64,000 nt of DNA from Lachnoanaerobaculum sp. ICM7. GTDB taxonomy: Bacteria; Bacillota; Clostridia; Lachnospirales; Lachnospiraceae. Both the position numbers and the translations under genes were made by a program. This document shows positions 1 through 64,000 of the stretch, piece by piece; the first letter of the stretch is position 1, and the number at the start of each line of letters is the position of its first letter. The stretch is taken from positions 1 to 64,000 of the forward strand of contig NZ_ALJL01000025.1 of the NCBI RefSeq assembly GCF_000287675.1, in the 5' to 3' direction. The notes beneath the pieces are model-generated. The model was not told where the DNA came from and made no database searches. It worked only from the letters and a program-made list of their open reading frames with translations.

Positions 1-1
1 C

Positions 2-994
2 AACAGAAAAGAAGTTGCAAAGGCAAGAGTAGATCTTGGTGGTACTATAGAAGAAGCAAAGATCCTCACAGGAGACCCATACCTTAAGGTAGCAGAAGTT
101 GCTGAAATAAATGAGGCTATAGCACATGCACTTGAGACACTTAGACAGGCAAGAGATCTTGTATCTCCTGACGGAACTACATATCTCAGACAGGCAAACT
201 ATGCAGAGCTTCAGCAGGCAATAGATGCACTTAGAAGACTTATTGACAAGTATTCAAAGATAGCAGCCGACAGAGCCGGAGACAGAAACAGAAGAACCGG
301 CGGTGCCAGCGGTGGCGGTAACTCTTCAAGTGGTAGAGGAAGTAGACTTTTGACACCGGGAGAGAAGTCACAACAAAATACAGCTATCAATGAAAACAGT
401 AATGTAAGAGCATTCGTACTTGGTGTAGACGGTGCTTGGGAGACAAACCCTGTAACAGGCGGATGGTCATTCGTACTTAATGGTGGAACACCTATCAATG
501 ATATGTGGGGTATGATTACATTCAACGACAATACAGGTAAGAAGGTATCACGTTGGTATTACTTTGACGGACGCTCAACAATGGCAACAGGTTGGGTATA
601 TGACTCAAAGAACGGTAACTGGTACTATATGAATACAACACCGGGTCCTGAGCTTGGCCAGATGGTAACAGGTTGGGTAAAGGATGAAAAGACAAATAAG
701 TGGTATTATATGAATGATAATACAGGTATCCTAGAGACAGGATGGCATTTGGATAAGCAGGATGGAAGATGGTATTACCTAAACCAGAATGGTGAAATGC
801 TTGTCGGATGGCAAAATATTGGTGGAAAGTGGTATTACTTCAATGCCAATGCTCCACAAAATACTTATGTATGGGATGCTAATGCTTTCAAGTGGAACTA
901 TTTGAATAATAGTACAAGACCATTTGGATCTATGTATGCAGGAGAAAAGACTCCTGACGGATATAGTGTAGATGCAAACGGTGCTTGGAATTAA
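2..994 (+). CDS. Surface protein with C-terminal cell-wall-binding repeats (5' end outside window)
   Basis: The reading frame is open from base 2, so this is the C-terminal 330 residues of a larger protein. The first ~90 residues are Ala/Leu/Glu-rich and helical, like a FIVAR-type module. A Gly/Ser/Arg-rich linker follows, with genes for the run around bases 295-345. The rest is about six choline/glucan-binding-type repeats (RWYYFDG, NWYYMN, KWYYMND, RWYYLNQNG, KWYYFNA, KWNYLNN), ending in a DGYSVDANGAWN-type tail. In this family such repeats hold secreted proteins on the cell wall by binding teichoic acid choline or glucans. The next gene has the same linker, repeats and tail, so the two are tandem paralogues. 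The N-terminal function cannot be judged. Confidence 0.85.
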   Translation, partial: NRKEVAKARVDLGGTIEEAKILTGDPYLKVAEVAEINEAIAHALETLRQARDLVSPDGTTYLRQANYAELQQAIDALRRLIDKYSKIAADRAGDRNRRTGGASGGGNSSSGRGSRLLTPGEKSQQNTAINENSNVRAFVLGVDGAWETNPVTGGWSFVLNGGTPINDMWGMITFNDNTGKKVSRWYYFDGRSTMATGWVYDSKNGNWYYMNTTPGPELGQMVTGWVKDEKTNKWYYMNDNTGILETGWHLDKQDGRWYYLNQNGEMLVGWQNIGGKWYYFNANAPQNTYVWDANAFKWNYLNNSTRPFGSMYAGEKTPDGYSVDANGAWN

Positions 995-1011
995 GTGACA
1001 TAGGAGAGAGA

Positions 1012-4000
1012 ATGAAAAGAAAGACAATAAAAGCAAAATTGGCTGCCGTATTGTCTGCCGGCATGTTATTTACCATGCTGGCACCGGCAAAGCCGGCATA
1101 TGCTGCAGATGTAACTATAACATTTGATTTTGATACGAATACACCTTCATTGGATCCTGGTATTGCTCCACATCAAATTACACATCAAATTACAGTGAGT
1201 GGTCCGTTGGGTGCCCCTATAAATACTAATTCAGCAGGTCTTCAGACAGATGCAAATGGTGTTTTACTTCCATGGGGGAATGGAACTACTTATCCAACAC
1301 AACCAGATGGCACAGGATATACAGGAAAAGTTGGTGGAAAAATATGGGGCAAAGATTTAACGGGAGTAGTAGATGGACTGGATTTGATTGGATATAAGAT
1401 AAGTGAATTCAGAAAAGCACCAGGTGCTGGTGACTTTCCTAGAAGTAAGTTAGATAGTGGAAGATATCAAGCTACAACTTATTATGCGACTCTTGTACCT
1501 GACGAGAATGTTACATCAGCAATGAAATTAGATATAAAACATTTACCGGATACAACTGATCCTGATACAACATATTTTCCTGTACCGGCTGGTACTCCTA
1601 AAGAGCATAAAGTAATGTATGAGGTTTTTACAACACCTTATACAATACCGGGATATGATATACAAAGCTTAAAGGTATCAGGTCCGGGTGTTGGAAGTGT
1701 GGCTAAACAGGTTGAAAAAACACTATCCGGTACAGAATTAAACATAGGTTCACCTTATACACTAAAATTTCTGACCACAAATAAAGATGTTAATATCGAG
1801 TATAGGTATAAAGTTAATAATGATAAATTTTCGTTAAAGGTTGTTGATAAAATATGGGATTATACAGGTAGTATAACCAATCCTGTTCGTGGTACTGTAA
1901 AGTCTCAGAATCAAAGGGCTATTCCTACGGTTTCAAACCAGAAGGTACTTACATCTGTTGACGCTGCTGACATAAAAGCAAATAGTAAATATGTTAATAT
2001 AGCATCTTCTGCTTCAAGTACTCCAAGCAGATATATACTTGATCCTGTAAATCCTGTGACCATTACATATGATTGGGGAGTTCCAAATGCTACAACAGGA
2101 AGGTTTACGCTGGATAAAACCGGTGATGATTTTAATCTTACTAATCCGGATCCAAACAAGAAACCTCTTGATACAATAATACCGGCAAAAGATGCAGCCA
2201 ATTATCAAAGTATAAAGGTTGGTAATGCTGCCAGTGGATATAAAATTACCGGACAGCTTCCAAACCAAGGGGTAACCGTAACATATAATTACTATGAAAA
2301 TCCGGCTTATTATAAAGTTATAAATGTACAATATTCTGATAATGAGGGAAAGAATATATTTGATAAAGTGAAGGAAGCAAATCCTAATGCATTTACAGAT
2401 ATATCAACAGTCGTTCCTCCTGCTGAGCCGGCCATTGGTGTAATGTATACAGATGGTAATAATGTATATATGAGAGTAGCTGTTTCAAATAAGGATTATG
2501 ATATTCCTGTTCCGGTATTAGACAATTATATCAGTACAGGAACAGATGTGAATAAATTACCAACCATAAAAACTGATAATATTGCAGACTTTAGAAGCTC
2601 ATATTCATATAAATATTTAAATACTAATCCCGCACATTATAATCAAACAGAACCTAATGCAAATGAAGCCGGATGGTCAGATACTAATCCTAAATACACT
2701 ATAAGTATTGACAAAGATGGAGATAATACACCGGACTCACCTGATAAAGATGCAAATTTAGTTATAACATACACAATTGATCCAACAAAGGTGGCAAATG
2801 TGGTAGCTTCAAGTGTAGGAACAGGAAAACTTTTAGTTGATAAAGGTCTTGCAACAGAACATGAATATGGAACCGGTAATAAAGATATAAAGCAGTTAAC
2901 AAGGAAAAACAGTTCAGTTCCAAACCACTATTCATTGGAAATTCAAGAGTCAGATTTGCCGACTCCTGAACCCGCAGTTGGATACAGATTTGCAGGATGG
3001 AAATATAACAGTGTTGATATCACATCATTCCCTGCTACTATAAATGTGCCAAACTCAACTAACAGTGCATCTATTATTGCAACATTTGAAAAGAATGTAA
3101 ACCAGTGGAATGTTTATACACTTAAAGAAGGTAACAATCATGTTCAAATAGTTAATGGAGATGAATCTACAGCTACAACAGAGAATGTCAATGCCGGAGG
3201 TTCATTATTGACATACATCCCATTTAGTGCATTAGATAACTTTACTCAAGGTACAGCTATTATTGTAGATCCGGGATATACAGCTACATGGTATTATAGA
3301 TACTATGACAATGTAGAGAGAAAGTATAAGTATGATGAGTTGAGTCCAACAACAGATATAAGAAATATGAATGGTGAAACATTTGTAGTATTTGCTTATA
3401 ACACTCCATTTGCAACACCATATACACCTATAGCTACAGGTGAGATTGATAATAATGGAAAGCCTATAATTACTGTAGATACTCAATTACCTTCTACAAT
3501 GGATTCCAGATTGAACTATGTAGTTACAGATGCAGGCGGAAATGTAGTTGCAGTTTTATCCGGTGCTGAAATAATGACAAATGGTGGAAATATTACAGGT
3601 GATTTCCTTACACCTGGAAATACATATAATGTTGCCACAGCACTTTCTACAACACCGATAACAGTGGGAGATCCTATTCCTACAGGAGTAACCGGTGTAA
3701 GTACGAATAGTACAACTCAAATTCCTGTAGCGCCTACACCAATGGTTACAGAGGATTACTCAAATCCAGGTAAAGCAAGCATCACAATAACACCTACAGC
3801 ACCTAATACAGAGTATGCATTAGTGGATAACAATGGAAATACTGTTTATCCTTTTACAACTCCGACAAATGATTCACGTGGAGTTGGAACAGTAACATTT
3901 GGGAACTTAGATCCGGGAACAACATATCATATTGTACCAAGACCGTTAGGAAGTACTGATACACCGGCACAAAGACAGGCAGCAGGTGCAGATTTACCTG

Positions 4001-5910
4001 TAGCTACAAATAACTTTGGTTTAAGTGTAAATACATTTGATATAACTGTAGTTGGAAGTAACAGTCTATTGCCTGTTATGTATAAATTAGGAAATGCAGA
4101 TGTAACGCTTGCTCCAACAGATAATATTAATGATATGTTAAGGGGAGTCACACCTGGAACACATGTAGAGATAGTCGCATATCCACTTGATAATAATTCA
4201 AACACATTTAGAGAGTGGAAGGTTGTAAATGGAGATTTCTCCGGAACAACTAATGCCAGAATATCTTTCACAATGCCGAATAAGCCTGTAAAAATTCAGG
4301 CAATGTATGATGTAGCAGGCTTATACTGGGATGATAATATATACAATGATAATATAGGCTCAGGAAAACATATTGGAGTGATAAATCCTGTTATTTTAGA
4401 TACCGGTAGATTTAGAGTCGTTATTGATAAGGATAGTGTATCTAACCCATTTAAGACACTTGTGGAAGATACCCTTACAGATCACTATCATCCAATATTT
4501 GCTATGACAGCAAAGGTTCAGAAGTTAAATACCTTAACTAATGTTTGGGAAGATTATCCAGGTAATATTGATCTTGATACAACTGTTGAAACAGGAGCAC
4601 TACTGTCAACCAGAGATTACATGTTACATGAGGTTGCAACAGGTTCAAATGCTGTTACAGCATTAAATGGGGATTATGAGAATCCTTCAGCAACATATCC
4701 GGGACAGTTTAATGTAACTTTGAAGTCAGGTAATACCTACATATTTGGATATACAACACCAGCTATATATAAAGTTAAGGTAAGAGATAATAGAGATAAT
4801 GATCTTATAACAACCCTTACTCTTAGGTCTACAGAGACAGTTCAAGATAAGGCAAATTTATACTCACATAAGATAAGCAGGGATTATATCGATAACAATG
4901 GTATAACATGGCATTATGAAGGTTTGAGTACGGACAAAAATACATATCAGGAATATGATCCTACACTAAGAGTTACTTCAGATGAAACAGTTTATGTGTT
5001 CTATTCAAATGACAAAATTGAAAGACTAAAAGCTGAAAGGGACTTAAAGTCTGCAGTGACTACAGCAAGAAATAATTTGAATAATTATGATGCACCTTCA
5101 CAGGCATTGTTATTAGCACAGTTGGCTGATGCTCAGGCAGTAATTGATAGGATAAATAGAAAGTCATCGACATCTGAATTAGAGGCTGCACTTGATGCAT
5201 TAAATAATCTTATTGCTACACTACAGCCAAGAAGATCCTCCGGTGGCGGCTCTTCAAGCGGCGGTGGCCGTGGCTCTTCAGGCGGCGGTAGCGGTCGTGG
5301 AAGCTCAGGTGGTGGCGCAGCATCTTCAAATACAGGAAGAGGCAGAGCGAACACATTGTCAGGATCAACACCTATTGCAGTAGGAGTAGGCGGAAACTGG
5401 GAACTTATTAACCCTGAAGAAGCAGCTAAGAATCTTGATAATTCAAAGTGGATCTTTAAGCTTACAACAGGTGAGAGAGTAACAGGATGGCAATTACTCA
5501 GTTATACTTTTGAGGGTAGAACAAAGGTTGAATGGTATCACTTTGAACAGGACGGTATCATGGATAGCGGATGGTTCTTAGACAGAGATACAAACAAGTG
5601 GTATTATCTTTCAATGAATCATGACGGTTTCTTTGGTGAGATGATTAAGGGATGGCACCATGATCCTGATGATACAAGATGGTATTTCCTTGACAGAAAT
5701 GACGGTCATATGCATGTATCATGGGATAAGATCGATGGAAACTGGTATTTCTTCAATCCTAATCCACCGGCTCAGACATGGTTCTTTGACAATACTACAG
5801 GTCGTTGGAACTATGGAGACAATAAGGATATAAGACCGCTCGGTTCTATGTATGTTAACGAAGAGACTCCTGACGGATTTCATGTAAATGCCGACGGAGC
5901 ATGGAGATAA
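1012..5910 (+). CDS. Giant secreted adhesin-like protein with cell-wall-binding repeats
   Basis: This protein has 1632 residues. I chose ATG 1012 over the in-frame TTG at 985 because GGAGAG lies just upstream and a clear signal peptide follows (MKRKTIKAKL, a hydrophobic core, then AYA/AD cleavage near residue 31). Residues ~35-1340 are Thr/Asn/Pro-rich beta-type extracellular sequence with no recognised enzyme motif. Segments such as YRFAGWKY...ATFEK and FREWKV...IQAMYD resemble the InlB/Listeria-Bacteroides repeat. A helical FIVAR-like stretch (~1345-1410) precedes a Gly/Ser-rich linker and about five W-Y repeats (EWYHFEQDG, KWYYLSMN, RWYFLDRN, NWYFFNPN, RWNYGD). The role is probably adhesion or surface structure (inference). 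It lies 17 bases after its paralogue, so the two are probably co-transcribed. Confidence 0.88.
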   Translation: MKRKTIKAKLAAVLSAGMLFTMLAPAKPAYAADVTITFDFDTNTPSLDPGIAPHQITHQITVSGPLGAPINTNSAGLQTDANGVLLPWGNGTTYPTQPDGTGYTGKVGGKIWGKDLTGVVDGLDLIGYKISEFRKAPGAGDFPRSKLDSGRYQATTYYATLVPDENVTSAMKLDIKHLPDTTDPDTTYFPVPAGTPKEHKVMYEVFTTPYTIPGYDIQSLKVSGPGVGSVAKQVEKTLSGTELNIGSPYTLKFLTTNKDVNIEYRYKVNNDKFSLKVVDKIWDYTGSITNPVRGTVKSQNQRAIPTVSNQKVLTSVDAADIKANSKYVNIASSASSTPSRYILDPVNPVTITYDWGVPNATTGRFTLDKTGDDFNLTNPDPNKKPLDTIIPAKDAANYQSIKVGNAASGYKITGQLPNQGVTVTYNYYENPAYYKVINVQYSDNEGKNIFDKVKEANPNAFTDISTVVPPAEPAIGVMYTDGNNVYMRVAVSNKDYDIPVPVLDNYISTGTDVNKLPTIKTDNIADFRSSYSYKYLNTNPAHYNQTEPNANEAGWSDTNPKYTISIDKDGDNTPDSPDKDANLVITYTIDPTKVANVVASSVGTGKLLVDKGLATEHEYGTGNKDIKQLTRKNSSVPNHYSLEIQESDLPTPEPAVGYRFAGWKYNSVDITSFPATINVPNSTNSASIIATFEKNVNQWNVYTLKEGNNHVQIVNGDESTATTENVNAGGSLLTYIPFSALDNFTQGTAIIVDPGYTATWYYRYYDNVERKYKYDELSPTTDIRNMNGETFVVFAYNTPFATPYTPIATGEIDNNGKPIITVDTQLPSTMDSRLNYVVTDAGGNVVAVLSGAEIMTNGGNITGDFLTPGNTYNVATALSTTPITVGDPIPTGVTGVSTNSTTQIPVAPTPMVTEDYSNPGKASITITPTAPNTEYALVDNNGNTVYPFTTPTNDSRGVGTVTFGNLDPGTTYHIVPRPLGSTDTPAQRQAAGADLPVATNNFGLSVNTFDITVVGSNSLLPVMYKLGNADVTLAPTDNINDMLRGVTPGTHVEIVAYPLDNNSNTFREWKVVNGDFSGTTNARISFTMPNKPVKIQAMYDVAGLYWDDNIYNDNIGSGKHIGVINPVILDTGRFRVVIDKDSVSNPFKTLVEDTLTDHYHPIFAMTAKVQKLNTLTNVWEDYPGNIDLDTTVETGALLSTRDYMLHEVATGSNAVTALNGDYENPSATYPGQFNVTLKSGNTYIFGYTTPAIYKVKVRDNRDNDLITTLTLRSTETVQDKANLYSHKISRDYIDNNGITWHYEGLSTDKNTYQEYDPTLRVTSDETVYVFYSNDKIERLKAERDLKSAVTTARNNLNNYDAPSQALLLAQLADAQAVIDRINRKSSTSELEAALDALNNLIATLQPRRSSGGGSSSGGGRGSSGGGSGRGSSGGGAASSNTGRGRANTLSGSTPIAVGVGGNWELINPEEAAKNLDNSKWIFKLTTGERVTGWQLLSYTFEGRTKVEWYHFEQDGIMDSGWFLDRDTNKWYYLSMNHDGFFGEMIKGWHHDPDDTRWYFLDRNDGHMHVSWDKIDGNWYFFNPNPPAQTWFFDNTTGRWNYGDNKDIRPLGSMYVNEETPDGFHVNADGAWR

Positions 5911-5914
5911 TATT

Positions 5915-5972
5915 GTCTGATCTGTTTTCAGACGAAATGGTGAACGCCTCGATTCGTTCGGGGCGTATCACC
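5915..5972 (+). terminator. Two adjacent hairpins after the surface-protein gene
   Basis: A first stem GTCTGA/TCAGAC (5915-5933) is followed by a stronger stem GGTGA-ACGCC/GGCGTATCACC (5939-5972, one bulge). No T-run follows, so factor-independent termination is uncertain. These may protect the mRNA 3' end. Confidence 0.5.
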
Positions 5973-5994
5973 TAAAATAGGGTAATTATTCTAC

Positions 5995-6023
5995 TTGAGT
6001 TTTGCCTTATTTGAATGTATTCT
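5995..6023 (+). promoter_or_regulatory. Probable sigma-A promoter of the asparaginase gene
   Basis: TTGAGT (5995-6000) and TATTCT (6018-6023) are separated by 17 bases. The ATG at 6048 would follow a 5' UTR of about 18 bases that includes AAGGAG. Confidence 0.5.
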
Positions 6024-6047
6024 AATATATCGAATAAGGAGTACACC

Positions 6048-7058
6048 ATGAAGAAGATTTTAGTGATAGGAACAGGTGGAACAATTGCTTCAAAGCAAAT
6101 GGGTGAGGGATTGTCACCGGCACTCTCGGCACCTGAAATTTTGACATTTGTACCTGAAGTGGAAAAACTTTGTGAGATAGATGTATTGCAGGTTTGTAAT
6201 ATTGACTCTACAAATATTACACCGAGTATCTGGCAGGATATAGCGAGAGCTATTGAAAAAAATTATGATTCCTATGACGGTTTTGTAATTTTACACGGTA
6301 CGGATACTATGGCATATACTTCGGCGGCTCTCAGCTATATGATACAAAATTCCAGAAAGCCTATAGTTATTACAGGAGCTCAAAAGCCGATAAGTACAGA
6401 CGGTACAGATGCAAAATTAAATTTAAGAGACAGTATTCTCTATGCATGTGATGATTATTCTCAGAATGTTGTTCTGGTATTTGACGGTAATGTAATTGCC
6501 GGTACCAGAGCAAAGAAGATGATGGCAAAATCATTCAATGCGTTTCATAGTGTGAATTTCCCGGTACTTGCAAGAATCCAGGAAAAACACATAATACGAT
6601 ACATTCCATACATACCTATGAGAGAGAGGGTAAGATTCTTCCTTGACTTAAGTGATTCGGTATGTGTATTAAAAATGATTCCGGGTATGAAAGAGGGCAT
6701 GCTTGGATATTTATTTGATAACTATGATTGCATTATTATAGAGAGTTTCGGAGTTGGGGGTATACCCGACAATATGCTTGATAAATTCTATGAAGAGATG
6801 GAGAAGTGGCAGGAAATGGGCAAATTCATTGTCATGGCGACTCAGGTTGTAAATGAGGGCTCCAATATGGAGATTTATCAGGTAGGTCAAAAAATCAAAA
6901 AAGATTTCAGTCTAATAGAGGCATATGATATGACATTGGAGGCAACAATTACGAAATTGATGGTCCTGTTGAAAAGGTATACATCATATTCCGATCTTAG
7001 AAGAGCTTTCTATGAAGAAGTAAATTATGATATATTATGTGCCTTTGAAGGACTGTAA
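6048..7058 (+). CDS. ansA: Type I (cytoplasmic) L-asparaginase
   Basis: This 336-residue protein hydrolyses L-asparagine to aspartate and ammonia. The two family signatures are present: GTGGTIAS, with the nucleophilic Thr at residue 12, and HGTDTMAYT, with Thr85-Asp86. No signal peptide is seen, consistent with the cytoplasmic AnsA type, and the length is normal. The ATG at 6048 is preceded by AAGGAG at 8-base spacing; an in-frame upstream start at 6015 lies inside the promoter and is rejected. The gene has its own promoter, and the following CAP-domain gene starts 21 bases downstream. Confidence 0.92.
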   Translation: MKKILVIGTGGTIASKQMGEGLSPALSAPEILTFVPEVEKLCEIDVLQVCNIDSTNITPSIWQDIARAIEKNYDSYDGFVILHGTDTMAYTSAALSYMIQNSRKPIVITGAQKPISTDGTDAKLNLRDSILYACDDYSQNVVLVFDGNVIAGTRAKKMMAKSFNAFHSVNFPVLARIQEKHIIRYIPYIPMRERVRFFLDLSDSVCVLKMIPGMKEGMLGYLFDNYDCIIIESFGVGGIPDNMLDKFYEEMEKWQEMGKFIVMATQVVNEGSNMEIYQVGQKIKKDFSLIEAYDMTLEATITKLMVLLKRYTSYSDLRRAFYEEVNYDILCAFEGL

Positions 7059-7079
7059 AGTTTTATTTTGGAGATTGAA

Positions 7080-8483
7080 ATGGGTTTAAGCAAGAAAATC
7101 TTGGGATTAATTTTTGTTTGTTTTACAAGTTGTTTATTATCAATGATTGCTTTAGCATCACCTCCTGTTTTAGAGGGATGGAGGCAAAATGATATAGGGT
7201 GGTGGTATAGGCAGGTCGATGGCACATACCCGAGTGATTCTTGGAAAAACATAAATAAAAAGTGGTATTATTTTAATGATAACGGTTACATGGTGGAAGA
7301 TTCATGGGTGGAAAACTATTATCTGGGTTCGGACGGTGCTATGCTTGTAAATACAATAACGCCTGATGGTTACTATGTACTTGATAACGGAGAGAGAATA
7401 GAAGAGAGCTTACCGGCAAATCAGACCGGAATTACTGCCAATGTTCACAAGCCGAATGTTGATAAAAGAGAATTGGAAAGCTTGATTGGTCCGGGTGCGG
7501 AGTTAAGCGAGTATTATAAGAATGAAGTTTTGGGAAATAGTGTAGATTCTTTGGCCGATGAGGTTATCAAAGAGGTATCTACTGAAAATGACACTGTATC
7601 AGAGACATTGGATTCTTTGGCCGATGACGGTATCAAAGAGGTATCCGGTGAGAATAATGCAGTAGAAGCTGATACTTCAAATCTATTCAAAGAAACAAAA
7701 GTATTGGAAAACACAAATAATAATATCGGACCTGTGGCTGACAATACAGCTTCCGATTCAAATAATATCGGACCGACTGCCACCAAAGACAATGATACTA
7801 CAAATCAGGTGGTACCAGGTGCTAATGATGGCAACGTTACAAATCAGGTGGTGCCAAGTGATAATGACGGCAACGTTACAAATGTTCCTACAACTGTAAT
7901 TACAAACGATAATGTTGAAGGAGACACAAGAGCAAAGATCATTGCTGAACTTAGAGAATACGGACTGAGTGAAGCAGAAGCAAATTTATATTATTTGATA
8001 AATGAGTACAGAGAGAGTCTTGGACTTTCTAAGTTGTCATTCTCAAAATCTCTTACAAGTGTTGCAAGAGCCCATGTAAAAGATTCACATGATTACACAC
8101 CAAGGCTTCAGCTTGATGAAAGAGGAATCCAGGGCAATCTTCACAGCTGGTCTAATAACGGAAATTGGAGCGGTGGAGCATACACACCCGATCATGAACA
8201 TGCACAAATCATGTGGGATAAGCCAAGCGAGTTGACGGACTATGCGGGAGCAGGATATGAAATATCCGTATACCACAGTATCGGAATAGATCCTAAGTTG
8301 GCTCTTGATTTATGGAAGAGTTCTTCAGGTCATAATGAAGTAATAATAGGTGATAATGACTGGTCATTTATAACAACTATGGGAGTGGCTATGGATAAAA
8401 ATTATTCTCATGTCTGGTTTGGAGGAGATGAAGATCCGGCAGGTTATTATGACATTGAAGGATATGAAGTAATACATCCATAA
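7080..8483 (+). CDS. Secreted CAP (SCP-like) domain protein with cell-wall-binding repeats
   Basis: This protein has 467 residues. The start ATG 7080 has GGAG 6 bases upstream; a TTG at 7068 would disrupt the signal peptide. Order: signal peptide (to about ALAS, residue ~27), one or two W-Y binding repeats (GWWYRQVDG, KWYYFNDNG), then a low-complexity region of internal repeats (DSLAD-x-x-IKEVS twice, NNIGP twice, NQVVP-x-x-NDGNVTN twice). Last is a C-terminal CAP domain (~residues 300-467) with LYYLINEYRESLGL, the conserved His residues of ARAHVKDS and GHNEVI, and SFITTMGVAM. Bacterial CAP proteins are secreted or wall-associated, often next to sporulation or surface functions; their reaction is unclear. 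The binding repeats here are N-terminal, the reverse of the giant proteins nearby. Confidence 0.85.
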   Translation: MGLSKKILGLIFVCFTSCLLSMIALASPPVLEGWRQNDIGWWYRQVDGTYPSDSWKNINKKWYYFNDNGYMVEDSWVENYYLGSDGAMLVNTITPDGYYVLDNGERIEESLPANQTGITANVHKPNVDKRELESLIGPGAELSEYYKNEVLGNSVDSLADEVIKEVSTENDTVSETLDSLADDGIKEVSGENNAVEADTSNLFKETKVLENTNNNIGPVADNTASDSNNIGPTATKDNDTTNQVVPGANDGNVTNQVVPSDNDGNVTNVPTTVITNDNVEGDTRAKIIAELREYGLSEAEANLYYLINEYRESLGLSKLSFSKSLTSVARAHVKDSHDYTPRLQLDERGIQGNLHSWSNNGNWSGGAYTPDHEHAQIMWDKPSELTDYAGAGYEISVYHSIGIDPKLALDLWKSSSGHNEVIIGDNDWSFITTMGVAMDKNYSHVWFGGDEDPAGYYDIEGYEVIHP

Positions 8484-8498
8484 AAACAAAAAAACTTA

Positions 8499-8527
8499 TT
8501 GACAAACAAAAAGAAAACTGATAACAT
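8499..8527 (+). promoter_or_regulatory. Promoter of the infC-rpmI-rplT operon
   Basis: A consensus TTGACA (8499-8504) and TAACAT (8522-8527) are spaced by 17 bases. Transcription would begin near 8534, giving a leader of ~150 bases before infC. Confidence 0.75.
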
Positions 8528-8533
8528 AGACAC

Positions 8534-8681
8534 GTTGAAAGAAAGCAGGTTCGCCTCACCTTAGCACAGGAGTGACTTTGGTTCATATAAGCATTTTTTG
8601 ATTTTTGATTAAATGATTATTTGGGCGGATAGTTTTCTATCTGCCTTTTTATATTGGTAAAGAAAATGGAGGTATAAAGGT
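8534..8681 (+). promoter_or_regulatory. infC/L20-type autoregulatory leader RNA
   Basis: The untranslated leader holds a short AGG-TTCG-CCT hairpin followed by unpaired segments, and ends in an intrinsic terminator and the infC Shine-Dalgarno. In Firmicutes, infC-rpmI-rplT operons are commonly controlled by L20 binding to a leader of this kind, causing premature termination. The position, length and terminator match that model; the exact L20 site is inferred. Confidence 0.7.
8624..8650 (+). terminator. Attenuator terminator in the infC leader
   Basis: The stem GGCGGATAG/CTATCTGCC (one G-U pair) with a TTTT loop is followed by five T residues. It lies between promoter and start codon, so it acts as a conditional terminator. 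Confidence 0.8.
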
Positions 8682-9191
8682 ATTAGCGAACAATTGATTA
8701 ACGAACAGATTAAAGCTAAAGAAGTTCGTCTTATTTCATCAGAGGGTGAACAGTTAGGTGTAGTTTCAATAAATGAGGCAAGGGAAAAAGCAGAGGAAGC
8801 AGGCTTGGATTTGGTTCTTATTGCTCCAACAGCTAAACCCCCTGTTTGTAAAATTATTGATTATGGTAAATTCAGATATGAACTTGCCAGAAAAGATAAG
8901 GAAGCAAAGAAAAAACAAAAGACAATAGAAGTAAAAGAGGTTCGTTTATCTCCAAATATTGACACTAATGATCTTAATACTAAAGTCGGTTCAGCCAGAA
9001 AATTCTTGGAAAAAGGAAACAAAGTTAAGGTTACTCTAAGATTCAGAGGCAGAGAGATGGCAAGAATGTTCAAGTCGAAATATATTTTGGATGATTTTGC
9101 CGAAGCTCTTTCAGATGTGGCAACAATTGACAAACCTTCTAAGGCAGAAGGAAGAAGTTTGGTAATGTTTTTATCAGCAAAGAAGGCTTAA
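8682..9191 (+). CDS. infC: Translation initiation factor IF-3 (ATT start)
   Basis: IF-3, 169 residues, binds the 30S subunit and checks the initiation codon. The N-terminal domain ([17 protein letters not shown]), the linker with [12 protein letters not shown], and the C-terminal domain ([25 protein letters not shown]) are all present. The start is taken as ATT 8682, 9 bases after GGAGG (8668-8672). The next candidate, TTG 8694, is too far from the Shine-Dalgarno (21 bases) and would drop conserved N-terminal residues. AUU starts are established for infC and let IF-3 repress its own translation. First gene of the infC-rpmI-rplT operon. Confidence 0.95.
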
Positions 9192-9219
9192 AGATATTGT
9201 AATAAAAGGAGGATTCATT

Positions 9220-9417
9220 ATGCCAAAGCTAAAGACAAACAAAGCAGCAGCGAAGCGTTTTAAGAAAACAGGAACAGGTAAGCTTGTAAGAAACAAAGCT
9301 TATAAGTCACATATCTTAACTAAGAAGTCAACAAAGAGAAAAAGAAATCTTAGAAAAGATATCGTAACAGATGCTACAAACGCAAAAGTTATGAAGAAAA
9401 TTTTACCATATCTATAA
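9220..9417 (+). CDS. rpmI: 50S ribosomal protein L35
   Basis: This 65-residue, very basic protein matches L35 ([20 protein letters not shown], then KRKRNLRKD). AGGAGG precedes the ATG. It sits between infC and rplT in the standard order, 28 bases from each, and shares their transcript and L20 control. Confidence 0.97.
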
Positions 9418-9444
9418 GTTGACGAAGGGTTAGGAGGTTTTTAA

Positions 9445-9801
9445 ATGGCAAGAGTTAAAGGTGCTTTAAATGCAAAGAAAAGACATAATAGAGTTTTAAA
9501 ACTTGCAAAGGGATATAGAGGAGCTCGTTCAAAGCAGTACAGAATTGCAAAGCAGTCTGTAATGAGAGCTTTAGCAAGTGCTTATGCAGGTAGAAAAGAG
9601 AGAAAGAGACAGTTCAGACAGCTCTGGATCGCAAGAATCAATGCAGCTGCAAGAATCAACGGTCTTTCATACTCAAAGCTTATGCACGGACTTAAGGTTG
9701 CAGGCGTTGATATGAACAGAAAGATGCTTGCTGAGTTGGCTGTAAATGATGCTGCAGGTTTTGCTAAGTTGGCAGAAGTTGCAAAATCTAAGCTTGCATA
9801 A
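9445..9801 (+). CDS. rplT: 50S ribosomal protein L20
   Basis: This 118-residue basic protein has the L20 signature ([46 protein letters not shown]). L20 is needed early in 50S assembly and in this operon normally feeds back on the leader RNA. A TTAGGAGG site precedes the ATG. Last protein gene of the operon. Confidence 0.97.
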
Positions 9802-9823
9802 TATTCAGTATTGTATTATACTT

Positions 9824-9848
9824 GCCACGTAAGTAAATCTTACGTGGC
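9824..9848 (+). terminator. Hairpin between rplT and tRNA-Leu
   Basis: A perfect 10-bp stem GCCACGTAAG/CTTACGTGGC has a 5-base loop. Only two T residues follow, so read-through into the tRNA, or a processing signal, is possible. Confidence 0.6.
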
Positions 9849-9855
9849 GTTATAA

Positions 9856-9939
9856 GCAGAAATGGCGGAATTGGCAGACGCGCACGGTTCAGGTCCGTGT
9901 GATAGCAATATCATGAGGGTTCAAGTCCCTTTTTCTGCA
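9856..9939 (+). tRNA. tRNA-Leu (anticodon CAG)
   Basis: An 84-base class II tRNA. Acceptor GCAGAAA pairs with TTTCTGC, the anticodon stem CACGG/CCGTG encloses TTCAGGT (anticodon CAG, reading CUG), the variable arm TGATAGCAATATCA is long, and the T arm is GAGGG-TTCAAGT-CCCTT. The discriminator is A. CCA is not encoded. The long variable arm and A73 fit leucine. Confidence 0.95.
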
Positions 9940-9981
9940 TGGAATTTATCTTAAATATTGAGAGGTATTTCATTTTAAAAG

Positions 9982-10008
9982 ATTGTACATTATGTGCAAT
10001 TTTTTTTT
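9982..10008 (+). terminator. Intrinsic terminator after tRNA-Leu
   Basis: The stem ATTGTACA/TGTGCAAT (one G-U pair) with a 3-base loop is followed by nine T residues. It ends the ribosomal protein/tRNA transcript before the ABC exporter genes. Confidence 0.75.
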
Positions 10009-10029
10009 ATATTAGAGAGGAGAAAACAT

Positions 10030-11775
10030 ATGTTAAAGGTATTGGCAAAATATATAAAAGAATATAAACTTGCTTCCCTGCTCACAATTGTATTTATAAT
10101 TGGTGAAGTAATATTTGAATTACTTATACCGTATATGATGACATTTATAATTGATAAAGGTGTTGCAATTAATGATTTCAATGCGGTAATAAAATACGGT
10201 TCAATTATGATAGCGCTTGCCGTTCTCGGACTTATATGCGGTATTGCTGCAGGTATTTACGGTGCAAATGCTTCAGCCGGTTTTGCTAAAAATTTACGAG
10301 AAGGTATGTTTAGAAATATTCAAAATTTCTCTTTCTCAAATATTGATAAATTTTCAAGTGCAAGTCTTGTTACAAGACTTACTACAGATATAACCAATGT
10401 TCAAAATTCATACCAAATGATATTAAGAATGTTGATGAGAGCTCCGGCTACACTCATTTTTGCTCTGATTATGACTGTTTCTATCTCAAAAGACATGTCT
10501 GTTATATTCTTTGTTGCTATTTTCTTTTTAGCTACAGCCCTTGCTATTATAATTGCGGTAGCCTTTAAACTCTTTAATCAGGTATTTGAAAAGTATGATG
10601 CATTGAATGCAAATGTACAGGAAAATATTTCGGGTATAAGAGTTGTAAAATCATATGTACAGGAAAATAAAGAGATATCTAAGTTTGACAGAGCTATAAC
10701 AAATTTATATACCTTGTTTGTAAAGGCGGAATCACTTGTTGTATTAAACAATCCTTTGATGATGCTTACAATATATGCCTGCATAATCGCACTGTCATGG
10801 TTTGGTGCAAAAAGAATTGTAGCCGGAGCATTAACAACAGGTGAACTTACATCTCTTTTTTCATATATAATGAGTATACTTATATCCCTGATGATGCTCT
10901 CGTTTGCATTTGTAATGATTACTTTATCTGAAGCAAGTGCAAAGAGAATTGCGGAAGTTTTGCAGGAGGAAAGTGATATTAAGTCAAAGGAAAATGCGTC
11001 CAAAAAGGTAAAGGACGGCAGCATCGACTTTGATAATGTAAGCTTTTCATATAAAGCAGGTATCGGAAAGCCTGTACTGTCAAATATAAATATTCATATA
11101 GCATCAGGTCAGACTATAGGAATAATCGGTGGTACAGGCAGTTCAAAGACATCTTTGGTAAATCTTATTCCAAGACTTTATGATGCCACACAGGGAAAAG
11201 TATATGTGGGCGGAAAGAATGTAAAGGATTATGACATAAAGAGTCTTAGAGATGCGGTAAGTGTGGTATTACAAAAAAATGTACTCTTCTCAGGCAGTAT
11301 AATCGACAATCTTCGTTGGGGAAATGAAAACGCTACTCTGGATGAGATAAAGAGAGCCTGTGAACTTGCTTGTGCCGATGAATTTATAGAAAGAATGCCT
11401 GAAAAATATGATACATGGATAGAGCGTGGCGGAAGTAATGTATCAGGTGGACAAAAGCAGAGACTTTGTATTGCAAGAGCTCTTCTAAAAAACCCTAAGA
11501 TATTGATACTTGATGACTCTACATCTGCTGTAGATACTGCTACAGATGCAAAGATAAGAAAAGCATTCAAAGAAGAGATACCGAATACTACCAAAATCAT
11601 TATCTCTCAAAGAATATCATCCATAAAAGAGGCTGATAAGATCATTGTAATGGATAACGGTAAGATTGTGGGATTTGATACACATGAAAAATTGCTTGAG
11701 ACTAATGAGATTTATAGAACTACAGCAAATGCGCAGTCTGAAGGTAATGCGGATTTTGATAAGGCAGGTGCATAA
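10030..11775 (+). CDS. ABC exporter subunit, transmembrane plus ATPase (degenerate-site half)
   Basis: This 581-residue half-transporter has an N-terminal six-helix membrane domain (~1-310) and a C-terminal nucleotide-binding domain. Walker A is GGTGSSKT (~residue 367), the signature is VSGGQ, and Walker B is ILILDD. The residue after the Walker B aspartate is Asp, not catalytic Glu, and the switch histidine is Gln (IISQR). This is the pattern of the degenerate partner in heterodimeric multidrug exporters such as BmrCD or TM287/288. ATG 10030 is used because AGAGAGGAG lies upstream; the TTG at 9994 falls in a terminator T-run. Its stop overlaps the partner's start (TAATG). The substrate is unknown. 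Confidence 0.88.
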   Translation: MLKVLAKYIKEYKLASLLTIVFIIGEVIFELLIPYMMTFIIDKGVAINDFNAVIKYGSIMIALAVLGLICGIAAGIYGANASAGFAKNLREGMFRNIQNFSFSNIDKFSSASLVTRLTTDITNVQNSYQMILRMLMRAPATLIFALIMTVSISKDMSVIFFVAIFFLATALAIIIAVAFKLFNQVFEKYDALNANVQENISGIRVVKSYVQENKEISKFDRAITNLYTLFVKAESLVVLNNPLMMLTIYACIIALSWFGAKRIVAGALTTGELTSLFSYIMSILISLMMLSFAFVMITLSEASAKRIAEVLQEESDIKSKENASKKVKDGSIDFDNVSFSYKAGIGKPVLSNINIHIASGQTIGIIGGTGSSKTSLVNLIPRLYDATQGKVYVGGKNVKDYDIKSLRDAVSVVLQKNVLFSGSIIDNLRWGNENATLDEIKRACELACADEFIERMPEKYDTWIERGGSNVSGGQKQRLCIARALLKNPKILILDDSTSAVDTATDAKIRKAFKEEIPNTTKIIISQRISSIKEADKIIVMDNGKIVGFDTHEKLLETNEIYRTTANAQSEGNADFDKAGA

Positions 11776-13673
11776 TGTCGGGAATAAATAGAGAAAAAAG
11801 CGGTATAAATCAAACTATACAGGTTGTTGCAAGCGACAGCATGAAAAGAGTAATATCACTTGTATTAAAAAACTATAAAAAGAGTATCTTTGTTGTAATT
11901 ATAGGAATATTGATATCGGCGGTAGTAAGTTCTCTGAGTGCTTCAGTTATGCAGGATATTATAGATAATTATATAATTCCCCTCACAAAAGAAAGTAATC
12001 CTGATTTCACACCATTGGCAATTGAGATAGGAAAACTTATTTGTATATTTTCGGTGGGTGTATTGGCATCATTTGCTTATAACAGGATAATGGTAAATGT
12101 GGGACAGGGAACCATGCGTGAGATCAGAAGAAATCTTTTTGCACATATGGAAAAACTTCCTATAAGATATTTTGATACACATTCACATGGCGATATCATG
12201 TCCATCTATACCAATGATACAGACACATTGCGACAGTTTATAGGTGTATCTTTCCCACAGCTCGTTGAGGCATTGCTTTCTTTAATTGCTGTATTTATTA
12301 CAATGCTTATTTTAAGTCCTACGATGACTTTAGTATCTGTAATTATGATTATTATATCCGTACAGGCTTCAGGTAAGGCCGCAAGTATTTCAGGCAAATA
12401 TTTCGGAATACAGCAAGCTACTCTTGGAAAAGTAAACGGATATATAGAAGAGATGATAAGCGGTCAAAAGGTTGTAAAGGTATTCAACTATGAAGATAAG
12501 AACATAAAAGGGTTTACATCCATAAATGATGAACTATGTGAGGCCGCTTCAAAAGCAAACGGATTTGCAAATATACTTATGCCTATAGTTGCACAAATCG
12601 GAAACTTAAGTTATGTAGTAATAGCTGTAGTTGGCGGCTACCTGGCTATAAACGGTCATTTCGGTGTGACAATAGGAACTATAGCTGCATTCCTTTCATT
12701 GGTAAAAGCATTTAACAGACCTTTTATGACTGTATCACAACAGCTCAATGCGGTAGTTATGGCGGCTGCAGGAAGTCAGAGAGTATTTGCACTTATGGAT
12801 GAATCTGTAGAAGAAGATGAAGGATATGTTACACTGGTAAATGCAAAAATAGACGGTAAGGGAAATATATCAGAGTCAAAATCAAGAACCGGTATCTGGG
12901 CATGGAAGCATAAACATGATAACGGAGAAATCACTTATACAAAACTTGAGGGAGATATTGTATTTGAAAATGTCGACTTCGGATATGTACCTGAAAAGAT
13001 AGTACTACATGATATAAATCTCTTTGCGAACAAGGGACAAAAGATTGCCTTTGTAGGTTCTACAGGTGCAGGTAAGACAACTATAACAAATCTTATAAAC
13101 AGATTTTATGATATTCAAAACGGTAAGATAAGATATGACGGTATAAACATCGAAAAGATAAAGAAGGATGACCTTAGAAGATCTTTGGGTGTGGTTCTTC
13201 AGGAAACAAATCTCTTCTCAGATACTGTTATGGAAAATATTCGTTACGGTCGTCCTGATGCAACAGATGAGGAGTGTAGAGATGCTGCAAGACTGGCGAA
13301 TGCAGACGGCTTTATAGAAAGACTTCCTGACGGATACAATACATTCCTTCATGAGGGCGGTGCAAATCTGTCACAGGGTCAAAAACAGCTCCTTTCTATC
13401 GCAAGAGCGGCCTTAGCAGATCCTCCTGTACTTATTTTGGACGAGGCTACATCTTCAATTGATACAAGAACGGAACAGCTTGTACAGGCCGGTATGGACT
13501 CCTTGATGGAAGGAAGAACTACATTTGTTATTGCCCACAGACTCTCAACCATTAAAAACTCGGATGTAATAATGGTACTTGAGCAGGGTAGAATAATAGA
13601 GCGTGGTTCACATGAAAGCTTGTTGGAACAAAAGGGAAGATATTATCAACTTTATACGGGAAAAGTGGTATAA
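11775..13673 (+). CDS. ABC exporter subunit, transmembrane plus ATPase (catalytic half)
   Basis: This 632-residue half-transporter is translationally coupled to the previous gene by a one-base overlap. It has an N-terminal membrane domain, then a nucleotide-binding domain with Walker A GSTGAGKTT (~residue 427), signature LSQGQ, Walker B LILDEATSSID with the catalytic Glu, and switch His (VIAHRLST). It therefore completes the consensus ATP site with its partner's VSGGQ. A ~60-residue charged insertion between membrane and ATPase domains (from DESVEEDEGY) is typical of this subunit type. Together they should export a drug, lipid or peptide; the substrate cannot be read from sequence. Confidence 0.9.
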   Translation: MSGINREKSGINQTIQVVASDSMKRVISLVLKNYKKSIFVVIIGILISAVVSSLSASVMQDIIDNYIIPLTKESNPDFTPLAIEIGKLICIFSVGVLASFAYNRIMVNVGQGTMREIRRNLFAHMEKLPIRYFDTHSHGDIMSIYTNDTDTLRQFIGVSFPQLVEALLSLIAVFITMLILSPTMTLVSVIMIIISVQASGKAASISGKYFGIQQATLGKVNGYIEEMISGQKVVKVFNYEDKNIKGFTSINDELCEAASKANGFANILMPIVAQIGNLSYVVIAVVGGYLAINGHFGVTIGTIAAFLSLVKAFNRPFMTVSQQLNAVVMAAAGSQRVFALMDESVEEDEGYVTLVNAKIDGKGNISESKSRTGIWAWKHKHDNGEITYTKLEGDIVFENVDFGYVPEKIVLHDINLFANKGQKIAFVGSTGAGKTTITNLINRFYDIQNGKIRYDGINIEKIKKDDLRRSLGVVLQETNLFSDTVMENIRYGRPDATDEECRDAARLANADGFIERLPDGYNTFLHEGGANLSQGQKQLLSIARAALADPPVLILDEATSSIDTRTEQLVQAGMDSLMEGRTTFVIAHRLSTIKNSDVIMVLEQGRIIERGSHESLLEQKGRYYQLYTGKVV

Positions 13674-13723
13674 TAAAAATGTAGTATATATTTTTAGACC
13701 TGTAATTTAAGGAGAGTGCATAT

Positions 13724-14077
13724 ATGTTTTGTTCAAATTGCGGTAAACAGCTCGAAGACGGTGATAAAGTATGCGGTTTTTGCGGAAAACAGGCTGTACA
13801 TACAGTTGCTAATGAAAATACTATAAGAAATGTTTCTGTTGAAAACACGGCAAATACCAATGAACTCGATGAACCAAGTACCGGTATAAATGTTTTATGT
13901 TTCTTTATTCCTATAATTGGCTTGACTCTATACTTTGCATGGAAGAATATGTACCCTAAAAAGGCAATAACAGCACTGAAGGTTGCTTTAATAGGATTTT
14001 TAACTTGGACGGTATTAAGCGTTGTATTAAGATTATCTATAGACTTTATAGTTTATTGGATGATTTCGAACATGTAA
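13724..14077 (+). CDS. Zinc-ribbon membrane protein
   Basis: This 117-residue protein begins with a zinc ribbon of two CxxC pairs (CSNCGKQL and CGFCGKQ), a linker of ~25 residues, and two hydrophobic segments (NVLCFFIPIIGLTLYFAW and ALIGFLTWTVLSVVLRL). Such short zinc-ribbon membrane proteins are common in Clostridia and have no assigned reaction. GGAGAG precedes the ATG. It lies 50 bases after the exporter and ends at a strong terminator, so it may be the last gene of that transcript. Confidence 0.75.
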   Translation: MFCSNCGKQLEDGDKVCGFCGKQAVHTVANENTIRNVSVENTANTNELDEPSTGINVLCFFIPIIGLTLYFAWKNMYPKKAITALKVALIGFLTWTVLSVVLRLSIDFIVYWMISNM

Positions 14078-14113
14078 TAATAATTGATGTATGAAATTTA
14101 ATATTTAAGATAG

Positions 14114-14153
14114 AATAACGGTCGAAGCGGATTGCTTTGGCCGTTATTTTTTT
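14114..14153 (+). terminator. Intrinsic terminator
   Basis: The stem AATAACGGTCGAAGC/GCTTTGGCCGTTATT (two G-U pairs) is followed by a T-run. It closes the exporter/zinc-ribbon transcript. Confidence 0.88.
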
Positions 14154-14176
14154 GTAATATATACTTAAGAAAAATA

Positions 14177-14205
14177 TTGACATTTTATTATATAAACCTT
14201 ACGAT
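14177..14205 (+). promoter_or_regulatory. Probable promoter of the 14290 membrane protein gene
   Basis: TTGACA (14177-14182) and TACGAT (14200-14205) are spaced by 17 bases. The 5' UTR would be ~78 bases and AT-rich. Confidence 0.5.
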
Positions 14206-14289
14206 AGTATTTAGATATATTAATTATAAATTAAATAGTAATATAATATATATAATATATGTAGCAGTTTGAGTTAAAGGGTGTATTAC

Positions 14290-15837
14290 ATGCAAGGACG
14301 CAGGATTTGTCAAAGTGATATAATTAAATATATAAATGAAGAGTTGGGTATTCCATATTCATCATTATGTACTGTTATAGATACGGTTAGACCTGGAAAT
14401 ATGGTGGAGCCTAGAATCAGTGAGATAAAACGTGGAAAAAGAAAGGGATACAAGGATCTTGAAAATCATGAGGACCTATTTTTTGATACATGCTTTACAA
14501 TCAAAGATGAAGAGCTTGGATTTCAAAGGGTAAAGGAGTTTATTGAACGTGAAAAATTAATATTTCCTAATCATAAAGGTTTACAGGAAGATGATTATAA
14601 AACTTATTCTTTGCGAATGCTAAAGTATGGTCTGGAGAATTGTGAATTACCGTCCAGCCATAAAAATATTGTATTAGTTGAGGAAGACTTAGAATACATT
14701 AAAGAACCACGTGTAGTGACGGAAGATATATTGGATATAGTTGATATTGAGGAATCTTCAAATAAAATAGATATAAGTTCAAAAAACAGATATATAAACA
14801 GTTTGAAGGATAATTGGAACTATATATTTTTTTGCCTTGTTTTTTTGACACTTGGTTCGATAATATTCAGTATTTATAGGATTTCCGCAATGGATATATT
14901 CATTTGGATGAAGAATATGTCACCTGCTTTGTTTTCTTTTTTGACATTATTTATTTCGGTATCTACAGTGATTTTTGGGTTTGTTGATACAGGTATTGCA
15001 GTTTTTATCTATAATATAAAAAATAAAAACCGGGAAAAATTGACTTATAAAGACATATATATGATTGCCAAATACGGTGATAAAGACAAAATAATACAAG
15101 GGCGTGGAAGATATGATCTTGGAATAAGTCATATATGTTATTCATTATTTTGCAATATAACAGGAGCCCTATGTGCATTGGCTTTATACAGCTATTTAAA
15201 GAAACAGGAAAGCTTTGATACTTTTTTATTATCAAAGGATTTTTCTATAGTGGCAAATATAGCTCTAATGTTTGTATTGATATTGGTATTTGTAAACAGT
15301 TTCTTATTATTTACCAGAGAGCCTATGAAGGATTTCCATGATATAGAAGAAAACCCGGATACATTGAAAATCACAAGGTTAAGTGTCATAGCCAACAATG
15401 TTCATATAGCAGTAAATATATTTTTCTCGTCTATGGGAATACTGTTTTCATTTATGTATGGATTTTCAAGCTATAATGTAATGGGAAATATATCACCTAT
15501 GTTTTGTCTTGTACTTATAGGATTGTATTCATATTTATGGTTTTCCTCAACATCGCCATATGCGGTAGAGTTCAATGCACAATGTGCGGGATCTTTTTTA
15601 TTGCTGGCACCTTTTATAGCATCTGTTACCTCACTATATACAATTATGTGTTTTGACAACTCGACTTCATATATGATGGTTATAGGTGTAAATGTAATAG
15701 CTGTAATAGTATGGCTCGTATGCCTGATTTATAAAGAAGAGAGAAAATTAGCACCGGTGATGCGAAACAATAAGATTTATTTTTCTGTCTATGCATCACT
15801 TTTGGTTTTGTTTTTTATTATACTCAATTGTATTTAA
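14290..15837 (+). CDS. Polytopic membrane protein with cytoplasmic N-terminal domain, unknown function
   Basis: I do not recognise this family. The 515-residue protein has a soluble, charged N-terminal ~170 residues in which RISEIKRGKRKGYKDLENHE resembles a helix-turn-helix recognition segment. About nine hydrophobic helices follow (for example YIFFCLVFLTLGSIIFSIY, FLTLFISVSTVIFGFV, ANIALMFVLILVFVNSFLL, VIGVNVIAVIVWLVCLIY). ATG 14290 is preferred over GTG 14281 because AAAGGG ends 9 bases before it. It stands alone between a promoter and a terminator, so it is monocistronic. A membrane-tethered regulator is one idea, but nothing proves DNA binding. Confidence 0.7.
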   Translation: MQGRRICQSDIIKYINEELGIPYSSLCTVIDTVRPGNMVEPRISEIKRGKRKGYKDLENHEDLFFDTCFTIKDEELGFQRVKEFIEREKLIFPNHKGLQEDDYKTYSLRMLKYGLENCELPSSHKNIVLVEEDLEYIKEPRVVTEDILDIVDIEESSNKIDISSKNRYINSLKDNWNYIFFCLVFLTLGSIIFSIYRISAMDIFIWMKNMSPALFSFLTLFISVSTVIFGFVDTGIAVFIYNIKNKNREKLTYKDIYMIAKYGDKDKIIQGRGRYDLGISHICYSLFCNITGALCALALYSYLKKQESFDTFLLSKDFSIVANIALMFVLILVFVNSFLLFTREPMKDFHDIEENPDTLKITRLSVIANNVHIAVNIFFSSMGILFSFMYGFSSYNVMGNISPMFCLVLIGLYSYLWFSSTSPYAVEFNAQCAGSFLLLAPFIASVTSLYTIMCFDNSTSYMMVIGVNVIAVIVWLVCLIYKEERKLAPVMRNNKIYFSVYASLLVLFFIILNCI

Positions 15838-15861
15838 ATGTAATTTTATAAAATTGATTTT

Positions 15862-15888
15862 ACCACCGTTTTAGTACGGTGGTTTTTT
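15862..15888 (+). terminator. Intrinsic terminator
   Basis: The stem ACCACCG/CGGTGGT with an 8-base loop is followed by six T residues. The next ~250 bases before 16142 are AT-rich; I could not identify a convincing promoter there. Confidence 0.85.
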
Positions 15889-16141
15889 ATTGTAAATTTT
15901 ATGTACATTTTTTATAAAAAAGTCAATAAATATAAGGGTTACAGTACTTACACTAAAATTACACAGGGGTATGTAAGTTATTGGGATGGTACATTATATA
16001 AAAAAGGTTAAAATAAAACTGTATTTTGGGGGCAAATATTGCTACGTTAAACAAATAAATAAAATGTTGGAGGAATGTATATGCTTTAGTAGGAAAAATA
16101 TTAATTTTAAAAAGAATAGAATTTATTATAAGGGGGATAAA

Positions 16142-18706
16142 ATGAATAAACGTATTAATAAAATTATAGCAATCCTATTATCTATAGCAATAGTTTTTGC
16201 TAATCAAACAGTTGCATATGGAGGAATAGAACAACAGGATAATGAAGAGTTTTTGGAAGGATATGAGAATTTAAATATCGATGAAGACTTAGATATATCC
16301 AAATTTGCAACTCCATCTATAGCAAGTTTTAGAATGGCCAGTTTATTAAACACAGGTGTAGGATTTACTAGGAGAACCACAGCTCCTGAATATGGAAATG
16401 TATATTATTATAATGGGGCATATAATCCTTTTGCATATAATCAAGCTCTTATTGGAGAATGTACATGGTATGTTTGGGGAAGGGCTTATGAAATACTTGG
16501 ACAACGGCCTAATATTTCAAGAGGTCAAGCAAAAGATTTTTACACATACAACCTAAATTCAGGAGCATATCCTTATGGAAACGAACCTAAATTGGGAGCT
16601 ATTGCCTGTTTTGCACCAAATAATCATGCATATTGGACAGGACATGTAGCCATAGTAGAAGCTGTAGGTGGAGATGGCTCAGTAATACTTTCAGAGTATA
16701 ATTTTGTATCCGTACATGCATTTTCTGCCAACAGATATCTCAATCCAACAGAGGCAAGAACATGGGTACAAGGATATATTTATTTAAGGCCTGACGATCC
16801 CGTCATACCTGATCATATCCCGGGACCTGTAGGCGGAAGTGATGATGATATAGCAGACGGCGACTATACTATACGTTCGGATGTGGCAGAAGGTAGAAGC
16901 TTAGGTTGGGAAGGTGACGGAAATACAAACGGACAGAATGTATGTTTAAAAGATTATTTTACATATGGTGATTATGTATGGACGCTTGAACGTCAAAGTG
17001 ATGACAGTTTTATCGTAAAAACAAAGCAAGGTGGAAAACTTCTTGATATATTAGGTGGACCATATTCATATGGAAATGAAAAGAATGCGATTATGTGGGA
17101 CTATGTACAGGGAAATGATAATCAAAGATGGTACATAGTAAGAAACGGCAGTGGATATAGATTTATTGCTAAACATTCAGGATATTCATTGGATGTAAGA
17201 AACGGAGATACTACTGACGGCAATAATATATACCAATATTATCCTAATGAATCTACAGCACAAAGATTCTATCTTGAAAAACATGATTTTCCAAATGTAG
17301 AAGAAACAAGTGCAAATGATTTAAAAGATAATGCTACTTACATAATTCGATCAAAACTGGATGTATCAAAAGTAATTACGTCCGAGTCTGATTCAAGTGG
17401 TGCAAACGGTAAAAATATATACCTATATGATTATAATTCGCCTAATTTACCTTCAACACAGATTTGGAAGCTTGAGAAGCAGTCAGACGGAACATTTCTT
17501 ATAAAGAATACATACAATAATAAATATATGGATGTAGTATGGTATTCCTTGAGCAACAGAGCAAATATATACAGCTGGGAAAGGCATTATAATCCAAGTG
17601 AGAGCTGGTATATTGTGAAAAACAATGATACTGAGGGAACATATAGAATTGTAAATAAGAATTCAGGTAAAGTTGTGGATATAACCGGAGGTCAAACAGC
17701 AAACGGTACTAATGTGCAACAATATATTTGGCATGAGCATCCGGCACAAATGTTCTTCTTTGAAAGAGTTCCTGCTACGATAGAATATACAGTTACATTT
17801 AAGACAGATGATAACAATATAATATCAACTCAGATAGTAGAAGAAGGTAATCCTGCATTTGCACCGCAAGCGCCTTATAGAGAAGGGTATGAATTTGTAG
17901 ATTGGGAAGGTGATTACAGCAATATACTCTCAGATACTGTTATAATTGCTAAGTACAATAAATTGCCTGAGAATAATAATGGAACAAATACCGGCAATAA
18001 TAACAATAATGCACCAAATATAGGAAGTTCAAGTAATAATACAGCTAATTCCGGCAATAATGTGGTAAATAATACAGGTACAAATCCAAGTAATAGTGGA
18101 AATAATACAGGTGGTAATCTAAATATCGGAAACGGTAATAATATTGTCGGAACAAATGCAGGTAATACAAATAGTAATACCGGAAATAATATAGGAAATA
18201 CAGCAACCGATACTACAAAGAAAAGTAAAGGTGGTTCATCATCGGGAGGCGGAGGCGGCTCACGTTCCGGTGGTGGAGGTGGCGGTGGATCACGTTCAGG
18301 AGGAAGCAGTGGCTCACGCTCCGGTGGCAGCGCTGCTAAAACTTCTCAAAATTCAACTTCTATACATCAGGGAAGTGTATCATGGCAAAGAGATAACAAA
18401 GGATGGTGGATAAAGAACAGTGACGGCTCATATCCAAGAAATGAGTGGAAGCTTGTTAACAACAGTTGGTATTTCTTTGATTCACAAGGATACATGTTCA
18501 CAGGTTGGTTAAATTCAAATGGAAGTTGGTACTACATGAATACAGACGAAGGTAGTAACAACGGAAAGATGGTCACAGGTTGGAGAGCAGTATCAGGAAA
18601 ATGGTATTATCTAAGCACCGCTACAGACGGTAGTGGAGGAAAAATGCTTCTGAATACAACAATAGACGGCTACAGATTAGGTGCTGACGGGGCATGGGTA
18701 AAATGA
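16142..18706 (+). CDS. Secreted CHAP-domain wall hydrolase with ricin-type lectin and cell-wall-binding repeats
   Basis: This protein has 854 residues. ATG 16142 is chosen because AGGGGG precedes it and a signal peptide follows (KIIAILLSIAIVFANQTVAYG); 52 further in-frame codons upstream are not signal-like. Order: CHAP amidase/endopeptidase domain (~85-220) with catalytic Cys107 in GECTWYVWGRA and His168 in GHVAIVE. Two ricin-B-like beta-trefoil segments follow (~235-375 and ~400-540, repeated NQRWY, GYSLDVRNG and KVVDITGG motifs), then an InlB-type repeat (YTVTF...YEFVDWEG). Next come an Asn/Gly-rich linker, a Gly/Ser/Arg linker and C-terminal W-Y repeats (GWWIKNSDG, SWYFFDSQG, SWYYMNTDE, KWYYLSTA). 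It probably cuts peptidoglycan cross-links or stems at the cell surface while bound to glycans. Confidence 0.88.
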   Translation: MNKRINKIIAILLSIAIVFANQTVAYGGIEQQDNEEFLEGYENLNIDEDLDISKFATPSIASFRMASLLNTGVGFTRRTTAPEYGNVYYYNGAYNPFAYNQALIGECTWYVWGRAYEILGQRPNISRGQAKDFYTYNLNSGAYPYGNEPKLGAIACFAPNNHAYWTGHVAIVEAVGGDGSVILSEYNFVSVHAFSANRYLNPTEARTWVQGYIYLRPDDPVIPDHIPGPVGGSDDDIADGDYTIRSDVAEGRSLGWEGDGNTNGQNVCLKDYFTYGDYVWTLERQSDDSFIVKTKQGGKLLDILGGPYSYGNEKNAIMWDYVQGNDNQRWYIVRNGSGYRFIAKHSGYSLDVRNGDTTDGNNIYQYYPNESTAQRFYLEKHDFPNVEETSANDLKDNATYIIRSKLDVSKVITSESDSSGANGKNIYLYDYNSPNLPSTQIWKLEKQSDGTFLIKNTYNNKYMDVVWYSLSNRANIYSWERHYNPSESWYIVKNNDTEGTYRIVNKNSGKVVDITGGQTANGTNVQQYIWHEHPAQMFFFERVPATIEYTVTFKTDDNNIISTQIVEEGNPAFAPQAPYREGYEFVDWEGDYSNILSDTVIIAKYNKLPENNNGTNTGNNNNNAPNIGSSSNNTANSGNNVVNNTGTNPSNSGNNTGGNLNIGNGNNIVGTNAGNTNSNTGNNIGNTATDTTKKSKGGSSSGGGGGSRSGGGGGGGSRSGGSSGSRSGGSAAKTSQNSTSIHQGSVSWQRDNKGWWIKNSDGSYPRNEWKLVNNSWYFFDSQGYMFTGWLNSNGSWYYMNTDEGSNNGKMVTGWRAVSGKWYYLSTATDGSGGKMLLNTTIDGYRLGADGAWVK

Positions 18707-18710
18707 TAAT

Positions 18711-18739
18711 TTGGTATGGGGTGAATCACCCCATACCAA
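18711..18739 (+). terminator. Palindromic hairpin after the CHAP gene
   Basis: A perfect stem TTGGTATGGGGTGA/TCACCCCATACCAA. No T-run follows on this strand. It begins 4 bases after the stop codon, so termination or mRNA 3'-end protection is likely. Confidence 0.65.
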
Positions 18740-18803
18740 TAATAGCAACTAAAAATATATATTATTTAATATTATTTTTATTATATAAATAAAGGAGAGA
18801 AAC

Positions 18804-18875
18804 ATGGTATACAAAGAAGGACATAGTTCATATGGACATTGTTGGATTGAGGGCGACGGTATAAATTTTTGGTAA
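18804..18875 (+). pseudogene. Possible 23-residue peptide or remnant of a W-Y repeat gene
   Basis: A GGAGAG site precedes an ATG opening a 23-codon frame whose end (CWIEGDGINFW) resembles part of the WIDGNSDGIAECYYF repeat in the gene at 20727, then stops. This suggests a broken relative of the neighbouring secreted proteins rather than a working peptide. Nothing clear was seen in the remaining bases to 19032. Confidence 0.25.
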
Positions 18876-19032
18876 ACTGCCTGTCAAAAAGTCGAGTTAA
18901 TTAAAGGATAAAATACTAGACTTAAGGTTTGCTCATTGTCTTAAGGAAAAAACTTGTTTGTAATATATAGGCGGTACGATAAAAGGATTTTGATATCAGT
19001 ACCATATTTATTAAGCAAAGAAAGGGGTTTTT

Positions 19033-19866
19033 ATGAGAAAATTATTTGTTATGTCATTGGCAGCATTACTTGTAATGGCAAGTGCTATGCCGACCTTTGC
19101 AATCGGAGAAGGTCTGGAAAAAGATGACGGAGGATACTACTTTGAAAAAGATAACGGTGAACGTGCAAGGAATGAATGGGTATATGTAGAATACGAGGGT
19201 AAAGGATATTGGTATTATATGACTGATTATGGCTATCCTTTAAGATCGGCTATAACACCGGACGGCTATAAGGTAAATTCTAACGGACATTGGATTGATG
19301 AGGGGAATTTAAGCAGCGACTCTTATGAATATGATAAGGATTATATGTTATTTATAAGCAACTTGGTATTTGATGATTTTTATGACAATAATCCTATCAG
19401 TTCGGGTCTTAATAAAAAAAGAGAAAACTTCTCTTCCGCAGATAAAGCACTCATTACCTATGCTTATGTATACTTTAAAAAAGATAGTAGGATAAGTGAA
19501 AAACGTTCAGGTCGTTATGATTTATACAATGTAGTAAGCAAGGACAATCTAATGTCCATAATGAAAGATCTTACAGGCTCAAGTAATGAAACTGATATGC
19601 AAGAATTTGCAAAGTATGGAACTTTAAAAGGAGATACTTATTGGGTTCAGGCTGGTGGAAGTTTTGGCGCTGCCGGCGATTCTTATCTGTCCGACAAAAA
19701 TATTCAATTAAGTATAGAGGGCAATAGAGTTAAAATCACCGGTGATGTTTTGCGTTATCAGGCTAATTCAGGGTATGTTCCAATTAAGAAATATAACGCA
19801 TACTTTACCATAAGCGATGCTCCACAACTGGGATTTTTAAGATTTGATGAACTTAATATTCAATAG
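19033..19866 (+). CDS. Small secreted protein with one cell-wall-binding repeat, unknown C-terminal domain
   Basis: The 277-residue protein has a signal peptide (MRKLFVMSLAALLVMASAMPTFA), then a binding-repeat pair (GGYYFEKDNGERARNEWV, GYWYYMTDYGYPL) and the tail DGYKVNSNGHW seen in the other surface proteins. The ~180-residue C-terminal domain (YMLFISNLVFDDFYDNN ... GFLRFDELNI) is not recognised. It contains no Cys and no obvious catalytic motif. AAAGGGG precedes the ATG. Codon use and tail show kinship with the secreted proteins at 16142 and 20727. Confidence 0.75.
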   Translation: MRKLFVMSLAALLVMASAMPTFAIGEGLEKDDGGYYFEKDNGERARNEWVYVEYEGKGYWYYMTDYGYPLRSAITPDGYKVNSNGHWIDEGNLSSDSYEYDKDYMLFISNLVFDDFYDNNPISSGLNKKRENFSSADKALITYAYVYFKKDSRISEKRSGRYDLYNVVSKDNLMSIMKDLTGSSNETDMQEFAKYGTLKGDTYWVQAGGSFGAAGDSYLSDKNIQLSIEGNRVKITGDVLRYQANSGYVPIKKYNAYFTISDAPQLGFLRFDELNIQ

Positions 19867-19879
19867 TTATAAATAGATA

Positions 19880-20010
19880 ATTGCGAAACTTGCTAAGCTC
19901 TTTTGCAATCTTCGTTGAAAACAAAGATGAATTTGTGCAAAGCACAAATTCTAAGCTGAAAAGTTGATAACTGCAAGATTTAAGTGCACTTTAATAAGCA
20001 TAGTGCTTAT
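19880..20010. repeat. Cluster of successive small hairpins
   Basis: In a row: ATTGCGAAA/TTTTGCAAT (19880-19909), TCTTCGTT/AACAAAGA (19909-19927, one mismatch), a perfect GAATTTGTGC/GCACAAATTC (19929-19951), then the short palindromes AAGTGCACTT and AAGCA-TAG-TGCTT near 19981-20010. This may be a decayed MITE-like element or structured RNA. It lies in the gene-poor stretch 19867-20726. Confidence 0.4.
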
Positions 20011-20170
20011 ATAAAGTTGATAAGTCATAAGCAATTAAAGATTTTAAACTTCTGATACGTTGTCGTTGATTAATTTTATCAGCAACAATTACAGTTAATA
20101 ACTGAGATGTACCGGCTGGCAGTGAATCGGAATGTGGTGTTTTTTCATTTGTTGTTTTCCTTTTGGTCAT
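19991..20170 (-). CDS. Hypothetical 59-residue protein (uncertain)
   Basis: On the minus strand an ATG at 20170 follows AAGGAT at ~9 bases and opens a basic 59-residue frame (MTKRKTTNEK ... LLTVIVADKINQRQRIRSLK). It overlaps no other gene. The composition is protein-like, but there is no family I recognise; it may equally be an ORF of a decayed element. Confidence 0.25.
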   Translation of the reverse strand: MTKRKTTNEKTPHSDSLPAGTSQLLTVIVADKINQRQRIRSLKSLIAYDLSTLYKHYAY

Positions 20171-20196
20171 GCAGAAACTATCCTTAAAGTGGTTGA

Positions 20197-20409
20197 TTGA
20201 TAAGGGATGGTGATGAGTGGCTACGAGGTGATGGAAGCTCTTTATTAAAATATCCATTTGGGTCAATATCGGATATTAGTATGATTTATGCCGGAGCGGT
20301 TACCGGCTCAAAAGATGACGCTCGTAAAGAGTTTTATAATTTTATTGCGGAAACTTGTCCCGAAAATTCTTTGGTACATTTTGAACAAAGTAGTTGCCCT
20401 GTTGAGTAG
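20197..20409 (+). pseudogene. Gene fragment, 70 residues, no proper start
   Basis: The frame from TTG 20197 (GDEWLRGDGSSLLKYPFG ... FYNFIAETCPENSLV) has protein-like composition but no ribosome-binding site. It sits in a stretch with no other gene, so it is probably the 3' remnant of a lost gene. The 317 bases from 20410 to 20726 are AT-rich and hold no gene that I can see. Confidence 0.3.
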
Positions 20410-20726
20410 AGCTTGATTTAATAACATTTATTAGAAAATTATTATTATTTTAGATAGCAATTTAAACATAAGTTCTTTTGGAATAAGGCATAAAAATAAT
20501 AGGAGAAATTTTAATGTTATTAATGAGAATATGAAGAAAAGTCTATAAATAAAAATATCTTATAAAGGGTGTAATATGTTATACAGTATTTTCATCCTTG
20601 TTATATAATATAGAATTTAAATTTGCATTCACAAGACTTAAAATAGAATGAATATCATTTAGATTAAATTTATATAATCATTAATATGGTAAATGTGAAT
20701 AAAAAATAATATTAAGGAGATGTTTG

Positions 20727-21512
20727 ATGAGAAAAGTAATTTTAGCAGCAGCGATAACAACTTTCAGCTGCATAATGACAATAAGTGCATATGCAGGCAA
20801 TTGGGTAAAAAATAATACCGGTTGGTGGTATGATAACGGTAACGGTACTTGGCCGTCATCATCATGGCAGTGGATAGACGGTAACTCTGACGGAATAGCG
20901 GAGTGCTACTACTTTGACGGTTCAGGTTATTGTATGATCAATACTACTACACCTGACAATTACATTGTAAATAATTCAGGGGCATGGACTGTAAACGGAG
21001 TAGTACAAACAAAAAATGCAGGCACTGAAAAAAGCGACAGCTATTATATGGAAAAGTATGCATCTGTGATAGATAAATGGAGAAACGACGAAGCCGGATA
21101 TGCACTGGATCCTGTTTACGATTTTATAGATATAAATGGAAATGGCAGTAAGGAGCTGATAATAGGAGAGAGAGATAATGGTTTCATTAGAGGTATATAC
21201 ACTTTAAATAATGAAACTCCTGTTGAGATTGTAATTGACCCGGGTGTTAGTGCTTGGAGATTTAATGTTCTTAAAGGTGGATATATTTCAACCAGTAACA
21301 GTAATGCCAGTTGGGATACCAACAGTCTCTCTATATTAGATAGTAATGATAACAGAGTTTGGGTGAGTACGGCAAATTATACACATATCTTTGACGAGCC
21401 TGAGGTTTATGAAGTAAATGATGTTAAAGTATCTAGAGAAGCATATATTGATGAACTGAATAAGTATAATATTGAAAAAGAAAATATAAGATTAACAAGA
21501 AATTTTAAATAA
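20727..21512 (+). CDS. Small secreted protein with cell-wall-binding repeat, unknown C-terminal domain
   Basis: The 261-residue protein has a signal peptide (MRKVILAAAITTFSCIMTISAYA) and an N-terminal binding repeat (TGWWYDNGNGTWPSSSW, CYYFDGSGYCM), followed by a tail (NYIVNNSGAW). The C-terminal ~165 residues begin with an EF-hand/VCBS-like calcium loop (DFIDINGNGSKELIIGE), then GFIRGIYTLNN; similar secreted proteins of unknown role are common in Lachnospiraceae. ATG 20727 with AAGGAG 7 bases upstream is preferred over TTG 20724. It has a strong downstream hairpin. Confidence 0.78.
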   Translation: MRKVILAAAITTFSCIMTISAYAGNWVKNNTGWWYDNGNGTWPSSSWQWIDGNSDGIAECYYFDGSGYCMINTTTPDNYIVNNSGAWTVNGVVQTKNAGTEKSDSYYMEKYASVIDKWRNDEAGYALDPVYDFIDINGNGSKELIIGERDNGFIRGIYTLNNETPVEIVIDPGVSAWRFNVLKGGYISTSNSNASWDTNSLSILDSNDNRVWVSTANYTHIFDEPEVYEVNDVKVSREAYIDELNKYNIEKENIRLTRNFK

Positions 21513-21547
21513 TTAAAGATATGTTTTTATAAAATATAGCTTAAATA

Positions 21548-21582
21548 AAACTTGCATTAAGGATAAACTTAGTGCAAGTTTT
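21548..21582 (+). terminator. Intrinsic terminator
   Basis: The stem AAACTTGCATTAAG/CTTAGTGCAAGTTT (one G-U pair) is followed by TT. It has an A-run on the 5' side, so it may act in both directions between two convergent genes. Confidence 0.75.
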
Positions 21583-21630
21583 GTTGTAAAGATTAATTAA
21601 ATAAGTGTTTAACTAAATGAAAAACTTCAT

Positions 21631-22041
21631 TTAAATCTCTATCTCTCTCCCCAGCGACATAAATGAAAATATACCGACTGCAAGCTCCACATCGTCCTGA
21701 TCTTTTACTGATATGTTGTAGACGGAGATTTTCTTTCCTTTCTTTATTTCTGTGGCGGTAGCGGAAAGTTCTTTTGTATTTAAGCCGGCACGCAGATAAT
21801 GGAAGTTTCCGTCAATTGTAGTAACATGTACTCCGTAGGAACTTGCAGCAGCACCGCCTGCTATATCGGCGATGGTATAAAGGCAGCCTCCATGTATTGA
21901 ATCTATTGGATTTAAAAGTTCTTTTGTGACTTTCATTTCAGCTTTGGCATAGCCGTTTGAAAGTTCGGTAAGTTCTATACCAAGTAATTTTGCGAAGTTG
22001 TTGTTTATATTTCTAAATGATTTCAGTTTCTCATAATCCAT
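21631..22041 (-). CDS. PaaI-family hotdog thioesterase
   Basis: This 136-residue protein hydrolyses acyl- or aryl-CoA thioesters. It has the hotdog signature HGGCLYTIADIAGG followed by TIDGNFHYLRAG, typical of PaaI/YbgC-like enzymes. Two candidate starts exist: ATG 22047 directly abuts AGGAGG, whereas ATG 22041 has a 6-base spacing and is chosen. The only confident minus-strand gene in the window. A 7-bp stem AATCGGA/TCCGATT (22057-22076) lies just before its Shine-Dalgarno. The natural substrate is unknown. Confidence 0.85.
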   Translation of the reverse strand: MDYEKLKSFRNINNNFAKLLGIELTELSNGYAKAEMKVTKELLNPIDSIHGGCLYTIADIAGGAAASSYGVHVTTIDGNFHYLRAGLNTKELSATATEIKKGKKISVYNISVKDQDDVELAVGIFSFMSLGREIEI

Positions 22042-22148
22042 ATGCATCCTCCTGATAATCGGAATTTACTCCGATTGATTTTAATAATTATACAATAATA
22101 TGTACCATATAAAAATATCATTTTTATTTTACACGTAAATAATATGTA

Positions 22149-22177
22149 TTGTATTAATGAAATATATGTGCTAATAT
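22149..22177 (+). promoter_or_regulatory. Promoter for the leader and AAA+ ATPase gene
   Basis: TTGTAT (22149-22154) and TAATAT (22172-22177) are spaced by 17 bases. Transcription would start near 22184, leaving a ~250-base untranslated leader. Confidence 0.5.
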
Positions 22178-22207
22178 ATCTAGGTAAAATTTAATTGAAT
22201 TATTTTT

Positions 22208-22400
22208 AGCCATTGTTTTTAGAATGAATTGTACTACCTGGGGGTAGTGTGTCAATTTTAAAGGCAATGGCTTTTTGCTGTGCTTTTTTGCACCTTGAAA
22301 ATCAAATCCGTAGATGCAAATGACGGCCGGCCGGGGAAGTATGCGATGAACTAAAATAAAGTGAGCATGCCAAGGAAGAGTCATTGCAGACTGCGACAGT
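22208..22400 (+). ncRNA. Candidate structured leader RNA upstream of the AAA+ gene
   Basis: A three-tier hairpin is visible: AGCCATTG (22208) with CAATGGCT (ends 22272), inside it AATTG/CAATT, and inside that ACTACC/GGTAGT. Five T residues follow, so it can act as a terminator. A small hairpin GTGC-T6-GCAC (22280-22293) comes next. Then GCAAATGAC (22316) pairs with GTCATTGC (22380) around a GC-rich core (GGCCGGCCGGGG, ATGC/GCAT). The region is far more GC-rich than the surrounding intergenic DNA. I do not recognise it as a known riboswitch class. Confidence 0.45.
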
Positions 22401-22435
22401 AACAAAACAATTTAAAAACGAAAAGAGGTATGGCA

Positions 22436-24229
22436 ATGAATAAAACAAATGAAATACGTAAAGAATTTTTATGTTCAACATCAATAGTATATACAGGTGA
22501 ATTTAACGGTGAGGTGTATGGTGTCAGTGACAGATTTATGACCTATGGAATGTATTTAAAAGATGGTGAGACTTTGGGATTTGAAATTGTAATGAATCAG
22601 GGTGAGCCTTATAAAAACTATATATACTTGGATTCGGATAATGAGGTTTCTACAGATGAGTTTGACTGGATTTTCAACAATTATGCAAAGGTGATTCCGG
22701 ATAAGTATATTTTGGAAGATAAAACACCAGAAAATGACAGAATAAAGTATAGAGCGGTTGCCTGTGAGAGTTTGAATATTAATTTTATAGATGATGACAT
22801 AATATATATGATTCCTAATTCCGGATATTTTAAGGCAATGTGTAAGGAGATAAGCGAGGTTGGAGGACATATCAGTGTGATTATTAAAGCTGGAGGAAAT
22901 AAAGACGGTAATGTTGGAAGTATTGTTTTTGATTTTCCGCAAAGAATATCCAAAAAGCTTAAATCACTTATAAGTATGGTCTTTAAGGGTTGTGTTTTGG
23001 AAGAGGTAGGCGATGAAGTAAGTGATAATAATATAAGTAAAAAGAATTTAAGAGATTATATTATTATTCTTTTGAAAATACTTGGTATGCAGCAAAAGGT
23101 GGATAAGGACTCCATTGACAATCTGGAACTTGGGGTTCGCTCCTACAATGCATTAAAAAAAGCGAATATTACTTCTATAAAAAGGCTTCTTGAGATGTCC
23201 GATATGGAACTTCTTAAGATTAGAAATCTCGGCAGGAAATGTATTTCAGAGATTAGAACACAGCTTATTGAAAAAAATTATGTGAGTTCTTATGAGGATC
23301 AATTTTTTGAAAATATGGACTCTATCGTATTGCCGGAAATGCCTAAAGATATTTTTGAAGATATAGCGGATAAGCGTAACTATATGGATGAACTACAGGC
23401 TTTGGTAGGTATAAGGGCTGTAAAGGATCAGGTGAAAAAGATTTTGGCATTTGCAAAGATGAGAAAGGCTATGGAAGAAAATGGGAAACATTTAGAACCT
23501 ATAACTTTGAATATGGAGTTTGTAGGAAATCCGGGGACTGCCAAAACCACTGTAGCAAGGATTGTTGCAGGATTACTGAAAGAAATAGGTATTATAACAA
23601 CAGGAGAGTTTATAGAGGTAGGAAGAGCCGATCTTGTAGCAAAGTATGTGGGACAAACAGCTCCCATGATACAAAATGTATTTCAAAGGGCAAAGGGCGG
23701 TGTGCTCTTTATAGATGAGGCGTATTCACTTTTGGAAGAAGTAAGGGGAGGATTCGGTGATGAAGCTATAAATATGATTGTTCAGGAGATGGAAAACAAC
23801 AGAAAGGATACTATAGTAATATTTGCCGGTTATCCTGATGAGATGGATGAGTTCTTCTTGCGAAATCAGGGGCTTAGATCAAGAGTACCTTTTAGAGTAA
23901 ATTTTGAAGACTATAATGTTGAGGAGATGTTAGATATATGTAAACTGGAAGCCTTTAAGAAGGGATTTTTGACAGATGACATGGCTGATAAAAAGATTAT
24001 GGAAATATGTGAGAAATCTATTGAAAATAAAAATAATGGAAACGGAAGATTTTGCAGAAATCTGATAGAAATGGGAGTACTCAATTTTGCATTCAGAAAC
24101 TATGGAGATTTGGATGTAAATGAAAAAATAGAGTATATTTTAAGAAAAGAAGATTTCATAGATATGAATGATTTGGATTTAAAATCTGATGAGAACAACT
24201 CAAGAATAGGTTTTAAGATATCTGCTTAA
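22436..24229 (+). CDS. CbxX/SpoVK-type AAA+ ATPase with an RNA polymerase alpha-CTD-like domain
   Basis: The 597-residue protein has an unrecognised ~190-residue N-terminal region. Residues ~225-284 are very close to the alpha-subunit C-terminal domain of RNA polymerase (LELGVRSYNALKKANI, LLKIRNLGRKCISEI), keeping the Arg and Asn used for DNA contact. The C-terminal half is an AAA+ domain of the CbxX/CfxQ/SpoVK group: Walker A GNPGTAKTT (~363), KYVGQTAP pore loop, Walker B VLFIDEAYS (~424), and LRSRVPFRV arginine-finger region. ATG 22436 has AGAGG at 7-base spacing; ATG 22430 is too close. Monocistronic, behind a long structured leader. Remodelling of a DNA- or RNA-polymerase-bound partner is inference. 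Confidence 0.82.
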   Translation: MNKTNEIRKEFLCSTSIVYTGEFNGEVYGVSDRFMTYGMYLKDGETLGFEIVMNQGEPYKNYIYLDSDNEVSTDEFDWIFNNYAKVIPDKYILEDKTPENDRIKYRAVACESLNINFIDDDIIYMIPNSGYFKAMCKEISEVGGHISVIIKAGGNKDGNVGSIVFDFPQRISKKLKSLISMVFKGCVLEEVGDEVSDNNISKKNLRDYIIILLKILGMQQKVDKDSIDNLELGVRSYNALKKANITSIKRLLEMSDMELLKIRNLGRKCISEIRTQLIEKNYVSSYEDQFFENMDSIVLPEMPKDIFEDIADKRNYMDELQALVGIRAVKDQVKKILAFAKMRKAMEENGKHLEPITLNMEFVGNPGTAKTTVARIVAGLLKEIGIITTGEFIEVGRADLVAKYVGQTAPMIQNVFQRAKGGVLFIDEAYSLLEEVRGGFGDEAINMIVQEMENNRKDTIVIFAGYPDEMDEFFLRNQGLRSRVPFRVNFEDYNVEEMLDICKLEAFKKGFLTDDMADKKIMEICEKSIENKNNGNGRFCRNLIEMGVLNFAFRNYGDLDVNEKIEYILRKEDFIDMNDLDLKSDENNSRIGFKISA

Positions 24230-24253
24230 GTAGTCAAAGTTATAAAAAGTGTA

Positions 24254-24287
24254 ATAAAGTATCCTTTATACAGAAATATCGTATTTC
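24254..24287 (+). terminator. Weak tandem hairpins after the AAA+ gene
   Basis: ATAAAG-TATC-CTTTAT (24254-24269) and AGAAATA-TCG-TATTTCT (24272-24288) are short AT-rich stems in the mreB upstream region. Possible termination signals only. Confidence 0.3.
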
Positions 24288-24314
24288 TTTATAATTTATT
24301 TCTAAATATTGATA

Positions 24315-24343
24315 TTGGCTAAATGCATTATTTGTTGTAGAAT
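24315..24343 (+). promoter_or_regulatory. Probable mreB promoter
   Basis: TTGGCT (24315-24320) and TAGAAT (24338-24343) are spaced by 17 bases, ~45 bases before the mreB start. Confidence 0.45.
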
Positions 24344-24394
24344 AGTATACAGTGTGTTACATTAAAATTTATAATAAGTAATTTGGAGGAGAAT

Positions 24395-25405
24395 ATGTTT
24401 TGGTTTACATCCAATGACATTGGTATAGATCTTGGAACAGCAAGTATCTTAGTTTATATAAAGGGCAAGGGTGTTGTTTTAAAAGAGCCAAGTGTTGTAG
24501 CTATAGATAGAGAAAACGGTAAGATACAGGCCATAGGTGAGGAAGCCAGACTTATGATCGGAAGAACACCGGGAAATATTGTGGCAGTAAGACCGCTTCG
24601 TCAGGGTGTTATTTCAGATTATACAATAACAGAAAAGATGTTAAAGTACTTTATCGACAAGGCTGTAGGAAAGAAGACTTTCAGAAAGCCGAGAATTGCA
24701 GTATGTATCCCGTCAGGTGCTACTGAGGTCGAGAAGAAGGCTGTAGAGGATGCAACATATTCTGCAGGTGCAAGAGAAGTTAAGATTATTGAAGAGCCTG
24801 TAGCGGCTGCTATAGGTGCAGGAATTGATATTGAAAAGGCTGTAGGAAACATGATAGTTGATATCGGTGGTGGTACAGCTGATATAGCTGTTATCTCTCT
24901 TGGAGGTACTGTTGTAAGTACATCAATTAAGATTGCAGGTGACGATTTCGATGAGTCTATTGTTAGATATATGAGAAAGAAGCACAATCTTTTAATCGGT
25001 GAGAGAACAGCAGAGGAAATTAAGATTAATATCGGTGCAGCATACAGAAGACCTGAGGTTCTTACTATGGAAGTTAAGGGTAGAAACCTTGTAACAGGAC
25101 TTCCAAAGACTATAGAGGTTAACTCTGATGAGACTTTAGAGGCACTTAGAGAGCCGGCAATGCAGATCGTAGACTCAGTTCACAATGTTTTGGAGAGAAC
25201 ACCACCTGAGCTTGCAGCCGATGTATATGACAGAGGTATTGTACTTACCGGTGGTGGTGCATTACTTTCAGGTCTTGACGCTCTTATTGAGGAAAAGACA
25301 GGTATCAACACAGTAATAGCTGACAATCCTTTGACAGCGGTTGCTATCGGTACAGGTAAGTTTATTGAGTTCAGATCCGGTAATAAGGGAGATTCTAAAA
25401 AATAA
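24395..25405 (+). CDS. mreB: Rod-shape determining actin homologue MreB
   Basis: MreB, 336 residues, forms membrane-associated filaments that guide lateral wall synthesis. The actin-fold phosphate loops are visible: DIGIDLGTASILVY at the start, DIGGGTADIAVISLGG, and GIVLTGGGALLSGLD. PSVVAID and IPSGATEVEKKAV are also typical. ATG 24395 is preceded by GGAGGA at 4-base spacing. There is no mreC or mreD beside it; recD2 follows 1 base after the stop. It may be an Mbl-type paralogue, which sequence alone cannot exclude. Confidence 0.93.
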   Translation: MFWFTSNDIGIDLGTASILVYIKGKGVVLKEPSVVAIDRENGKIQAIGEEARLMIGRTPGNIVAVRPLRQGVISDYTITEKMLKYFIDKAVGKKTFRKPRIAVCIPSGATEVEKKAVEDATYSAGAREVKIIEEPVAAAIGAGIDIEKAVGNMIVDIGGGTADIAVISLGGTVVSTSIKIAGDDFDESIVRYMRKKHNLLIGERTAEEIKINIGAAYRRPEVLTMEVKGRNLVTGLPKTIEVNSDETLEALREPAMQIVDSVHNVLERTPPELAADVYDRGIVLTGGGALLSGLDALIEEKTGINTVIADNPLTAVAIGTGKFIEFRSGNKGDSKK

Positions 25406-25406
25406 T

Positions 25407-27641
25407 ATGTCAACAGTATCAGGCTATATCGAAAAAATCATTTATAGGAATGAAACTAATGGCTATACTGTGCTCAGCGTGGAGGCCGATGATGACGATT
25501 ATGTCCTTGTCGGTACCTTCAACTATATCGCTGAAGGTGAATTTATAAAGGCAAATGGAAATATGAAGCTGCATCCAAACTATGGAGAGCAGCTTTTTGT
25601 CGATGAATACGAAATCATAGAGCCGAGAGAACTTGACAGTATACAAAAGTATCTGGAATCTTCCGCAATAAAGGGTGTGGGCGAGGCACTGGCAAAAAGA
25701 ATAGTTAAAAAGTTTAAGATGGACACTCTTAGGGTGATGGAAGAAGAACCTGAAAGGCTGGCAGAGGTAAAAGGTGTAAGTGAAAAGCTTGCAAGATCCA
25801 TAAGCGAACAGATACAGGAAAAGAAGTCCATGCGTGATGCTATGATTTTTTTACAAAAGTTTGGAATCAGCATGAAGCTTTCCGCAAAGATATATATGGA
25901 ATACGGAAGTAAAATATATACTATAATAGAGACAAATCCATATAAACTTGCAGATGATATAGACGGTATAGGTTTTAAGATTGCAGACGATATTGCCAAA
26001 AAGGTAGGTATTACAGCTGATTCCAAGTTTCGTGCCATTGCAGGAGTGGAGTATATTTTATCAAATGCCATGATGTCCGGACATCTATATCTGCCTGATA
26101 CAGTTTTAAATGCTGAATTCCTTGATTTATTCGGTGAAAATATATTTGACTTTGATTCTTTACTTTCAGAAATGCAGATGGAAAAAAGAATCGTTGTGAA
26201 GAAAAATGAAGAAACTCAAGTTTATCTTTCACAGTGCTATTATACTGAACTGGCGGTAGCAAAAATGCTGACAGATATCAATATAAAAGCAAAGTATGAT
26301 ATAGAAAAGATAGAAGAGAAAATTCTAAAGATTGAGGATAAAGAAGGTATTGTCCTGGATGACTTGCAAAGGCAGGCGGTAATAGAATCCATAAGCAGCG
26401 GTCTTATAATAATCACCGGAGGACCGGGAACCGGAAAGACTACGACTATAAATACTATTATCAAATACTTTGAAAGCGAAGGCGAAAGTATTGCGCTCGC
26501 AGCTCCTACGGGAAGAGCGGCAAAGAGGATGTCGGAAGCTACATCATATGAAGCGAAAACCATTCACAGACTTCTGGAAATAACACCTAATAACAGTGAT
26601 AATTCAAGCAATATAGGTACTCATTTTGAGAGAAATGAAGACAATCCGCTTGAGTCAGATGTACTTATAGTGGATGAGGTCAGTATGGTGGATATTTTTC
26701 TTATGCATGCACTTTTAAAGGCTGTAGCAATAGGAACAAGACTGATTTTAGTAGGAGACATAAATCAGCTTCCAAGTGTAGGTCCGGGAACAGTGTTAAA
26801 AGATATGATCGACTCAAATTGCTTTAATGTTGTAAGGCTTAATAAGATATTCCGCCAGTCCACAGGAAGTGATATTGTTGTAAATGCTCATAATATAATG
26901 ACAAATGAAGAGATTGATCTGGGTAAGAAGAGTAATGATTTTATTTTTATCAAACAGAGTAATCCCGAGCATGTAATGGATTCGGTTATTTCTCTTGTAA
27001 AGGATAAACTTCCTTCATATGTAAAAGCATCTACAAATGAACTTCAGGTCATGACACCTATGAGAAAGGGACCTCTCGGAGTGGAACTTTTAAACTCATT
27101 TTTACAAAATAAACTAAATCCTGCAAGTAACTCCAAAAAAGAAAAAGAATATGATGCCACAGTCTTTAGAGAAGGCGATAAGGTAATGCAGATAAAAAAC
27201 AATTACCAAAAAGAGTGGTTCGTATACAATGAAAAACATATGCCGGTGGATAAGGGGCTTGGAGTTTACAATGGTGATACCGGAATAATTAAAGAAATAG
27301 ATATGTTTTCAGAAAGCTTCACTGTTTGTTTTGATGACGGTAAGGTTTCAAATTATGAGTTTTCGGAGTTTAACGAAATTGAACTTGCATATGCCATTAC
27401 TGTTCATAAATCACAGGGAAGCGAGTATCCAGCTGTAATTATTCCCATTTATAAGGGACCTGCAATGCTTATGAACAGAAATCTTATATATACGGCTGTT
27501 ACAAGAGCAAAAAAATGTGTTGTACTTGTAGGTATTCCCGAAGTGTTTTACAGTATGATTCAAAACACTAAGGAGATGGCAAGATATACCGGTTTAAAAT
27601 CCAAAATAATTGAGCTTTCCATGTTATCTAAGGAGGATTAG
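25407..27641 (+). CDS. recD2: RecD2-type ATP-dependent DNA helicase
   Basis: This 744-residue RecD-like helicase is of the RecBC-independent type. The N-terminal region has helix-hairpin-helix-like repeats (IKGVGEALAKRIV, VKGVSEKLARSI, IDGIGFKIADDIA). The helicase core shows Walker A GGPGTGKTTT, Walker B VDEVSMVD, GDINQLPSVGPG, and C-terminal motifs ELAYAITVHKSQGSEYP and YTAVTRAKK. It unwinds 5'-3' and helps in DNA repair. ATG 25407 is chosen from the MSTVSGYIEKI start typical of the family; a longer frame from 25341 overlaps mreB. Its last codons contain the Shine-Dalgarno of comFC. Confidence 0.93.
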   Translation: MSTVSGYIEKIIYRNETNGYTVLSVEADDDDYVLVGTFNYIAEGEFIKANGNMKLHPNYGEQLFVDEYEIIEPRELDSIQKYLESSAIKGVGEALAKRIVKKFKMDTLRVMEEEPERLAEVKGVSEKLARSISEQIQEKKSMRDAMIFLQKFGISMKLSAKIYMEYGSKIYTIIETNPYKLADDIDGIGFKIADDIAKKVGITADSKFRAIAGVEYILSNAMMSGHLYLPDTVLNAEFLDLFGENIFDFDSLLSEMQMEKRIVVKKNEETQVYLSQCYYTELAVAKMLTDINIKAKYDIEKIEEKILKIEDKEGIVLDDLQRQAVIESISSGLIIITGGPGTGKTTTINTIIKYFESEGESIALAAPTGRAAKRMSEATSYEAKTIHRLLEITPNNSDNSSNIGTHFERNEDNPLESDVLIVDEVSMVDIFLMHALLKAVAIGTRLILVGDINQLPSVGPGTVLKDMIDSNCFNVVRLNKIFRQSTGSDIVVNAHNIMTNEEIDLGKKSNDFIFIKQSNPEHVMDSVISLVKDKLPSYVKASTNELQVMTPMRKGPLGVELLNSFLQNKLNPASNSKKEKEYDATVFREGDKVMQIKNNYQKEWFVYNEKHMPVDKGLGVYNGDTGIIKEIDMFSESFTVCFDDGKVSNYEFSEFNEIELAYAITVHKSQGSEYPAVIIPIYKGPAMLMNRNLIYTAVTRAKKCVVLVGIPEVFYSMIQNTKEMARYTGLKSKIIELSMLSKED

Positions 27642-27644
27642 GAC

Positions 27645-28349
27645 ATATTTAAAAACATAGTTGATATTATTTACCCGAGAAGATGTCCTGTGTGTGAAGA
27701 GATAATAAATGAAAAAGGTCATCTTATATGTAAGACATGTATAAAAAAGCTTCCTTTTGTGAAAGAACCCTATTGTATTAGATGCGGTAAGGAAATAATT
27801 TCAGAAGATTCCGCCTACTGTGACGAGTGTAACTTAGACAGAGAGTTTGAAGCCGGTAGAGGACTTTGTAATTATACCGATGAGATGAGGCATATCATAC
27901 TTAAAATTAAGTATGACAATAAAAGAGAGTATATTGAAGGCTTTGCAAAGCTAATGGCAATTCGCTATGAAAAGTTTATTAAAGCCTCAAATATTGACTG
28001 TATTATACCTGTTCCGCTTCACAGCTCACGAAAAAGGATGAGAGGTTTTAATCAGTCCGATATTTTGGCAAAATATTTGTCAAAGTATCTGGATATCCCT
28101 GTAGTACATGACTGCCTTTGCAGAGTAAAAAAGACTAAAGATCAAAAAGGATTAAACAGAACTGAAAGACTTCACAATCTTGACAATGCATTCATGGTAA
28201 GGGATTTACCCTCAAATATTAAAAATATTTTGATTGTTGATGATGTATATACTACAGGTACAACTATAGAAAAATGTGCAAAAGTCTTAAAAGATTCCGG
28301 AATAAATAAAATTTATTTCTTAACCATATGTACAGGAAGCATTGGTTAG
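27645..28349 (+). CDS. comFC: ComFC-family phosphoribosyltransferase-like protein (probable ATA start)
   Basis: ComFC-like proteins are needed for DNA uptake in competent bacteria and have a PRTase fold. The start appears to be ATA 27645, 8 bases after a perfect AGGAGG (27631-27636). It gives the expected N-terminus FKNIVDIIYPRRCPVC. The first ATG/GTG/TTG alternative, GTG 27690, would remove the first zinc-finger cysteine. A zinc ribbon (CPVC, CKTC, CIRC, CDEC) precedes the PRTase motif VDDVYTTGTTIEKC and the PVPLHSSRKRMRGFNQ segment. The protein has 234 residues, normal for the family. An ATG-to-ATA change or sequencing error is possible. It follows recD2 by 3 bases. Confidence 0.85.
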   Translation: MFKNIVDIIYPRRCPVCEEIINEKGHLICKTCIKKLPFVKEPYCIRCGKEIISEDSAYCDECNLDREFEAGRGLCNYTDEMRHIILKIKYDNKREYIEGFAKLMAIRYEKFIKASNIDCIIPVPLHSSRKRMRGFNQSDILAKYLSKYLDIPVVHDCLCRVKKTKDQKGLNRTERLHNLDNAFMVRDLPSNIKNILIVDDVYTTGTTIEKCAKVLKDSGINKIYFLTICTGSIG

Positions 28350-28416
28350 TAGTAAAATATACTTAGGTTTGCAGTTCTTAAAACCTTACATTTTAACTTC
28401 CGGGAGGACATAATTT

Positions 28417-29070
28417 ATGAAAAAGAGTTTATATCTGTTACCTTTAATGATTGTAATGCTTTCTGCTTGTGTAAATAAACAGGCGGATGTAGCGGTGACT
28501 GCAAAAGCGGATGAGAGTACGGTGGAAGCCACACAAAAAGATGAGACTACAGCGGATTCTACACAAAAAGATGAGACTACGGCGGATGCTACACAAAAAG
28601 ATGATGCAGCCAATAAAGACTCAAAGAGAGTTGAGAAGGAGTTTGGAAGCTTTATTGTGGCTGAAGGATTCGGTGAAGCAAAGGAACAATCAGGCGGTGG
28701 AAGATATTTTTATGTTGTTGAAGGTCATGAACATGATGCAAGACCAAATAATATCTCTATAAATACCGGACATCAAAATTATAACTTGGATGAAAGTGAA
28801 AAGTTTGCGGAGTCTACCACATGGCAGTTAAATATGCAGATAAAGCAATACGGTATGGATGCTGTAGTTTACGGTTCATCAGGAAAAACCGATGCAGGCG
28901 ATATAATGTATATCTTTGATATCAAGTTTAATGACAGTGATGAGATAGACCGTCAATACTATATATTAAGAGATAAAAAATACGTGATGGTCTTTATGTC
29001 AAACTTTGACGGTGATGAGTCTGTAAACAAGGCGGCGGAGTTGATGGCAAAGAGTTTTGAGTGGAAATAA
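28417..29070 (+). CDS. Putative lipoprotein with Thr/Gln/Lys repeats
   Basis: The 217-residue protein has a lipobox (LMIVMLSAC, Cys near residue 18) and should be lipid-anchored at the outer face of the membrane. A linker of 3 near-identical TQKDETTAD-type repeats (36-base DNA unit, ~28527-28610) leads to a ~150-residue C-terminal domain (GSFIVAEGF, NISINTGHQNYN, AVVYGSSGKTDAG) that I do not recognise. GGGAGG precedes the ATG. It stands alone between comFC and pyrH. Confidence 0.75.
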   Translation: MKKSLYLLPLMIVMLSACVNKQADVAVTAKADESTVEATQKDETTADSTQKDETTADATQKDDAANKDSKRVEKEFGSFIVAEGFGEAKEQSGGGRYFYVVEGHEHDARPNNISINTGHQNYNLDESEKFAESTTWQLNMQIKQYGMDAVVYGSSGKTDAGDIMYIFDIKFNDSDEIDRQYYILRDKKYVMVFMSNFDGDESVNKAAELMAKSFEWK

Positions 29071-29150
29071 TTTAATTTCCGGTAGATGGTGAATAGGAGC
29101 ATATAGCTAAAAGTATAGTACTTAAATATTTATTGCTATATTTTAACTTA

Positions 29151-29179
29151 TTGTATAACTATTTTCCCTATGGTATACT
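29151..29179 (+). promoter_or_regulatory. pyrH-frr promoter
   Basis: TTGTAT (29151-29156) and TATACT (29174-29179) are spaced by 17 bases, ~30 bases before the pyrH start. Confidence 0.65.
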
Positions 29180-29216
29180 TGTGTCATAATTCCAAGTAAA
29201 AAGGATAGAAGAATCT

Positions 29217-29915
29217 ATGCAAAACAAAAGAGTAATGTTGAAACTCAGCGGTGAAGCTTTGGCAAAGCCTGAGGGTGGTTACAACGAAGATAAAGTAAGA
29301 GATATTGCAAAGCAATTAAAGCCTTCTTTGGCGGCAGGTACTAATATCGGTATTGTTATCGGTGGAGGTAACTACTGGAGAGGCAGAACATCTGAAGCTA
29401 TTGACAGAACAAAGGCGGATCAGATAGGAATGCTTGCGACCATTATGAACTGTATTTATGTATCTGAAATTTTCCGTTCGGAGGGAATAGATACAGCAAT
29501 CTTTTCGGCATTTCCTTGTGGGGATATGGCGGAAGTATTCTCAAAAGACAGAGTAAATGAAAGATTTAAAGAGGGCAAGGTTGTATTCTTTGGTGGAGGT
29601 ACAGGTCATCCATACTTCTCTACAGATACCGGTATAGTTTTAAGAGCTATTGAAATGGATGTAGATATGATACTTTTGGCAAAATCTATTGACGGAGTAT
29701 ATAATGCAGATCCTAAGGTGGATCCTAATGCAAAGAAGTATGATACGCTTACAATTCAGGAAGTAATTGATAAGAGACTGGCTGTAGTTGATTTGACCGC
29801 TTCAGTAATGTGTCTTGAGCATAAGATGCCGCTCGCAGTATTTGATTTAAATGAAGAGAATTCTATAAAAAATGCGCTGGACGGCAAGATAAACGGAACA
29901 ATTGTGACAGTGTAA
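29217..29915 (+). CDS. pyrH: UMP kinase
   Basis: The 232-residue hexameric UMP kinase makes UDP from UMP and ATP. The N-terminal LKLSGEAL and GIVIGGGNYWRG motifs and the TGHPYFSTDTG segment are typical, and the length is standard. AAGGATAG precedes the ATG. It is the first gene of the pyrH-frr transcript, which ends in a terminator after frr. Confidence 0.96.
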   Translation: MQNKRVMLKLSGEALAKPEGGYNEDKVRDIAKQLKPSLAAGTNIGIVIGGGNYWRGRTSEAIDRTKADQIGMLATIMNCIYVSEIFRSEGIDTAIFSAFPCGDMAEVFSKDRVNERFKEGKVVFFGGGTGHPYFSTDTGIVLRAIEMDVDMILLAKSIDGVYNADPKVDPNAKKYDTLTIQEVIDKRLAVVDLTASVMCLEHKMPLAVFDLNEENSIKNALDGKINGTIVTV

Positions 29916-29954
29916 TTGTAATATATTTAATAAACATAATTTTAAGGAGATTTT

Positions 29955-30509
29955 ATGCAAGAGAGTATTAAAAAGTTTGAAGAGAAGATGACAAAATCTA
30001 TCGATGTTTTGCTTGAGGAATACGCTTCAATCAGAGCAGGAAGAGCTAACCCTCATGTACTTGACAGAATAAAAGTTGAATATTATGGAACACCTACACC
30101 TATTCAGCAGGTTGGAAATATTTCAGTTCCGGAGCCTAGAATTATACAGATAGCACCTTGGGAGAAGTCTCTTTTAAAGGAGATTGAGAAGGCTATCAAT
30201 ATGTCGGACCTCGGCATCAATCCTACAAATGACGGTTCATGTATCAGACTTATCTTCCCTGAGCTTACTGAGGAGAGAAGAAAAGAACTTGTTAAGGATG
30301 TAAAGAAAAAAGGTGAGGCATGTAAGGTTGCTGTCAGAAATATCAGACGTGATGCTATAGATGCCATCAAAAAACTCGAAAAGGCCGGAGAGTTTACAGA
30401 GGATGATTTAAAGGACGGCGAAAACAAAATACAAAAGATTACAGATAAGGCTATTGAGAGAGTAGATAAGGCTATTGAAGACAAGTCAAAGGAAATATTA
30501 ACAGTTTAA
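29955..30509 (+). CDS. frr: Ribosome recycling factor
   Basis: The 184-residue protein splits post-termination ribosomes together with EF-G. It has the RRF signature (IRAGRANPHVLDRIKVEYYGTPTP split over the N-terminal part, then NPTNDGSCIRL, ELTEERRKELVK, AVRNIRRDA). AAGGAG precedes the ATG. The order pyrH-frr-uppS is standard. Confidence 0.97.
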   Translation: MQESIKKFEEKMTKSIDVLLEEYASIRAGRANPHVLDRIKVEYYGTPTPIQQVGNISVPEPRIIQIAPWEKSLLKEIEKAINMSDLGINPTNDGSCIRLIFPELTEERRKELVKDVKKKGEACKVAVRNIRRDAIDAIKKLEKAGEFTEDDLKDGENKIQKITDKAIERVDKAIEDKSKEILTV

Positions 30510-30553
30510 TTAGCCGGCTTCATATCAGTAGAGACAAATAGTTTCTAAAGTTT

Positions 30554-30577
30554 AAGAAGGTGGGCTTCCACCTTCTT
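30554..30577 (+). terminator. Terminator after frr
   Basis: A perfect 10-bp stem AAGAAGGTGG/CCACCTTCTT with a GCTT loop, followed by GTTTT. It divides pyrH-frr from the uppS operon. Confidence 0.8.
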
Positions 30578-30609
30578 GTTTTATAGTTTAAAGTGAATGG
30601 AGTATAAAT

Positions 30610-31317
30610 TTGGAAAACTTAGTTATACCAAAAAGCATTGCCATAATACTGGACGGTAATGGCAGATGGGCTGAAAGAAGAAACCTGCCAAGAGCAATGG
30701 GACATAAAGCCGGATGTGAGGCGCTTGAAAAAACTGTTGAGGACTGTGTGAGGCTTGGAGTGGAGTGCCTTACAGTATATGCTTTTTCTACAGAAAACTG
30801 GAAAAGATCTGCAGTTGAAGTAAGTGCTTTGATGAAGCTTCTCAGATTTTATATGGTGAAGCTTATCGATGTTGCAAATAAAAACAATGTAAAGGCTGTA
30901 ATGATCGGTGATGAGAGCAGATTTGATCCCGATATCAGAAAAGGAATTCAAAAGCTTGTGGATGCAACAAGCTCAAACACAGGTATGACTTTTGCCTTTG
31001 CTATAAATTACGGTGGAAGAGATGAGATAAAAAGAGCTGTAGAGCATATAGTGGATGATGCCGTCGCCGGAGTTATTTCAAAAGAGAATATAAATGAGGA
31101 GCTTATATCCTCATATTTAGATACAAAGAATTTACCGGATCCGGATTTGCTTATTCGTACAAGCGGTGAGCTGAGAGTTTCAAACTTCTTACTTTGGCAG
31201 ATAGCATACAGTGAGTTTTATATTACGGATACCTTGTGGCCGGATTTTGATAAGGAAGAGCTTTTGAAGGCTGTTGAGAGCTACAGCAAAAGACAGAGGA
31301 GATTTGGAGGTCGTTAA
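30610..31317 (+). CDS. uppS: Undecaprenyl (isoprenyl) diphosphate synthase
   Basis: This cis-prenyltransferase (235 residues) makes the C55 lipid carrier for peptidoglycan from farnesyl diphosphate and IPP. Motifs: AIILDGNGRWAERR with the catalytic Asp, GHKAGCEAL, YAFSTENWKR, and DLLIRTSGELRVSNFLLWQ. The start is TTG 30610 with GGAG at 7-base spacing; there is no suitable ATG. Its stop overlaps cdsA. The run through dxr, rseP and ispG links isoprenoid supply with envelope synthesis. Confidence 0.96.
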   Translation: MENLVIPKSIAIILDGNGRWAERRNLPRAMGHKAGCEALEKTVEDCVRLGVECLTVYAFSTENWKRSAVEVSALMKLLRFYMVKLIDVANKNNVKAVMIGDESRFDPDIRKGIQKLVDATSSNTGMTFAFAINYGGRDEIKRAVEHIVDDAVAGVISKENINEELISSYLDTKNLPDPDLLIRTSGELRVSNFLLWQIAYSEFYITDTLWPDFDKEELLKAVESYSKRQRRFGGR

Positions 31318-32117
31318 TGTTTTTTACCAGACTGATAAGTGGAATAGGACTTTTGATAGTGGCTATCTTGGCTTTTTATATAGGTAATTTACCGCTTATA
31401 ATATTATCCGCATTGATTTCTATAATAGGTTTATTTGAATTTTACAGAGCCTTGGACCTTGATAAGAAAAATATTGCATATCTTGGATATGTATATTCAA
31501 TGATATATTATTGCTTGATTTATTTTAAATTAAATCAATATATATTCTTTTCAGTGATAGCATTCCTTATGCTTATTTTTGCAATATATGTATTTACATT
31601 TCCTAAGTATAAGACCGAGGAGATATCACTTATATTTATGGGGGTGATGTATATTCCGATACTGTTTTCATATGTTTACAATACCAGAACATATGAGGAC
31701 GGACAGTATCTGGCATGGTTAATACTTATATCCAGCTGGGGTTCGGATACATGTGCATATGCGGTAGGTTCACTTTTTGGAAAGCATAAGATAGCTCCTG
31801 TACTAAGCCCTAAAAAGTCTGTAGAAGGCAGTATAGGCGGAGTTTTGGGAGCCGCTCTTATAGGAGGTATATTCGGTGCTATAATGTCGGGACATTTTAT
31901 AAGTACCTTCTCACCGGTATTTACTTGTGCCGCTTCATGTGCTATAGGTTCTGTAATATCACAGGTCGGTGATGCTCTTGCTTCAGCTATAAAGAGAAAT
32001 CATAATATAAAAGACTATGGTAATTTAATTCCGGGACATGGTGGCATACTTGACAGATTTGACAGTATGATATTTACCGCTCCTGCAATCTTTTTTGCAA
32101 TATATTTTTTAGGATAA
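31317..32117 (+). CDS. cdsA: Phosphatidate cytidylyltransferase
   Basis: The 266-residue membrane enzyme makes CDP-diacylglycerol from CTP and phosphatidate. It has about 7-8 membrane helices and the C-terminal CDS signature (KDYGNLIPGHGGILDRFDSM). SWGSDTCAYAVG and KSVEGSIGG are also conserved. ATG 31317 overlaps the uppS stop by one base (TAATG) and has GGAGG upstream. Translational coupling is likely. Confidence 0.95.
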   Translation: MFFTRLISGIGLLIVAILAFYIGNLPLIILSALISIIGLFEFYRALDLDKKNIAYLGYVYSMIYYCLIYFKLNQYIFFSVIAFLMLIFAIYVFTFPKYKTEEISLIFMGVMYIPILFSYVYNTRTYEDGQYLAWLILISSWGSDTCAYAVGSLFGKHKIAPVLSPKKSVEGSIGGVLGAALIGGIFGAIMSGHFISTFSPVFTCAASCAIGSVISQVGDALASAIKRNHNIKDYGNLIPGHGGILDRFDSMIFTAPAIFFAIYFLG

Positions 32118-32121
32118 ATAA

Positions 32122-33261
32122 ATGAAAAAAATATCTATTTTGGGATCCACAGGATCCATAGGAACACAGACACTTGATATAGTTAGAATAAATAATGATG
32201 CGGAAGTGGTGGCACTTTCCGCTCATAAAAATATAGATTTACTGGAAAAGCAGATACGAGAGTTCAATCCGAAGGTGGTTGCCATATGGGAGGAAGCTGA
32301 CGCAAAAATTCTTTCAGATAAAGTAAAGGATTTGGATGTGAAAGTGTGCTTCGGTATGGATGGACTGATAGAGGTTGCCTCTGTTTGTGATGCCGATATA
32401 GTGGTAACAGCTGTTGTAGGAATGATAGGTATAGAGCCTACTATTGCGGCAATTAAGGCAAAGAAGGATATTGCGCTTGCAAATAAGGAGACACTTGTTT
32501 GTGCCGGTCATATTATTATGCCGCTTGCAAAGGATATGGGTATAAATATATATCCGGTTGACTCTGAGCACAGTGCTATTTTTCAATGTCTTGATAAGAA
32601 CAATCCTATAAAGAAGATCTTGCTTACCGCTTCAGGCGGACCTTTTAGAGGTTTTAGCAAGGAAGAATTGGAAAATGTTACTCTTGAAGATGCTCTAAAG
32701 CATCCGAACTGGAGTATGGGCAAAAAAATCACCATTGATTCTGCTACAATGATAAACAAGGGATTGGAGATAATTGAGGCGTCGCATTTATTTGGTGTGG
32801 ATATTGATGATATTGAGGTTGTAATACAAAAAGAATCCATCATTCATTCTATGGTAGAGTTTAAAGATAACGGAATTTTAGCACAGCTTGGTACACCTGA
32901 TATGAAGCTGCCTATTTCCTATGCTCTGTTCTATCCGGAAAGAAGATATATATCTGAGGAAAGAGTGGACTTTAACGCACTTGCAACTTTAAACTTTTCA
33001 AAACCTGATTTGGATGTGTTTGAAGGACTTAAGATGGCTATATCGGCAGGCAAAAAGGGTGGAAGTGCACCTACAGTTTTGAATGCCGCGAATGAATGGG
33101 CTGTAGATAAATTCTTAAATAAAAAGATTGGATTTACAGATATACCGCGTCTTATCGGTCTTGCCATTGAAAATCATCAGTTCAAGGAAAATCCGTCCCT
33201 TGAGGATATCCTATCATTGAAACAGTGGACAGAAGAGTATCTGGAAAGGATAAAAATTTGA
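32122..33261 (+). CDS. dxr: 1-deoxy-D-xylulose 5-phosphate reductoisomerase
   Basis: The 379-residue NADPH enzyme makes 2-C-methylerythritol 4-phosphate, the committed step of the MEP isoprenoid pathway. The Rossmann motif ILGSTGSIGTQTLD is at the start; NKETLVCAG, PVDSEHSAIFQ, LTASGGPF and WSMGKKITIDSATM follow. It is 4 bases after cdsA. With ispG downstream it shows that the cell uses the MEP pathway. Confidence 0.97.
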   Translation: MKKISILGSTGSIGTQTLDIVRINNDAEVVALSAHKNIDLLEKQIREFNPKVVAIWEEADAKILSDKVKDLDVKVCFGMDGLIEVASVCDADIVVTAVVGMIGIEPTIAAIKAKKDIALANKETLVCAGHIIMPLAKDMGINIYPVDSEHSAIFQCLDKNNPIKKILLTASGGPFRGFSKEELENVTLEDALKHPNWSMGKKITIDSATMINKGLEIIEASHLFGVDIDDIEVVIQKESIIHSMVEFKDNGILAQLGTPDMKLPISYALFYPERRYISEERVDFNALATLNFSKPDLDVFEGLKMAISAGKKGGSAPTVLNAANEWAVDKFLNKKIGFTDIPRLIGLAIENHQFKENPSLEDILSLKQWTEEYLERIKI

Positions 33262-34289
33262 ATATAGTTATTGCACTAATTATTTTTGGAATAATAGTAT
33301 TAATACATGAGTTTGGACATTTTCTTTTTGCCAAACTCTCAGGAGTAAAAGTTGTAGAGTTTTCCGTAGGAATGGGACCTAGAATTTTCTCTGTAAAGGG
33401 GAAAGAGACAAGGTACTCACTGAAACTCTTACTGCTTGGCGGTTCCTGCGCCATGTATGGAGAAGATGAGGATGAAGATGCACCGGGAAGCTTTAACAGT
33501 GCACCCCTTTTAGGAAGAATTGCCACTATTGCGGCAGGACCTTTTTTTAACTTTATCTTAGCATTTTTAGTTGCCATATTTATAGTTGCAAATGTAGGCG
33601 TGGATAAACCTGTTATAAGCGGATTTGTATCAGGACTTCCGGCTGAGAGCTCAGGGCTTATGGTAGGCGATGAGATAGAAAAAATTAATGGAAGAGATAT
33701 TGACTTTTACAGAAGTGTTTCCACATATCTGTTTATGAATCAGGGCAAGGATATTACACTTACGGTAAAAAGAAATAATGAAAAACAAACAATAACCGTT
33801 ACACCCGTGTATAATGAGGAATACTCTCAATATATGATAGGTATAAAAAGCTCAGGATATGAAAAGCTGAAAAATCCTTTTTCTGTACTGAAGTATTCTG
33901 TTTTGGAAGTGAAATATACTATTTCCATGACTGTTGATTCACTTATATACCTTCTGAGAGGCAGAGCAAGAGCAAGTGAGATAAGCGGTCCTGTAGGTAT
34001 TGTAAATATGATTGGAACTACGGTGAATGAATCAAAACCTTATGGAATATTCGTTGTGCTGCTTTCATTGTCACAGATGGTTTTACTTTTAAGTGCAAAC
34101 CTTGGAGTAATGAATTTACTTCCACTACCGGCACTTGACGGCGGAAGACTTATCTTTTTATTCCTTGAGGCAATATTTAGACGACCTTTAAACAGAAAAG
34201 TGGAAGGATATATCCATTTTGCAGGTTTTGCTCTCTTAATGCTTTTGATGGTTTTTGTAATGTTTAATGATATAAGAAAGATTATATGA
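33258..34289 (+). CDS. rseP: RseP/RasP-type site-2 intramembrane metalloprotease
   Basis: The 343-residue M50 protease cuts membrane-embedded substrates such as anti-sigma factors and signal-peptide remnants. Zinc ligands lie in HEFGH (His17, Glu18, His21) in the first helix, and NLLPLPALDGGRL supplies the third ligand. A PDZ domain (~residues 115-195) lies between. The start is TTG 33258, overlapping the dxr stop (TTGA) with AAAGGA 7 bases upstream; the upstream frame from 33225 lies within dxr. Confidence 0.94.
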   Translation: MNIVIALIIFGIIVLIHEFGHFLFAKLSGVKVVEFSVGMGPRIFSVKGKETRYSLKLLLLGGSCAMYGEDEDEDAPGSFNSAPLLGRIATIAAGPFFNFILAFLVAIFIVANVGVDKPVISGFVSGLPAESSGLMVGDEIEKINGRDIDFYRSVSTYLFMNQGKDITLTVKRNNEKQTITVTPVYNEEYSQYMIGIKSSGYEKLKNPFSVLKYSVLEVKYTISMTVDSLIYLLRGRARASEISGPVGIVNMIGTTVNESKPYGIFVVLLSLSQMVLLLSANLGVMNLLPLPALDGGRLIFLFLEAIFRRPLNRKVEGYIHFAGFALLMLLMVFVMFNDIRKII

Positions 34290-34313
34290 TGCTAAACATC
34301 ATTGGAGTAAGTA

Positions 34314-35372
34314 ATGAGAAAGAAAACAAGATTAGTACAAATAGGAGATAAATATATAGGCGGTGACATGCCTATTCTTATACAGTCAATGTGTAATACA
34401 AAGACTGATGATGTTAAAGCAACTGTAGATCAGATTTTAAGACTTGAGGATGCAGGTTGTGACATAATAAGAGTTGCAGTGCCAAATTCGGAGGCCGCTT
34501 CGGCAATCTCTGAGATTAAAAAGCAGATACATATACCGCTTGTTGCCGATATTCATTTTGACTACAGACTGGCACTTGAGGCTATAAAGTCAGGTTGTGA
34601 TAAGATAAGGATTAATCCCGGAAATATCGGAAGCAGTGAAAGAATAAAAGCTGTAGTGGATGCTTGTAAAGAAAGAAATCTTCCAATAAGAGTAGGTGTA
34701 AACTCAGGCTCTTTGGAGAAAAATCTTATTGAAAAATATGGCGGTGTTACAGCCGAAGGTATTGTTGAGTCTGCACTTGATAAGGTAAAAATTATAGAAG
34801 ATATGTATTATAACAATCTTGTTATAAGTATTAAATCTTCAGATGTAATGATGTGTGTAAAGGCACATGAACTGATTTCACAAAGAACAGATTATCCGCT
34901 TCATATAGGTATAACAGAATCCGGAACAGTGAAAAGAGGTATGATAAAGTCATCACTGGGCCTTGGTATTATATTATATCAGGGTATAGGTGATACTGTC
35001 AGAGTATCTCTTACAGGTGATCCGGTAGAAGAAATTTTTGCGGCAAAGCTTATATTAAACAATCTCGGACTTAGAAAAGGCGGTATAGAGGTTGTATCCT
35101 GTCCTACATGTGGAAGAACAAATATAGATCTTATAGGTCTTGCAGGTAAGGTTGAAAAGCTTGTAGAAGGTTATGATCTTAATATAAAGGTTGCAGTAAT
35201 GGGATGTGTGGTAAACGGACCGGGAGAAGCCAAGGAAGCCGACATAGGTATTGCCGGGGGAATAGGTGAGGGACTCTTGATAAAGAAGGGCAAGGTAGTA
35301 AAGAAATTGCCTGAAAATGAACTTTTAGCTGCCCTTAAAGAGGAACTTGATATATTGTCAAAAGAGGCATAG
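34314..35372 (+). CDS. ispG: 4-hydroxy-3-methylbut-2-en-1-yl diphosphate synthase
   Basis: The 352-residue iron-sulfur enzyme performs the penultimate MEP step. The N-terminal TIM barrel carries PILIQSMCNTKTDDV and ADIHFDYRLAL. The C-terminal cluster ligands are in SCPTCGRT and GCVVNGPGE. GGAG precedes the ATG. It is oxygen-sensitive in this class, consistent with an anaerobe. polC begins 2 bases after its stop. Confidence 0.96.
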   Translation: MRKKTRLVQIGDKYIGGDMPILIQSMCNTKTDDVKATVDQILRLEDAGCDIIRVAVPNSEAASAISEIKKQIHIPLVADIHFDYRLALEAIKSGCDKIRINPGNIGSSERIKAVVDACKERNLPIRVGVNSGSLEKNLIEKYGGVTAEGIVESALDKVKIIEDMYYNNLVISIKSSDVMMCVKAHELISQRTDYPLHIGITESGTVKRGMIKSSLGLGIILYQGIGDTVRVSLTGDPVEEIFAAKLILNNLGLRKGGIEVVSCPTCGRTNIDLIGLAGKVEKLVEGYDLNIKVAVMGCVVNGPGEAKEADIGIAGGIGEGLLIKKGKVVKKLPENELLAALKEELDILSKEA

Positions 35373-35373
35373 A

Positions 35374-38300
35374 ATGTTAAAAAAATTCAAAGATGTTTTT
35401 CAAAGTTTAGAATGTTCAGGTCATATTGACGAACTTTTAAACTTTGTTTTTGTGGAAAAAGTAAGTGCAAGCAATGATATGTCTTTGATAAAGATAAATA
35501 TCATTTCCGAGAGAATAATAGAGAAGAAAACAATCCTTGATTTGGAAAAGCTTATAAAGGATAAGATGTTTCCAAAAAAGAATGTTAAAATTAAAATATT
35601 TGAAAAATTCAAACTATCAAGCCAATATACTGCACAAAATCTTTTTGAGACGTATAGAGACAGCATACTCCTGGAAATAAAAAACTATAAGATATCCCAG
35701 TATGTTATTTTAAACAATGCCTGTATTACATTTGACGGTTCATACATGGATATGACGGTTGAGAAAAATCCTTTAAATGAAAGTGTAATTGATGAGCTTG
35801 TAAGAATACTTGAAAAAATCTTTAATGAAAGATGTGGAATACTTTGTACGGTAAGGCATAAGTTTATTGCAAGAAAAGAAAGAAATGAAGAAATAGAGTA
35901 TGCCGAACGAACTGTTACAAAGAAAAGCGATAACAGTGATTTTGTTACCGGAAATGCTAATGCAGCCTGGGAAAACGGTGAAAATAATGAAGTGGCAAAA
36001 TCAAATGAGACGGCAGCTAAGTCAAATCCTAAAAAGGATACAGGAAATAAAAAGTTTGGAAATAAAGGCTTTGATAAAAAAGGATATACTCCTAAATATA
36101 CAAAGCAAAAGTCTGATAATCCGGATGTTATTTATGGAAGAGATTTTGATGACAATTTTATAAAACTCTCAGACCTTATCGGAGAGATTGGAGAAGTAAC
36201 TGTCAGAGGAAAAATAATAGAAGTTGAAAGCAGATATCTTGAAAGAAGTGATTCCACGCTTTATATTTTTGCAATTACAGACTTCAGCGATTCCATTTAT
36301 GTAAAGATGTTTGTTCGTGGTGAGCAGTTGGATGCTGTTAAGGCAAATATAGTCAAGGGAAATTACATAAAAGTAAACGGTATGGCTCTGATTGATAAAT
36401 TTGACAGTGAGCTTACTGTATCGTCTATAAAAGGAATCAAAAAATGTGAGAAGTTTGAAGAAAATATCAGAATGGACAATGAGCCTGTAAAAAGAGTAGA
36501 GCTTCATTGCCATACAAAGATGAGCGATTTTGACGGTGTTTCTTCAGCTTCAGATATAATAAATCAGGTTAAAAACTGGGGTATGGATGCAATTGCAATT
36601 ACAGATCATGGAAATATTCAAGGCTTTACAGAAGCCAGCCATGTGAAGAATCCACCTAAGATAATTTATGGCGTTGAAGGCTATCTGGTAGACGATTTAA
36701 AGGAACTTGTGACTAATCCTTCAGATAAGACTCTTGATGACGGCTTTATAGTATTTGATATAGAGACCACCGGTTTTTCCGCCAAAAACGATGCAATCAC
36801 CGAGATTGGTGCAGTCAAGGTCGTAAAAGGAGAAATAGTAGACAGATTCTCAACATTTGTAAATCCAAGAAGACCTATTCCTTTTAAGATAGAGGAACTT
36901 ACACATATAAATGATGCAATGGTAATGAATGCTCCGATTATCGAAGATATACTTCCGCAGTTTTTGGATTTTTGTGAGGACTATATTATAGTAGCTCATA
37001 ATGCAGGATTTGATACCGGATTTATACGTGAGAATGCCAAGAGGATAAACAGAGAGTATAATCCATCTATAATAGATACTGTAGCAATGGCAAGACTTCT
37101 TTTACCGGATCTTAACAGATTCAAGCTGGATACGGTATGCAAGGCTTTAAATATATCACTTGAAGGCCATCATAGGGCTGTTAACGATGCCGAGGCTACT
37201 GCACAGATATGGGTGGAGTTTATAAGAAGACTTAAAAACAGAGGATTGTCAAAATTATCCGAGGTGGCAAGTCTAGGTGAAACAAATGCGGATATAGTAA
37301 AGAAAACAAAGTACAATCATGTAATAATACTTGCAAAAAATGATATCGGAAGAATAAATCTTTATAAATTAATTTCACTTTCACATATTGATTTCTTTAA
37401 TAAAAGACCAAGGATTCCAAAGTCTATTTTAGCAAAGATGAGAGAGGGACTTATTATAGGAAGTGCATGTGAACAGGGAGAGGTTTATAAGGCTATTTTG
37501 GATGATGCCACAGATGATGAATTAAACAGAATAGTATCATTCTATGATTATCTTGAGATTCAACCCATAGGCAACAATATGTTCCTTTTGGAAGACGAAC
37601 AAAATGATATTCATTCTATAGAAGACTTGCAGGATATCAACAGAAGGATTGTAGAGCTTGGAAATGTATATGAAAAGCCTGTAGTTGCCACCTGTGATGT
37701 ACATTTTTTAAATCCTGAAGATGAAATATATCGAAGAATTATATTCTATGGAAAGGGATATAAGGATGCGGATACACAGCCTCCTTTATATCTTCGTACA
37801 ACTAAAGAGATGCTTGATGAGTTTGAGTATCTTGGCAGCGAAAAGGCTTATGAAGTCGTTGTTACAAATACAAGAATGATTGCGGATATGGTGGAGGTGA
37901 TATCACCGGTAAGACCGGATAAATGCCCGCCTGTTATAGAAAACTCGGATGAGGATCTGACCAATGCATGCTACAAGAAAGCACATGAGCAGTACGGTGA
38001 AGAATTGCCGAAAATAGTGGAGGACAGACTTAAAAAAGAGCTGAACTCAATTATCTCAAACGGATTTGCGGTTATGTATATTATTGCAAAAAAACTGGTG
38101 GAAAAGAGCAATGAAGACGGTTACCTTGTCGGTTCCAGAGGATCTGTAGGTTCATCTTTTGCCGCATATACTTCCGGAATAACTGAGGTTAATCCATTAC
38201 CTGCACATTATTACTGTGACTGTAAATATGTTGACTTTGACTCACCGGAAGTAAAAGCGTTTGCAGGTATGGCAGGATGTGACATGCCTGATAAGATTTG

Positions 38301-39822
38301 TCCGAAATGTGGCAAGAAACTAAAAAAAGACGGATTTGATATTCCTTTTGAGACTTTCCTCGGATTTAAAGGAGATAAAGAGCCTGATATAGACCTAAAC
38401 TTCTCAGGAGAATATCAGCCTAATGCCCATGAATATACCGAGGTTATATTCGGTAAGGGTTATACCTACAGAGCCGGAACAGTAGGTACTCTGGCAAATA
38501 AGACGGCATATGGTTATGTAAAGCATTATTTTGATGATAAAAATGAGAGTAAGAGAAAATGTGAGATAAACAGACTTGCTGTAGGCTGTGAAGGTGTAAG
38601 AAGAACTACGGGTCAGCACCCGGGAGGTATTATAGTTCTTCCTCACGGTGAGGAGATCTATACATTTACACCGGTGCAAAGGCCGGCAAATGATATGACC
38701 ACAAAGACCATTACCACACATTTTGATTATCATGCTATTGATCACAATCTTTTAAAGCTAGATATACTTGGACATCAGGACCCTACAATGATAAGAATGC
38801 TTCAAGATCTTACAGGTATCGATCCTGTTAAAGATATTCCTTTGGATTCAAAGGAGACAATGAGCCTTTTCCAAAACACCTCGGCACTTGGAATTGAACC
38901 GAAGGATATACTTGATTGTCCGCTGGGTGCTTTAGGTGTGCCGGAGTTTGGTACAGACTTTGCTATGCAAATGTTAATTGATACAAAACCTCAGGGGCTT
39001 TCAGATCTTGTAAGAATTGCCGGACTTGCACATGGTACCGATGTTTGGCTTGGAAATGCTCAGACTTTGATACTTGAAGGTAAAGCAACCATAAGAACAG
39101 CCATCTGTACCAGAGATGATATCATGATTTATCTTATAGAACAGGGACTTGATGAGGGTGAATCCTTTAAGATAATGGAGAGTGTAAGAAAGGGTAAGGG
39201 ACTTACAGATGAATGGGTTGAGCATATGGAGGAAAAGGGTGTACCTGACTGGTATATCTGGTCCTGTAAGAAAATAAAGTATATGTTCCCTAAAGCTCAT
39301 GCTGCCGCATATGTTATGATGGCATGGAGAATTGCCTACTGTAAGATATTTTATCCATTGGCATATTATACGGCATACTTTACTATAAGAGCTACAGGAT
39401 TTAACTATTCTCTTATGTGTATGGGAAAGGATAAGCTTGAGTTTAATATTGCTCAATATAAGAAAAATCCGGATACCACAGCCAAATATGCGGATACTCT
39501 TCGAGATATGAGAATAGCACAGGAGATGTATGCAAGAGGCTTTGAGTTTGCAAAGATAGACCTTTTCAAAGTACATCCTACAAAGTTTCAAATAATGGAT
39601 GACGGCAAGATAATGCCTTCACTTTCAAGTATTGAAGGCCTTGGAGAAACTGCCGCAACATCCATAGTCAATGCAACAAAGGCCGGACCTTTTATTTCAA
39701 AAGATGATTTTATGTCAAGAGCCAAGGTAGGTAAGAGCACCTGCGAACTTCTTGACAGCTTGAACTTACTGGGTGATCTGCCTGAGAGCAATCAGATATC
39801 GTTTTTTGATTTGATGGGGTAA
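35374..39822 (+). CDS. polC: DNA polymerase III alpha subunit, Gram-positive PolC type
   Basis: The replicative polymerase, 1482 residues. Order: N-terminal domain (~1-190), a Lys/Asn/Gly-rich linker (~190-255) that is unusually low in complexity, OB fold (~270-360), PHP domain (HCHTKMSDFDG, ~376), inserted DEDD 3'-5' exonuclease (FDIETTG at ~461, AHNAGFDTGF, HHRAVNDAEAT), then the polymerase core with a zinc-binding CDMPDKICPKCGKK. Catalytic PDIDLNFSG has aspartates 1005 and 1007. Presence of PolC is diagnostic for low-GC Firmicutes and relatives. ATG 35374 is chosen because the earlier frame start at 35347 lies inside ispG. Confidence 0.97.
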   Translation: MLKKFKDVFQSLECSGHIDELLNFVFVEKVSASNDMSLIKINIISERIIEKKTILDLEKLIKDKMFPKKNVKIKIFEKFKLSSQYTAQNLFETYRDSILLEIKNYKISQYVILNNACITFDGSYMDMTVEKNPLNESVIDELVRILEKIFNERCGILCTVRHKFIARKERNEEIEYAERTVTKKSDNSDFVTGNANAAWENGENNEVAKSNETAAKSNPKKDTGNKKFGNKGFDKKGYTPKYTKQKSDNPDVIYGRDFDDNFIKLSDLIGEIGEVTVRGKIIEVESRYLERSDSTLYIFAITDFSDSIYVKMFVRGEQLDAVKANIVKGNYIKVNGMALIDKFDSELTVSSIKGIKKCEKFEENIRMDNEPVKRVELHCHTKMSDFDGVSSASDIINQVKNWGMDAIAITDHGNIQGFTEASHVKNPPKIIYGVEGYLVDDLKELVTNPSDKTLDDGFIVFDIETTGFSAKNDAITEIGAVKVVKGEIVDRFSTFVNPRRPIPFKIEELTHINDAMVMNAPIIEDILPQFLDFCEDYIIVAHNAGFDTGFIRENAKRINREYNPSIIDTVAMARLLLPDLNRFKLDTVCKALNISLEGHHRAVNDAEATAQIWVEFIRRLKNRGLSKLSEVASLGETNADIVKKTKYNHVIILAKNDIGRINLYKLISLSHIDFFNKRPRIPKSILAKMREGLIIGSACEQGEVYKAILDDATDDELNRIVSFYDYLEIQPIGNNMFLLEDEQNDIHSIEDLQDINRRIVELGNVYEKPVVATCDVHFLNPEDEIYRRIIFYGKGYKDADTQPPLYLRTTKEMLDEFEYLGSEKAYEVVVTNTRMIADMVEVISPVRPDKCPPVIENSDEDLTNACYKKAHEQYGEELPKIVEDRLKKELNSIISNGFAVMYIIAKKLVEKSNEDGYLVGSRGSVGSSFAAYTSGITEVNPLPAHYYCDCKYVDFDSPEVKAFAGMAGCDMPDKICPKCGKKLKKDGFDIPFETFLGFKGDKEPDIDLNFSGEYQPNAHEYTEVIFGKGYTYRAGTVGTLANKTAYGYVKHYFDDKNESKRKCEINRLAVGCEGVRRTTGQHPGGIIVLPHGEEIYTFTPVQRPANDMTTKTITTHFDYHAIDHNLLKLDILGHQDPTMIRMLQDLTGIDPVKDIPLDSKETMSLFQNTSALGIEPKDILDCPLGALGVPEFGTDFAMQMLIDTKPQGLSDLVRIAGLAHGTDVWLGNAQTLILEGKATIRTAICTRDDIMIYLIEQGLDEGESFKIMESVRKGKGLTDEWVEHMEEKGVPDWYIWSCKKIKYMFPKAHAAAYVMMAWRIAYCKIFYPLAYYTAYFTIRATGFNYSLMCMGKDKLEFNIAQYKKNPDTTAKYADTLRDMRIAQEMYARGFEFAKIDLFKVHPTKFQIMDDGKIMPSLSSIEGLGETAATSIVNATKAGPFISKDDFMSRAKVGKSTCELLDSLNLLGDLPESNQISFFDLMG

Positions 39823-39904
39823 AATATAGATGAACTAATTACGTTAAAGTATAATTTGTTCTAGAGTTATTTCCAAAGTTGTTTTAATTAAGGAGAAATG
39901 GAAT

Positions 39905-40480
39905 ATGGAATGTTTAACATGTGGAAAGATAACAGATAATAAAAAAGAATTTTATGAGGTTACTGGTAGAGTGGGTTTGAAGTACATTTGTAAGGAATGT
40001 GCAGCCGAACTTGGATATAATAATTTTTTTTCTGTTGGAATTCATACAAATACTGATCTGCTAAAAAAATATGTAAAGATTCATCCTGAAGCACAAGAAA
40101 GACTTGATTTACATATACAAAGAAAACTTGAATCAAATTCAAGAGAAATAGAACAAATAAAAGGATATGGAGAGAAGATAAAAGGCTGTATTGATAAGAT
40201 AAAATCTGATGCAGAAGAAAAACGTAAATATAAAAATTATAAAAAAATGAAAGAAACAGAATTTACCTGTAAGGCATGTGGTAATATTTATTATTTTGGT
40301 TTAATGGATGATATAAAAAATTTCTCATTAATAGCCGCGGATCTTGGTAGCTTAGGAAATAATATCTATGCAGCAAATAATGTAAAGTATAGAAATCAAT
40401 GCCCTAAATGTGGTAGTACAAGGACTACTAATAGAGAGATTTATTTTTATGTTGATAAAAAAGGGAATTTGGTGGAGTGA
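39905..40480 (+). CDS. Zinc-ribbon protein of unknown function
   Basis: The 191-residue soluble protein has an N-terminal CLTCGK ... CKEC pair, a Lys/Glu-rich helical middle that may be a coiled coil (residues ~55-115), and a C-terminal second ribbon (CKACGN ... CPKCGST). Two metal sites are therefore likely. AAGGAG precedes the ATG. No catalytic motif is seen and I do not recognise the family. It is separated from polC by 82 bases and ends before a strong terminator, marking the start of the accessory islet. Confidence 0.7.
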   Translation: MECLTCGKITDNKKEFYEVTGRVGLKYICKECAAELGYNNFFSVGIHTNTDLLKKYVKIHPEAQERLDLHIQRKLESNSREIEQIKGYGEKIKGCIDKIKSDAEEKRKYKNYKKMKETEFTCKACGNIYYFGLMDDIKNFSLIAADLGSLGNNIYAANNVKYRNQCPKCGSTRTTNREIYFYVDKKGNLVE

Positions 40481-40580
40481 TTTATTAATAGTTATTTAAG
40501 ATTCAATCAAAAAAGGTTTTTATTGAAATCAAGCCAATATGTGAGTATATGAAGCTTTTTCTGTAAATAGCTATTAAGCC

Positions 40581-40624
40581 AAAGGCCTTCTATGACAAAA
40601 TATAAAATCATAGGAGGCCTTTTA
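40581..40624 (+). terminator. Intrinsic terminator
   Basis: The 15-bp stem AAAGGCCTTCTATGA/TCATAGGAGGCCTTT (one G-U pair) is followed by T residues. In the 343-base gap 40481-40823 the other visible signals are the TATGACAAA copies and the promoter of the XRE gene. Confidence 0.88.
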
Positions 40625-40740
40625 TTATGACAAAAATAGAGAAGAAACCAGATTTAAGTCGCTTTATTTGTAAAGTAAATATATTTGAAATACAAAATTC
40701 TTTATAGCGTGTTCGTATACTAAGTATTAATATATAAATC

Positions 40741-40782
40741 TTGTCATATTTTTGGCCCACAACTCTCTTTACTTTATGACAA
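40741..40782 (+). promoter_or_regulatory. Inverted repeat, candidate operator of the XRE regulator
   Basis: TTGTCAT (40741-40747) and ATGACAA (40776-40782) form an inverted pair; the second half lies in the spacer between -35 and -10. Direct copies of TATGACAAA also occur at 40591, 40626 and 40775. Confidence 0.35.
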
Positions 40783-40796
40783 AGGGCTGATATAAT
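40768..40796 (+). promoter_or_regulatory. Promoter of the XRE/ImmA pair
   Basis: TTTACT (40768-40773) and a perfect TATAAT (40791-40796) are spaced by 17 bases, followed by AGGAGG and the ATG at 40824. Confidence 0.65.
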
Positions 40797-40823
40797 ATTC
40801 TTATCTAATAGGAGGAGTAATTT

Positions 40824-41159
40824 ATGATGGATTTGATTGATATTGGAAAAAGAATAAAGAGTCTTAGAAAAGATTCCAATCTTACACAAAGTAAAGTTGC
40901 AGAGTTTTTATCATTAGATCAGAGTATGATTGCAAAAATAGAAAGAGGAGAAAGAAGTATTAGTTCAGATGTTATTGAAAAACTTTCCTATCTCTTTTGT
41001 TGTACAACAGATTACATTTTAACAGGTGAAGATTCAGAACAAAAATGTTTGATATCATTCAGATCCGGTGACATCACAGAAAACGACTTGGAATCTTTGG
41101 CAATAATTAATAAGATAGTTTTAAATCAATTTGAAATGGATAAAATTGCGAGGCTATAG
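40824..41159 (+). CDS. XRE-family helix-turn-helix regulator
   Basis: The 111-residue protein has an N-terminal Cro/CI-type HTH (IGKRIKSLRKDSNLTQSKV, FLSLDQSMIAKIERGERSIS) and a ~45-residue C-terminal part with CLISFRSGDITENDLESL. This layout is the usual partner of ImmA/IrrE proteases, where the protease inactivates the repressor. AGGAGG precedes the ATG. Its stop is directly followed by the protease start. Likely autoregulated through the inverted repeat in its promoter (inference). Confidence 0.85.
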   Translation: MMDLIDIGKRIKSLRKDSNLTQSKVAEFLSLDQSMIAKIERGERSISSDVIEKLSYLFCCTTDYILTGEDSEQKCLISFRSGDITENDLESLAIINKIVLNQFEMDKIARL

Positions 41160-41918
41160 ATGATTAATAAAATGGAATTGAGTAGCAAAGCTGCGCTTCT
41201 CAGGAAAAAATTTGGAGAAGATGAATCATCACCTATTGACATATTTCAGGTGGTGCAAGCAATAGATAAACTTACGCTTGTTTTTTATCCTTTGAATAAT
41301 AATATAAGTGGCATTTGCTACAAAGGAAAAAGTTCAAACGTAATTATAATTAATTCGGATATGTCTATAGGTAGGCAAAGATTTTCTCTTGCACATGAGC
41401 TTTATCATTTATATTTTGATGAAAGCGGTATTAGTTCGGCAAGTTTAACAACTATAGGTAAGGGAGATGAAAACGAGAAAAAAGCCGATCAATTTGCATC
41501 ATATTTCTTAATACCTCAATCATCATTTTATGGACTGATTGAATCTATTAAAGAGAAAAACCAAAAAAAACATCTCGATATAGAAGATGTTATTAGAATT
41601 GAACAGTATTACGGAGTCAGTCATAAAGCAATATTATATAGACTAATGGAGGAAGGAGAAATTGATTCGGAAGATATAAAATCAATGGAAACAGGAGTTA
41701 TTGCACTCGCTGCCAGATTAGGGTATGATACAACAATTTATTATCCTTCAGTGAAAGATAAAAATAAAATGGTATTGGGACATTATATAGCTTTGGCTGA
41801 AAAGCTTTTAGATGAAGAGTATATTTCGTATGGTAAATATGAAGAAATACTGTTGGACGGCTTTAGAGATGATATAGTCTATGGAATTGAAGGGGAGGAC
41901 GGTGTTATTCTTGATTGA
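41160..41918 (+). CDS. ImmA/IrrE-type metallopeptidase
   Basis: The 252-residue protein has the zinc-protease motif HELYH (in SLAHELYHLYFDE), followed by ENEKKADQFASYFLIPQ that supplies the third ligand. This is the ImmA/IrrE (COG2856, M78) family, which cleaves XRE-type repressors. The ATG is adjacent to the XRE stop with GAGG upstream, so the two are coupled. Such pairs occur in integrative elements and toxin-antitoxin or stress modules. Confidence 0.88.
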   Translation: MINKMELSSKAALLRKKFGEDESSPIDIFQVVQAIDKLTLVFYPLNNNISGICYKGKSSNVIIINSDMSIGRQRFSLAHELYHLYFDESGISSASLTTIGKGDENEKKADQFASYFLIPQSSFYGLIESIKEKNQKKHLDIEDVIRIEQYYGVSHKAILYRLMEEGEIDSEDIKSMETGVIALAARLGYDTTIYYPSVKDKNKMVLGHYIALAEKLLDEEYISYGKYEEILLDGFRDDIVYGIEGEDGVILD

Positions 41919-42012
41919 TTCTATATTTAAACTATAGGGGCAAATTCGTTTACAGAATTTTTGAAAATAAAAAAATGATAATAATTAATAAAATAATCTA
42001 AAAGGAGGATTT

Positions 42013-42660
42013 ATGGCAAAAAGACCTATATTTATCGCAAAGGATAAGTATCCTTTTTATACAGAGAAAACAATTGAATTTGAATATTTTGCAGGATTTT
42101 CTGCAAGTCAAAAACAAAAATCAATTAATTCACTTCACAATTCGTATAAGAAACAAGGAGGAGGCGATGTTCTCGAGATTTCAACAAAGGGAGAGGATAA
42201 GCTTGGAATAAACTTAAGTGCATTCAACTTGTTGATTGGTATAAATGGAGGTAAATACAAACTTGAATGTGTATTTCAAGGAAGTAAAGTGTTTGAACAT
42301 GGCGGACCATATACAGATTTATATGATGTACAACCTTGGGAAGCAAAGAAGGATAACCGCTTAAGAGAAAGTGGAAAAGTGATAGGATTTAATTTATTTG
42401 GGAAAGATTTTAAAAGCGAACCTAAAGATTTTTTCTATAATTGGATCTACATAAATGCCTTAGCCAAAAATAAGAAATATTTGGAAGAACTTGATATGTA
42501 TGAGGCTTTTACAGATATTGAATTCAATCCGAATAAATCTATCAACTGCCAGGCCAGATCGGTTGCAATTGCAGTCGGATTAAAAAAAGCCGGTATATTG
42601 GAAAAATGTATTTCGGATGAAAAAGTTTTCTTAAGTGAAGTTTATAAGGTAACCGGTTAG
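42013..42660 (+). CDS. Protein resembling the DarT1-associated NADAR antitoxin family
   Basis: This 215-residue protein matches, from memory of the family, the DarT1-associated NADAR antitoxin group. Shared features are KRPIFIAKDKYPF at the start, GFSASQKQKSINSLH, LGINLSAFNLLI, SKVFEHGGPYTDLY, FFYNWIYINALA and YEAFTDIEFNPNKSINCQA. NADAR proteins remove ADP-ribose from guanine bases and in DarTG1 neutralise the DNA-modifying toxin DarT1. No DarT (DUF4433-like) gene is present on either side, so it is an orphan here. AAAGGAGG precedes the ATG. It follows the XRE/ImmA pair by 94 bases. The family match should be verified by a profile search. Confidence 0.65.
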   Translation: MAKRPIFIAKDKYPFYTEKTIEFEYFAGFSASQKQKSINSLHNSYKKQGGGDVLEISTKGEDKLGINLSAFNLLIGINGGKYKLECVFQGSKVFEHGGPYTDLYDVQPWEAKKDNRLRESGKVIGFNLFGKDFKSEPKDFFYNWIYINALAKNKKYLEELDMYEAFTDIEFNPNKSINCQARSVAIAVGLKKAGILEKCISDEKVFLSEVYKVTG

Positions 42661-42708
42661 TAAATAAATATCAAATCAAACGATATTAAATTTTTATGAG
42701 GAATTTTC

Positions 42709-42745
42709 AAGCTGTCAAGTAAAAACACTTGACAGCTTCTTTTTA
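42709..42745 (+). terminator. Terminator overlapping the ylxM promoter
   Basis: A 12-bp stem AAGCTGTCAAGT/ACTTGACAGCTT with a 6-base loop, followed by CTTTTT. The 3' arm contains the TTGACA of the next promoter. Confidence 0.88.
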
Positions 42746-42757
42746 TGTTGTTATAAT
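42729..42757 (+). promoter_or_regulatory. Consensus promoter of the ylxM-ffh operon
   Basis: TTGACA (42729-42734), 17 bases, TATAAT (42752-42757): a perfect sigma-A match. The ATG at 42766 is only 8 bases past the -10, so the predicted mRNA is leaderless or nearly so. Confidence 0.88.
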
Positions 42758-42765
42758 CTCTCAGT

Positions 42766-43122
42766 ATGGAAAATAATGATATAGAAAAATATATCAATCA
42801 AGGGATTCTTTATGATTTCTATGGGAAGCTTTTGACAGAGCATCAACAAAGAATTTATGAAGATGTGGTTTTCAATGATTTGTCACTGAGTGAGATTGCT
42901 GAAAATGAGGGAATAAGCAGACAGGGTGTGAGCGATCTTATAAAAAGATGCAATAAATCTCTGGTTTCTTATGAGGAAAAGCTTGGTTTGATAAAAAAGT
43001 TTGATGAAACAAAATCTTATGTAAAAGAGATACAAAGGATTGTTAAGATATATCAGGACACAAAGAATGAAGAACTTATATCAAAGATAGAAGAGCTTTC
43101 ATTCAAGATACTGGATGTATAG
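42766..43122 (+). CDS. ylxM: YlxM-family SRP-operon HTH protein
   Basis: The 118-residue YlxM/p13 protein has a sigma-70 region-4-like HTH (LSLSEIAENEGISRQGVSDLIKR). YlxM is encoded just before ffh in many Firmicutes and modulates the SRP GTPase. The N-terminal part (ILYDFYGKLLTEHQQRIYED) is typical, which supports ATG 42766. No Shine-Dalgarno is present before it and the predicted transcription start is 1-3 bases upstream. ffh follows 9 bases after its stop, with a strong AGGAGG of its own. Confidence 0.9.
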   Translation: MENNDIEKYINQGILYDFYGKLLTEHQQRIYEDVVFNDLSLSEIAENEGISRQGVSDLIKRCNKSLVSYEEKLGLIKKFDETKSYVKEIQRIVKIYQDTKNEELISKIEELSFKILDV

Positions 43123-43131
43123 GAGGTTTGA

Positions 43132-44487
43132 ATGGCTTTTGAAAGCTTATCCGAAAAACTTCAAAATGTTTTCAAAAATCTTCGTGGCAAGGGTAGACTT
43201 ACTGAGGATGATGTAAGAGCCGGATTAAAAGAAGTAAGACTGGCGCTTCTTGAGGCTGACGTAAGTTTTAAAGTTGTAAAAGATTTTATAAAGAGTATTC
43301 AAGAAAAGGCAACAGGTACTGATGTACTCAATTCACTTACACCGGCTCAGCAGGTTATCAAAATAGTTAATGACGAGATGGTTTCTTTAATGGGTAGTGA
43401 GACTACTGAAGTAAAGATTAAACCGTCAGGAGAAATGACTATAATATTGATGGCAGGACTTCAGGGTGCAGGTAAGACAACAACTACCGCAAAGCTTGCC
43501 GCAAAATTAAAGAAAAAAGGAAATTCACCACTTCTTGTAGGATGTGATATCTACAGACCTGCCGCTATAGAGCAGTTAAAAAGAAATGGTGAAAAGGTGG
43601 ATGTGCCCGTTTTTGAGATGGGAACAGATCATAAACCTGCAGAGATTGCTAAAAGAGCTGTAGAATTTGCTAAGGAGAATCATCATAACATTATATTCCT
43701 TGATACTGCAGGTCGTCTGCATATCGATGAAGATATGATGAATGAGCTTATAGAGATAAAAGAAAATGTAACTGTTGACGATATCATTTTGGTAGTAGAT
43801 GCCATGACAGGTCAGGATGCGGTAAATGTAGCCGAGACCTTCAATGAAAAGCTTGATATTACCGGAGTAATACTTACAAAGCTCGACGGTGATACCAGAG
43901 GTGGTGCAGCTCTTTCAGTACGTGCCGTTACAGGCAAGCCTATACTTTATGTAGGTATGGGAGAAAAGCTCTCTGATTTGGAGCAGTTTTATCCTGACAG
44001 AATGGCAAGCAGAATTCTTGGCATGGGAGATATCCTTTCTCTTATTGAAAAGGCTGAGATGGATATGGACAGTGAGAAAGCCAAGAAGCTCTCACAAAAG
44101 ATTGCCAAAGCGGATTTTGATTTCAACGATTTCCTTGATCAACTGGAACAGCTTGAGAAGATGGGTGGCATGGCAAGTATACTCAGCATGTTACCGGGAA
44201 TCGGTGGTAAGGCTGCATTACCTGAGGTGGATGACAGTCAGATGATAAAAATAAAAGCTATTATTCAGAGTATGTCTGAAAAGGAAAGGCTTGATCCAAG
44301 TCTTTTAAACCCTTCAAGAAAAAACAGAATTGCGAAGGGTTCAGGTGTTAATATTGCTGATGTCAACAGACTTGTAAAGCAATTTGAACAGATGAAAAAG
44401 ATGATGAAGCAATTCCCGGGTATGATGAAGAATAATAAAAAGAGAGGAGCCCTTGGCGGACTCTTCGGAGGAAAATTAGGTTTTTAA
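43132..44487 (+). CDS. ffh: Signal recognition particle GTPase Ffh
   Basis: The 451-residue Ffh binds signal peptides and, with FtsY, targets membrane proteins. N domain, then the G domain with GLQGAGKTTTTAKLA, DIYRPAAIEQL, DTAGRL and TKLDGDTRGGAA, then the Met-rich M domain (QMKKMMKQFPGMMKN). AGGAGG precedes the ATG. Next are rpsP, khpA, rimM and trmD, the standard operon. Confidence 0.97.
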   Translation: MAFESLSEKLQNVFKNLRGKGRLTEDDVRAGLKEVRLALLEADVSFKVVKDFIKSIQEKATGTDVLNSLTPAQQVIKIVNDEMVSLMGSETTEVKIKPSGEMTIILMAGLQGAGKTTTTAKLAAKLKKKGNSPLLVGCDIYRPAAIEQLKRNGEKVDVPVFEMGTDHKPAEIAKRAVEFAKENHHNIIFLDTAGRLHIDEDMMNELIEIKENVTVDDIILVVDAMTGQDAVNVAETFNEKLDITGVILTKLDGDTRGGAALSVRAVTGKPILYVGMGEKLSDLEQFYPDRMASRILGMGDILSLIEKAEMDMDSEKAKKLSQKIAKADFDFNDFLDQLEQLEKMGGMASILSMLPGIGGKAALPEVDDSQMIKIKAIIQSMSEKERLDPSLLNPSRKNRIAKGSGVNIADVNRLVKQFEQMKKMMKQFPGMMKNNKKRGALGGLFGGKLGF

Positions 44488-44555
44488 AGGATTTTATTCT
44501 AAATAATTAGAATTGATCATATATAGATTTTTATAGCTATTAGGAGGATAATAAA

Positions 44556-44798
44556 ATGGCGGTTAAGATGAGATTAAAGAGAATGGGACAGAAGAAGGCA
44601 CCTTTCTATAGAGTAGTTGTTGCTGATGCTCGTTCACCAAGAGACGGTAGATTTATCGACGAGGTTGGTTACTATGATCCAACAGTTGAGCCAAGCGTAA
44701 TCAAGTTTGATGAGGAGAACACAAAGAAGTGGCTTGCAAACGGTGCACAGCCGACAGATAGAGTTGCTAAGCTCTTAAAGAGTGCCGGATTAGTATAA
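44556..44798 (+). CDS. rpsP: 30S ribosomal protein S16
   Basis: The 80-residue protein matches S16 ([40 protein letters not shown]). AGGAGG precedes the ATG. It follows ffh by 68 bases and khpA by its usual spacing. Confidence 0.97.
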
Positions 44799-44810
44799 TA
44801 AGGACTGATT

Positions 44811-45038
44811 ATGAAAGAAGTCATTGAGGTTATAGCAAAAGCTTTGGTAGATGACCCGGCTCAAGTAAAAGTTGAAGAGACAATCGATGGTGATACTACT
44901 ATATGTACATTGTCTGTAGCCGAAGCCGATATGGGTAAGGTTATAGGTAAGTCAGGAAAGATAGCTAAGGCTATTCGTTCTATTATAAAATCAGCATCTA
45001 TAAGAGCTGAAAAAAAGGTAGTATTAGAAATAAAATAA
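44811..45038 (+). CDS. khpA: KH-domain RNA-binding protein KhpA
   Basis: The 75-residue single-KH-domain protein has the GKSGK RNA-binding loop (MGKVIGKSGKIAKAIRSII). KhpA, usually with KhpB/Jag, binds RNA and affects cell division and elongation in Gram-positives. It sits between rpsP and rimM as in most Firmicutes (YlqC position). AAGGACTG precedes the ATG. Confidence 0.92.
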   Translation: MKEVIEVIAKALVDDPAQVKVEETIDGDTTICTLSVAEADMGKVIGKSGKIAKAIRSIIKSASIRAEKKVVLEIK

Positions 45039-45044
45039 CAAAAC

Positions 45045-45068
45045 AAGCTGCTACATTTGTAGTAGCTT
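45045..45068 (+). terminator. Hairpin between khpA and rimM
   Basis: The stem AAGCTGCTAC/GTAGTAGCTT (one G-U pair) with an ATTT loop. The T-run is poor (TATTGTT), so partial termination or an mRNA processing signal. Confidence 0.55.
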
Positions 45069-45115
45069 TATTGTTATTTAAAGGCTGTATTAAATAATTT
45101 TTGAAAGTGAACAAA

Positions 45116-45625
45116 ATGATAGATAGATTTAGAGTGGGAGTTATCACAAGCTCTCATGGAATAAAGGGTGAGGCAAAGGTATATCCTACATCTGATGACC
45201 AAAACAGATTGAAAAAGATAAAGAAAGTATATGCAAATATTAAGGGAGTTGAGACTGAACTTGATATTGAAACTGTCAGATTTCAAAAAAATATGGCACT
45301 TGTAAAGTTTAAGCAGTTTAACGCTCCTGAAGAAATACAGGCACTTAGGAATACCGATTTGTTTGTAGACAGAGAAAATGCCACACCTTTAAAAAAGAAT
45401 GAAAACTATATTGCAGATCTTATAGGTCTTGATGTAATTGATGAAGAAAGTATTTTACTTGGTAAGGTTACAGATATATTCCCTACGGGAGCAAATCATG
45501 TAATGGAAGTGGATATGGGAGAAAAGAAGGTATTATTCCCATATATCAGCCAATGTATACTGGATGTGGATCTTGAAGAAGGAAAAATTAAAGTCCATGT
45601 TTTGGACGGACTTTTGGATTTATAG
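45116..45625 (+). CDS. rimM: 16S rRNA processing protein RimM
   Basis: The 169-residue protein assists maturation of the 30S head and contacts S19. N-terminal motif FRVGVITSSHGIKGEAKVYPTSD is split over two beta-barrel domains; the C-terminal PRC-barrel has ADLIGLDVID and ANHVMEVD. ATG 45116 fits the family start best; TTG 45101 and GTG 45107 lie in frame upstream. The Shine-Dalgarno is weak. trmD starts 2 bases after its stop. Confidence 0.94.
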   Translation: MIDRFRVGVITSSHGIKGEAKVYPTSDDQNRLKKIKKVYANIKGVETELDIETVRFQKNMALVKFKQFNAPEEIQALRNTDLFVDRENATPLKKNENYIADLIGLDVIDEESILLGKVTDIFPTGANHVMEVDMGEKKVLFPYISQCILDVDLEEGKIKVHVLDGLLDL

Positions 45626-45627
45626 AT

Positions 45628-46368
45628 ATGAAGTTTTTTTGTTTAACATTATTTCCTGAAATGATAGAAATGTGTATGAACACAAGTATAGTAGGTAGAG
45701 CCATAAAAAATGATTTGATATCAATGGAAGCGATAAATATACGTGATTATACACTTGATAAACATAGAAGAGTGGATGACTATCCATATGGCGGCGGTGC
45801 AGGTATGGTAATGCAGGCAGAGCCTATTCATAAAGCATATGAGAGTATCTGTGGCAGACTGGATAAAAGAGCAAAGCTTATATATCTTTCACCACAGGGC
45901 AAGGTATTTGATCAAAACGATGCCAAAGAACTTGCAAAACTTGATGAAATAGTTTTTCTTTGTGGGCATTATGAAGGTGTGGATGAGAGAGCACTGGAAC
46001 TTATAAATGCTCAGTGTTACTCCATAGGAGACTATGTACTTACAGGTGGTGAGCTTCCTGCACTTGTAATGATGGATGCAATCGCCAGGATGGTAGACGG
46101 TGTACTTACCAATAATGAAAGTGCCGATTTTGAGTCATTTGAAGATAATTTGCTTGAATATCCTCAGTATACAAGACCTGTAGAATATGAGGGACTTAGG
46201 GTGCCTGATATGCTTCTTTCAGGACATCACAAAAATATAGAAGAGTGGCGAAGAAAAGAGTCTATAAAGAGAACTTATCTTAACAGACCGGATCTGCTTG
46301 ATAATGCAAATCTTTCAAAAAAAGATTTAATTTATCTGGAGCAATTGAAGCAGGAAAGTAGTAAATAG
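45628..46368 (+). CDS. trmD: tRNA (guanine37-N1) methyltransferase
   Basis: The 246-residue SPOUT-class enzyme methylates G37 next to the anticodon to prevent frameshifts. The knot region shows YLSPQGKVFDQ, LCGHYEGVDERAL and SIGDYVLTGGELPALVM, plus PYGGGAGMVM near the N-terminus. rplS, often the next gene, is not here; a DUF4317 gene begins at the following base instead. Confidence 0.96.
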   Translation: MKFFCLTLFPEMIEMCMNTSIVGRAIKNDLISMEAINIRDYTLDKHRRVDDYPYGGGAGMVMQAEPIHKAYESICGRLDKRAKLIYLSPQGKVFDQNDAKELAKLDEIVFLCGHYEGVDERALELINAQCYSIGDYVLTGGELPALVMMDAIARMVDGVLTNNESADFESFEDNLLEYPQYTRPVEYEGLRVPDMLLSGHHKNIEEWRRKESIKRTYLNRPDLLDNANLSKKDLIYLEQLKQESSK

Positions 46369-47481
46369 ATGATTAGAGAAGAAATTAATGAGATCAAAAA
46401 GCAGTTTAACAAGGATACCAATGTTATCACAAAGTATGCCGGTTGCTATGTTGATGCTGAAAAGAATATAAAATTTATGAATAAGGATGCTTTCTATTCG
46501 TTACCCGAGGAGGACGCTTTCAAATATGAGGAAATATTCAGAAAGACCTTATCGGGAGCAATCGGAAAGTCATTACTTACATTGGACTTTTCTTTGGATG
46601 ATGAAGATAAAGACAGCCCACATGCATTTTTAATGAAGCTTAGGGAGAGCAGACTTGATGATGAACTACTCTTGGATGAGTTTTTCAGAAAAGTAATTGA
46701 ATCCTACGAACATGCGGAAAATTATTACATAATACTTATTGATATCATGTATGATATCCCCGGTAAGGCGAGCGATAAGATTGCAATGGATGATGCTTCA
46801 ACGGAAGTTTATCATGCACTGCTTTGCAGTATTTGCCCTGTGAGCCTTTCAAAGCCTGCACTCAGTTATTTTGCCAATGAAGGTGTAATTGCAAACAGAG
46901 TAAGAGATTGGATAGTAGGTATGCCAATGCACGGGTTTTTATTCCCTGCATTTACAGACAGAACTACTGATATACATGCATCATTATATTTCAGTAAGAA
47001 AAATGATGCACTTAATGAAAGCTTTATCAATGAAATAATAGGGGTTGAGCCTCCTATGTCATCAGTTATGCAAAAAGAAACTTTTGAAGCTGTACTTTAT
47101 GATATTTTAAGAGATGAGCTTACAATGCCTGTTATGTCCTCTTTAAGCTCAAATATGCTTGATTTGATTGCAGAAAACTCTGATAATCCTGAGCCTTTGG
47201 TACTTACAAAAAATGATATGGTAAAGCTTATTTCAAAGAGCGGTGTATCTGATGAAGCAGTGGAATCATATGAGAAAAGTGAAGATGCCGATATAGAAGT
47301 ACTTGCGGATAATGTAATAGATACAAAGAAATTTGAAGTTAAAACACCGGGTATTACTGTAAAGACCGATACAGATTCTATTGAAAAGCTTGAGACAAGG
47401 ATTATAGACGGAAGGAAATATATCCTTGTACCTATAGAAGATGATGTGGAAGTTAACGGAATGCCTGTAAAGAGTATATAA
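46369..47481 (+). CDS. DUF4317 family protein
   Basis: The 370-residue protein matches the Clostridial family DUF4317 (MIREEINEIKKQF at the start, CYVDAEKN, EEIFRKTLSGAIGKSLL, and GFLFPAFTDRTTDIHASLYF). No function is established. It has no signal peptide or membrane helix. The ATG directly abuts the trmD stop, so it shares the ribosome-maturation transcript. Its last 23 bases are part of a 30-base tandem duplication that extends beyond the stop. Confidence 0.85.
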   Translation: MIREEINEIKKQFNKDTNVITKYAGCYVDAEKNIKFMNKDAFYSLPEEDAFKYEEIFRKTLSGAIGKSLLTLDFSLDDEDKDSPHAFLMKLRESRLDDELLLDEFFRKVIESYEHAENYYIILIDIMYDIPGKASDKIAMDDASTEVYHALLCSICPVSLSKPALSYFANEGVIANRVRDWIVGMPMHGFLFPAFTDRTTDIHASLYFSKKNDALNESFINEIIGVEPPMSSVMQKETFEAVLYDILRDELTMPVMSSLSSNMLDLIAENSDNPEPLVLTKNDMVKLISKSGVSDEAVESYEKSEDADIEVLADNVIDTKKFEVKTPGITVKTDTDSIEKLETRIIDGRKYILVPIEDDVEVNGMPVKSI

Positions 47482-47518
47482 TACTATAGAATGCCTGTAA
47501 AGAGTATATAATACTATT
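47459..47518 (+). repeat. 30-base tandem duplication
   Basis: Two copies (47459-47488 and 47489-47518) differ only in the last base. The first carries the end and stop codon of the DUF4317 gene; the second lies downstream. Each contains TATAAT. Confidence 0.95.
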
Positions 47519-47545
47519 GACATTTTGTATAAAAAGTCTTAAAAT
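47517..47545 (+). promoter_or_regulatory. Promoter of the FMN riboswitch-ribU transcript
   Basis: TTGACA (47517-47522), 17 bases, TAAAAT (47540-47545). The -35 begins at the last two bases of the tandem duplication. Confidence 0.8.
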
Positions 47546-47566
47546 TAAGTTAACAAAATTAATATT

Positions 47567-47674
47567 TCTTCGGGGCGGGGCGTAATTCCCCACCGGCAGT
47601 ATAGTCTGCGACCTGCATGAGCAGTTGATTTGGTGAAATTCCAAAACCGACAGTATAGTCTGGATGAGAGAAGA
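47567..47674 (+). promoter_or_regulatory. FMN riboswitch (RFN element)
   Basis: Conserved RFN blocks are present: TCTTCGGGGCGGGG, ATTCCCCACCGGCAGTA, GATTTGGTGAAATTCCAA, ACCGACAGTATAGTCTGGAT and GAGAGAAGAG. It binds FMN and stops ribU expression when flavin is abundant. The next hairpin is its terminator. Confidence 0.97.
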
Positions 47675-47700
47675 GTGTTTTCAAATTCATTTGCTTATGC

Positions 47701-47726
47701 CCCCTATAGATGATATAGGGGTTTTT
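47701..47726 (+). terminator. Riboswitch-controlled terminator
   Basis: The stem CCCCTATA/TATAGGGG with a 5-base loop is followed by five T residues, 27 bases after the aptamer. It is the likely expression platform. Confidence 0.88.
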
Positions 47727-47770
47727 GCATTGAAGAAAACCACTCCGAAGCATAAGCTATGGAGGTAGTT

Positions 47771-48514
47771 ATGTTAAAGACAGTAGTTGAAAATTTGGTT
47801 TTTGTAGCAGAATTCTTGGGAATCGTATTTGCTACATTTGTAGTCGCATATCTTTTTGAGAAGATAGCAAACAAGAAATCAGGCTATACCGGTCCGATTA
47901 TCACCACTCAAAAGATTGCAATGGTAGGTTTGTTCGGTGCTATAAGTACAATACTCATGATGTTTGAGTTTCCTGTACCTTTTGCTCCTACATTTTACAA
48001 ACTTGACTTTTCCGAATTACCTGTAATGATAATAACTTTTGCTTTCGGTCCGGTTGCCGGAATACTTACAGAGTTTATAAAGATACTTTTAAAAGTAATG
48101 TTTAGATCCACTACCACAGCATTTGTCGGTGAACTTGCAAACTTCTGTGTAGGAGCATCTTTGATACTTCCTTCAAGTATTATTTATATATTCAGCAAAA
48201 CAAGAAAGGGAGCCTTACTCGGAAGTATAGCGGGAACACTTACAATGACAGTATTCGGATCACTTTTTAATGCATTGTATCTTTTGCCTAAGTTTGCGCA
48301 GATGTATGGAATGGATCTGAGCGCACTTGTGGGAATGGGAAGTGCAATAAATCCTGCGGTAAATAGTATTCAAACTTTTGCATTAATGATAGTTGCACCG
48401 TTAAATTTATTAAAGGGTTGTATGATTTCAGTCCTTACAATTGCTCTTTATAAGAAGTTTTCACCGATATTAAAGCAGGGCAATTCATTTAGAGAAGTGA
48501 ATACAGTAAAATAG
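47771..48514 (+). CDS. ribU: ECF transporter S component for riboflavin, RibU
   Basis: The 247-residue membrane protein has six helices after a ~35-residue N-terminal extension that itself includes a hydrophobic stretch (FLGIVFATFVVAYLF). LMMFEFPVPFAPTFYKLDFSELPVMI is the RibU-type substrate region (split here), and GPVAGILTEFIKILLK follows. It needs the shared ECF ATPase module encoded elsewhere. ATG 47771 has GGAGG 5 bases upstream, against 47759, which lies before it. The FMN riboswitch supports riboflavin as the substrate. Confidence 0.93.
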   Translation: MLKTVVENLVFVAEFLGIVFATFVVAYLFEKIANKKSGYTGPIITTQKIAMVGLFGAISTILMMFEFPVPFAPTFYKLDFSELPVMIITFAFGPVAGILTEFIKILLKVMFRSTTTAFVGELANFCVGASLILPSSIIYIFSKTRKGALLGSIAGTLTMTVFGSLFNALYLLPKFAQMYGMDLSALVGMGSAINPAVNSIQTFALMIVAPLNLLKGCMISVLTIALYKKFSPILKQGNSFREVNTVK

Positions 48515-48520
48515 ACTTTT

Positions 48521-48546
48521 GCCGGCACTTATGTGCCGGTTTTTTC
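48521..48546 (+). terminator. Terminator after ribU
   Basis: The stem GCCGGCAC/GTGCCGGT with a TTAT loop, followed by six T residues. Confidence 0.92.
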
Positions 48547-48556
48547 TTAGGTTTTC

Positions 48557-48585
48557 TTGCTTTTTTTACATTATATTCGTATAAT
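48557..48585 (+). promoter_or_regulatory. Probable relA promoter
   Basis: TTGCTT (48557-48562), 17 bases, TATAAT (48580-48585). The start at 48653 gives a ~60-base leader. Confidence 0.6.
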
Positions 48586-48652
48586 AAAACTTTGAACATA
48601 TATAACCCAAACTATAGCTTTGTAATATTTTAGCCTGAGAATGAGGATTTTG

Positions 48653-50938
48653 ATGAAAGAGGATAAGTTTAATTTTCCAGATGAAAATATAGAAACTCAA
48701 ATTGATAAACCGGCAGATTTTACTTCGCCGGAAAGCTTGTATAAAAAACTTGTTGATATCATATTACATTATCATCCTTCAGATGATATCACGATGATAT
48801 CAAAAGCCTATGAGCTGGCAAAAAAAGCACATAATGACCAAAAGAGAAAGTCAGGTGAACCATATATCATTCACCCTATTTGTGTTGCTATAATTCTTGC
48901 CGAGCTTGAGCTTGATAAAGAGACTATAGCCGCAGGTCTCTTACATGATGTAATAGAAGATACAGCTATATCATTTGAAGAGCTATCAGATATATTCGGT
49001 GTGGATGTAGCCAACTTGGTAGACGGTGTTACAAAGCTTACACAGCTTTCATTAAAGAACGATAAAATAGAGATGCAGGCTGAAAACCTTAGAAAAATGT
49101 TTTTGGCTATGGCAAAGGATATAAGGGTTATTCTTATAAAACTTGCGGACAGACTTCACAATATGCGTACACTGCAATATATGAAGCCTGAGAAGCAAAA
49201 AGAAAAGGCAAGGGAGACTATGGATATATATTCTCCTATTGCACAAAGACTTGGTATTTCAAAAATAAAGGTAGAGCTTGATGATCTGTCATTAAAGTAT
49301 CTGCATCCTGATGTTTACTATGATCTTTCGGAAAAACTGGCATTCAGGAAAGAGCAGAGACAGCAATTTGTCGATGAGATAATAAAGAAGTTCAATGAGC
49401 ATTTATCGGATACAGGAATGAAATATCAGATAAGCGGAAGAGTTAAGCATTTATTCTCCATATATAAAAAGATGGTAAATCAAAATAAGACTCTGGATCA
49501 GATCTATGATGTGTTTGCCATACGTATAATCGTTGAAGATGTTGCAGCGTGTTATCTTGCTCTCGGTACGGCACATGAAATATATAAACCGATACCGGGA
49601 AGATTTAAAGACTATATTGCAATGCCGAAACCGAACATGTATCAGTCACTTCATACCACACTTATCTCAGATACGGGACAGCCGTTTGAGGTACAAATAA
49701 GAACTTTTGAGATGCATAAAACTGCAGAGTTCGGTATTGCCGCTCACTGGAAATATAAAGAGAGCGGAAGCGGTACATCTGCACAGGGTTCAGAGGATGC
49801 CAAGATGAACTGGCTCAGACAAATACTTGAGTGGCAAAAGGATACCTCCGACAATGCGGAATTTTTAAAAGTTATAAAGAGTGACTTGGATCTTTTCTCA
49901 GACAGCGTATATTGCTTTACGCCTAATGGTGATGTGAAGAACCTGCCTGCAGGATCAAACCCTATAGATTTTGCCTATTCGATACATTCAGCTGTCGGAA
50001 ATAAGATGGTCGGTGCAAGAGTTAATGGTCGCCTTGTAAATATCGACTATGAATTGAAGAGCGGCGACAGAGTCGAAATCATAACCTCTCAAAATTCAAA
50101 GGGACCAAGTAGAGACTGGCTAAATATAGTCAAGTCAAATCAGGCTAAGTCAAAGATACAACAATGGTTTAAGACTGAGCTTAAAGAAGACAATATACTA
50201 AGGGGAAAAGATCTCTTAGAAAGATATTGCAAGGCTAAGGGTATAAACTGGAATGAGATAAACAAGCCTCAATTCCAGGAGAAAGTTATGAAGCGCTATG
50301 CTATCAAGGACTGGGATTCAATTCTTGCATCTTTAGGTCATGGTGGCTTAAAAGAAGGTCAGGTCATCAATAAGATGATTGAAGAACAAAAGAAGGTTGC
50401 AAAGAAAGAAATTTCAGAGTCGGCTCTTTTGGAAAGTCTAAGCGACAATAATAATACTGCTGTACATAAGAAATCAAAAAACGGTATCACTGTAAAGGGC
50501 ATAGAAGATATTGCGGTCAGATTTTCAAAATGCTGCAATCCTGTTCCGGGTGATGAGATAGTAGGCTTTATTACAAGGGGCAGAGGTGTATCAATACACA
50601 GAACAGACTGTATAAATGTGATGAACCTTCCTTCGGATGACAGAACAAGGCTTATACCTGCCGAGTGGCAGGAGTTTGAAGATGCAAAGCTTGAAGAAAA
50701 GTATCAAACAGAATTGCAGATATTTGCTCACAATCGTCAGGGGCTTATATTCGATCTTATAAGAATTTACAGTGAAAACAACATCACAATCAACAATATG
50801 AATGCCCGTACAAACAAGCAGGATATCTCGACAATAAATCTTGTGTTTGATATAAAGGGAAGAGAAGAGTTGAACTCTTTAATCGGTAAACTAAGACAGA
50901 TTACCGGAGTAATAGATATTGAAAGGGCTACAGGCTGA
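48653..50938 (+). CDS. relA: Bifunctional (p)ppGpp synthetase/hydrolase (Rel)
   Basis: The 761-residue stringent-response enzyme makes and degrades (p)ppGpp. Order: HD hydrolase domain with intact LLHDVIEDT and LADRLHNMRTL, synthetase domain (YDVFAIRIIVEDV, GRFKDYIAMPKPNMYQSLHTT), TGS domain (FTPNGDVKNLPAGSNPIDFAY), zinc-finger region (RFSKCCNPVPGDEIVGFITRG split) and C-terminal ACT. ATG 48653 is preceded by GAGG at 6 bases; ATG 48641 is weaker. The stop overlaps the next start (TGATG). Confidence 0.96.
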   Translation: MKEDKFNFPDENIETQIDKPADFTSPESLYKKLVDIILHYHPSDDITMISKAYELAKKAHNDQKRKSGEPYIIHPICVAIILAELELDKETIAAGLLHDVIEDTAISFEELSDIFGVDVANLVDGVTKLTQLSLKNDKIEMQAENLRKMFLAMAKDIRVILIKLADRLHNMRTLQYMKPEKQKEKARETMDIYSPIAQRLGISKIKVELDDLSLKYLHPDVYYDLSEKLAFRKEQRQQFVDEIIKKFNEHLSDTGMKYQISGRVKHLFSIYKKMVNQNKTLDQIYDVFAIRIIVEDVAACYLALGTAHEIYKPIPGRFKDYIAMPKPNMYQSLHTTLISDTGQPFEVQIRTFEMHKTAEFGIAAHWKYKESGSGTSAQGSEDAKMNWLRQILEWQKDTSDNAEFLKVIKSDLDLFSDSVYCFTPNGDVKNLPAGSNPIDFAYSIHSAVGNKMVGARVNGRLVNIDYELKSGDRVEIITSQNSKGPSRDWLNIVKSNQAKSKIQQWFKTELKEDNILRGKDLLERYCKAKGINWNEINKPQFQEKVMKRYAIKDWDSILASLGHGGLKEGQVINKMIEEQKKVAKKEISESALLESLSDNNNTAVHKKSKNGITVKGIEDIAVRFSKCCNPVPGDEIVGFITRGRGVSIHRTDCINVMNLPSDDRTRLIPAEWQEFEDAKLEEKYQTELQIFAHNRQGLIFDLIRIYSENNITINNMNARTNKQDISTINLVFDIKGREELNSLIGKLRQITGVIDIERATG

Positions 50939-51600
50939 TGAATAAATTAGGAATATATGTGCTTACACTCGGTCCGGTGCAGACCAATGTGTATGTAGCA
51001 TATAATAAAGAAACTTTGGAATGTATTATAGTGGACCCCTCAGCTCAGGCGGATGCTATTATCAACACAATAGAGGAAAATAAATTAAAACCAAGTGCAA
51101 TACTCCTTACACATGGTCATTTTGATCATATAATGGCCGTGAATGATCTGGTGGAAAAATATCATTTAAAAGTATATATTTCAAAGCATGATGATGAGAT
51201 GCTTGGTGACAGTTATAAATCAGGTGGAAAGTCATTTATAGGACATGGATATGTTACAAAGGCGGATTTTTTGCTGAATGACGGTGATGTTATTCGTTTG
51301 CTTGATGAAGATATAAAATTTATTGCCACACCGGGGCATACAAAGGGATCAGGTTGCTATTATATAGAGTCCGAAAAGATTTTATTTTCAGGTGATACGG
51401 TTTTTAGAGAGGACTGTGGAAGAACGGATCTTTACGGAGGAGATAATCCTACTATAATCAGATCAATATATGATAAGGTCCTTACTTTGCCGGAAGATGT
51501 AAATATATTGCCGGGACATATGGATATGACTACAGTAGGACATGAGAAAAAATATAATCCTGTTGCAATTTATGTAGAAAAGCATGGGATAGACAGATGA
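50938..51600 (+). CDS. MBL-fold metallo-hydrolase (glyoxalase II-like)
   Basis: The 220-residue protein has the zinc motif THGHFDHI, then ATPGHTKGSGCYY, LFSGDTVFRED and LPGHMDMTTVG: the full set of metallo-beta-lactamase ligands. This YcbL/glyoxalase II-like group is common after relA in Firmicutes and is probably a thioester hydrolase; the substrate is not known. The start overlaps the relA stop, and the stop overlaps the hemZ start (ATGA), so it is coupled to both. Confidence 0.9.
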   Translation: MNKLGIYVLTLGPVQTNVYVAYNKETLECIIVDPSAQADAIINTIEENKLKPSAILLTHGHFDHIMAVNDLVEKYHLKVYISKHDDEMLGDSYKSGGKSFIGHGYVTKADFLLNDGDVIRLLDEDIKFIATPGHTKGSGCYYIESEKILFSGDTVFREDCGRTDLYGGDNPTIIRSIYDKVLTLPEDVNILPGHMDMTTVGHEKKYNPVAIYVEKHGIDR

Positions 51601-53021
51601 TTTCATTACTATTGGAAGATATGACCTTCGAGCAGGATATCAGAGAGCTTTTGATGGCTTTTTATCCGGAGGAAAAATATATTTACACAAATGAAGATGT
51701 ATTTCTTTCACTTTTTTTATCAAAAAAAAGTATTGAATATCATATCAAAATCAAAAGTGAAGACAATGTATTGGAGTTTAGTTCACCACTTAGAGAAACA
51801 AAATTTGATACCAAAAATGATTTAAAAAGAAATATATATATAAATCTTTTAAAACTGGGTAATAAGGAACTTCCTTGGGGAACTCTCACCGGAATAAGGC
51901 CTACAAAGATAGTAATGGAAATGCTTGAAAATGATATGTCTTTAGAAGATATAAAAAAACATTTAAAAGAAGTCTATCTTGTAAGTGATAAAAGAATTAA
52001 GCTTTGTACCGATACGGCAAAAAATGAATTCAATATATTAAAGAAGATTGATTATAAGAACGGTTACAGTCTTTATATAGGTATACCGTTTTGCCCTACA
52101 AGATGTTTATACTGTTCTTTTACATCTTATTCTATTGCACAATGGAAGAAAGATACCGATACATATGTAGAAGCACTTTGTAAAGAGCTTTTGGCAGTAT
52201 CAAAGATGTATAAAGGCAAAAAACTTCAAACTGTTTATATGGGTGGTGGAACACCTACTTCACTTGAAGGATATCAACTATCAAAAATTTTAAATGTTGT
52301 AAAGAAAAATTTTGATCTTTCAAACCTTTTAGAATTAACTGTAGAGGCAGGAAGGCCTGACAGTATTACAAGAGAAAAGCTTGAGGCATTAAAGGAAGTA
52401 GGAGTTGACAGAATATCGATAAATCCACAGACAATGCAGCAAAAGACTTTGGATCTTATCGGAAGATATCATACCATTGAAGATATATTTGAAAGCTATA
52501 AACTGGCAAGAGATGTAGGATTTGAAAATATAAATATGGACTTTATAATCGGATTAAACGGTGAAACTTTAGAGGATGTAATAGACAGCTTCAAAAAGGT
52601 AAGAACCTTTACTCCTGAGTCTGTTACCATACATTCACTTGCATTAAAGAGAGCAGCCAGGTTAAATACAGAAAACAAAAGAGAGATTATGGACAATGAT
52701 TTGATTTTATCAATGATAAATACAGCAACCGATACTTGTGCAGATTTGGGATTGGAGCCGTATTACTTGTATAGACAAAAAAATATGGCGGGTAATCTTG
52801 AAAATATAGGATTTTCAAAGCCCGGTAAAGAATGTCTTTACAATATATTGATTATGGAAGAAAAACAGACTATCATAGCCTGTGGAGCAGGTACATCAAG
52901 TAAGATAGTATTTGGAGACGGCAGAATAGAGCGAATTGAAAATGTTAAGGATCCGAAACTTTATATAGAAAGACTTGATGAAATGATAATGAGAAAGGAA
53001 AGTATGCATGGCATTGATTAA
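51597..53021 (+). CDS. hemZ: HemZ-type radical SAM protein (coproporphyrinogen dehydrogenase-like)
   Basis: The 474-residue protein has an ~150-residue N-terminal extension, then the radical-SAM motif CPTRCLYCSF (CxxxCxxC), YMGGGTPTSL, TVEAGRPDSI and NMDFIIGLNGE. The extension and the chromosomal position near hisS mark the HemZ group rather than HemN or HemW. It acts oxygen-independently on a porphyrin precursor or as a haem chaperone; activity is not proven for the group. It overlaps hisS by 14 bases. Confidence 0.88.
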   Translation: MISLLLEDMTFEQDIRELLMAFYPEEKYIYTNEDVFLSLFLSKKSIEYHIKIKSEDNVLEFSSPLRETKFDTKNDLKRNIYINLLKLGNKELPWGTLTGIRPTKIVMEMLENDMSLEDIKKHLKEVYLVSDKRIKLCTDTAKNEFNILKKIDYKNGYSLYIGIPFCPTRCLYCSFTSYSIAQWKKDTDTYVEALCKELLAVSKMYKGKKLQTVYMGGGTPTSLEGYQLSKILNVVKKNFDLSNLLELTVEAGRPDSITREKLEALKEVGVDRISINPQTMQQKTLDLIGRYHTIEDIFESYKLARDVGFENINMDFIIGLNGETLEDVIDSFKKVRTFTPESVTIHSLALKRAARLNTENKREIMDNDLILSMINTATDTCADLGLEPYYLYRQKNMAGNLENIGFSKPGKECLYNILIMEEKQTIIACGAGTSSKIVFGDGRIERIENVKDPKLYIERLDEMIMRKESMHGID

Positions 53022-54267
53022 AAAAGGTGTCACCGGAATGAAGGACATTCTCCCTGAGGAGATGATTATCAGGGACTATTTGATAAATATAATAAAAAAG
53101 ACATACGGAAGTTTTGGATTTACCTCAATAGAGACTCCTGCAATGGAGCATATCGAAAATCTTTTAAGTAAGCAGGGTGGTGACAATGAAAAGCTTATTT
53201 TTAAGGTTCTAAAAAGAGGTGAAAAATTAAAACTTGATGATGTTAAGGATGAGAATGATCTGGTAGATGCAGGCCTCAGATATGATCTCACTTTGCCACT
53301 TGCAAGATACTATTCAAATAATCAGGCAAATCTTCCAAATCCGTTTAAAGCATTGCAGATAGGTAATGTATATAGAGCTGACAGACCTCAAAAGGGTAGA
53401 TTCAGACAGTTTACACAATGTGATATAGATATTCTTGGAGAAGCATCAAATCTTGCAGAAATCGAGCTTATACTTGCAACTACCAAGGCACTCAGTGAAA
53501 TTGCCAAGGGAAAGAAATTCACAGTTAGAATAAATGACAGAAGAATTCTTTTAGCAATGGCACTTTTTGCAGGCTATTCTGAGGACAATATAAGTAATGT
53601 ATTTATTATCCTTGATAAGATGGACAAAATAGGACTTGATGGAGTCAAAAAAGAATTGACAGAGCTTGACGGAGCAGATAAATGTGAGAAGTATCTGAAT
53701 CTTTTTGACGGATTATCCGGTGATACAAAGGCTCTTTTATCTTTAAAGGAAAGTTTGAACGGATTTATTGAAGAAGGCGTACTTGACAGCCTATCTGATA
53801 TAATGAATACAGTATTGGATGTAAAGGATAATGATTTTTCACTGGAATTTGATCCTACTTTGGTTCGTGGTATGGGATATTATACAGGAACTATTTTTGA
53901 AGTAAGTATGGAAGGATTCTCAGGTTCAGTAGCAGGCGGTGGAAGATATGACAAGATGATTGGAAAATTTACAGGAAGTGATACACCTGCATGCGGTTTT
54001 TCTATAGGTTTTGAAAGAATTATCACAATACTGATGGATGCAGGATTTAAGATTCCTGATGAGAGCAAAAAGATCGCATTCCTTTATGAGAAGAATATAG
54101 ACGCAAATGTTTTAACATCTATATTAAAGGAGGCATCAGCTCTTAGAGAAGCCGGAAATATTGTCTTGGTTTCAAAGATGAATAAGAATAAGAAGTTCCA
54201 AAAAGAGGGGCTTGAAAAACAAGGTTATATTGAATTTAAAGAGTTTTATAGAGAAGCTTTAAAATAG
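53008..54267 (+). CDS. hisS: Histidyl-tRNA synthetase
   Basis: The 419-residue class II synthetase has KKGVTGMKDILPEE at the start, motif 2 NVYRADRPQKGRFRQFTQ, VRGMGYYTGTIFEV (histidine binding) and motif 3 GFSIGFERI. The C-terminal anticodon domain is present. ATG 53008 lies inside the hemZ end, with GGAAAG upstream. aspS follows by 14 bases, the usual hisS-aspS pair. Confidence 0.96.
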   Translation: MALIKKGVTGMKDILPEEMIIRDYLINIIKKTYGSFGFTSIETPAMEHIENLLSKQGGDNEKLIFKVLKRGEKLKLDDVKDENDLVDAGLRYDLTLPLARYYSNNQANLPNPFKALQIGNVYRADRPQKGRFRQFTQCDIDILGEASNLAEIELILATTKALSEIAKGKKFTVRINDRRILLAMALFAGYSEDNISNVFIILDKMDKIGLDGVKKELTELDGADKCEKYLNLFDGLSGDTKALLSLKESLNGFIEEGVLDSLSDIMNTVLDVKDNDFSLEFDPTLVRGMGYYTGTIFEVSMEGFSGSVAGGGRYDKMIGKFTGSDTPACGFSIGFERIITILMDAGFKIPDESKKIAFLYEKNIDANVLTSILKEASALREAGNIVLVSKMNKNKKFQKEGLEKQGYIEFKEFYREALK

Positions 54268-54281
54268 TGAGGAGATAAAAA

Positions 54282-56069
54282 ATGGCAGAATCAATGCTCG
54301 GCTTAAAGAGAAGTCACAGATGTGCAGAGGTGGTTAATGCACCGATTGAGAGTGAAGTTACAGTAATGGGTTGGGTTCAAAAGAACCGTAACAAAGGTGG
54401 AATTATATTTTGTGATTTAAGGGACCGTTCAGGTATCTTACAGATCATTTTTGAAGAAGAAGAATGCGGTAGCGAAGTATTTAACAAGGCAATGAAGCTT
54501 AAGCAGGAGTTTTGTATTGCTGTAACCGGAATTCTCAAGAAAAGAAGCGGTGCTTTTAACGAATCACTTGAGACAGGAGAGCTTGAGGTAAGAGCAACAG
54601 GGCTTAGAATACTTTCAGAGTCTGAGACACCTCCATTCCATATAGAGGAAGATTCAAAAACAAAGGAAGAACTTAGATTAAAGTACAGATTCCTTGATCT
54701 TAGAAGACCTGATCTTCAAAGAAATCTTATGATAAGAAGTAATGTGGCTACAACCACAAGAAACTTCCTTGCAGAAAACGGATTTTTAGAGATTGAAACA
54801 CCTACACTGATAAAGAGTTCACCTGAGGGTGCAAGGGATTATCTTGTGCCAAGCCGTGTATATCCGGGAAGCTTTTATGCACTTCCACAGTCACCTCAGC
54901 TTTTTAAGCAGCTTTTAATGGTATCCGGATATGACAGATATTTCCAGCTTGCAAGATGCTACAGAGATGAGGACCTTAGAGCGGATAGACAGCCTGAGTT
55001 CACACAGATAGATATGGAACTTTCATTCGTTGATGTGGATGATGTCTTAGATGTAAACGAAAGACTCTTACAGAGACTTTTTAAGGATGTACTTAATATC
55101 GATGTTAAGCTCCCTATACAGAGAATGACATGGCAGGAGGCTATGGACAGATTCGGTTCAGATAAGCCTGACCTTAGATTCGGTATGGAATTAAAGGATG
55201 TTTCAAATGTTGTTGCAAACTCTGAATTTGCAGTATTTAAAAATGCATTGGCAGCCGGCGGCAGTGTAAGGGGTATTAATGCTACAGGACAGGCAGGTAT
55301 GCCTAGAAAGAAAATAGATGCCCTTGTAGAGTTTGTTAAGAGCTACAGGGCTAAGGGACTTGCATATATGGCTATTGAAGCTGACGGAAATATCAAGTCT
55401 TCATTTGCAAAATTTATGACTGAGGCTGAGATAGAAGGACTAAAGCAAGCTATGGATGCCAAACCGGGTGATATGCTCTTCTTTGCTGCAGACAGCAATA
55501 AGGTTGTTTGGGATACTCTCGGTGCTCTGAGAGTTGAACTTGCAAGTCAGCTCGGTCTTTTAAAGAAGGATGATTACAGATTCCTTTGGGTTACAGAATT
55601 CCCGCTTCTTGAATGGTCAGAGGAAGAAAACAGATTTAAAGCAATGCACCATCCGTTTACCGCACCTATGGATGAGGATTGGCAGTATATTGATTCGGAT
55701 CCGGGTAGAGTAAGGGCAAAGGCTTACGACATTGTGCTTAACGGTACTGAGATAGGTGGAGGTTCTGTAAGAATTCACCAGGGAGATGTACAGGCAAAGA
55801 TGTTTGATGTACTTGGACTTTCAAAAGAAGTTGCACAGGAAAGATTCGGTTATCTTCTTGATGCATTCAAGTATGGTGTACCGCCTCATGCAGGACTTGC
55901 ATATGGTCTTGACAGAGTGGTAATGCTTATGGTTGAGGCAGATTCTATAAGAGATGTTATCGCATTCCCAAAGGTAAAGGATGCATCAGATCTTATGACA
56001 AATGCTCCTGATAAGGTAGATGATGCACAGCTTAAAGAACTTGGACTTATAATAAAGAGCGAACAGTAA
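54282..56069 (+). CDS. aspS: Aspartyl-tRNA synthetase
   Basis: The 595-residue bacterial-type class II synthetase has an N-terminal OB anticodon-binding fold (VMGWVQKNRNKGGIIFCDLRD split), ETPTLIKSSPEGARDYLVPSR, motif 2 CYRDEDLRADRQPEFTQID and the inserted GAD domain (~290-420). Motif 3 is GLAYGLDRVVML. GAGGAG precedes the ATG. Whether it is Asn-discriminating cannot be stated from sequence. Confidence 0.97.
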   Translation: MAESMLGLKRSHRCAEVVNAPIESEVTVMGWVQKNRNKGGIIFCDLRDRSGILQIIFEEEECGSEVFNKAMKLKQEFCIAVTGILKKRSGAFNESLETGELEVRATGLRILSESETPPFHIEEDSKTKEELRLKYRFLDLRRPDLQRNLMIRSNVATTTRNFLAENGFLEIETPTLIKSSPEGARDYLVPSRVYPGSFYALPQSPQLFKQLLMVSGYDRYFQLARCYRDEDLRADRQPEFTQIDMELSFVDVDDVLDVNERLLQRLFKDVLNIDVKLPIQRMTWQEAMDRFGSDKPDLRFGMELKDVSNVVANSEFAVFKNALAAGGSVRGINATGQAGMPRKKIDALVEFVKSYRAKGLAYMAIEADGNIKSSFAKFMTEAEIEGLKQAMDAKPGDMLFFAADSNKVVWDTLGALRVELASQLGLLKKDDYRFLWVTEFPLLEWSEEENRFKAMHHPFTAPMDEDWQYIDSDPGRVRAKAYDIVLNGTEIGGGSVRIHQGDVQAKMFDVLGLSKEVAQERFGYLLDAFKYGVPPHAGLAYGLDRVVMLMVEADSIRDVIAFPKVKDASDLMTNAPDKVDDAQLKELGLIIKSEQ

Positions 56070-56099
56070 ACTGAATCTTTATACTGTTGTGGGGATTAT

Positions 56100-56777
56100 A
56101 TGGAAGATGTAAAGATACTGGTGGTTGATGATGAAGCCAGAATGAGAAAACTTGTAAAAGATTTTCTTTCTATGAAAGGATTTATAGTTTTGGAGGCCGG
56201 AGACGGTGAGGAAGCTCTCAAAATTTTTGATTCCAATAAGGATATAAAGCTGATTCTATTAGATGTAATGATGCCGAAACTTGACGGCTTTGAAACTTTA
56301 GAAGTTATAAGGCAGTATTCCAAAGTACCTGTTATGATGTTGACTGCAAGAAGTGAAGAAAGAGACGAGCTTGAAGGCTATAAGCTCGGAGTGGATGAAT
56401 ATATTACAAAGCCTTTTTCACCTAAGATACTTGTTGCCAGAGTTGAAGCGGTACTTAGAAGAACAATGGGTGAGTCTGAAGAAAAACTTATAGCCGGTGC
56501 AATAGAGATTGATAAGGTTGCACGCAGTGTTTATATAGATCAAAAGCCGGTTGACTTAAGCTTCAAAGAATATGAACTTTTAACCTACTTTATTGAAAAT
56601 AAAGGTATTGCATTATCCAGAGAAAAAATCCTTAATTCAGTATGGAATTACGATTATTTCGGAGATGCCAGAACCATTGATACACATGTAAAAAAACTTC
56701 GTGCCAAGATGGGTGATAGAGGTGACTATATAAAGACAGTATGGGGCATGGGCTATAAGTTTGAGATAACACCATAA
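56100..56777 (+). CDS. OmpR/PhoB-type response regulator
   Basis: The 225-residue protein has a receiver domain (VVDDEARMRKLV, phospho-acceptor Asp55 in LLDVMMPKLDG, Lys in KPFSPKIL) and a winged-helix output domain (LSFKEYELLTYF, SREKILNSVWNYDYFGDARTIDTHVKKLR). The ATG follows a GGGGATT site. The nearest histidine kinase is at 60088, on the same strand and two genes away, so they probably pair. Confidence 0.93.
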   Translation: MEDVKILVVDDEARMRKLVKDFLSMKGFIVLEAGDGEEALKIFDSNKDIKLILLDVMMPKLDGFETLEVIRQYSKVPVMMLTARSEERDELEGYKLGVDEYITKPFSPKILVARVEAVLRRTMGESEEKLIAGAIEIDKVARSVYIDQKPVDLSFKEYELLTYFIENKGIALSREKILNSVWNYDYFGDARTIDTHVKKLRAKMGDRGDYIKTVWGMGYKFEITP

Positions 56778-56809
56778 ATAATAATTATATATATAGATAA
56801 GGAGCATTT

Positions 56810-58261
56810 ATGACAAAAATAAGGACAAGATATGCACCGAGTCCTACCGGAAGAATGCATGTTGGAAATCTTAGAACCGCATTGTATGCATATTTGATAG
56901 CAAAGCATGAGGGTGGAGATTTTCTGCTTAGAATAGAGGATACAGACCAGGAAAGATATGTGGAAGGTGCTACAGAGATAATCTATAGAACATTAGCAGA
57001 GACAGGACTTATACATGATGAGGGTCCTGACAAAGACGGCGGTTGCGGTCCATATGTACAAAGTGAGAGACAAAAGCAGGGCCTCTACCTTGAGTATGCA
57101 AAAAAGCTTATAGAAAAGAAGCAGGCATACTATTGTTTCTGTACTCCTGAGAGACTTAATTCACTCAGATCAAGTGTGAACGGTGAGGAGATAATGAAAT
57201 ATGACAAGCACTGTCTTTCACTGTCTGAGGAAGAGATAAAGAAAAATCTTGAAAGCGGTATTCCATATGTAATCCGTCAAAATAATCCTACTACAGGTAC
57301 AACATCATTCCATGATGATATTTACGGTGATATCACAGTGGATAATTCAGAGCTTGATGATATGGTACTTATAAAGTCTGACGGTTATCCTACCTACAAT
57401 TTTGCAAATGTTGTAGATGACCATCTTATGGGAATCACACATGTTGTTAGAGGAAATGAGTATCTTTCATCATCACCTAAGTACAACAGATTGTATGAAG
57501 CATTCGGATGGGAAGTGCCTACATATGTTCACTGTCCTTTGATAACAAATGAGGAGCATAAAAAGCTTTCAAAAAGAAGCGGCCATTCTTCATTTGAGGA
57601 CCTTATTGAACAGGGCTATGTATCTGAAGCTATAGTAAACTTTGTAGCCTTACTTGGATGGTCACCTGAAGATGATAAGGAAATATTCTCATTAGATGAG
57701 CTTATAAAAGCATTTGATTATAAGCATATCTCAAAATCACCTGCAGTCTTTGATATGGTAAAGCTTTCATGGATGAACGGCGAGTATTTAAAGAATATGA
57801 GTGAAGATGATTTCTTCAAACTGGCGGAACCATATATTAAAGAAGTTATAAAAAAGCCTCTTGATTTAAAGAAGATCTCAAATATGGTAAAGACCAGAAT
57901 AGAAGTATTGCCACAGATTGCTTCACATATTGATTTCTTTGAAGAGTTGCCTGAATATGATACTGAAATGTATACACATAAAAAGATGAAGACAAATTCA
58001 GAGAATTCATTATCTCTTTTAAAAGAGGTATTACCACTTCTTGAAAATACAGATGACTATACAAATGATAATTTGTTTGGTATCTTGCAGGAATTTGGTA
58101 AGGAGCATGAATATAAGACAGGATTTGTTATGTGGCCGATAAGAACAGCTCTTTCAGGAAAGCAGATGACTCCTGCAGGTGCTACAGAGATTATGGAAGT
58201 TCTCGGAAAAGATGAATCAATAAGAAGGATTAAGATTGGAATTGATAAATTACAGCAGTAA
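56810..58261 (+). CDS. gltX: Glutamyl-tRNA synthetase
   Basis: The 483-residue class I synthetase has the HIGH-type motif [16 protein letters not shown] and KMSKS-type [25 protein letters not shown] is also conserved. AAGGAG precedes the ATG. It is between the response regulator and the helicase; the helicase start lies inside its 3' end (26-base overlap). GatCAB-dependent tRNA-Gln charging would be typical but is not shown here. Confidence 0.96.
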
Positions 58262-60077
58262 TCAAAAAAAAGCCATAGAGCATGGGGCAGGGCCCTTGAT
58301 GGTATTGGCAGGTCCCGGCTCCGGAAAAACCTTTGTAATCACACATAGAATAAAATATCTTATAGAGGGGTCGGGTATAAACCCGGCCCATATTTTGGTT
58401 GTAACATTTTCAAGAGCCGCAGCCAAGGAAATGAAAGACAGATTTGAAAAACTTATCGGAAAGACTCTTGTAACATTTGGAACATTTCATTCGGTGTTTT
58501 TCAATCTTCTAAAAACAGCTTACGGATTCAGTGCGGAACAGATTGCATCTGATGAATTAAGATATACCCTTATAAAGGAATTGATAAAGAAAAATGAAAT
58601 AGTGAATGAAGATATCAATACACTTTCCGGTAATCTTTTAAATGAAATAGCTCTTATAAAGCAGGATAATATAAATATAAAAAACTATTATTCAAACAGT
58701 ATTGCAAGTGATACTTTTAAGAAACTTTACAATGAATATGAAGCTGAGCTTGAAGCAAGAAATAAACTTGACTTTGAAGATATGCTTTCACTTACATATG
58801 AGCTATTAAGCGAAAGAAAAGATATTTTATCCGCGGTACAAAACAGATATCAGTATATCTTGGTAGATGAGTTTCAGGATATAAATTTTTTGCAATATAA
58901 TATCATAAAACTTATGGCAGGCAAGAATCAAAATATCACTGTTGTAGGAGATGACGATCAATCTATCTATAGATTTAGAGGTGCAAGACCCGAGATAATG
59001 CTTGGATTTGAGAGAGACTTTAAAAATGTTTCTAAAGTATTTCTGGATATAAATTTCAGATCAAGTACTCAAATAGTGGATGCCTCGACCAAACTTATAT
59101 CTTTTAACAGTAAGAGATTTCCTAAAACTTTTACGGCACACAACGGAAGCGGTGCACCTGTATCGGTAATAGAATTTAAAAATCCTTTTGCCGAGGTAAA
59201 TACTATAGTAAATGATATAAAAGAATATATAAAATCCGGGCAGGATATAAACAATATTGCAGTGCTTTATCGTACAAACCTTTCACCGAGACTTTTAATT
59301 GAGAGGATGATGAAGAATAATATTCCTTTTACTATAAGAGATTCTATTCCGAATCTTTTTGAGCATTGGGTATCAAAGGATATTATATCTTACATAAAGC
59401 TGGCTATAAATTCAGGAAACAAATCCGATTTGCTTCGTATTTCCAATAAGCCTAACAGGTATATAAGCAGAGATTCACTTTCCTCATCAAAGGCAAGTAT
59501 TGAAACACTATTTGACTATTATGAGGATAAAAGCTATATGATCAAAAGAATAATAGAACTTAGAGAACATTTAAGAACCATAAAGAATCTTAAACCTGCA
59601 ACGGCTCTCAGATATATAAGAAATGTAGTGGGATATGATGAGTATATAGAAGAGTACTGTGATATGAACGGTATAGAAAGTGATGACTGCTATACAGTTT
59701 TGGGGGATCTTGAAAACAGCGCATCTGAATTCGGTACATTTTCAGACTGGTTTGTACATATGGAAGAGTATAAGGAAGAGCTGATAGAGGCAAGAAAAAA
59801 GTCAAATGAAGATGATAACGGCGTAAGGCTTATGACCTTCCATTCCTCCAAAGGACTTGAATTTGATATTGTTTATATTATTGATGTAAATGAGGGAAGT
59901 GTACCGTATAAAAAAGCAAAAGGTGCTGATGAGATAGAAGAAGAGCGAAGAATGTTTTATGTTGCAATGACAAGAGCCAGACATAAACTCTTTATTTGTT
60001 GTTGCAAGGAAAATTTTGGAAAGTCTGTAGGTAAGTCTGATTTTATAGTGGAACTTTCTTCCAAGACTAAGCCATAA
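58236..60077 (+). CDS. UvrD/Rep-family DNA helicase
   Basis: The 613-residue superfamily 1 helicase has Walker [38 protein letters not shown], and C-terminal [16 protein letters not shown] and [12 protein letters not shown]. It is shorter than PcrA (~740 residues) and lacks its long C-terminus, so it is a related UvrD-like helicase. The start TTG 58236 is used, with AAGGA ~6 bases upstream inside gltX; TTG 58242 is also possible. The kinase gene follows by 10 bases. Confidence 0.9.
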
Positions 60078-60087
60078 AGAGGTATAT

Positions 60088-61605
60088 ATGATACAAAAAT
60101 TCAGCCATTCACTACGTATGAAGATAACCTTGATAATCTTATTGATTATTTCGGTATTATTACTTTCAATAGGTCTTTTAAACAATTTCGGACTGAGATG
60201 GTTTTATCAGAATGAAAAGGTAAGTGAAATAAAAGAGGCATACCTTAAAATAGATAATGAAGTAATGAAAATCGGCTCCTCGGGTCAGCATATCATTGAT
60301 GAAAGTACTGAAGAATCTGTTATTAATAACAGCCTTAAAAGTATTATTCTGGATTACTCAAATAAATATAATATAACCATTGCCCTTGTAGACTCTTTTA
60401 CAAATAAGGCCATATATTCATCAGCAAGGGAGGGTGACGGATTAATAAGTAGAATCCAGGACGGATTTATAGGAAATCAAAATCAGGATATTTTATACAG
60501 AAATAATAATTACACAATAATACTTCATAAGACTATGCAAAACACATCTTTTATAGAAGGTTTCGGTTATTGCACTGATAATCAGACAATGGTTATAATG
60601 TCTACTCCGGTTGCAAGTTTAAAAGAAAGCGTAAGTATTTCAAACAGATTTCTGATATATATGGCAATTATAGGATTCATTATAACTGTTATACTTACAT
60701 TTATTATTGCAAAAATGATTACCTATCCGATACTTGAGTTGGCTGAGATTTCAAATAAAATGGGTAAACTTGATTTTACCGCCAAATATATAGGTAACAG
60801 AAGTGATGAAATACAGACGCTTGGACAAAATATGAATTATATGTCCGACAGACTTAAAAAGGCTATTGACGAATTGCAGGAAGCCAATGAACTCTTAAAA
60901 GAAGACATTAAGAGAAAAGAAGCTATTGACGAAATGCGGAAAGATTTTATTGCGAATGTTTCTCATGAGTTAAAGACACCTATTGCACTTATTCAAGGAT
61001 ATGCGGAAGGACTGAATGAAGGACTCTGTGAAGATGAAGAGAGCAGAAAATACTATACAGAGGTAATACTTGATGAAAGTGAAAAGATGAACAAAATGGT
61101 AAAACAATTACTTACACTTTCTTCACTTGAATCCGGAAACAGTATTTTGCATAAGGAGAACTTTAATCTGACTTCTCTTATTGAGTCGGTGCTTGGTTCA
61201 ATATCAATACTTATAGGTGAAAAGAATGTAAATATTGAATTTGATTCCGACAAGGAAATATTTCTTAATGCTGATGAATTCAAAATAGAAGAGGTGGTTA
61301 CAAACTATATCAGTAATTCTATTCATCATGTAAGTGATTCCGGTGAAATAAAAATAAATGTATCCGATGATGGAGAAAATATTACTTTTAGTGTTTATAA
61401 TACAGGTAATCCTATTCCCGAAAAAGATTTAAACAATATTTGGGAAAAGTTCTTTAAGGTGGATAAGGCACATTCCAGAGCATATGGAGGAAGCGGAATC
61501 GGACTTTCCATAGTAAAGGCCATAGTAGAAGCTCATAACGGTACTGTGGCTGTAAAAAATATACTTGACGGTGTTGAATTTTCATTCAAGATACCAAAGG
61601 CATAA
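60088..61605 (+). CDS. Sensor histidine kinase
   Basis: The 505-residue membrane kinase has an N-terminal helix (ITLIILLIISVLLLSIGLL), an extracellular sensor region (~35-185), a second helix (FLIYMAIIGFIITVILTFIIA), HAMP, HisKA with phospho-acceptor His293 (NVSHELKTPIAL), and HATPase motifs (NYISNSIHH, YGGSGIGLSIVKAIVEAH). AAAGAGG precedes the ATG. It probably signals to the regulator at 56100. cbiD begins 3 bases after its stop, with no visible promoter between. Confidence 0.93.
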   Translation: MIQKFSHSLRMKITLIILLIISVLLLSIGLLNNFGLRWFYQNEKVSEIKEAYLKIDNEVMKIGSSGQHIIDESTEESVINNSLKSIILDYSNKYNITIALVDSFTNKAIYSSAREGDGLISRIQDGFIGNQNQDILYRNNNYTIILHKTMQNTSFIEGFGYCTDNQTMVIMSTPVASLKESVSISNRFLIYMAIIGFIITVILTFIIAKMITYPILELAEISNKMGKLDFTAKYIGNRSDEIQTLGQNMNYMSDRLKKAIDELQEANELLKEDIKRKEAIDEMRKDFIANVSHELKTPIALIQGYAEGLNEGLCEDEESRKYYTEVILDESEKMNKMVKQLLTLSSLESGNSILHKENFNLTSLIESVLGSISILIGEKNVNIEFDSDKEIFLNADEFKIEEVVTNYISNSIHHVSDSGEIKINVSDDGENITFSVYNTGNPIPEKDLNNIWEKFFKVDKAHSRAYGGSGIGLSIVKAIVEAHNGTVAVKNILDGVEFSFKIPKA

Positions 61606-61607
61606 AT

Positions 61608-62795
61608 ATGACAATTGATGAATTTAATAAAAAAAACGGACATACACAGAGGTATGGCTTTACCACAGGAACTACTGCAACTGCTGCAGCAATAGGAGCT
61701 GCATATATGTATCTGAACGATAAAAGGGATATGGTAGATGTAGAGTTACCTGCAGGTATAACACTCTCTATTCCGTTAGAATTTGTGAAGAAAGAAAAAA
61801 ACTTATTTACCTGTGGTGTAAAAAAGAACGCAGGTGATGACCCGGATGTTACCGACGGAATTCTAATCAGTACAAAGCTTGAATTTATAAAAAAAGAAAA
61901 CGGTCTTGAATTTAATTTTTTTGCCGGAGAAGGTGTAGGAATATTTACAAAAGACGGACTGGCCTTACCAAAGGGAGAAGCGGCTATAAATCCGGTTCCA
62001 AGGCAGATGATGATTGACAATCTTTCACGTATATTAAAAGAAGCAGGATTTAGCGGTATAGTAAATATAACCGTTATGGTAGAAAACGGAGTGGAGATAG
62101 CAAAAAAGACCTTTAATGAAAGACTTGGAATTATCGGTGGAATATCAATTCTGGGAACTTCGGGACTTGTGCTGCCTATGAGTAAAACAGCACTTTTACA
62201 GACGATAGAAGCTGATATAAAATTCAGACTTAAAAATTCAGAAAACAAAACAGTATATATGGCACCCGGAAATATAGGTGCAAAATTTTTAGAACAAAAC
62301 TTTGGCATTGAAAGTAAAACGGTGGCAATTATCAGTAATTTTATAGGTGAAAGTATAGACTATGCAATCTCAAATGATGCAAAAGAAATTGTACTATGTG
62401 GCGACTTGGGCAAACTTATAAAATTATCCGGTGGAATAATGAATACACATTCAAATGATTCCGATTCCAGACTGGAATTGCTTGCATCATCAATACTGAA
62501 ACTTTGTATAAAAGAAAGTATACAATTACCGATTCAGTTTATTTCAAATATATTTGAACAAAAGACCACAACAGGTGCCGTAAATATAATAAAAGAAAAT
62601 AACTTTGATAATTGCTTTGATATACTTGCAGATCAGATGCTTTACTATGCATATAACCGTGCATTTAAGGCTGAGATATTTTATCATAAAAACAGATATG
62701 CAAATATTGAAGAGTTTAAAAATAATTTAGCAATCAGAATTATTGTATTCAGTGACAATATAATGATTATAGATACAGGAGAAAATAATGAATAA
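61608..62795 (+). CDS. cbiD: Cobalt-precorrin-5B C1-methyltransferase
   Basis: The 395-residue CbiD methylates C1 in the anaerobic cobalamin pathway. Family segments YGFTTGTTATAAAIGA, KKNAGDDPDVTDGI, GEGVGIFTKDGLALPKGEAAI (split), and LGIIGGISILGTSGLV are present. AAAGG precedes the ATG. It marks the oxygen-independent route. The 3' end overlaps the next gene by 8 bases. No cobalamin riboswitch lies upstream. Confidence 0.95.
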   Translation: MTIDEFNKKNGHTQRYGFTTGTTATAAAIGAAYMYLNDKRDMVDVELPAGITLSIPLEFVKKEKNLFTCGVKKNAGDDPDVTDGILISTKLEFIKKENGLEFNFFAGEGVGIFTKDGLALPKGEAAINPVPRQMMIDNLSRILKEAGFSGIVNITVMVENGVEIAKKTFNERLGIIGGISILGTSGLVLPMSKTALLQTIEADIKFRLKNSENKTVYMAPGNIGAKFLEQNFGIESKTVAIISNFIGESIDYAISNDAKEIVLCGDLGKLIKLSGGIMNTHSNDSDSRLELLASSILKLCIKESIQLPIQFISNIFEQKTTTGAVNIIKENNFDNCFDILADQMLYYAYNRAFKAEIFYHKNRYANIEEFKNNLAIRIIVFSDNIMIIDTGENNE

Positions 62796-63474
62796 ATTAT
62801 ATGGTGTAGGAGTAGGTCCGGGAGATCCGGAGCTTATGACAATAAAGGCGTTAAATGCTATAAAAAAATCAAAAACAATATGTTATCCCGGAAAAAGTGA
62901 TGATACTTCCATTGCTTTTAATATTGTAAAGCCGGTAGTCCCTGAGATAGATGAAAAAGTAAAGGTATGTATAGACTTTCCAATGACAAAAGACCCGTTT
63001 ATATTGGAAGAAGCACATTCAAAAATCACCAATGAGATAAAAGAACTTTTAAAAGAAGGAGATGTAGCACTCCTGACACTTGGTGATCCCGGAGTATATG
63101 CGACTTATTCATACATTGCACAGAGACTGAATGCAGAGGGGATAGAAGTAATTACTATACCCGGAATTACATCATTTAGTGCTGCTGCGGCGGCACTTGG
63201 TATTCCACTTACATTGGCTGATGAGGAGCTTCATGTAATTCCTTCATCATACTCATTTGAAGAGGCATTCAGACTTAAAGGTACCTTAGTATTTATGAAA
63301 TCCGGAAGAAGCTATGAAAAACTGGCTTCATATATCAAAAAAGAAAAGTTTGATTATGATATTTATATGGTGGAAAATTGCGGTATGACAAATGAAAGAT
63401 TATTTGTTGGAGCAAAAAATCTTCCTGAAACAAGTGGATATTTTACAATAATTATAGTAAGGGGTTTAAAATGA
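62788..63474 (+). CDS. cbiL: Cobalt-precorrin-2 C20-methyltransferase
   Basis: The 228-residue SAM-dependent tetrapyrrole methylase has GVGVGPGDPELMTIKA at the start, LTLGDPGVYATYSY and ITIPGITSFSAAAAALGIPL, which together identify the CbiL/CobI type. ATG 62788 overlaps the cbiD end, and its stop overlaps the next ATG (ATGA). The three cob genes are therefore translationally coupled. Confidence 0.93.
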   Translation: MNKLYGVGVGPGDPELMTIKALNAIKKSKTICYPGKSDDTSIAFNIVKPVVPEIDEKVKVCIDFPMTKDPFILEEAHSKITNEIKELLKEGDVALLTLGDPGVYATYSYIAQRLNAEGIEVITIPGITSFSAAAAALGIPLTLADEELHVIPSSYSFEEAFRLKGTLVFMKSGRSYEKLASYIKKEKFDYDIYMVENCGMTNERLFVGAKNLPETSGYFTIIIVRGLK

Positions 63475-64000
63475 AACAAATTTATATAATCGGTATGGGA
63501 CCGGGTAAATATGATCAGATGACTGTTGAGGCAATAAAAAAAATAGAAGAGAGCGATATTGTTATCGGTTATACTGTATATACTGATTTAATAAAGGAAA
63601 TATGGCCTGATAAGGAATGCCTTTCAACACCCATGACGAAGGAATATGAAAGATGTGTAATGGCATTTGAAGAGGCTGATAAGGGAAAAACCGTTGCAAT
63701 GGTTTGTTCAGGTGATGCCGGAGTATATGGACTTACGGGACTTATGCTTAGTATAGCACCCAATTATAAAGATGTGGAGGTAAAAACTATCGCAGGAGTT
63801 ACTGCAGCTCTTTCAGGTGCAGCTATAATAGGTGCACCGCTCATACATGATTTTGCGGTAATCAGTCTCAGCGATCTTTTAACACCTTGGGAGAAAATAG
63901 AAAAAAGACTCGAATGTGCTGCAATAGGAGATTTTTGTATCTCAATATATAATCCGGGAAGTAAAAAGAGAGTGGATTATCTAAAAAAAGCATGTGAAAT
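63471..64000 (+). CDS. cbiH: Precorrin-3B C17-methyltransferase (3' end outside window)
   Basis: The frame from ATG 63471 remains open to the window end (176 complete codons). It has the methylase start YIIGMGPGKYDQMT, CSGDAGVYGLTGLM, TIAGVTAALSGAAIIGAPL and the SLSDLLTPWEKIEKRL segment typical of CbiH/CobJ, which methylates C17 and contracts the ring. It overlaps the cbiL stop. The rest of the operon lies beyond the window. Confidence 0.92.
   Translation, partial: MKQIYIIGMGPGKYDQMTVEAIKKIEESDIVIGYTVYTDLIKEIWPDKECLSTPMTKEYERCVMAFEEADKGKTVAMVCSGDAGVYGLTGLMLSIAPNYKDVEVKTIAGVTAALSGAAIIGAPLIHDFAVISLSDLLTPWEKIEKRLECAAIGDFCISIYNPGSKKRVDYLKKACE

Follow-up and report, generated by a model that had tools for sequence, protein, structure and literature searches.

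Gene and domain organization

The ORF found at positions 22436–24229 (+) of the window, the whole 64,000-nucleotide stretch of Lachnoanaerobaculum DNA analyzed here, lies where the original prediction had placed it and codes for a protein of 597 residues. A second in-frame ATG, 6 bases upstream at 22430, provides an alternative start. The ORF, Pfam and the curated family models define a three-domain protein composed of an amino terminus domain (NTD), an RNA polymerase alpha-CTD and a CbbX/SpoVK-type AAA+ motor. The NTD (residues 11–191; 22466–23008 (+)) is predicted in AF2 models to consist of two beta-alpha-beta-beta-alpha-beta units (about residues 11–89 and 103–191). It was absent from the earlier description of the gene and is a conserved part of the fusion protein family. 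The alpha-CTD (PF03118, residues 220–279; 23093–23272 (+)), delimited by Pfam, PDB matches and alignment, is followed by a linker (residues 280–315; 23273–23380 (+)) that is variable in the alignment and of low confidence in the AF2 model. The AAA+ domain and its lid (residues 316–580; 23381–24175 (+)) are assigned to the SpoVK/CbbX/EccA clade by Pfam, curated models, PDB matches and fold match.

The AF2 full-length model, built from 14 sequences, has a mean pLDDT of 74.8 and a pTM of 0.45 that leaves the mutual orientation of the domains not fixed. The strands and helices of the two amino terminus units span residues 14 to 190. The structure prediction proposed as a check of the alpha-CTD and motor assignments yields a bundle of short helices at residues 227–279 (ten-residue blocks of pLDDT 82–86 at 231–280; 62 at 221–230) and an AAA+ fold on the carboxyl side of the linker, whose residues 286–313 have a pLDDT below 50. 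The alpha-CTD stands as proposed; its span, originally drawn at residues 225–284, moves to about 220–279.

Identity of the alpha-CTD and its DNA-contact residues

Residues 220–277 match the Pfam model PF03118 (RNA_pol_A_CTD) with an E-value of 1e-18 (67.2 bits versus a gathering cut-off of 23.8). Searched against PDB sequences, residues 193–305 match the alpha-CTDs of RpoA best (3ihq, E 1e-11; 6wvj, 1.5e-11; 1z3e, 3.5e-11). All 14 aligned members of the family that were scanned with Pfam carry PF03118 (E 0.001 or better) together with AAA and AAA_lid_6. These results rule out a chance or misread motif and confirm that the window protein carries a genuine alpha-CTD fused to a CbbX/SpoVK-type motor. 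Only two places in the host genome exceed the PF03118 cut-off, namely this gene and rpoA. The latter, when compared as the original prediction had proposed, is a distinct gene located elsewhere (G000:C22:202983-203177, PF03118 E 8.9e-29). That the fusion gene is itself rpoA was likewise ruled out, its product scoring 54.3 bits versus 227.8 for TIGR02027 over residues 219–280 only, with the rest of RpoA unmatched.

Residues R235, N238, K261, N264, G266 and K268 of the window protein occupy the positions of E. coli R265, N268, K291, N294, G296 and K298 (E. coli numbering is used below for the alpha-CTD unless stated otherwise). Passages of PMC7822876 and PMC11434276 name R265, N268, K291, N294 and K298 as alpha-CTD residues contacting DNA, and all five are kept in the window protein. 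The earlier claim that the Arg, Asn and Gly-Arg-Lys contact positions are preserved is borne out by R235, N238, N264, G266 and K268. The domain differs from the RpoA alpha-CTD in having a Cys at the S299 position and an Asn at that of E. coli D259.

The AAA+ motor

The Walker A motif GNPGTAKT (23525–23548 (+)), in which Ala replaces the last Gly, the motif YVGQTA (residues 404–409; 23645–23662 (+)), which we take to be the pore loop by homology to CbbX, and the Walker B motif VLFIDEAY (residues 423–430; 23702–23725 (+)) were located by sequence and family alignment. The AAA+ motifs are present in the 23 members of the fusion family, whose Walker A position holds Ala in 21 and Cys in two according to the alignment. 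The Ala variant was also seen by eye in several related motors lacking an alpha-CTD. From these motifs the motor is predicted to hydrolyze ATP. The CbxX/SpoVK type of the motor, its Walker B and its pore loop agree with the original prediction, while the Walker A motif, described there as intact, is not fully canonical.

Pfam AAA matches residues 362–479 and AAA_lid_6 falls marginally below its cut-off in the window protein (23.6 versus 24.3). The AAA+ half matches the SpoVK and CbbX models with E-values of 1.8e-70 and 3.7e-58, both under the family cut-offs. The window protein is below all three equivalog cut-offs of the clade: SpoVK (TIGR02881, 236.9 bits versus 422.95), CbbX (TIGR02880, 197 versus 459.25) and EccA (TIGR03922, 177.5 versus 466.65). 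CbbX is nevertheless the best PDB match of the AAA+ part by sequence and by fold (Foldseek E 3.3e-18; VIA 3zuh, Z 24.2, 270 residues aligned, rmsd 4.2). The VIA listing for the full-length model is taken up by AAA+ chains and is uninformative on the other domains.

The three signatures that passages of PMC10659427 give for the SpoVK/CbbX/EccA clade, a GY in the sensor-1 region, an Asn four positions before the first Arg finger and the sensor-2 Arg, are all present. The window protein has the first as AGY, like 22/23 members; the remaining one has AGF. The second is N477-x-G-L-R481, its Asn being found in 23/23 members; the R481 position, named as the Arg finger by alignment with CbbX, is Arg in 18/23 and Lys in 5/23. 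The third lies in GNGRFCRN, the motif of the second Arg finger, which presumably holds sensor-2 and has both Arg residues kept in 23/23.

The same passages describe the clade as narrow, dedicated chaperones with diverse amino terminus domains that might recruit substrates, and report that no peptidase associations were found for them (PMC10659427). Characterized members each serve a narrow target: Rubisco for CbbX, MurG for SpoVK and type VII secretion for EccA (PMC10659427). The amino terminus regions exemplified in those passages are TPR, beta-helix, beta-prism and SF1 helicase domains (PMC10659427), and the word “polymerase” does not occur in the main text of that paper, figures aside. The window protein is distinguished by an amino terminus part made of the alpha/beta pair and the alpha-CTD.

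The amino terminus domain

Modeled alone by AF2, the NTD has a pLDDT of 72.8 and a pTM of 0.75. Its sequence has no noteworthy match in Pfam or the PDB, and its model no Foldseek match below E 0.001. The first VIA match is TrwK/VirB4 (Z 10.3, 188 residues aligned, rmsd 3.8, 6% identity), followed by the ESX-3 chain 6umm_A (Z 8.0, 161 aligned, rmsd 4.4, 9% identity); the typical best VIA Z being 7 to 8, the former is somewhat above it and the latter at it. The modeled domain bears a distant fold resemblance to the amino terminus part of TrwK/VirB4 and to 6umm_A, but it has no meaningful sequence identity with either, and we read the likeness as a shared arrangement that says nothing on function. 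At E 1e-4, a profile of the NTD matches five of the 200 genomes scanned, each time in a fusion protein. Among the genomes searched, the domain is confined to the alpha-CTD/AAA+ fusion family.

Distribution and ancestry of the fusion family

At least 23 fusion proteins that differ in their AAA+ sequence make up the family: genome searches gave 11 and a scan of Clostridia contigs 12; two of them (L102 and L104) are nearly identical. Within the genus, the full protein is found in four of six genomes, a shortened form in one (G203, loci L038/L039) and no match in another (G202). The G203 version has 392 residues, its first amino terminus unit joining the AAA+ part directly in an open frame. The second unit and the alpha-CTD are missing through an in-frame shortening that might be an assembly error.

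Genomes were drawn from the bacterial family, the order and the class of the host, at most three candidates being scored per genome (at most six in another large genome search). In the family draw, 24 of 397 genomes match at E 1e-80 or better: six matches span the model, one is the shortened G203 form and 17 begin at model position 287 or later, that is, at the AAA+ end. The order draw gives matches in 17/344 genomes, full length only in the two genus members, and the class draw in 19/341, full length in four (G000, G1012, G976, G1010). Among the best 80 loci of the contig scan, an alpha-CTD was found in 13 of the 23 examined (L098 being a contig of genome G068), and an ORF scan of all 80 added none. 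The carriers among these 80 loci belong to Lachnospiraceae, Mogibacterium, Saccharofermentans, Eubacterium, bacterium 1XD21-70 and unclassified Clostridia/Clostridiales MAGs.

A quickly built tree of 85 AAA+ domains, in which the AAA+ domains of other proteins were represented by a random 60 of 112, groups the 23 fusion proteins with the G203 deletion form in one clade (SH-aLRT 98). The presence of the alpha-CTD requires two changes of state on this tree, which we interpret as a single gain and a single loss, the tree itself giving no direction. A fusion of an alpha-CTD to a CbbX/SpoVK-type motor was not found described in the open-access titles and abstract openings listed by the literature searches. 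We regard the protein as having an architecture that is conserved and, as far as this literature goes, new within a known chaperone clade.

Conservation of the alpha-CTD across the family

Residues were compared in 21 fusion alpha-CTDs (the near-duplicates L035, L098 and L104 being left out), 30 RpoA and 13 other alpha-CTD-like domains. R265 is invariant in the fusion proteins (21/21), followed by E302 (20/21), N268 (19/21), N294 (17/21) and G296 (16/21). Position 298 is Lys in 15/21 and Arg in four more, position 291 Lys in 7/21 and Arg in six more, and S299 is kept in 9/21. At least one of the loop-2 residues N294, G296 or basic 298 is lost in eight of the 21 (L040, L097, L099, L100, L101, L103, L106 and L107), and the two members missing N268 are outside these eight. 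R265, N268 and G296 are also kept in the 13 alpha-CTD-like domains of other proteins, so that they characterize the module at large. R265 was reported to be surface-exposed in passages of PMC3828302 and, with N268, to be critical for alpha-CTD DNA binding in passages of PMC11434276, which makes its invariance in the family hard to ascribe to the fold core alone.

The RpoA residue is retained at a rate of 0.80 over seven contact positions, a list that includes some beyond those named in the papers, versus 0.43 at 23 other polar positions conserved in RpoA (permutation p ~0.0015; p 0.0045 when limited to positions within the fold). For the five positions named in the papers (265, 268, 291, 294 and 298), retention is 0.75 versus 0.47 over 30 positions (p 0.026) and 0.75 versus 0.54 over the 26 positions within the fold (p 0.054). 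For the four contact positions named in passages of PMC7822876, p is 0.085, and 0.15 within the fold. The excess, clear for the list of seven and borderline for that of five, depends on the list and is suggestive. A shift in net charge was dropped as a distinguishing trait of the fusion alpha-CTDs, the difference from RpoA being not significant (means 1.10 and 0.67, p 0.09).

The alpha-CTD is under purifying selection within the genus. Its dN/dS ranges from 0.05 to 0.18, versus 0.16–0.20 for the AAA+ domain and 0.13–0.43 for the amino terminus units, as compared among four genus members in six non-independent pairs. It is below that of the motor in five of these pairs, one giving the reverse (0.182 versus 0.167). 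Purifying selection, the invariant R265 and the retention of the alpha-CTD in 23 fusions of one clade argue against the domain being a structural spacer or relic in a chaperone whose client has nothing to do with DNA, as is the case with SpoVK (MurG) and CbbX (Rubisco). The loop-2 losses in 8/21 members, the G203 deletion and the non-DNA clients of the characterized clade members (passages of PMC10659427) speak for that explanation, which we hold to be distinctly improbable.

The same residue comparison bears on a different role for the domain, that of a protein bait mimicking RpoA and catching Spx- or ComA-type factors or sigma region 4 for the motor, with DNA binding secondary. In B. subtilis, Y263 of the alpha-CTD is the Spx contact and K267 is needed by ComA (passages of PMC2801614). 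Position 267, equated here with B. subtilis Y263, is Tyr in 17/21 and Phe in 4/21 fusion proteins, and the K271 equivalent (B. subtilis K267) is Lys in 18/21. Both residues are, however, also conserved in RpoA (0.93 and 1.00 of 30), and their presence is expected from descent. Matches to the ArsC family, which includes Spx, are found in 11 of 13 genomes (the 11 carriers plus G202 and G203), two of them in the host, their identity as Spx being putative, but the fusion carriers G976 and G1010 have none. A bait of this kind appears unlikely.

Borrowed alpha-CTDs and genomic context

The borrowing of alpha-CTDs is recurrent in the bacterial family of the host: among 120 of its genomes, PF03118 is also found in open frames of ~90–270 and ~880–1450 residues. 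Two proteins of ~900 residues have two alpha-CTDs at their amino terminus, one (L222, 3001–5733 (+)) with a sigma-70 region 4 (Pfam 4.5e-8) and the other (L221, 2584–5307 in reverse-strand numbering) with a sigma-4-like stretch seen by eye. Small stand-alone proteins (~80–170 residues) with an alpha-CTD-like domain occur in several genomes of the family (L226–L231, L233, L234). The BREX kinase PglW is, according to passages of PMC12839542, a further non-RpoA protein combining an alpha-CTD-like domain with an enzymatic one. It differs in having a kinase where the fusion protein has an AAA+ motor, and in belonging to a defence system. The alpha-CTD is thus a portable module in Clostridia.

This reuse, in small proteins, in one with sigma-70 region 4 and in PglW (PMC12839542, in part), is what would be expected if the domain were a generic helix-hairpin-helix binding DNA non-specifically, the motor acting in repair, replication, nucleoid organization or defence. 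PADLOC matches of the fusion protein to IetA (E 5.6e-9) and TRIP13 (5.7e-5) point in the same direction, but they are confined to the AAA part, as the PglW match is to the alpha-CTD. A further point against it is that, in a comparison of 24 loci, some of them with short flanks, no neighbor recurs widely beyond the genus. Plasmid and phage records offer no support either. With tblastn at E 1e-5, matches occur in 272 plasmid records out of 72,556 and in 20 phage records out of 50,697, and none covers 80% of the query at one place; the matches listed, 15 of each kind, lie in the AAA part, except for four from phages that are limited to the alpha-CTD. On the same result, the gene being cargo of a mobile element or defence system was rejected. 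We judge a generic, non-specific module quite unlikely.

The survey of gene neighborhoods suggested with the original prediction gave no transcription gene widely linked to the fusion gene in these 24 loci, and the gene behaves as a stand-alone one. Clustering of the flanking genes shows a two-component pair at three loci (L107, L180, L184), each with a regulator that Pfam assigns to the OmpR type. A transporter-like cluster occurs at six loci, three of them outside the genus; its one scanned member proved to be an ABC transporter. Three loci have a MatE-type cluster (one member scanned). We take all of these for common gene kinds. A scan for promoters around the gene was uninformative (13 found versus 12.9 expected). 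In the window, a gene of MreB/Mbl type (24383–25405 (+); PF06723, E 2.4e-143) lies directly downstream, followed by one coding a RecD2-like helicase as judged by eye (25341–27641 (+)); in the loci compared, this gene order is confined to the genus. Upstream, positions 15986–18706 (+) code for a protein of 906 residues with matches to CHAP, a ricin-type beta-trefoil and choline-binding repeats, likely a secreted cell wall protein.

SpoVK is reported only in sporulating Firmicutes (passages of PMC10659427). Spo0A_C, a proxy for sporulation, has a match in 3 of the 13 genomes above (two over the cut-off), but in no genome of the six from the genus. WXG100, a proxy for type VII secretion, has a match in 7 of the 13 and none in the host. 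On these proxies, which are not uniform across the carriers, neither sporulation nor type VII secretion readily accounts for the fusion protein.

Proposed function

The earlier interpretation was that of a transcription-linked remodeler tethered to promoter DNA or to sigma factors and activators. Its structural part holds: an alpha-CTD joined to a CbbX/SpoVK motor, in a conserved and selected family of one AAA+ clade whose contact residues and ATPase motifs are kept in the window protein. Given the loop-2 losses, the lack of a widely linked transcription gene and the presence of alpha-CTDs in other non-RpoA proteins, the binding of DNA, promoters, sigma or activators and the role of a transcription remodeler are putative, the latter being a reasonable inference.

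The reading that we prefer, and whose probability we put at about even, is that of a dedicated, non-proteolytic AAA+ chaperone in which the alpha-CTD would tether the ring to AT-rich, promoter-type DNA and the client would be on that DNA. The recruiting region, new for the clade, would comprise this alpha-CTD, gripping the minor grooves of such DNA, and the NTD. From homology to the clade, the motor would be hexameric and would draw a segment of the client through its pore, lined by the aromatic loop YVGQTA; with as many as six flexibly linked alpha-CTDs, the ring could bind DNA with avidity. The two-unit alpha/beta NTD presumably recognizes the client, or the alpha-CTD may bring it. The motor would thus be carried to a DNA-bound protein and would remodel or remove it; the likeliest client is RNA polymerase itself or a regulator of transcription. 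Hexamer, DNA binding, location at promoters, client and direction of the effect are what we infer for the fusion protein; promoter DNA as the site and a transcription protein as the client are suggested by analogy with the alpha-CTD in RpoA.

A more specific form of this reading has a promoter-dedicated hexameric ring whose up to six alpha-CTDs would sit on UP-element-like DNA, compete with or join RNA polymerase there and reset transcription by pulling on the polymerase itself or a regulator. We consider it doubtful, if conceivable. The open AAA+ frame of G203 lacking an alpha-CTD indicates that the tether may be dispensable in that strain, and the shortened gene provides a natural test of the need for it.

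The tether could be severed by one well-understood substitution at the position equivalent to R265, so that the idea lends itself to a direct test. If true, the presence of the polymerase's domain for upstream DNA on a motor would extend the SpoVK/CbbX/EccA clade to DNA or transcription.
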